A stretch of 23,054 nucleotides of DNA from a virus, in the IMG/VR virus record IMGVR_UViG_3300047386_000206, positions 1 to 23,054 of that record. One strand, written 5' to 3'. The translations under genes and the position numbers were made by a program. Numbering within the stretch: position 1 is the stretch's first letter; the number at the start of each line of letters is the position of its first letter. Positions 1 through 23,054 of the stretch are shown one piece after another. The notes under the pieces were generated by a model. That model ran no database searches. It was not told the DNA's origin and was given only the letters and a program-made list of their open reading frames with translations.

Positions 1-1171
1 GGATTTAAACGACTTGAGCGACGTTACAATAGTCGGCACACCGGCAGGTAATCAGTCGCTTATATACGACGCGACAGCGGGCGCATTCAAATCGCAGGTG
101 AGTTATACCAACCGTTTCGAAGATGAGGTTGAGAATGGGAAACAAATGCCCACGATATTTGCAGAACGCGCCTATAGCGTCAAGGCCGAAGGTGACGGGG
201 TTTTTATTGACCCTGAAAGCGACACGCCAGCAGCGGGCAAAGTAATCGTGCGGAAGATTTACCACAAAACGGGATTCATTACAGACGCCGACGTAATTGG
301 TGACTACACTTTGATTCACACCTTTGCGGACGATACAGCGTATGCGGATACCGTGGCGACCTTTGAAGGCTTCGAAGATGGCGCAACGTATGGCGTGCCA
401 CCGTTCACGTTGCTGCAAACATGGGAGGAAGTAGACGAAGCCAATTTGTTACTAGACACGTACACGGGAGCAGCAGGAGCATATTCTTTGCGGAAACTCC
501 GAACGCTGTACACAGGCGACGCAATCCGCGTTCGTAGGTCGTCAGACAACACCGAGCAAGATATTGGATTTTCAAACGATGAGTTGGATACTGTTTCGCT
601 TTTGGCCTTCGCAGGTACGGGCGATGCGTTCGTAAAGACTTGGTATGACCAAAGCGGAAACAGCAACGACGCGACGCAGACCACCACAGCGAGTCAGCCG
701 AAAATCGTTTCAAGCGGTGCGGTTATAACGGAGAACGGGAAACCTGCGGTGCAAACTACAGGCGCTTTTTTACAATTAACCTCTGCGGTCTCAAGCATAG
801 TTGACGTGTTTACAGTAGCAAAGGAAACGGGCACCGATTCATTAAATTACCTTCTCAAAAGTTCTTCAGATTCGTCATTACGCTCAGTATTGCAAGCCTA
901 CCGATTTTTTACTTCAAGCAGTGGTGATTGGGCAAGTACAGCTACATATAAATATTACAATGGTAGCATACCTTCGTCCAATCCATCAAGCACGACCCAA
1001 GCATTAGTCTACATTGGTGGAGGGAGTCGCGATTTCTTGGAAATTTCTACAAACTATTTGGCGAGGGATTGGGAGGGCAATATTCAAGAAATAATTTTAT
1101 ATCCTTCCGACCAATCCAGCAACCGCACGAACATCGAGAGCAACATCAATACCTTCTATTCTATCTACTGA
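1..1171 (+). CDS. Tail terminator-fibre fusion, C-terminal part
   Basis: This is the 3' part of the gene starting at 22024. The reading frame enters at base 2 (base 1 is the third base of codon 283), and no stop occurs until 1169-1171. Bases 438-1168 encode a domain resembling the beta-sandwich catalytic/LamG-like part of alpha-L-arabinofuranosidase B: a YSLRKLR segment, IRVRRSSDN, EQDIGF, then KTWYDQSGNSNDATQ (WYDQSG is about residues 497-502 of the joined protein). Such domains are common in phage fibres and probably bind surface glycans; I cannot tell whether this copy is catalytic. An in-frame TTG at 14 would be only a nominal start, because the frame is open upstream once the ends are joined. 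The protein is likely a virion appendage for host contact. If the N-terminal domain sits at the tail-head joint, the fibre would project from the neck. Confidence 0.85.
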   Translation, partial: DLNDLSDVTIVGTPAGNQSLIYDATAGAFKSQVSYTNRFEDEVENGKQMPTIFAERAYSVKAEGDGVFIDPESDTPAAGKVIVRKIYHKTGFITDADVIGDYTLIHTFADDTAYADTVATFEGFEDGATYGVPPFTLLQTWEEVDEANLLLDTYTGAAGAYSLRKLRTLYTGDAIRVRRSSDNTEQDIGFSNDELDTVSLLAFAGTGDAFVKTWYDQSGNSNDATQTTTASQPKIVSSGAVITENGKPAVQTTGAFLQLTSAVSSIVDVFTVAKETGTDSLNYLLKSSSDSSLRSVLQAYRFFTSSSGDWASTATYKYYNGSIPSSNPSSTTQALVYIGGGSRDFLEISTNYLARDWEGNIQEIILYPSDQSSNRTNIESNINTFYSIY

Positions 1172-1578
1172 TGAACGGCTATATAATCGTACTCCCCGAA
1201 GGAACGCTTACAAGCGAACACCGAGCCAAAGCCATAACGCGCGAACTCTACAACATCACCGCGCCATTGGTTACACAGGAACCCTATCAAAAGGATGGGA
1301 CGGTCTTCGGAGTCATCGAACACCCTGACGGCATTCAATTCGCTTTGCAGGTGGATACGGAATACAATATTCCCGTCAGCCCATTGGCGACGCTTGAGAA
1401 GCTCATCACCCTAATGCTCGAATTGAGCGAGGTAGAAATACGACAACTTTCAAGCTACGTACTTAACGCGCAATCGTTCCCATTTGGGGCAATCGTTCCG
1501 AGCACTACGACCGTAAGAGATGAGGCGTATATGGAAGAAAACGGATGGTTCCCTGAATCGCCTGACGATGAAATTTAA
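1171..1578 (+). CDS. Unknown protein after fibre gene
   Basis: 135 aa. The ATG overlaps the fibre stop by one base (TGATG), which favours this start over upstream in-frame starts inside the fibre gene. I do not recognise a family. The chain is soluble-looking and mixed alpha/beta, with a conserved-looking beta start (GYIIVLPEG), a leucine-rich helical middle (about residues 84-105) and an acidic end (PESPDDEI). It has no signal peptide, membrane segment or cysteine pattern. Its tight coupling to the terminator-fibre gene suggests a structural or assembly role with that protein, perhaps as a fibre chaperone or accessory, but this is inferred from position only. Confidence 0.7.
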   Translation: MNGYIIVLPEGTLTSEHRAKAITRELYNITAPLVTQEPYQKDGTVFGVIEHPDGIQFALQVDTEYNIPVSPLATLEKLITLMLELSEVEIRQLSSYVLNAQSFPFGAIVPSTTTVRDEAYMEENGWFPESPDDEI

Positions 1579-1596
1579 AAGCAGTAAATTGCACGC

Positions 1597-1752
1597 ATGA
1601 AGGTAACGATACAAAAACCATATAACAAAAACGGCTGGAAATGGCCAGCCGGAAAAGTTGTGGACGTTTCAAATAAGTTCGCCGCAAAACTTAAAAAAGG
1701 CGGGTACTTAGATAAGCCCGAAAAAAAAGAATCAAAAAAAATTAAAGAGTAA
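1597..1752 (+). CDS. Small basic protein upstream of major tail protein
   Basis: 51 aa, starting at ATG 1597; its TAA overlaps the ATG of the major tail gene (TAATG at 1750-1754). Residues 1-40 (MKVTIQKPY...WPAGKVVDVS...KLKKGGYLD) follow a pattern seen in many small phage proteins near head or neck genes: a beta strand, a G-x-x-V-x-V strand, then a helix ending K(G)GY. The last 12 residues are almost all Lys/Glu. Function is unknown; a small virion or head-tail accessory protein is likely. The stop-start overlap and family-like pattern make it a real gene despite its size. Confidence 0.7.
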   Translation: MKVTIQKPYNKNGWKWPAGKVVDVSNKFAAKLKKGGYLDKPEKKESKKIKE

Positions 1753-2198
1753 TGGCACAAACATCAGGCATTATTAATTCGTCAAGTATCCGCGTATTTC
1801 TTGGAACAACAGACGACTCAGAGGTAGTAGTTGACCACGTAACCGAATGCAGCATTTCGTTGACCACGGATATGCGCGATATTACCACAAAAACAAGTGG
1901 CGGATACCGTGAACTTTTGCCGGGCTTGAAGTCGGCCAGCATGAGCGTGAGCGGACTCTTTGCAGAGGATGCAACAAACGGATACAATGAACTTGTGGCG
2001 CACCAAATTGCAGGCGAAAAGCTTTTTGTAATCTTTACAAATACAGGAGGTGGAGCAACTGCAAACGCAGGAGACGAGCAATTCGATGTTGAAGGCTACA
2101 TCTCAAGCCTTGAGCAAACTGCAGGCGTTGAAGACAACGTTGGCTTTTCAATGACTATTGAAGTAACTGGCACAGTTGTTCGTGAAGTGATTGCGTAA
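1752..2198 (+). CDS. Major tail (tube) protein, TP901-1-like
   Basis: 148 aa. It matches the pattern of the TP901-1/Phage_tail_2 major tail tube protein: short N-terminal arm, a beta segment CSISLTTDMRDITTKTSGG, then YRELLPGLKSASMSVSGLF and a beta-rich C-terminal half ending in MTIEVTGTV. These subunits form the hexameric rings of a flexible non-contractile tail around the tape measure. Its place directly before the tail assembly chaperones and tape measure is the standard order in siphoviruses. It is coupled to the upstream 51-aa gene by TAATG. Confidence 0.9.
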   Translation: MAQTSGIINSSSIRVFLGTTDDSEVVVDHVTECSISLTTDMRDITTKTSGGYRELLPGLKSASMSVSGLFAEDATNGYNELVAHQIAGEKLFVIFTNTGGGATANAGDEQFDVEGYISSLEQTAGVEDNVGFSMTIEVTGTVVREVIA

Positions 2199-2206
2199 TA
2201 TCTTTA
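2176..2206 (+). promoter_or_regulatory. Possible internal promoter before tail chaperone
   Basis: TTG (2176-2178), a 20-base spacer, then TATCTTTA (2199-2206), four bases before the ATG at 2211. This resembles the Bacteroidota -33/-7 pattern with a last-base mismatch. It lies at one of the few junctions without gene overlap. It may be chance. Confidence 0.25.
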
Positions 2207-2210
2207 CCAC

Positions 2211-2516
2211 ATGGTAGAGATAAAACTAGACGGTAAAACATTCCCAATCCGTGCAACTATGCGCGCATGGCGAAAGTTTGAAGATGCGACAGGTAAAAAG
2301 GTGGCAGACGTTGATAGCAACGACGTTACTTTAATTCCTGAGCTGGTTTATTATTTTGTGCAGGAGGGTTGCAAAAGCCAAGGCATGGCGTTCGAAATGG
2401 ACGTTGACGATTTCTTTGGTATGATTGAAATATCAGACTTGCAAAAACTCAGCGAAGCCGTGGCGAAAGTCATGGGCGGCACACAAAAAAAAACAAAGGC
2501 CAAGGCAAGCCGTTGA
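2211..2516 (+). CDS. Tail assembly chaperone, short form (gpG-like)
   Basis: 101 aa. By position (between major tail protein and tape measure) and by the frameshift arrangement, this is the gpG-like chaperone that coats the tape measure during tail assembly. The chain begins with a small beta part (MVEIKLDGKTFPIRATMRAWRKFE up to the helix; shown here in part), followed by helices, and ends in the Lys-rich KKTKAKASR. Codons CAA AAA AAA ACA at 2484-2495 contain the slippery run. Most ribosomes should stop at 2514-2516 and yield this short form. Family membership is inferred from layout; the sequence itself is only weakly diagnostic. Confidence 0.8.
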   Translation: MVEIKLDGKTFPIRATMRAWRKFEDATGKKVADVDSNDVTLIPELVYYFVQEGCKSQGMAFEMDVDDFFGMIEISDLQKLSEAVAKVMGGTQKKTKAKASR

Positions 2517-2800
2517 CATGGGACGAAATTGAAGAAATGGGGTTAGGCCAGTTGCGTCTAACCCCTTTTTTGCTTTATGGTTTGACGTTCGCAGAGTTTG
2601 GAAACGCGATGGCGGGGCACTACAAAGAAATCGAAGAACGGGAGAAAGCGGAATGGGAGCGCACGCGGTGGCTTGCAGCCATAACAATCAACCCACACGT
2701 AAAGAAAAGGATAACCCCGAAAGACCTTGCCACGTTCCCATGGGAGAAGAAAGAAAAGGCCGGCGACGGAATTGGTATCTTGCGACAGTTAGCAAAGTAA
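2211..2800 (+). CDS. Tail assembly chaperone frameshift product (gpGT-like)
   Basis: Predicted 196-aa product: 94 residues of the short chaperone, then a -1 shift at 2486-2492 into the downstream frame (residues NKGQGKPLTWDEIEE at the join). The downstream frame, 2513-2800 on its own, could start only at a TTG overlapping the upstream stop (TTGA). It encodes a helical segment with GQLRLTPFLLYGLTFAEF and a charged helix KEIEEREKAEWERTRW. In well-studied phages the T part binds tail tube subunits and recruits them to the tape measure. If frameshifting is rare, the downstream frame might instead be read separately from the TTG. Confidence 0.7.
2486..2494 (+). promoter_or_regulatory. -1 ribosomal frameshift slippery site
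   Basis: A run of nine A (2485-2493) places the heptamer A AAA AAA at 2486-2492 in the correct phase of the upstream gene (zero-frame codons 2487-2489 and 2490-2492). A -1 slip continues into the open downstream frame from 2492 without a stop. This is the G/GT arrangement of siphovirus tail chaperones. Confidence 0.75.
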
Positions 2801-2804
2801 CAGC

Positions 2805-5141
2805 ATGGCAAAATTAGGCGATTTAATTGTAAGAGTTGGCGCGGATACCACGCCGCTAAATACTGCACTGGGCAACGTTACGAAAACGATGCGCCGCGAA
2901 ACGGGCAACATCCAAAAGCTTGGCCGTAATATGAGCATGGCGATAACCGCGCCACTGGTTGCCATTGGTGCAACATCGTTCAAAGTTGCTGCCGATTTTG
3001 AGCAATCAATGGCGAAGGTGAAAGCCGTTTCAGGTGCAACAGGTGACGAATTTAAAAGCCTTCAGGATAACGCGAAAGAGTTAGGACGTAGCACACGATT
3101 CACGGCTTCAGAAGTAAGCGCGTTGCAGCTTGAATATGCAAAGTTGGGTTTTTCGGCTAACGAAATAACCGAAGTAACAGAAGCAACTTTGAACCTTGCA
3201 CAGGCGACAGGCTCAGACCTTGCACAAAGTGCCGAGGTTGCAGGGGCAACGCTTCGCGCATTTGGTTTAGACGCTTCAGAAACGGGACGCGTTACCGATG
3301 TAATGGCCGCGAGCTTTAGCACATCGGCGCTGGACTTGGACAGCTTCCAAGACTCCATGAAATTTGTTGCCCCGGTTGCAAAGGCTGCCGGCGTATCACT
3401 AGAGGAAGCAACGGCGATGCTTGGCCAGCTTGCCAATAACGGAATCAAAGGCAGCACGGCGGGCACTTCCTTGCGTAGGATATTGCAAGAAATTGCAGGC
3501 ACGGGCCAACCGTTTGCCGAGGCTATGAAAAAGAGCGCCGACGAGGTTATAAACTTGGCCGACGCGAAAGATGAGGTAGGCCGTACTGCTTCGAGTGCTT
3601 TCCTTGTATTAAAGGAAGGCATGGGCGACGTGGCGGGACTTACCACCGAGCTACAAGGCGCAACGGGTGCAGCGTCAGACATGGCCGCAATTATGGACGA
3701 CACAGCCGAGGGCGCAATGAAGCGGATGCAATCGGCAATTGAGGGCGCACAAATAGAGATAGGCACGGCGCTTGCTCCTATCATGATAAAATTGGCGGGC
3801 ATTGTTGCCGACTTAGCGCAGAAGTTTAGCACGATGAGCGACGGCGGGCAAGCTATGGTTTTCGCATTGTCTGCCGTGTTTGGTGCAATCGGCCCGGTGC
3901 TTGCATTGCTTCCAAGCTTTACAGCAGGATTGAAAGCCGCGAAACTTGCATTTGCATCGTTAAACATGACCATGCGCGCCAACCCCTTCGGCGTGGTTGC
4001 AACGGCCATCGGTTTGGTTGTTGGCGCTGTCATCATGCTGAACAACGCAAGCAGCGAAGGCAGCAGCAAGGTGGACGACCTGAAGAAAAGCCTTGGCGGT
4101 TTGGATTTAGAGCAACAAAAGGCAGCGATTGAAGGCGCGGCAACATCTCAGAAAGCATACGTTGAACAACTCAAAGAGGAGCGCGATACCATTCTAAAAC
4201 TTGCACCATATAAAAGACACGCCAACAGCGCGGCGGGCCGAGACTTAAAGAGGCTCGAAAAAGCGTTAGAAACTGCAAACGCCGATTTAACGGCGATGCT
4301 AAGTTTAGAGGAAGGTGTAGCGTTGAAACTTAAAGCAACAGCAGACGAAGCCAGCGGCGCGGGTGAGGCAATTGTAACGCTTGGAACAGATACCAAGACA
4401 ACAACCACAGAAACGCGCAAGCTCGATGAAACTTTAGGTTTTTTATTTAATACGCTTGAGGAAGTACCGAACGAAAACATTTGGAAGACAACAGAAGACG
4501 GAGCAAAGGACTTAACGCAGACGCTTGGCCACTTGTTTAACAAGTTGGAAGAAATGCCGAGCTTAACCGAACCACTAACACAAGCCGAGCAAGATTTAAA
4601 CGACTTCAATAACAATGTTACGACAGCCGTAGAAGGCGCAGCACAAAGCGCGGCAATTGGCTTTGGAATGATGTTAGGCGAAGGCATTGCAACGGGCCAA
4701 GGAATGAAGGGCGTTGGCGCAATGTTGTTAGGAGTGTTTGCAGATTTAGCCATACAATTAGGAACGTTGGCAATTGGGTACGGTATAGCAATTGAAAACA
4801 TAAAAATTGCATTGGCTTCACTTGCTGGCCCTGTTGCAATTGCCGCAGGCGTTGCGCTTGTTGCTTTGGGTGCGGGGCTAAAAGGCGCAATCGCCAAACG
4901 CGCAGAAGGTGCAGGCGTTCCAGCCTTTGCGGATGGCGGTATTGTCAGCGGCCCAACGCTTGGCCTGGTGGGTGAGTATCCCGGCGCAAAAACTAACCCG
5001 GAGGTAATTGCACCATTGGACAAATTGAGGGGGATGTTAGGCGGGCAAAGCGTGCAGGTGACCGGCAAGATTTCAGGCCGCGATATACTTTTAACGAGTG
5101 AAATGAGCAGTATAGACCGCAACCGAGTAAGAGGATACTAA
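2805..5141 (+). CDS. Tape measure protein
   Basis: 778 aa. The N-terminal half matches the TP901-type tape measure core (PhageMin_Tail): KVAADFEQSMAKVKAVSGAT, ALQLEYAKLGFSANEITEV, and ATAMLGQLANNGIKGSTAGT. Hydrophobic segments lie at about residues 347-385, 396-412 and 618-695; they could act in DNA delivery through the envelope. The C-terminus has the usual FADGGIVSGPTLGLVGE-type motif of tape measures. At roughly 0.15 nm per residue the tail would be near 115-120 nm (rule of thumb). The stop overlaps the next start (TAATG). Long open frames on the opposite strand within this gene are codon-bias shadows. Confidence 0.95.
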   Translation: MAKLGDLIVRVGADTTPLNTALGNVTKTMRRETGNIQKLGRNMSMAITAPLVAIGATSFKVAADFEQSMAKVKAVSGATGDEFKSLQDNAKELGRSTRFTASEVSALQLEYAKLGFSANEITEVTEATLNLAQATGSDLAQSAEVAGATLRAFGLDASETGRVTDVMAASFSTSALDLDSFQDSMKFVAPVAKAAGVSLEEATAMLGQLANNGIKGSTAGTSLRRILQEIAGTGQPFAEAMKKSADEVINLADAKDEVGRTASSAFLVLKEGMGDVAGLTTELQGATGAASDMAAIMDDTAEGAMKRMQSAIEGAQIEIGTALAPIMIKLAGIVADLAQKFSTMSDGGQAMVFALSAVFGAIGPVLALLPSFTAGLKAAKLAFASLNMTMRANPFGVVATAIGLVVGAVIMLNNASSEGSSKVDDLKKSLGGLDLEQQKAAIEGAATSQKAYVEQLKEERDTILKLAPYKRHANSAAGRDLKRLEKALETANADLTAMLSLEEGVALKLKATADEASGAGEAIVTLGTDTKTTTTETRKLDETLGFLFNTLEEVPNENIWKTTEDGAKDLTQTLGHLFNKLEEMPSLTEPLTQAEQDLNDFNNNVTTAVEGAAQSAAIGFGMMLGEGIATGQGMKGVGAMLLGVFADLAIQLGTLAIGYGIAIENIKIALASLAGPVAIAAGVALVALGAGLKGAIAKRAEGAGVPAFADGGIVSGPTLGLVGEYPGAKTNPEVIAPLDKLRGMLGGQSVQVTGKISGRDILLTSEMSSIDRNRVRGY

Positions 5142-7417
5142 TGGCAACAATCAGATTTTTCGGAGAGTTTCGCGATGAGCTTGGCACAGATTGGCGTATC
5201 AACTTGCGCGATACTGCTTATGATGGAACGGCCACGGAGATAACACTTGGCGCGGAGGGCTTCCAACTGCGATACACAGGCGACAGCGAAAACCGTTTTC
5301 AACCTGTCATAGGCTCATCGGTGACGTTTACAATTATGAACGAAGGCGGCACGTTTGAAACGTTTTTAAATACCGTTTTTCCAGCTGCTGAGGAAGGGCG
5401 TATGCAGGTCGAGATACGCAAAGACCCTGATGGACTAAATTCTTTGTATTGGACGGGCATAATCGCAGCCGAGCAGATAGAGCAAGAGGACGCACCCGCG
5501 CCAAATCTTGTAAATATTCGAGCCACGGACGACATAGCAAACCTTAAGGATGTTTTGTACGACCATTTAACGCAATCATCTCAGCCTTTGCGTGCAATGG
5601 TTATGCAGATATTTAACCAAATGCGTACCACTAGTTTATGGAGCGCGTCCGATGCATTTTTGAGATACGTGAACGATGTTGAGATGGAAGATTACACCGG
5701 CTCGGACTGGTTCAAAGATGTGAACGTAACCAATTTAATAGTTACAGAGGATAATGAAATATATGACGGCGTGCGGGGGCATAACAGCTTCGAAATGCTT
5801 GAAAGCCTTGCACTGTCTTTAAATTGCCGTGTATTTCAATCCAATGGATATTGGTGGTTTTTGCCTGTCAATTGTTATTTGCGTGCAAGCAATGGAGTTG
5901 ATTGGACGGCAGACGTAAAGCAGGTCAACTTAGCCAATGCAAATGTGACACTAACAACGGGCGAGGTGGCAGAGCTTGCCACGGGTTACGTTTCTGAGAT
6001 TGACGCTAATTTTACCAAAATGGCGGGCGGTACAATTTCAAATTTACCACCATTTAAAAGCGTCAGAAGAACGCGCCGATATGATGGCAACGATTATATT
6101 TTTAGCGATTATACGACAGGCATAACGACGGGCGATAATGTTGTTTTTGCAGATACAGACCGCACTTATATTCAGGATTTACAATTTAGCCTAGGCGGGA
6201 GCTGTCAAATTTTGCTACCTGCACAGAGTTTTGAAAACAACCCGTTCAACAATGCCGTCGTTCAGGTGCAAATGACAATCCAATGCGGGACACTGTATTA
6301 CACCAATGCGGGATGGACTGCAACGCCGGGAGAACGCACGCAGGGAATTGCAAACTTTCAACGCGGCGAAGGCATTGACGCGGCTTTAACGTGGGGCGTT
6401 ACAACTGACGAGCTACCAAGCCAGCAGGTTGGACTTGATATTACAATTCAAATTAGAATAATTCAGGTAGGCGTTGACGTAACAAGCGATTACACAGCGA
6501 CGGGAATAATGATTTTAATCAGTCATTTGAATCTTCAGGACGACCAAGGACTTTTAGGCGATGGCCTTTTATATGAAGCCGAAACGAGTCTAAACAATAC
6601 AATGGTTAGCGACCAAGGCGAGGCGCTACACGGTGACCCACAGGCGACAATTGCAGGGCTTAATTTTTTAACCAATTACGGAGCTTTCACCATTGCAGGG
6701 GTTGATAATGAATATATCAGCAGCCAAACAACGACGGCAGTACCATTGCATCGTTTAGGCGTTGAGGAAGCGATTGCAGGCAGTCAGTTACCGATACCAA
6801 TAAAGCGCGGGCAAATTTACGGGCGCTTGTTCGAGATGTGGCAAACGATAAAGGAAGGCACGGAATACTTTGCACCGTTTTGCTTTGATGTAGTAATGAA
6901 CGCACGGCAGAGCAATGTGCAGCGGTGGCAATTGTCATTTGACGCGACAAACATAACCAGCAACGAATTGATTTTGCAGAATGATAACGACACGTTACAA
7001 ACTTCAATGCTGGCCACAAATATTGTTGAAGGTATCGGCACAGTTTCGGAGCAGGTGCGGCAATTGCGTGCGGGTGAATTGAGCAGTTACAACGAAGTTC
7101 GTACGATTTCAAACCGTAGCGGCTCGAACAATTATGTACTACAGAACGACACGCATATATTCAATAGCTGGATAGGTGGCAACGGCAGCGGCAACCTGTA
7201 TTTACCACTGGTGGCCAACAGCGAAGGGCGTACGATTCAATTTCATAGTGATGCGACAATTGCAGCCAATAAATTTGTTAAACTGCTGCCTAATGTTACA
7301 GATACAAGCGCAACAATAGACGGCGCAGCGAGTTACAACTTCGACCGTGCTTATGATGGCATCACTATCTTGTGCCATAATTCGAATTGGTATATCATAC
7401 AGAAAAAGGAAAAGTGA
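5141..7417 (+). CDS. Large tail-tip/baseplate protein
   Basis: 758 aa, immediately after the tape measure and overlapping it by one base, where siphoviruses keep the distal tail and tip genes. The N-terminus (ATIRFFGEFRDELGTDWRI) and the rest to about residue 640 are beta-rich and Asn/Thr/Gly-rich with no enzyme motif I can name. Residues from about 655 (YNEVRTISNRSGSNNYVL) to the end (NWYIIQKKEK) resemble a small C-terminal module found on phage tail fibres, with the LPLVANSEGRTIQF and TIDGAASYNFDRAYDGITIL stretches. It may therefore combine tip hub and receptor-contact functions. Only one large tip gene is present, so it may do the work of several proteins in larger phages. Confidence 0.75.
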   Translation: MATIRFFGEFRDELGTDWRINLRDTAYDGTATEITLGAEGFQLRYTGDSENRFQPVIGSSVTFTIMNEGGTFETFLNTVFPAAEEGRMQVEIRKDPDGLNSLYWTGIIAAEQIEQEDAPAPNLVNIRATDDIANLKDVLYDHLTQSSQPLRAMVMQIFNQMRTTSLWSASDAFLRYVNDVEMEDYTGSDWFKDVNVTNLIVTEDNEIYDGVRGHNSFEMLESLALSLNCRVFQSNGYWWFLPVNCYLRASNGVDWTADVKQVNLANANVTLTTGEVAELATGYVSEIDANFTKMAGGTISNLPPFKSVRRTRRYDGNDYIFSDYTTGITTGDNVVFADTDRTYIQDLQFSLGGSCQILLPAQSFENNPFNNAVVQVQMTIQCGTLYYTNAGWTATPGERTQGIANFQRGEGIDAALTWGVTTDELPSQQVGLDITIQIRIIQVGVDVTSDYTATGIMILISHLNLQDDQGLLGDGLLYEAETSLNNTMVSDQGEALHGDPQATIAGLNFLTNYGAFTIAGVDNEYISSQTTTAVPLHRLGVEEAIAGSQLPIPIKRGQIYGRLFEMWQTIKEGTEYFAPFCFDVVMNARQSNVQRWQLSFDATNITSNELILQNDNDTLQTSMLATNIVEGIGTVSEQVRQLRAGELSSYNEVRTISNRSGSNNYVLQNDTHIFNSWIGGNGSGNLYLPLVANSEGRTIQFHSDATIAANKFVKLLPNVTDTSATIDGAASYNFDRAYDGITILCHNSNWYIIQKKEK

Positions 7418-7620
7418 TGGAATGGGAATTTGTGGCAATGGTTTTGCCGGTCGTGGCGGGTTTGGTTGGTGTTTGGGTGAACCTTAATAGCACGGTGGCA
7501 AGGCTGAAAAGCCGAGTGATACAGCTTGAAATTGACAGCAACGAGATAAAGAGCGACATGAAGGAACTACTGGCATCCGTCCACAAAATTGAGTTGATGC
7601 TTGCAAAACTGCAAAAATGA
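7417..7620 (+). CDS. Small membrane-anchored coiled-coil protein (XhlA-like)
   Basis: 67 aa. The ATG overlaps the stop of the tail-tip gene (TGATG), so this start is preferred over an in-frame ATG 30 bases upstream. Residues 4-22 form one membrane segment (FVAMVLPVVAGLVGVWVNL); residues 25-67 form a heptad-like coiled coil (VARLKSRVIQLEIDSNEIK and following). This layout is typical of XhlA/hemolysin-type or holin-associated phage lysis proteins and lies directly before the endolysin. It probably sits in the inner membrane as a holin partner or spanin-like protein; which one is not resolved by sequence. Confidence 0.65.
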   Translation: MEWEFVAMVLPVVAGLVGVWVNLNSTVARLKSRVIQLEIDSNEIKSDMKELLASVHKIELMLAKLQK

Positions 7621-7739
7621 TTTGGCTTATCTTGGCAACGGTATTGGTAAACGCAACGTACAAGGCGCGCGAGTATGGCCGTGCTGATGTTGCTGATATA
7701 ATTATTTTTGTCGCAGCCTGTTCGATAATATGGAATTGA
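7617..7739 (+). CDS. 40-aa membrane peptide, possible mini-holin
   Basis: 40 aa. Its ATG overlaps the previous stop (ATGA at 7617-7620) and its end overlaps the endolysin start by 10 bases (7730-7739). It has two hydrophobic stretches (IWLILATVLVNA near residues 2-13 and VADIIIFVAACSIIW near residues 25-39) separated by a charged turn KAREYGRAD, as in small class II holins with two membrane segments. The gap it fills would otherwise be the only noncoding stretch in the lysis cassette. No family recognised. Confidence 0.55.
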   Translation: MIWLILATVLVNATYKAREYGRADVADIIIFVAACSIIWN

Positions 7740-8113
7740 GATATTTCAGATACGAGGAATTCGATTGCAAGTGCAAGAAATGCCGCGCAAATTCTGAGGG
7801 CCTCGGTATCGACATAATGGACCACGATTTTTTAATGATGCTGGACGACGCACGCCACAAAGCTGGCGTAGCTTTTCGGATTAGCTCAGGCGTGAGATGC
7901 AGCGCACACAATAGGGCGAGCGGAGGGAAAAAGGACAGCGCGCACCTTGACGGGTTGGCGGTTGATATAGTTTGCACAGACAGCAGGACGCGCGGTTACA
8001 TACTTGGCGCGTTATATGAGGCTGGATTTAATCGCATCGGAGTGCATCGGGATTTCCTGCACGTCGATGACCACCCCGCAAAAGATGCGGACGTAGTTTG
8101 GCTATATGATTAA
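7730..8113 (+). CDS. Endolysin, peptidase M15A-like
   Basis: 127 aa. It matches the M15A D-Ala-D-Ala carboxypeptidase-like fold used by phage endolysins to cut peptidoglycan stem peptides. The zinc ligands appear to be His72 and Asp79 in the SAHLDGLAVDI motif and His111 in FLHVDDHP; FRISSGVRC precedes them as in the family. Three cysteines near the N-terminus (13, 15, 18) are an extra feature whose role is unclear. There is no signal peptide, so release probably depends on the flanking small membrane proteins. Confidence 0.92.
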   Translation: MELRYFRYEEFDCKCKKCRANSEGLGIDIMDHDFLMMLDDARHKAGVAFRISSGVRCSAHNRASGGKKDSAHLDGLAVDIVCTDSRTRGYILGALYEAGFNRIGVHRDFLHVDDHPAKDADVVWLYD

Positions 8114-8819
8114 CACGATACGCCCACGGGTTACACCCCAGCAAAAGAAAGCGCTGGATTTCCTGCGCAACAAAGAGCGGCGTATTTTAGTTATAGGTGA
8201 TTTGCATTGCCCATTTGAGAAGGAAGGATATTTTGAGTTTTGCCTTGAGACCTACGATAAGTACGCGTGCAATCAAGTTATATTCATAGGCGATTTAATC
8301 GACTCGCACGCCACCAGCAGGCACGAAACAGACCCGGATGGGGAAAGCGCAAGGACGGAGCTAGAGCGCGCAATTGAAGACCTTCAAAAATGGCGCATAG
8401 CTTTTCCGGTGGCTGATTGCATAATCGGAAACCATGACCGGGTTGTAATGCGCAGGGCATTCAGTTCATCCATTCCAAGCGTTTGGATTAAATCGTTCAA
8501 TGAAGTGTTGGGCACGTCATGGAACTGGACAGAGCGCGTAGAATATAATGGCGTGCAATACGTGCATGGTGAAGGCGGCACCGCACGCACAAAGGCAAAG
8601 AACGACCTGCAAAGCACGGTTCAAGGTCATATACATACGCAGGCTTACGTCGAACATTTTTGCGGCAACAGAAGCCGCATATGGGCCATGCAGGTGGGTT
8701 GCGGCCTCGACCGCGAAACGTACGCGGCTGCATATGCCAAGCACTACAAAAAGCAGGCGATTGGATGCGGCGTAGTAATCGGAGGGCATACGGCTATTAA
8801 TTGTTTGATGCCGCTTTAA
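8106..8819 (+). CDS. Calcineurin-like metallophosphoesterase
   Basis: 237 aa. It shows the full set of metallophosphoesterase motifs in order: GDLH (31-34), GDLID (62-66), GNHD (108-111), a His at 154 in HGE and GHIH (174-177). These bind two metal ions and hydrolyse phosphoesters; the substrate is unknown. It overlaps the endolysin by 8 bases and lies before a holin-like gene. Related enzymes in other phages are annotated as DNA, nucleotide or protein phosphatases. Placement within the lysis cassette may be simply transcriptional. Confidence 0.92.
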   Translation: MINTIRPRVTPQQKKALDFLRNKERRILVIGDLHCPFEKEGYFEFCLETYDKYACNQVIFIGDLIDSHATSRHETDPDGESARTELERAIEDLQKWRIAFPVADCIIGNHDRVVMRRAFSSSIPSVWIKSFNEVLGTSWNWTERVEYNGVQYVHGEGGTARTKAKNDLQSTVQGHIHTQAYVEHFCGNRSRIWAMQVGCGLDRETYAAAYAKHYKKQAIGCGVVIGGHTAINCLMPL

Positions 8820-8842
8820 TACCTTGCATAAAAATTTACATC

Positions 8843-9028
8843 ATGGGAGAATTGTTACAGACTTATTGGGCCGAGGTTGTTTTGGCGCTTATGGCATTCG
8901 TGAAGGTGATTGTGAACCTTACACCAACGGAAGCAGATAATAAGGTATTCGGCTGGCTTGACACGCTTATTAATGCTATTGTAAACGACAGGCGTAAAGA
9001 ACGCAGAGAAGCGAAAAAAAATGACTAA
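8843..9028 (+). CDS. Holin-like small membrane protein
   Basis: 61 aa from ATG 8843; an in-frame TTG at 8801 inside the phosphoesterase gene would add 14 residues but is less likely. Residues about 8-25 (YWAEVVLALMAFVKVIVN) form a probable membrane segment, followed by LTPTEADNKVFGWLDTLIN, a motif I recall in small phage proteins near lysis genes, and a strongly basic tail (RRKERREAKK). This layout fits a one-span holin or pinholin, or an early-secreted regulator of lysis. The gene is last in the late transcript; a terminator follows at 9079. Confidence 0.65.
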   Translation: MGELLQTYWAEVVLALMAFVKVIVNLTPTEADNKVFGWLDTLINAIVNDRRKERREAKKND

Positions 9029-9078
9029 CTTCGTCGCTAGGGTTGTTTCCTAGTTTGTTTCATAGAGTTGATTTAAAG

Positions 9079-9104
9079 AGCCTCCAAACGTGGGGGCTTT
9101 TTTT
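9079..9104 (+). terminator. Rho-independent terminator of late operon
   Basis: AGCCTCC (9079-9085), loop AAACGT, GGGGGCT (9092-9098), with one G-T wobble, followed by a T-tract to 9104. Flanking A and T bases can lengthen the stem. It separates the lysis genes from the early promoter. Confidence 0.85.
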
Positions 9105-9133
9105 GTGCCCAATAAAAAAAAAGTACGAAAAAG

Positions 9134-9164
9134 CTTGCGTAACGAAATAAGTTGCGTATCTTTG
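9134..9164 (+). promoter_or_regulatory. Bacteroidota-type early promoter
   Basis: CTTG (9134-9137), exactly 19 bases, then TATCTTTG (9157-9164), matching the Bacteroidota -33/-7 consensus (TTTG-N19-TAnnTTTG). Transcription should begin near 9170, upstream of the first early gene at 9196. A poly-A-rich stretch precedes the -33 box. Confidence 0.8.
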
Positions 9165-9175
9165 ACTCAGTCAAA
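9161..9175. promoter_or_regulatory. Perfect palindrome overlapping -7 box, possible operator
   Basis: TTTGACTCAGTCAAA is a perfect 7-bp inverted repeat about a single central C. It overlaps the TTTG of the -7 box and the predicted start site, so a bound dimeric repressor would block transcription. The phage encodes a small HTH protein (11003-11227) that could be the ligand, but this is not shown. Confidence 0.5.
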
Positions 9176-9195
9176 CAAACAAAAAAACATAAATC

Positions 9196-9369
9196 ATGAC
9201 TTTCGAAATTCAAATTGACCAGCAAGCAACAGACCAAGCAGTAAAATTATTAAGCGAGCGCGGTTTTTCTTTTATGTGCGGCACGGCTGAACACAACGAC
9301 GACACTGTTATTTATTTGTACGGTCTTATCGGTGATGTTTATGCAGCGGAAAAACTTTTGAAACTCTGA
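9196..9369 (+). CDS. First early gene, unknown 57-aa protein
   Basis: 57 aa, the first gene after the early promoter. ATG 9196 lies in an A-rich leader. The sequence reads as a compact alpha/beta protein (TFEIQIDQQATDQAVKLLSE, then GFSFMCG, a DDTVIYLYGL strand and the AAEKLLK helix). No family recognised. Its immediate-early position and a hairpin with T-tract just after it suggest it is made at higher level than the genes that follow; a host-takeover role is possible but only inferred. Confidence 0.65.
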   Translation: MTFEIQIDQQATDQAVKLLSERGFSFMCGTAEHNDDTVIYLYGLIGDVYAAEKLLKL

Positions 9370-9390
9370 GCAAATAACATTATTAAAAAC

Positions 9391-9413
9391 GCCCTACGGG
9401 GCTTTATTTTTTT
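9391..9413 (+). terminator. Hairpin with UACG tetraloop and T-tract (attenuator-like)
   Basis: GCCC (9391-9394), loop TACG, GGGC (9399-9402), then TTTATTTTTTT. The loop is a C(UACG)G tetraloop, which makes a short stem unusually stable. It probably stops part of transcription after the first early gene. Confidence 0.6.
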
Positions 9414-9416
9414 ACC

Positions 9417-9518
9417 ATGTGGCGCGAAGGATACGACTACCCCAGCGACGACGACGAGCAAGAAGACGACTTTTTCGAACGCGCTGACCACGATTACGAA
9501 CAACTAAACGATAAGTAA
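9417..9518 (+). CDS. Very acidic 33-aa peptide
   Basis: 33 aa from ATG 9417, directly after the hairpin at 9391. About half of its residues are Asp or Glu (SDDDEQEDDFFERADHDYEQ in the middle), with several aromatics. It ends one base before the next ATG. It may be a DNA-mimic-like or protein-binding peptide, but that is speculation; a chance frame cannot be excluded because of its size. Its spacing to the next gene favours coding. Confidence 0.45.
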   Translation: MWREGYDYPSDDDEQEDDFFERADHDYEQLNDK

Positions 9519-9519
9519 C

Positions 9520-9756
9520 ATGAAACAAGAAGTACACGTACTGCAATACGGCGAAGGCTTAATACAAGAAATGCCCAACGGCCATTGCAATTGGTTTTTT
9601 AGACCAACAGACAAGCGCGGCAATATTTCAAACGCGCAAGCAAGATTAAAAGCAGGTAAAACAGTAAGCAAGCACAGCGCGATAACCAACATGCAAGCGG
9701 CTTCACGTTGGGCAGGTTTTAGCGGTGCAACAAATAAATCTTGGAGCAATGACTAA
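9520..9756 (+). CDS. Unknown 78-aa early protein
   Basis: 78 aa; starts one base after the preceding stop. It is basic and Trp/Asn-rich, with an N-terminal VHVLQYGEGLIQEMPNG beta part and a C-terminal helix with ITNMQAASRWAGFSGAT. No membrane segment, cysteine cluster or enzyme motif is seen. I do not recognise a family. It sits in a run of small early genes linked by overlaps. Confidence 0.7.
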   Translation: MKQEVHVLQYGEGLIQEMPNGHCNWFFRPTDKRGNISNAQARLKAGKTVSKHSAITNMQAASRWAGFSGATNKSWSND

Positions 9757-9907
9757 AATGATGAAACCTATTTGCGTGCGCTCTAGCGTACAAGTAACAG
9801 CCCCGCAGTCATTCAACCAATGGCAGCAAGAACTAGCCGAGGAACGCGAATTTCTGCGCCTGATTGACAAAATGAAGATGCACCTAAAGCAAAACCGAGA
9901 ACGATGA
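9749..9907 (+). CDS. Unknown 52-aa early protein
   Basis: 52 aa from ATG 9749, overlapping the preceding gene by 8 bases; ATGs at 9758 and 9761 are alternatives. Residues 24-52 form a highly charged helix (FNQWQQELAEEREFLRLID and following), possibly a coiled coil. The stop is overlapped by the next start (ATGA at 9904-9907). Function unknown. Confidence 0.6.
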   Translation: MTKMMKPICVRSSVQVTAPQSFNQWQQELAEEREFLRLIDKMKMHLKQNRER

Positions 9908-10278
9908 ACAACACCGATGAATTACGGGCGCTTTCCGCTAAGTACGATATGCACCCGGACCACTTCCACAAAGACCCACGCGGCTTTGTCATTATGACGC
10001 GCAGAGGCGTTGAACACTTACAGGCTAAAATAAAGGCCGAGGTTCGATTTTCTACCGTGCCCGAATGGTCAGATACCAAAGAAGGAAAATACTGCGTTAA
10101 AGCCTACGCAAAATGCGAAATAGGCAAGGTGGAGACCTTTGGCGAGGCGAGCAAATCAAACAACCGCAACGCGTACCCGATTGCCATGGCGGAAAAACGC
10201 GCTTTATCGCGTGCAATATTAAAACTCGCAGGCTTCTACACCGCCGGCGTTTATGGCGAAGACGAAATCGATGAATAA
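9904..10278 (+). CDS. Possible single-strand annealing protein (Rad52-like?)
   Basis: 124 aa. The central and C-terminal part has a beta strand pair (EGKYCVKAYAKCEIGKVETFG), a short loop EASKSNN, and then a helix AYPIAMAEKRALSRAILKLAG. This strand-loop-helix pattern with AEKRA-x5-LK resembles the part of Rad52-fold annealing proteins where the helix begins KA...A+++ALR, and I recall similar phage proteins next to SSB genes. Here the SSB-like gene is two genes downstream, as in recombination modules. The assignment is tentative: the protein is shorter than most annealing proteins. The start overlaps the previous stop (ATGA). Confidence 0.5.
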   Translation: MNNTDELRALSAKYDMHPDHFHKDPRGFVIMTRRGVEHLQAKIKAEVRFSTVPEWSDTKEGKYCVKAYAKCEIGKVETFGEASKSNNRNAYPIAMAEKRALSRAILKLAGFYTAGVYGEDEIDE

Positions 10279-10549
10279 CCTCGACGAATTCTTCGACAGC
10301 GTAGAGGCTGACCAAGCCGCACACGTGGAAGACATCAAAGATTATGCTTTACACCTGCTAAGCACGTCGACAATGAAGGACGACGACGACGGGCTAGAGG
10401 ACGAAATTATAGACACCAACCCAACGCCAAGCCGCTGGCGTGAGATATTCGAGCGGCTACGATTAAACCAGTTGCGGGCAATCGATTTGCCCAACTGCTC
10501 ACAAACAGAATTCACTAAATCTTATAAAAAACATGGAATTGATAATTGA
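10271..10549 (+). CDS. Unknown acidic 92-aa protein
   Basis: 92 aa from ATG 10271, overlapping the preceding stop by 8 bases; an upstream in-frame start at 10253 is also possible. An N-terminal acidic helical part (MNNLDEFFDSVEADQA) and a DDDDGLEDE linker are followed by a C-terminal RWREIFERLRLNQLRAIDLP helix. It lies between the annealing-protein candidate and the SSB-like gene. No family recognised; it may work with one of these neighbours. Confidence 0.65.
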   Translation: MNNLDEFFDSVEADQAAHVEDIKDYALHLLSTSTMKDDDDGLEDEIIDTNPTPSRWREIFERLRLNQLRAIDLPNCSQTEFTKSYKKHGIDN

Positions 10550-10874
10550 AGGAGTGATTAAGCGCGTTTGCAAACCGATGGAATTCGAAAGCGGATTTCG
10601 TAAATGCGAAGTACACGTAGAAATAGAGGACGGAAAATATCCGCAAACGTTAGCGCTGGAGTTTCTCAAAAACGACGTGGACGAAGCTGTTGCATTGCCT
10701 GAAGGCAAGAAAATAAAAGCAAGGTGCAACGTACGCGGCAGCGAATGGCAAAAGGACGACACGCAGCCGATGCGCGTGTTTATGAGCCTTGTGCCGTGGA
10801 AGTACGAAATCATTGAAGGCGAGCCAGCACCAACCCAACAACCTGCACAAGATGGCGCAAATTTCCCTTTCTGA
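10533..10874 (+). CDS. SSB-like OB-fold protein (DUF3127-like)
   Basis: 113 aa, overlapping the previous gene by 17 bases. It resembles DUF3127, an OB-fold family seen in Bacteroidota: an N-terminal strand MELIIEGVIK, FRKCEVHVEIEDGKYPQTLALEF, then GKKIKARCNVRGSEW. The C-terminal tail is flexible (PAPTQQPAQDGA) and ends NFPF, similar to the hydrophobic tip by which SSB proteins recruit partners. It probably coats single-stranded phage DNA during replication and recombination. Binding has not been shown for this copy. Confidence 0.75.
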   Translation: MELIIEGVIKRVCKPMEFESGFRKCEVHVEIEDGKYPQTLALEFLKNDVDEAVALPEGKKIKARCNVRGSEWQKDDTQPMRVFMSLVPWKYEIIEGEPAPTQQPAQDGANFPF

Positions 10875-11028
10875 TGTGCGGTATATCGTTAGGCTGCCAA
10901 AGTTAAATACGCGCGTTGCGTTTGAGAATTACGGCAGCTTTGAACGGTACGTTGAAGACTTGCGAATTAAACAGATAAAGCATGAAATCCAAATTGAATA
11001 CAATGAAACTGAAAGCGTATATAATTAA
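10852..11028 (+). CDS. Unknown 58-aa protein
   Basis: 58 aa from ATG 10852, overlapping the end of the SSB-like gene by 23 bases. A short beta/alpha chain with RVAFENYGSFERYVEDLR and a charged C-terminus. An upstream in-frame start at 10789 would lie entirely within the SSB-like gene and is less likely. The following HTH gene overlaps it by 26 or 47 bases depending on start. No function can be assigned. Confidence 0.55.
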   Translation: MAQISLSDVRYIVRLPKLNTRVAFENYGSFERYVEDLRIKQIKHEIQIEYNETESVYN

Positions 11029-11227
11029 ACACTTCGAAGGCTTGGACGATTGCGCCGAAAGGTTAGGCGTATCACGCCGGACGGTTGAAAATTACATTTA
11101 CAGCAATCCAACCGGGATATTGAAACACAGCGGCCAGTTAATGCAAATGGATGGCGTTGACCCGTTCGAATTGTTTGACGTGGTAGCGGAGAACGTGGAG
11201 CAAATCAACCAAAAACAAAAAGCATGA
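11003..11227 (+). CDS. Small helix-turn-helix DNA-binding protein
   Basis: 74 aa from ATG 11003; an in-frame ATG at 10982 would add 7 residues. Residues 14-33 (LDDCAERLGVSRRTVENYIY) form a typical HTH with GVS at the turn, as in Cro/CI-like or other phage regulators. The rest is short, with an acidic helical tail (FELFDVVAENVEQINQ). It is the only clear small regulator in the genome and a candidate ligand for the palindrome at 9161-9175. No integrase is present, so it is more likely an early-late switch or autoregulator than a lysogeny repressor. Confidence 0.75.
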   Translation: MKLKAYIIKHFEGLDDCAERLGVSRRTVENYIYSNPTGILKHSGQLMQMDGVDPFELFDVVAENVEQINQKQKA

Positions 11228-11670
11228 AACACGTTTTTAAATATTGCAATGATTCTAGTTTAGATAGTTACGTTGCAAAGGCCTTATTGCGCGCAGTTTT
11301 GGAGGATGCTTTTTTAGACATTTTCAAAAAACTTGAAACAGATAAAAACGCTGCTGACAATTACGGCGAATTGATTGAAGAGATAAAACTTAAAATGCCA
11401 GAAAAACAAAACTCCTATTATGATGAAAATGAAATTATAAAAAAACCACAAATGCAAGGCGCGCCATTTTTGAAGGCTTTAGAAATGGCAAAATTATTGT
11501 TGATTGAAATACAATCGAGTTATAATAAAGTTGACCCGGCTTGGACTGAAAAAGAACCATATGAATTATGGCTACAAGCGACGACGCACCCAATGAGCAA
11601 TGACGCAAACAAGTTTTTGCACTATATGAAAACCTACATAATTGAAAATTCAGATGATTCAGTTTCATAA
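11224..11670 (+). CDS. Unknown AT-rich 148-aa protein
   Basis: 148 aa, starting at ATGA overlap with the HTH gene. It is mostly helical, with Lys/Glu-rich segments (EEIKLKMPEKQNSYYDENE) and a C-terminal PYELWLQATTHPMSNDANK. Base composition is visibly more AT-rich than the neighbouring genes, with codons such as AAA, AAT, TTA and ATA dominating; this suggests recent acquisition. No family recognised. Its position inside a run of essential-looking replication genes makes it a candidate moron or counter-defence gene, by inference only. Confidence 0.7.
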   Translation: MKHVFKYCNDSSLDSYVAKALLRAVLEDAFLDIFKKLETDKNAADNYGELIEEIKLKMPEKQNSYYDENEIIKKPQMQGAPFLKALEMAKLLLIEIQSSYNKVDPAWTEKEPYELWLQATTHPMSNDANKFLHYMKTYIIENSDDSVS

Positions 11671-12040
11671 CGGATGGGAGCACGATTTAAAAGTCGGTCA
11701 AGACGGTGAAAGCGAATTCAGCAACCTGCTTCGCAAAAACCGACCATTTTACACCGTCGAATGTAAACGCGATATGCGCGTACATGAAACAGGTAATTTG
11801 TTTATTGAAGTCGAGAGCCGAGGCAATGCGAGCGGCATAGAACACACGCAGGCGGATTATTGGGCATTCATGACGCACGATAAAAAAGTTAGTATTGTCG
11901 TAGACCGTGACACCCTGCAAAAGGTTTTAAATGCGCATGAAGGCGATAAAGTCAAAGGCGGCGACGATATGACCAGTAAAGGTTATTTGATACAAGCCAA
12001 ACAGCTTATTAGCTCAATCCTGCACTACGTTGAAGCGTAA
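11654..12040 (+). CDS. PD-(D/E)XK-like nuclease
   Basis: 128 aa from ATG 11654 (a TTG at 11642 is possible), overlapping the previous gene by 17 bases. The pattern GE (18-19), ECKRD (36-40, giving E-x-K), GNLFIEVESRG (48-57) and GIEHTQADYWAFM (61-73) is one I recall in phage PD-(D/E)XK-superfamily nucleases and Holliday-junction-resolvase-like proteins. Expected role: nicking or resolving replication and recombination intermediates. The acidic residue before the ExK motif is not obvious, so activity is uncertain. Confidence 0.65.
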   Translation: MIQFHNGWEHDLKVGQDGESEFSNLLRKNRPFYTVECKRDMRVHETGNLFIEVESRGNASGIEHTQADYWAFMTHDKKVSIVVDRDTLQKVLNAHEGDKVKGGDDMTSKGYLIQAKQLISSILHYVEA

Positions 12041-12773
12041 AGGCATATATATCCCACTGGAATTGTGGAATCTTGGCGAGTTGCACCCAAATGAGCGGGT
12101 ACTGCTTGCCGAGGTTGCCAGCTTCGAGGATAAAAATAAACCATGCTTTGCAGGAAACGAACACTTTGCCGAGCTGCTCAACGTATCAACGGCCACGGCC
12201 AGGGGCTACATTTCCAAACTTGTAAACGCTGGTTTTCTTGTTCGAGAGGGTGACAGATACAACAGACGACTGCGTAGATTAGCGCAAACGAGTGCGCAAA
12301 ATAGCGCAGACGAGTGCGTAGATTCACGCAGACGAGTGCGTAAATCCGCGCAAACGAGTGCGCAGAATTCAGCACATACTATAACAACTACTATATCAAC
12401 TACTAATACATCTACTAATAGTGCGAAAGTGTTGAATGTTGTTTTGCCTTTTCAATCAGAAAAATTCGAAACAGCTTGGAACGAATGGAAAGAGTACAAA
12501 CAAACAGACCACAGATTTAAATATAAATCGCCCAAAACCGAACAAAGGGCACTAATCAAACTCCAAAATGAACACACTGACGAAAACGACGCAATCGACG
12601 CAATTCATACAGCAATTGCAAACGGCTGGAAAGGCTTGGTATTTAACTCATCCAAAGGCGGGCGAGCTAACACCCGGCGAGCGAATAACCTTGAAAGAGA
12701 TGTCAACCGCGAAAAGCTTGCAGAATTTGCAAGAACTGGACGTATCACGCCTGACGCTGCAAACGTGTTTTGA
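12030..12773 (+). CDS. Replication initiator with HTH, iterons within gene
   Basis: 247 aa, starting at TTG 12030, which overlaps the preceding gene by 11 bases; no closer ATG keeps the N-terminal domain. Residues 1-75 form a winged-HTH-like domain (ELHPNERVLLAEVASFED; then FAELLNVSTATARGYISKLV). Residues 80-135 are a low-complexity linker that coincides with the DNA repeats at 12271-12363. Residues 143-205 form a C-terminal domain with WNEWKEYKQ, YKSPKTEQRALIKL and AIANGWKGLVF, common at the end of phage replication initiation proteins. The layout resembles lambda O, where the origin lies within the initiator gene. It probably binds its own gene and recruits host helicase. Confidence 0.75.
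   Translation: MKRKGIYIPLELWNLGELHPNERVLLAEVASFEDKNKPCFAGNEHFAELLNVSTATARGYISKLVNAGFLVREGDRYNRRLRRLAQTSAQNSADECVDSRRRVRKSAQTSAQNSAHTITTTISTTNTSTNSAKVLNVVLPFQSEKFETAWNEWKEYKQTDHRFKYKSPKTEQRALIKLQNEHTDENDAIDAIHTAIANGWKGLVFNSSKGGRANTRRANNLERDVNREKLAEFARTGRITPDAANVF
12260..12369. repeat. Iteron array, 22-bp units made of alternating 11-bp half-sites
   Basis: Four units of 22 bp begin at 12282, 12304, 12326 and 12348, with core ACGAGTGCG; a diverged unit begins at 12260. Each unit is GCGCA-N6-TGCGC (or ACGCA-N6-TGCGT), and the 6-base gap recurs between units. Nine 5-bp half-sites therefore occur every 11 bp from 12271 to 12363 in alternating orientation. As 22 is not a multiple of 3, conservation is at DNA level, not protein level. 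Likely the replication origin. Confidence 0.8.
12370..12420. other. AT-rich stretch next to iterons, possible DNA unwinding element
   Basis: About 50 bases of high AT content right after the iterons, with three short repeats: CAACTACTA (12385-12393), TCAACTACTAAT (12396-12407) and ATCTACTAAT (12410-12419). It encodes the Thr/Ser-rich linker TITTTISTTNTSTNS. Iterons followed by an AT-rich tract is the usual origin layout. Confidence 0.55.
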
Positions 12774-13275
12774 AGGCACGAACGTTCGCACGGCTTTAGT
12801 TTGCGACGAAGCACCTACACGGGCGGCACTTATCGGGATGCTCAGCCGATGCGTTAAATTCATCGATGCGAATAAGACGCTTACAGAACCCGAACACATT
12901 GCAATGACCGTGAACGAGCTTGTACAGCAATTCCCAACGTTTACGCTTGAAGATTGGCGCTTGTGTCTGTACATGATGGCTAAAGAAAGCTTTGGGCCGT
13001 ACTACGAGCGGCTAAAATTGGCGCAGTTCGTCGATTGCTTCACCAAATACGACCAATTAAAGCAACCGGTGATTCAAACGATACGCGAAAACGAACGCAA
13101 AGACGCCGAGCGGATGCAACAGGAAGCAATGAGGCATTTACAGCCCGAATACGCCACGCAAATTAACCCGGTGGCATCGAGGGTTCACCCAGCCGATTGG
13201 ATGGCAGGAGAAGACCGCTTAACGTACACAGAGCGCGAAGAGATGCAGAACCGACAGAAGCAAAGCAACAAATGA
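12700..13275 (+). CDS. Unknown replication-associated protein (helicase-loader position)
   Basis: 191 aa from ATG 12700. An ATG at 12568 would give 235 aa with a 206-base overlap on the initiator; the true start could also be a TTG at 12718 or 12727. The middle (LTEPEHIAMTVNELVQQF, then LEDWRLCLYMMAKESFGPYY) follows a pattern I recall in Bacteroidota phage and mobile-element proteins of unknown function (possibly DUF6633-like). The C-terminal part is a charged helix (IRENERKDAERMQQEAMRHL). Its place directly after the initiator is where many phages keep a helicase loader. No ATP-binding motif is seen, so the role is uncertain. Confidence 0.7.
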   Translation: MSTAKSLQNLQELDVSRLTLQTCFEGTNVRTALVCDEAPTRAALIGMLSRCVKFIDANKTLTEPEHIAMTVNELVQQFPTFTLEDWRLCLYMMAKESFGPYYERLKLAQFVDCFTKYDQLKQPVIQTIRENERKDAERMQQEAMRHLQPEYATQINPVASRVHPADWMAGEDRLTYTEREEMQNRQKQSNK

Positions 13276-14246
13276 CGCACGGCAGTCTGTTTTCAGGAAT
13301 CGGAGGCTTTGACCTTGCCGCTGAATGGTCAGGGTTCACAAACCTCTTCAATTGCGAGTGGGAAGAGTTCCCTCGCAAAGTCCTCAAGCACCACTTCCCA
13401 AATGCAAAACAATATGAAGACATCAAAGACTTTAACGCAACTGACTATAATGGACGAATTGACGTCCTTAGCGGAGGATTCCCCTGCCAACCGTTTAGCG
13501 TTGCAGGAAAACGAAAGGGGTCAGAAGACGAACGCCACCTGTGGCCGGAGATGCTTAGAGTTATCCGAGAGTGTCAACCCCGTTGGGTCGTGGGCGAGAA
13601 CGTTCGGGGAATTTGTTCTTGGTCGAACGGATTGGTATTCGAAACGTGTTGCTCTGACTTGGAAGCTCTCGGGTACTCCGTCCAATCGTTTATTGTTCCA
13701 GCTTGTGCCGTCAACGCTCCCCACAGACGCGACAGAGTTTGGATTGTTGCCCACAATCACAACGGAGACGGGCAGAAAGAGCGACTTCAAGCAGGGAGAA
13801 AAGTCGATGTTCACAGCTCTGAACGAAACCGGAATGCTCCCAACACCCAAAGCAACGGAAATAAGCGAAACATGGGAGCAACACAAAAACAGGGCAAAAA
13901 ACCCAAACGCAAAGAATCGCGGGGCAAGTTTGAGCGCAACTATCAACGGAATGCTCCCCACGCCAATGAGCAGAGACTACAAAGGAGGCAGAACAAAAGA
14001 ACAACTGAAAGCATCGGGAAGGACGGAAACAAACGGATTGCCGGACGCATTTGCTCAGAATGGGAAAACTTCCCAACTCAATCCCCTATTTGTGGAGGAG
14101 ATGATGGGCTTCCCAAAGAACTGGACGGCATTACCTTTTCAAAGTGGAGAAGAGAATCAATCAAAGGATACGGCAACGCTATAGTCCCACAAGTTGCTTA
14201 CCGCATATTTCAAAGCATAAACGATTACGAAAATGACAGATATTGA
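13272..14246 (+). CDS. dcm: DNA C5-cytosine methyltransferase
   Basis: 324 aa, ATG overlapping the previous stop (ATGA at 13272-13275). It has all main C5-methyltransferase motifs: FSGIGG (motif I, 7-12), GGFPCQPFSVAGK with catalytic Cys72 (motif IV), ENV (109-111, motif VI), HRRDRVW (151-157, motif VIII) and GYGNAIVPQ (299-307, motif X). Between about residues 160 and 270 the chain is Lys/Arg/Asn/Gln-rich and low in complexity where the target-recognition region should be; this is the part overprinted by another frame. It probably protects phage DNA from host restriction or marks it. Target sequence is unknown. Confidence 0.95.
   Translation: MTHGSLFSGIGGFDLAAEWSGFTNLFNCEWEEFPRKVLKHHFPNAKQYEDIKDFNATDYNGRIDVLSGGFPCQPFSVAGKRKGSEDERHLWPEMLRVIRECQPRWVVGENVRGICSWSNGLVFETCCSDLEALGYSVQSFIVPACAVNAPHRRDRVWIVAHNHNGDGQKERLQAGRKVDVHSSERNRNAPNTQSNGNKRNMGATQKQGKKPKRKESRGKFERNYQRNAPHANEQRLQRRQNKRTTESIGKDGNKRIAGRICSEWENFPTQSPICGGDDGLPKELDGITFSKWRRESIKGYGNAIVPQVAYRIFQSINDYENDRY
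13450..14184 (+). CDS. Overprinted protein in +1 frame of methyltransferase gene
   Basis: 244 aa from ATG 13450 (ATGs at 13402 and 13414 and a TTG at 13309 are alternatives), wholly inside the methyltransferase gene in another frame. It does not look like a random shadow: it has TDWYSKRVALTWKLSGT, FQLVPSTLPTDATEFGLLPT, two LPTP repeats and near its end SQLNPLFVEEMMGFPKNWT. I recall very similar sequences (W-x-L...FQL.PST.PT; LNP.FVE.MMGFP..WT) as separate proteins in Bacteroidota phages, often annotated as methyltransferase-related. In the region where the methyltransferase frame is low in complexity, this frame is the better-conserved-looking one. Function unknown; it might contribute target recognition. 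Confidence 0.6.
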   Translation: MDELTSLAEDSPANRLALQENERGQKTNATCGRRCLELSESVNPVGSWARTFGEFVLGRTDWYSKRVALTWKLSGTPSNRLLFQLVPSTLPTDATEFGLLPTITTETGRKSDFKQGEKSMFTALNETGMLPTPKATEISETWEQHKNRAKNPNAKNRGASLSATINGMLPTPMSRDYKGGRTKEQLKASGRTETNGLPDAFAQNGKTSQLNPLFVEEMMGFPKNWTALPFQSGEENQSKDTATL

Positions 14247-14616
14247 ACGCTTTTGGCTGGACCTGATGGATGCACGCAGGTACGCAATTACAGAAGTATA
14301 CGGCGCGGAGTGCGCAAGCCGTTACCAACCGCACCCGATAGAACGCGAATACTTCATTAACAACAAAGGCACGTTTTCAGAACATCCCAACGTAACCGAA
14401 CACACCAAAGCGTTTTGGGTGATGTGCGAAACGCATTACACGACACAGCGCGAGGCGTACCGAACTAAGCTAAGGGCGAACTGGCACAGGGTGCAGCAGT
14501 CAACCGAATACAAGAACCGCAAACGTGAACGCGAATTGCTAAAAGACTACATTAGCGAAGCAATTAACGGGAATGCCAAAGAAACGAACGCACGCACAGG
14601 AGAAGAAAAAGGTTGA
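14233..14616 (+). CDS. Unknown 127-aa protein
   Basis: 127 aa from ATG 14233, overlapping the methyltransferase end by 14 bases and the NinG-like start by 44 bases. The chain is helical and charged, with many aromatics (ERFWLDLMDARRYAITEVYG; then EREYFINNKGTFSEHP) and a basic helix YKNRKRERELLKDYISEAI. No family recognised. Its location between DNA modification and recombination nuclease genes suggests a DNA-metabolism accessory role, but nothing in the sequence shows it. Confidence 0.7.
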   Translation: MTDIERFWLDLMDARRYAITEVYGAECASRYQPHPIEREYFINNKGTFSEHPNVTEHTKAFWVMCETHYTTQREAYRTKLRANWHRVQQSTEYKNRKRERELLKDYISEAINGNAKETNARTGEEKG

Positions 14617-15061
14617 TGAATGGTTCAGCAAATACACCCGATGGAAAGCGGCAGATATACGCGGAAATTGTACGTGTTACACCTGCAACCGAGTCTATCA
14701 CGCATCGAAGATTCAAGCCGGCCACTTCCTTAGCCGACGATTCGCAGCTACTCGGTGGAACGAGGCTAATGTTAAGCCGCAATGCTATGCCTGCAATATT
14801 CTCAGAAGCGGAGAACAATGGATTTACGGCTGCCGTATTGAAAGCGAAAACCCAGGAACAGTTGCGCGCCTTATGCGAGAAGCGGACGAAGGAAGAAAGT
14901 ACACGATACGCGAGTTACGAAACTTACATGACCATTATAGGACAAAGGCCCTCGAATTTGCAGCAACCAAAGACGTACAGCCTAAGCCCAAAGGAACGGA
15001 TACAGTTCGACGCACTAAGAAAGGCAAGGCTCGACCTGTTAAACGTGAACATGGTAAGTAA
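14573..15061 (+). CDS. ninG: NinG/Rap-like recombination nuclease
   Basis: 162 aa. It matches the lambda NinG (Rap) pattern: two Cys pairs (Cys35/Cys38 in CYTC and Cys71/Cys74 in CYAC) around KIQAGHFLSRRFAATRWNE and NVKPQCYACN, with His51 in the AGHF motif. NinG/Rap is a structure-specific endonuclease that cuts Holliday junctions and D-loops. The C-terminal tail (from about 135) is Lys/Pro-rich and seems unconstrained; it coincides with an overlapping frame. The ATG lies within the previous gene. Together with the PD-(D/E)XK-like protein and annealing-protein candidate it makes up the recombination set. Confidence 0.88.
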   Translation: MPKKRTHAQEKKKVDEWFSKYTRWKAADIRGNCTCYTCNRVYHASKIQAGHFLSRRFAATRWNEANVKPQCYACNILRSGEQWIYGCRIESENPGTVARLMREADEGRKYTIRELRNLHDHYRTKALEFAATKDVQPKPKGTDTVRRTKKGKARPVKREHGK

Positions 15062-15170
15062 CATTAAGGCACTGAACTACGGCAGCAGGTGGCAACGATT
15101 CCAGCAGCTCAGCCATGAACTGTACCAATTGACAGGGCACAACGGTTACAACTATGGCTTACATTCCTAA
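14928..15170 (+). CDS. Small protein partly overlapping ninG in +1 frame
   Basis: 80 aa from ATG 14928, overlapping the NinG-like gene by 134 bases and the HNH gene by 17 bases. A shorter 39-aa version would start at ATG 15051, and the open frame extends up to 14613 (185 aa). The part outside ninG (SNIKALNYGSRWQRFQQLSH then ELYQLTGHNGYNYG) looks like a folded helical protein, and QRPSNLQQPKTYSLSPKERI before it also looks coding. It fills the only gap between ninG and the HNH gene. Function unknown. Confidence 0.5.
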   Translation: MTIIGQRPSNLQQPKTYSLSPKERIQFDALRKARLDLLNVNMVSNIKALNYGSRWQRFQQLSHELYQLTGHNGYNYGLHS

Positions 15171-15456
15171 AGGCAGCAGGCGCAGCCCATGGCACAACAC
15201 ACAACTAAAGCCGGGGCAACGAGTCAACAGAGATAACCGCTATAGCTCCAAGCCGTGGCGCAGGTTGCGCGCTGTCTTTCTTCGAGAGAATCCCCTATGC
15301 ATTGAGTGCAACGAACTGGCCAACGTAGTCGACCACATCACACCCGTAACACAAGGCGGTGACTTCTGGCGCGGGCCGTTCCAACCTATGTGCAATAGCT
15401 GCCACGCGCGCAAGTCAAGGACGGAACGCACTGATTTACAGGGGGGTAGGGGGTGA
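15154..15456 (+). CDS. HNH endonuclease next to terminase
   Basis: 100 aa. HNH motif with zinc-binding Cys pairs: Cys49/Cys52 (NPLCIEC), DH at 60-61 (NVVDHITPV), and CNSCH at 80-84. The N-terminus is basic (IPKGSRRSPWHNTQLK). HNH enzymes encoded next to terminase genes in HK97-type phages are required for cos cleavage together with large terminase. Here the P27-type small terminase starts 94 bases downstream, so a packaging role is likely. Confidence 0.9.
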   Translation: MAYIPKGSRRSPWHNTQLKPGQRVNRDNRYSSKPWRRLRAVFLRENPLCIECNELANVVDHITPVTQGGDFWRGPFQPMCNSCHARKSRTERTDLQGGRG

Positions 15457-15478
15457 AGAAAACCATATAGACGTTACG

Positions 15479-15507
15479 AGAAAGTCCCGTGCAAGTTGAC
15501 TTTTTTT
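15479..15507 (+). terminator. Hairpin and T-tract, probable terminator of early operon
   Basis: AAAGTC (15481-15486) pairs with GACTTT (15498-15503) across an 11-base loop, extended by A-T and G-T pairs, and the T-tract runs to 15507. It follows the last early gene and precedes the terminase promoter motif. The stem is AU-rich, so termination may be partial. Confidence 0.5.
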
Positions 15508-15515
15508 CGCGTCTG

Positions 15516-15546
15516 CTTGAAAGTAAAAGGGAATCCCCTAACTTAG
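15516..15546 (+). promoter_or_regulatory. Probable late promoter, near-leaderless
   Basis: CTTG (15516-15519), exactly 19 bases, then TAACTTAG (15539-15546), one mismatch from TAnnTTTG. Spacing and -33 box are the same as in the early promoter at 9134. The ATG of the small terminase lies only four bases after the -7 box, so the transcript would start at or very near the start codon. Confidence 0.5.
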
Positions 15547-15550
15547 CTAA

Positions 15551-15874
15551 ATGAACGATGCGCAATTTCAAAGATTTACCGAACGCGTGGCGGAGTACAG
15601 CACACGCAGCGAGCTAACCAGCGGCGTAAAGTCTTTAATTCAAACGCTTTCTTGCGTAGAGATTGAGGAAGAAATGCTGCAAGCTTTTTGCAATGAGCAA
15701 GGCACGTGCTACCAAGTCACAGGCAAAAGCGGCGACGTTTACAGCCGCGCCCGTCCTGAATGGCAACAACTTAAAGAGGCGCGAATGAGAAAGCAGGCGA
15801 TGATTGCGACGCTGGAGAGGTTAGTAGGTACAACGGCAGAAACAGAAGAAAGCGTTGACGAATTCTTCGGATGA
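15551..15874 (+). CDS. terS: Terminase small subunit (P27-like)
   Basis: 107 aa. The C-terminal half follows the P27 terminase small subunit pattern: GTCYQVTGKSGDVYSRARPE then WQQLKEARMRKQAMIATLERL. This subunit recognises phage DNA and hands it to the large terminase. Its position directly before the large terminase and after an HNH gene fits HK97-type cos packaging. The ATG follows a promoter-like motif by four bases; there is no Shine-Dalgarno sequence, which suggests leaderless translation. Confidence 0.88.
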   Translation: MNDAQFQRFTERVAEYSTRSELTSGVKSLIQTLSCVEIEEEMLQAFCNEQGTCYQVTGKSGDVYSRARPEWQQLKEARMRKQAMIATLERLVGTTAETEESVDEFFG

Positions 15875-17417
15875 ATTCCACTTTGACGAAGACGCGGCAA
15901 ACAGGGCCGTCGACTTCATCGAAAAGTTTTGCAGCCATGTGAAAGGCGAGTTAGGCGGCCAACCGTTTATACTTGAAGACTGGCAAAAAAACGACATAAT
16001 TCGCCCACTTTTTGGATGGAAAAAGGCCGACGGAAGGCGAAAATATCGCACGTGTTACGTTGAAATCCCGCGTAAAAATGGCAAGTCAAACCTATCCGCA
16101 GCCATTGCCTTGTATATGCTTTTTGCAGACGGTGAACCCGGCGCGGAAGTCATAAGCGCGGCAGGCGACCGAAATCAAGCCAATATCGTCTTTAGCATAG
16201 CGCAGGAGATGATACACAACAACAAACACCTGAGCCAACGCGCCAAGGTTTTGCGCAATTCCATCAACTACAAAAGCAGCTTTTACAAGTCCATAAGCGC
16301 CGAGGCAAGCACGAAACACGGCTTTAACTGCCATGCGGTTATATTTGACGAATTACACACGCAGCCCAACCGCGATTTGTGGGACGTACTTGTAACGTCC
16401 ACAGGCGCACGAACGCAGCCGCTCGTTATTGCACTAACTACCGCCGGACATGATAGGAATTCGATATGCTTTGAAATTCATGAGTACGCTCGGCAAGTTC
16501 AGGAGGGCAGTATTCTCGATGAGACTTTTTTACCAGTACTTTATGCCGCTGATGAAAGTGATGATTGGACAGCTGAAGCAACGTGGCAAAAAGCCAACCC
16601 AGGCTATGGGTCGATTTGCACTAAAGCGTATTTTGAGCAAGAAAGCAAGAAAGCGCAAAACGTCCCGTCATACCTAAACACGTTTTTGCGTCTGAATCTC
16701 AATATTTGGACGAGTGCCGAACACGCGTGGATACCTGACGACGTTTTCATGCAAGGCGCGGAGCCGATACCCTGGGAGCGTTTGCCGTATTTGCCTGCCT
16801 TCGGTGGCCTAGATTTGGCCAGTACGCAGGATTTAACCGCTTTCGCGTTGCTATTTCGTGACGATGAACACGACTGTTTTTATCTCATTGTGCACCAATT
16901 CGTCAACCAAGACAAAGCCGACAGCAAGAAATTAAGCGCCGGAATTGATTACCACAGGTACGCAAAAGACGGCCATTTAACCATTACACCGGGCAACGTC
17001 ACCGATTTTCGCTATGTAAAAGAGCACATTGTTGACGCGTGCGCGAAATACGACATTCGCGGCATCGGATATGACCCACGATTCAGCACGTATATCGTGA
17101 GCGAATTGATACAAGATGACATAGAAATGCACCCAATGGCGCAGAATATCACCACTATGAACGGCCCAACGAAGGAATTTGAGATGCAAATGATGAAAAG
17201 CAACATCATACACGGAGGCAATGAGGTGCTAAGATGGCAAATGGGTTGTGCCGTAGTTTATACTGATGTAAACGAAAACAAGCGCGTCACCAAAGAGAAG
17301 CACGAAAGCAAAAAAGTGGACGGCGTTATTGCTTCAATCATTGCCATGAACGAATACGGCCACCATAAAACGAACGGCGCGCATGATACAGTTTTCGATA
17401 TAATTTCCCTTTCGTAA
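15855..17417 (+). CDS. terL: Terminase large subunit
   Basis: 520 aa (Terminase_1/YmfN-type). ATPase motifs: PRKNGKS (72-78, Walker A variant), VIFDE (162-166, Walker B) and ALTTAG (193-198, coupling motif). Nuclease domain: FGGLDLASTQDLTAF with Asp320, and a late acidic residue Asp489 in VDGVIA. It pumps DNA into the prohead and cuts it at the end. The start is taken at TTG 15855, overlapping the small subunit by 20 bases, because no ATG occurs nearby in frame before the conserved region. Confidence 0.97.
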   Translation: MTNSSDEFHFDEDAANRAVDFIEKFCSHVKGELGGQPFILEDWQKNDIIRPLFGWKKADGRRKYRTCYVEIPRKNGKSNLSAAIALYMLFADGEPGAEVISAAGDRNQANIVFSIAQEMIHNNKHLSQRAKVLRNSINYKSSFYKSISAEASTKHGFNCHAVIFDELHTQPNRDLWDVLVTSTGARTQPLVIALTTAGHDRNSICFEIHEYARQVQEGSILDETFLPVLYAADESDDWTAEATWQKANPGYGSICTKAYFEQESKKAQNVPSYLNTFLRLNLNIWTSAEHAWIPDDVFMQGAEPIPWERLPYLPAFGGLDLASTQDLTAFALLFRDDEHDCFYLIVHQFVNQDKADSKKLSAGIDYHRYAKDGHLTITPGNVTDFRYVKEHIVDACAKYDIRGIGYDPRFSTYIVSELIQDDIEMHPMAQNITTMNGPTKEFEMQMMKSNIIHGGNEVLRWQMGCAVVYTDVNENKRVTKEKHESKKVDGVIASIIAMNEYGHHKTNGAHDTVFDIISLS

Positions 17418-17429
17418 TTTGCACCCCAC

Positions 17430-18632
17430 ATGGCAACACTTCGCGACAGATTAAACGCGCTTTTGAGGTATCGCGTAGGTAAGTACGATTCGCAGACCTT
17501 AGCGAATGACCTAGGTATTTACGGCACTACCGTAAGCGGTGCGAATATTAACGAGAACACAGCGCTGACAATCTCGACGGTATACGCGTGCGTGTACAAG
17601 ATAGCCAGCACGCTGGCGAGTTTGGATTTGGAGATTTATGAACGCATTGGGCGCGAGATAGAACCGGCCAATGTTCATCCCGCTTATGACGTTATCAAAT
17701 ACAAGCCCAACGAATACCAAACGGCTTTTGACTTTTGGGAGACGGTAATTAGCAATGCAGTAATTAACGGCGTTGGCTATGCACTGATAGAGCGCGACAA
17801 CCGTGGATACGTCACAGGTTTGATATGCTTGGATTTGTACGACGTAGACCGCAAGACCGTGAACGGGCAGTTAGTGTATAGCGTGCGCAACGTGGGCATC
17901 GTACAGGCTGAAAATATGCTGGAGATTTGCAACCTTCAAAGGAAGTCACCGATTCGATTGCACCGTGAGAATTTAGGACTAGCCAAAGCAGCCGAGGACT
18001 TTGGCGCGGAGTACTTTGGAAGCGGTGGGCAAATGACGGGAATATTATCCAGCGACCAGCCTTTGAAAAAAGAGCAGATGGATATTATACAGGGCAGTTG
18101 GAACAAGGCCGCACAGCAAGCCGGCACGAAGCTGCTGCCGTTTGGATTTAAATATTCACGAATTAGCATTAGCCCGGACGAAGCGCAATTTATCGAAACG
18201 CGTAAATTTCAGGCTGAAGAAATATGCCGCATTTTTAGCGTGCCGCCTACATTGGTACAGCTCGAAAGCCAAACAACTTACAACAACGTTGAACAACAGA
18301 ATTTACAATTCGCACGGCACACCATTGCACCCTGGGCGAAGCGCATCGAGCAGGAAATTGATAGAAAGCTAATCCAATCACGCGAGCGCCCACAGATATA
18401 CAGCAAGTTTAATTTAAACGATTTGTACCGGGGCGATATGCAGAGCCGCGCCGACTTCTATACGAAGATGCTTAACAACGGCGTGCTGAGTATTAACGAA
18501 GTCAGGGGCAAGGAAGAACTAAACCCAACGGAAGGAGGCGATACGCATACCGTTGCCGTCAATCAAATCGCACTGGATAGGCTAGGCGCTTATTCCGATA
18601 AAGTATCAGAAACAAATAATAATGGACAATAA
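17430..18632 (+). CDS. Portal protein (HK97-type)
   Basis: 400 aa. It matches the HK97-family portal: TISTVYACVYKIASTLASLDLEIY start, NGVGYALIERDNRGYV, and the diagnostic IETRKFQAEEICRIFSVPP segment followed by NNVEQQNLQFARHTIAPW. Twelve copies would form the ring at the capsid vertex through which DNA passes. It begins 12 bases after the large terminase stop and its end overlaps the protease-capsid start by 11 bases. Confidence 0.97.
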   Translation: MATLRDRLNALLRYRVGKYDSQTLANDLGIYGTTVSGANINENTALTISTVYACVYKIASTLASLDLEIYERIGREIEPANVHPAYDVIKYKPNEYQTAFDFWETVISNAVINGVGYALIERDNRGYVTGLICLDLYDVDRKTVNGQLVYSVRNVGIVQAENMLEICNLQRKSPIRLHRENLGLAKAAEDFGAEYFGSGGQMTGILSSDQPLKKEQMDIIQGSWNKAAQQAGTKLLPFGFKYSRISISPDEAQFIETRKFQAEEICRIFSVPPTLVQLESQTTYNNVEQQNLQFARHTIAPWAKRIEQEIDRKLIQSRERPQIYSKFNLNDLYRGDMQSRADFYTKMLNNGVLSINEVRGKEELNPTEGGDTHTVAVNQIALDRLGAYSDKVSETNNNGQ

Positions 18633-20538
18633 AGACGATAAGCGCACGGAAGAACTGCGCAACCAATACGGCGACAGCGTAGAACTGCGCACGTCAGAAG
18701 TGCGCGCCGCTGGTGATGACGCTTTGGTAGTCGAAGGCTATGCAAGCAATTTCGATGTAGAGTACGATTTAGGATACTTCAAAGAAACCGTAGCACGTGG
18801 CGCATTCGATGACGTTATGGAGGACGATGTAAGATTTTTGCTAAACCATACCGGCGCACCATTGGCACGAACTACGAACGGCACTTTAGAGCTAAGCGTT
18901 GACGACCAAGGATTGAAGTATCGTGCCGCACTTGCTGACACGCAGGACGGGCGCGACCTTTACAAGCTAATCAAGCGCGGCGATATATCGCAAAGTTCGT
19001 TTGCCTTTACAATCGAGGCGGACGAATGGAGCGAGGACCGCAGCACGCGAACCATTACCAAGGTTGGCAAGCTATTGGATACCTCAGCAGTAACATACCC
19101 AGCAAGCCCGACGGCTTCAGTATACGCGCGAAACATGGCAGCGGCGGCGCAGGAAGTGGAGGAGTTGAAAGATGAACAGGTAGCAAGCGAACCCGTAGAG
19201 GAAAAGCGCGCAGAACCTGAAACGATAAAAACAGAACCGCGTAACTTTACGCAAAACATTACAAAGATGACTTTAAACGATTTGAAAGGCCAGCGCAATG
19301 CGAACTACGAAGAATTCGTAGCCATTGGCCAAAAAGCGGACAGCGAAGGCCGCGTACTTACTGAAGCAGAGCAAGAGCGATGTGATAAGTTGGATAACAT
19401 GATTCAGGACCTTGATGTAAAAATCAAGCACAAAACACGCGAGCAAGATATGGTTGCACGCATGGCGCAAACAGGAACAGCCGGTGCATCAGAGCAACGC
19501 GAAGTTGAGCGCGTCAACGGTTCTTTTTCCCTAAGCCGTGCAGTCGCTGCAGTTGCAAACGGTCGAAATTTGGAAGGTGCAGAAGCAGAGTGGGCAAGTG
19601 AGGCAAGCAAGGAAGCACGAAGCCAAGGTTTGCAGATGGCTGGACAGATTGCAATTCCTTCAGTGGCTTTGCGTGCTGGAAGTGCTGACAACTTCCAAGC
19701 GACACCAACGGGCGACGGTTCAGGATTTGTTCCAACTGTTGTACCTGCTGCAATCGAAGCATTGCGAGCGCCAACAGTACTCGAAGGACTCGGCACAACA
19801 GTGATTCGAAACGCTACCGGTAACTTGCAGTTTCCACGTGTAAGCGCGAAGGCCGCAGGTACAGCACCAAGCGACCCGTCAAACGAGGTTGGTTCCGATA
19901 CAGGTTCAGGCATGGAAATGGACCAAGTGAGCTTGACACCTCAGCGTGTTGCAGCCAATACCACGTATTCGAAGCAGCTGATTTTGCAGGGCGGTGGTGA
20001 GGTTGATGCTTTGATTGCAAACGAGTTGGCCGCAGCTATGAACGCTTATATCGATGATTATGGATTTGATGCTATTATGGCATCGACTGCCGTTAATCAA
20101 ACGAGCGTTGCAGACGGTGCTTTGTCAACAACCATTGTAAACAATTTGGAGCGTGACGCATTAGCTCAAGGCGCGAACCTTGCTAATTCTTCATATGTTA
20201 TGAGTCCCGGCGCATATGGTTTGACGAAGGTATTGGCGCAGGTTGGCAACGTTACACCACTTTGGGAAAATGGCCGCTTCAATATGTACAATGCGGTTGC
20301 GACTCCATATTTGGTGAATGGATTCCTTGAGGACGGCACAACAGCCGCAGCGGGTGCAATGTGTTTCGGTAACTTCGCACAGGGCGCAATCATGGCATAC
20401 TTTGGAGGCATTGATTTGCTTGTTGACCCATACAGCGCAGCGGGAACGGCACAAATTAAATTGCACGTGAACCGATTCTTTGACTTCGATTTGCGACAGC
20501 CAAAGGCGTTGTCCATTGCGAAGCACTTGAATGCTTAA
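18622..20538 (+). CDS. Fused prohead protease and major capsid protein (HK97-type)
   Basis: 638 aa. Residues about 20-150 form an HK97 gp4-like S78 protease domain (VVEGYASNFDVEYDLG start), with catalytic His76 (LLNHTGAP) and Ser126 (SQSSFAF). Residues 150-215 are an acidic linker (EEVEELKDEQ-like). From Met216 (nt 19267, MTLNDLKGQRNANYEEF) the sequence is a typical HK97-fold major capsid protein: coiled-coil delta domain (to about 280), then a mature shell domain ending FDFDLRQPKALSIAKHL. Normally these are two genes; here no stop separates them. The ATG at 19267 could give a separate capsid protein by internal initiation, or the fused polypeptide may be self-cleaved. Confidence 0.92.
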   Translation: MDNKDDKRTEELRNQYGDSVELRTSEVRAAGDDALVVEGYASNFDVEYDLGYFKETVARGAFDDVMEDDVRFLLNHTGAPLARTTNGTLELSVDDQGLKYRAALADTQDGRDLYKLIKRGDISQSSFAFTIEADEWSEDRSTRTITKVGKLLDTSAVTYPASPTASVYARNMAAAAQEVEELKDEQVASEPVEEKRAEPETIKTEPRNFTQNITKMTLNDLKGQRNANYEEFVAIGQKADSEGRVLTEAEQERCDKLDNMIQDLDVKIKHKTREQDMVARMAQTGTAGASEQREVERVNGSFSLSRAVAAVANGRNLEGAEAEWASEASKEARSQGLQMAGQIAIPSVALRAGSADNFQATPTGDGSGFVPTVVPAAIEALRAPTVLEGLGTTVIRNATGNLQFPRVSAKAAGTAPSDPSNEVGSDTGSGMEMDQVSLTPQRVAANTTYSKQLILQGGGEVDALIANELAAAMNAYIDDYGFDAIMASTAVNQTSVADGALSTTIVNNLERDALAQGANLANSSYVMSPGAYGLTKVLAQVGNVTPLWENGRFNMYNAVATPYLVNGFLEDGTTAAAGAMCFGNFAQGAIMAYFGGIDLLVDPYSAAGTAQIKLHVNRFFDFDLRQPKALSIAKHLNA

Positions 20539-20561
20539 TTTGGTTAGGTTATAGTTTGGTG

Positions 20562-20590
20562 AAAGGGGGGCTTCGGCCCCTCTTTTTTTT
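20562..20590 (+). terminator. Strong rho-independent terminator after capsid gene
   Basis: AAAGGGGGGC (20562-20571), UUCG tetraloop, GCCCCTCTTT (20576-20585), with one G-T wobble, followed by more T to 20590. The C(UUCG)G loop makes a very stable 10-bp stem. It lies between capsid and connector genes and probably sets high capsid versus lower neck and tail transcript levels. Confidence 0.9.
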
Positions 20591-20595
20591 GTCCG

Positions 20596-20603
20596 TATTT
20601 TAG
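20596..20603 (+). promoter_or_regulatory. Possible -7 box before connector gene
   Basis: TATTTTAG lies four bases before the ATG at 20608, the same motif (TAnnTTAG) and spacing as before the small terminase gene. A good -33 box is missing because the terminator occupies that place. It could restart transcription after the terminator, but is weak evidence alone. Confidence 0.3.
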
Positions 20604-20607
20604 CGAC

Positions 20608-21171
20608 ATGATGACCGTAGAAATAACAGGCACGCCCGACCTGAATAGCATTATTACCGTGGCACAGCTTAAGGAGCATTTGCGCGTTGACCATACAGAC
20701 GAAGACACGCTAATCGAGGCGCTCAGGGATGCGGCAATTGCGTGGATTGAAGACGTATGCAATACGCGGCTGGGCGACGTGAGCGCCGTGGGGTATATCG
20801 ACTATTTTTATAACGTTCGTTTTCCCATCGGCCCGGTGAACTCCATTGCATCCGTGACGTATTTGGACACGGCAAACGCAACTCAAACACTACCAGCGGC
20901 AAAATATTGGTTTGATATAAAAACCAAAAGCGCGCGCATAACGTTTGACAATACGCCCGATTTATATGATGACACATTCAACGCGGTGCAGGTAAATATG
21001 AACGTCGGTTATGCGGAGGCTACAATTCCGCAGCCGCTTGTCCATGCCATTCGTTTACTTGTTGGGCATTTGTACGAGAATCGGCAAACCGTTACAGGCT
21101 ATAAAATGCACGAATTGCCACTGGGTATTTACAGCATTATTTCACCATATCGCAACGTTACAAGTGTATGA
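20608..21171 (+). CDS. Head-tail connector (gp6-like)
   Basis: 187 aa. It matches the gp6/gp15-like head-tail connector pattern: ITVAQLKEHLRVDHTDEDTL, then LRDAAIAWIEDVCNTRLG, a beta central part (PIGPVNSIASVTYLDTA) and a C-terminal helix HAIRLLVGHLYENR. Such proteins form the ring directly below the portal. A second in-frame ATG at 20611 could be the start. The stop overlaps the next start (ATGA). Confidence 0.9.
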   Translation: MMTVEITGTPDLNSIITVAQLKEHLRVDHTDEDTLIEALRDAAIAWIEDVCNTRLGDVSAVGYIDYFYNVRFPIGPVNSIASVTYLDTANATQTLPAAKYWFDIKTKSARITFDNTPDLYDDTFNAVQVNMNVGYAEATIPQPLVHAIRLLVGHLYENRQTVTGYKMHELPLGIYSIISPYRNVTSV

Positions 21172-21500
21172 AAATCGGGAAACTCGACCGGCGAATAACT
21201 ATTGAACGCGCAACGCTAACCGTTAACGATTATGGCGAGCGTGCAGAAACGTGGACGACATTGGCCACCGTTTGGGCCGAGGTAAATTACAGGCCTGGAA
21301 GCGGCGGCGAATCAATACAAAGCGACCAAATTTATGCGGTTCAACGCGTGCGTTTTGTTATCCGTTACAGCAGCACCGTGGGCGGCGTGCGGCCAAGCGA
21401 CCGCGTAAGCTACGCAGGCCAATACTATCAAATTGAAGCCGTGCAGGAAATCGGACGCGAGGAAGGTTTAAGGCTGGTCACAACGTCAACAGGTGAGTAA
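21168..21500 (+). CDS. Head closure/head-tail adaptor
   Basis: 110 aa. It matches the head closure family of HK97 and SPP1-like phages (SPP1 gp16-like): GKLDRRITIERATLTVNDYG, WTTLATVWAEVNY, and a beta-barrel with RVRFVIRYSSTV and YAGQYYQIEAVQEIG. It would close the portal channel after packaging and receive the tail. It is coupled to both neighbours by stop-start overlaps (ATGA before, TAATG after). Confidence 0.9.
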   Translation: MKIGKLDRRITIERATLTVNDYGERAETWTTLATVWAEVNYRPGSGGESIQSDQIYAVQRVRFVIRYSSTVGGVRPSDRVSYAGQYYQIEAVQEIGREEGLRLVTTSTGE

Positions 21501-22027
21501 TGGACACGATGCAGGCGCAACTTAGAAAAATCGAAAAGCGGTTAGACAGAGCCGCACGATTTGGCACGATTAACAAAAAGGAATTTAGAAAGGCGAACCG
21601 TTTGGCAGGTAAAGAAACGGTGAAAGCGATGCGCAGCAAATTGAAGCCGTACAAGGAAGATATAACTATCCACAAAAAGAACGGTGAAAATATAGTCGTA
21701 AAAAAAAACCAGCTCAAAAATTCTATTGGTGTATGGTTTAGTAAGGGCAGCAATACGGCAATGATTGGGCCGCGTGCGAACAATGCAGGCAAATACAAAT
21801 TGAAACGCAAAGTTCGTGACGGCGCAGACGGTTGGTTCGCTCATATTGTGGAAATGGGCGCACGTCCTGCAACGATGAAAAAAGGCGGCAAGAAAGGCGG
21901 CGGCGGCATCATCATGCAAACACCAAACAAAGGCAAATTAACGCAAGGAATTAAATCGGGCGTAGGTGCAACGAAGCGCAAACAAATCGAACTTTACAAG
22001 CAGGAATTTAAAAGGTTTATGAAATGA
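21500..22027 (+). CDS. Neck/tail completion protein (HK97 gp10-like)
   Basis: 175 aa. It resembles the HK97 gp10-like neck family: an N-terminal charged helix (LRKIEKRLDRAARFG), a central strand-turn region (LKNSIGVWFSKGSNTAMIGP), GADGWFAHIVEMGA, and a C-terminal helix (KQIELYKQEFKRFMK). It is unusually Lys/Gly-rich (GKKGGGGI). Together with connector and closure proteins it forms the neck and tail-attachment site. The start overlaps the previous stop (TAATG), and its stop overlaps the start of the terminator-fibre fusion (ATGA). Confidence 0.85.
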   Translation: MDTMQAQLRKIEKRLDRAARFGTINKKEFRKANRLAGKETVKAMRSKLKPYKEDITIHKKNGENIVVKKNQLKNSIGVWFSKGSNTAMIGPRANNAGKYKLKRKVRDGADGWFAHIVEMGARPATMKKGGKKGGGGIIMQTPNKGKLTQGIKSGVGATKRKQIELYKQEFKRFMK

Positions 22028-23054
22028 CAGTTGGAAAGGCTATATACAATTTGTTGCTATCAAATGCCGATTTACGTGCAATCGTAGACACGCGAATTTT
22101 TCCGGAAGTAGCACAGCAAGACGCGGTTTTGCCTTACGTCGTTTACAACGTAAGCAGCAACGAACCGAGCGACACGAAGCGCGAACCGTCAAAGCTGGAC
22201 ACGGCACAAATTGAAGTTAATTTGTACTCAACCAGTTACACGGAGTGCATTGATATGGCAACGCACACACGCGCGGCATTGGACCGCGTGACCGGTACTT
22301 ATTCCGGCGTGAACGTTCAAAGTATCCAATACCTTGGCGAAATTATCGATTTTGACGAGGCACAGAGGACGTATAACATAACAGCGGACTATGATGTAAG
22401 GATAAGCCGCAGTGATTTCGAGATAGCGCAAGGCAGCCCCATTACAGGCGTTACGCTTGGCGAATTGTCAGACGTTGATACCACAGGCGTAACCGATGGG
22501 CAAGTAATTGCATACGATGCAGCAGCGCAGGAATGGCAACCAGCGGACGACGCGGGCGGGGTTACTGAGTTGGGGCAATTGACAGATGTACAATTCGGTC
22601 AGGGCGGCCCCGAAACGGGCGAGCTATTGAAGTACGACGGCAGCGAATGGACAAACGACAGCATCGTAAAGAGTGAGGTGGGATTGGGAAACGTTGACAA
22701 TACGAGCGACGCAAACAAGCCAGTCAGTACAGCCACGCAAACCGAACTAAACGCCAAGGCCAACAGCGCAGACTTCAGCAACGTAGACAATACAAGCGAC
22801 GCGGATAAACCAGTCAGCACGGCAACACAAACGGCGTTGAATGCAAAGGCCGATACTAGCGCCGTGCCTACGGATTTAAACGACTTGAGCGACGTTACAA
22901 TAGTCGGCACACCGGCAGGTCATCAGGCGCTTATATACGACGCGACAGCGGGCGCATTCAAATCGCAGGTGAGTTATACCAACCGTTTCGAAGATGAGGT
23001 TGAGAATGGGAAACAAATGCCCACGATATTTGCAGAACGCGCCTATAGCGTCAA
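22024..23054 (+). CDS. Tail terminator (DUF3168-like) fused to fibre, N-terminal part
   Basis: This is the first 343 codons of a gene that leaves the window at its end and continues at base 1; the joined gene is 672 aa. Residues 1 to about 130 look like a DUF3168 tail terminator/completion protein, with the family-like RIFPEV...LPYVVY stretch and a strand-rich end. This fits its place right after the connector, head-closure and gp10-like genes. From about residue 145 it changes to fibre sequence: three copies of an L-x-D-V...G...YD...W unit (about 147-172, 183-211, 285-315) and two copies of VDNTSDA(N/D)KPVSTATQT (224-240 and 254-270), a repeat common in phage fibres. The ATG overlaps the stop of the previous gene (ATGA), which fixes the start. 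The fusion point is well inside the contig. The terminator fold is inferred; the repeats are seen directly. Confidence 0.85.
   Translation, partial: MTVGKAIYNLLLSNADLRAIVDTRIFPEVAQQDAVLPYVVYNVSSNEPSDTKREPSKLDTAQIEVNLYSTSYTECIDMATHTRAALDRVTGTYSGVNVQSIQYLGEIIDFDEAQRTYNITADYDVRISRSDFEIAQGSPITGVTLGELSDVDTTGVTDGQVIAYDAAAQEWQPADDAGGVTELGQLTDVQFGQGGPETGELLKYDGSEWTNDSIVKSEVGLGNVDNTSDANKPVSTATQTELNAKANSADFSNVDNTSDADKPVSTATQTALNAKADTSAVPTDLNDLSDVTIVGTPAGHQALIYDATAGAFKSQVSYTNRFEDEVENGKQMPTIFAERAYSV
22872..23054 (+). repeat. Terminal overlap, repeats bases 1-183
   Basis: Identical to bases 1-183 except 22921 (C; A at 50) and 22927 (G; T at 56). Either assembly overlap of a circular or permuted genome, or a true terminal repeat. 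Both mismatches change amino acids of the fibre (Asn to His, Ser to Ala). Confidence 0.95.

Follow-up and report, generated by a model that had tools for sequence, protein, structure and literature searches.

Overlapping genes for the probable two halves of a phage C5-methyltransferase

As far as comparison of homologues can tell, the C5-cytosine DNA methyltransferase gene studied here codes in two frames: both are under selection inside the overlap, and the main frame alone is outside it. The two products, alpha (main frame) and beta (+1 frame), are very probably the subunits of a naturally split C5-cytosine DNA methyltransferase, each encoded in its own frame of one DNA. The window, that is, the whole stretch of 23,054 nt that was analysed, is a tailed-phage fragment in which the methyltransferase gene lies upstream of the terminase. 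A gene of unknown function flanks it on one side; a short ORF, then a NinG-like endonuclease, on the other. This position is a plausible one for a gene of phage self-methylation. The overlapping frames are:

13272–14246, + strand: alpha, C5-cytosine methyltransferase frame (putative catalytic subunit), 324 aa
13402–14184, + strand: beta, +1-frame ORF, 260 aa from the ATG at 13402; alternative ATG at 13414

The +1 frame is open and under selection

Inside the alpha gene, the +1 frame runs without stops from 13276 to the stop codon at 14182–14184 (906 nt), confirming the second open frame that the initial annotation had described within a complete C5-methyltransferase gene. Position 13402 is an ATG, and the one at 13414 is the position most often used as start among homologues. 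Two long ORFs also lie antisense to the overlap (13521–13961 and 13711–14076, minus strand, 146 and 121 aa), and an Rfam search of the region gave no match.

A fairly long +1 frame is expected here, because permuting the gene's own codons yields a longest +1 frame of 511 nt on average. This favors reading the open frame as a by-product of main-frame composition or protein sequence, or else as a sequencing error, with no gene behind it. The openness in the window was nevertheless above chance (synonymous permutation with the gene's own codons, p = 0.0085; with codon usage taken from other genes in the window, p = 5e-5), and the +2 frame was ordinary in synonymous permutation. Across 78 distinct IMG/VR homologues, the +1 frame was open over 75–94% of the gene in every case, the +2 frame over merely 7–33%; +1 openness reached p ≤ 0.01 in 81% of these genes by synonymous permutation, +2 openness in none. 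Frequent stops in the +1 frame of homologues, which would have refuted a second gene, were therefore absent from these 78. Canonical relatives lack such an open frame: in 16 C5 methyltransferases from Bacteroidota, the +1 open fraction was just 0.09–0.39. When IMG/VR was scanned with either alpha or beta as the query, the resulting contig sets were largely identical.

The putative start of beta is conserved as well. A +1-frame ATG occurs at main-ORF offsets 127–178 in 78/78 homologues, compared with a mean of 58 and a maximum of 68 genes in 300 synonymous permutations. Shortly 5′ of this internal ATG there is a +1 stop in most homologues. At the Tyr codon overlapping the commonest beta start, TAT was found 41 times and TAC 10 times (elsewhere: TAT 148, TAC 357).

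We then classified substitutions by what they change in each of the two frames, using a custom, OLGenie-like count in which pairs are not independent. Beta was constrained inside the overlap (dNN/dNS 0.40, 0.40 and 0.30), and the +1 frame just outside the beta ORF was not (0.87 and 0.98). Alpha was constrained throughout (dNN/dSN 0.04–0.29) except between motifs VIII and X, where the ratio was 0.87; within the overlap, the successive values were 0.19, 0.87 (middle) and 0.29. In the middle stretch, a main-frame dNN/dSN of 0.87 is thus set against a +1-frame dNN/dNS of 0.40, which bears out the earlier impression that the middle of the methyltransferase has low complexity just where constraint on the +1 frame is strongest. 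Third-position identity of the main frame was 0.46 and 0.40 outside the overlap, and higher, at 0.58–0.77, in the conserved parts within it. Main-frame synonymous variation was accordingly not as high as in non-overlapping sequence, the other outcome that would have counted against overprinting. In a distant clade that includes E. coli phage Dru_SM5, the pattern recurred in weaker form, with dNN/dNS of 1.08 and 0.96 outside the overlap and of 0.77 and 0.76 within it. A by-product or sequencing error, to which we give almost no credence, is contradicted by the openness across species, by the codon-position patterns and by dNN/dNS. The proposal of the initial annotation that two proteins share one DNA stretch is supported in that both frames are selected; translation of beta is inferred.

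The methyltransferase motifs are divided between the frames

Alpha matches PF00145 (8e-50) and phrog_363 (4e-78), and Foldseek aligned its model to M.HhaI and M.HaeIII over ∼170 columns, in line with an M.HhaI-like catalytic domain. As a member of the C5-cytosine DNA methyltransferases (PF00145), it has motifs I, IV (PC), VI (ENV), VIII and X:

13290–13319, + strand: alpha motif I, FSGIGGFDLA, AdoMet site; invariant in alignment A2; outside the beta ORF
13473–13499, + strand: alpha motif IV, GGFPCQPFS, catalytic Cys; invariant in alignment A2
13596–13610, + strand: alpha motif VI, ENVRG; invariant in alignment A2
13722–13742, + strand: alpha motif VIII, HRRDRVW; H, R, R and W invariant in alignment A2
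13752–14057, + strand: alpha filler, from motif VIII to the C-terminal block; low complexity; dNN/dSN 0.87, unconstrained in the alpha frame
14172–14198, + strand: alpha motif X, GNAIVPQVA; invariant in alignment A2; contains the beta stop codon

Alignment A2 has no conserved block between VIII and X that would represent motif IX in alpha, and residues 169–275 were modelled as disordered (pLDDT 32–49). Alpha thus does not meet the further expectation for a PF00145 enzyme, namely that one chain also contains motif IX and a target-recognition domain.

A counterpart of motif IX is found in beta, which is laid out as follows:

13633–13713, + strand: beta conserved hairpin, WYSKRVALTWKLSGTPSNRLLFQLVPS; conserved in alignment A1; two strands, pLDDT 78–88, the best-predicted part
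13744–13833, + strand: beta cassette 1, family 10, LLPTITTETGRKSDFKQGEKSMFTALNETG; directly after alpha motif VIII, the position of the target-recognition domain (TRD)
13834–13950, + strand: beta cassette 2, family 56, MLPTPKATEISETWEQHKNRAKNPNAKNRGASLSATING
13951–14076, + strand: beta cassette 3, family 4, MLPTPMSRDYKGGRTKEQLKASGRTETNGLPDAFAQNGKTSQ
14077–14127, + strand: beta motif IX-like segment, LNPLFVEEMMGFPKNWT; E..MMG.P..W core invariant; best hhalign match is canonical motif IX

The beta translation (13309–14181) matches phrog_1008, 'DNA methyltransferase', at 1e-28; there was no Pfam match, and a PDB sequence search returned nothing significant. The +1-frame motifs that the initial annotation had described as conserved in other phages are indeed conserved there. 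The C-terminus reads L[NS]PLFVEEMMGFPKNWT with an invariant core, and in hhalign against 16 canonical Bacteroidota enzymes the single best profile match of beta fell exactly on motif IX, if weakly (pairwise E 0.028, probability 1.7). The monomer model of beta was poor (pLDDT 57, pTM 0.22) except for the hairpin and the motif IX helix. Because of this, and because Foldseek found no fold for the model, only meaningless matches, a small-domain fold of beta is not demonstrated. A poor model is as expected for a chain that folds on its partner, which is no proof that beta does so.

The clearest evidence on the nature of beta is that the position of motif IX varies between phages. It lies in the +1 frame in most of those compared; in the actinophages CheeseTouch, Trax and 1191A (L285, L290 and L291; Gordonia and Arthrobacter) it is in the alpha frame, directly before motif X; and in Mycobacterium phage GaugeLDP (L289) alpha ends after VIII, with cassettes, motif IX and motif X all in one +1 ORF. 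One element therefore moves between frames, and since its frame differs across phages, the beta C-terminus is most simply the methyltransferase's own motif IX. The differing partitions point to frame-switch points that may have moved during evolution. A separate observation concerns phage Deep1-GF2-KM23-C739 (L283, 669–1613), where the methyltransferase N-terminus is in another frame than the rest of alpha, by a frameshift or a further split.

Could beta instead be overprinted on the methyltransferase gene without being part of the enzyme, as a separate regulator or anti-restriction protein? Its lack of a family match beyond phrog_1008 and of a predicted fold would allow this. We nonetheless think it improbable, given that motif IX is absent from alpha and present in beta, that it changes frame between phages (alpha in the three actinophages, beta together with X in GaugeLDP), and that alpha and beta are linked at every locus found.

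A second alternative keeps beta within the enzyme and has programmed ribosomal frameshifting fuse the alpha N-terminus to it, the fusion (motifs I–VIII, cassettes, IX) being the active product. The parts of alpha and beta follow the order of a single-chain enzyme, as such a fusion would have it, and the GaugeLDP +1 ORF also holds motif X. In the window phage, however, the fused product would be without motif X, and a shift after motif VIII has no need of the selection on beta that is seen from about alpha residue 46, far before VIII. The ATG near offset 130–178 in 78/78 homologues, above permutation, and the +1 stop just 5′ of it in most of them likewise favor an independent start. We therefore see little prospect for frameshifting, and return to two subunits encoded in two frames.

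Beta carries exchangeable cassettes

The variable region of beta is a string of ∼40-aa units, each beginning (L/M)LPTP, with one to five per beta. In the window, the first starts at 13744, two bases past the end of alpha motif VIII. Altogether, 338 cassettes sort into 125 families. Their order is fluid: common families have up to 15 different successors, a number reached by family 0, and some families are confined to the last position. Cassettes that are 86–98% identical occur within backbones of 44–48% identity, and 88/176 pairs of backbones at least 85% identical have no cassette family in common. The window (families 10, 56 and 4) and its homologue L004 (families 14 and 2), whose backbones are nearly identical, are an example. 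Inside cassettes, amino acid identity in beta was, for example, 0.84 versus 0.46 in the alpha frame, and within cassette families variation concentrates at the third codon position of beta. On this comparative evidence, cassettes are shuffled between phages. They occupy the target-recognition position; a role in target recognition is inferred, without specificity data.

In the split enzyme that we propose, alpha would provide AdoMet binding and chemistry (motifs I–VIII and X), without motif IX or a target-recognition domain. Beta would be translated from the internal +1-frame ATG and supply a conserved N-terminal part with the hairpin, the exchangeable LPTP cassettes and motif IX, which would organise the target-recognition domain, with the cassettes sitting in that domain's place. 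Alpha and beta together would form the working enzyme and methylate the phage's own DNA, allowing escape from host restriction, an anti-restriction role that is inferred; exchange of cassettes would change the sequence methylated. The initial annotation had suggested that the two proteins perhaps act together. Complementation through motif IX makes this specific, and the physical association itself is an inference.

A further-reaching version is possible, although we lean somewhat against it: beta, in its overprinted frame, may be a row of target-recognition cassettes that are interchangeable, each a separate specificity unit, and that phages reshuffle to escape restriction, with the catalytic frame tolerating any insert as filler. 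On this view, the enzyme would once have been a single chain, and paired frameshifts would have transferred its recognition part to the +1 frame, at switch points that differ between phage groups.

Distribution and annotation of the pair

Beta overlaps alpha in phase +1 at 84/84 loci in records of annotated phages or of bacterial or archaeal genomes (L161–L244, including the window itself as L164) and at 80/80 loci from a Dru_SM5-type scan (L292–L371). The relatives checked for overlap phase came from other phages and some 80 bacterial genomes. Phages in culture that carry the pair include Bacteroides phage BKO1-TP3 and Lacticaseibacillus phage R23.9. Linkage was consistent, and neither a standalone beta nor a single-chain form was found in these two sets. 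A candidate single ORF with both alpha and beta (L171) was rejected, as it has a run of N (scaffold gap) beside duplicated sequence.

Annotation of the pair is uneven. For Paenibacillus larvae phage Tadhana both frames are annotated, each as a DNA-cytosine methyltransferase, and other records annotate one frame of the pair. The record of Porphyromonas phage018a (L163) annotates only part of the region, with a hypothetical protein where beta lies, and gives no methyltransferase gene for the alpha frame, which is intact.

Some Bacteroides loci speak against the split-enzyme reading in that alpha contains TGA though beta is intact. In-frame TGA in alpha with beta open was observed at seven loci in Bacteroides and Parabacteroides genomes (L191, L212, L213, L214, L215, L217 and L220); in L191, L213 and L215 these codons fall mostly at conserved Trp positions (AAEWMGW, FRxWRG, FSRWRQ). 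An element-wide TGA=Trp code in the TGA-bearing Bacteroides loci is unsupported, as neighbour genes in L214 and L212 end in TGA and are read normally by table 11. Decay, readthrough or another alpha acting in trans all remain possible.

As a rule, long overlaps between genes on the same strand are young orphans. Here, by contrast, the overlap would pair two parts of one enzyme, their assembly being inferred. It recurs in phages of Bacteroidota, Bacillota, Actinomycetota, cyanobacteria and enterobacteria, where annotations often show one gene only, or a pair without explanation. If our interpretation is true, many phage 'DNA methyltransferase' annotations denote half an enzyme, and cloning the annotated half alone, or recoding it, would destroy the other half. 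With the set of cassettes there is also a direct route to linking short protein modules with methylated DNA targets.

Comparison with known systems

The literature searched, which did not cover most subscription papers, contained no existing description of a nested split methyltransferase in phages. Nor did we find an earlier description of the breadth across phages, of cassette shuffling in an overprinted frame or of differing frame partitions. PHROG 1008, 'DNA methyltransferase', resembles the system through its match to beta. The P. larvae phage pairs are doubly annotated frames like those of Tadhana, and their records state no functional relation between the frames; no discussion of how the paired frames relate was found in the paper on these phages (PMC6070908).

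The split principle is already known from M.EcoHK31I, a precedent that the initial annotation did not mention. There, too, the gene of the large subunit contains the small subunit in another frame. It is a two-polypeptide C5 methyltransferase (YGGCCR), reportedly described by Lee, Kam and Shaw in 1995. The large subunit has motifs I–VIII and X and the predicted target-recognition domain, and the small subunit has motif IX (PMC3404938). Alpha and beta share with it both the placement of motif IX on a second, smaller polypeptide, with X kept on the large one, and the nesting of the small polypeptide in another frame. They differ in that the predicted TRD of M.EcoHK31I is in the large subunit, whereas here the middle of alpha is unconstrained and the cassette-built variable region is in beta.

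M.AquI has motif X in its small subunit and a variable region divided over both subunits (PMC3404938). This enzyme (CYCGRG) is likewise a two-polypeptide C5 methyltransferase split between VIII and IX, with both chains in the enzyme, and the GaugeLDP partition resembles it in having IX and X together; in the window, by contrast, alpha keeps motif X and one gene is nested in the other.

The multispecific phage C5 methyltransferases M.SPRI and M.phi3TI carry tandem target-recognition units of ∼40 residues in a single chain and one frame. They too are phage-encoded, and beta has one to five exchangeable ∼40-aa units in the TRD position (no specificity data). Unlike these single-chain, single-frame enzymes, however, the system described here has its cassettes in a separate, overprinted frame.
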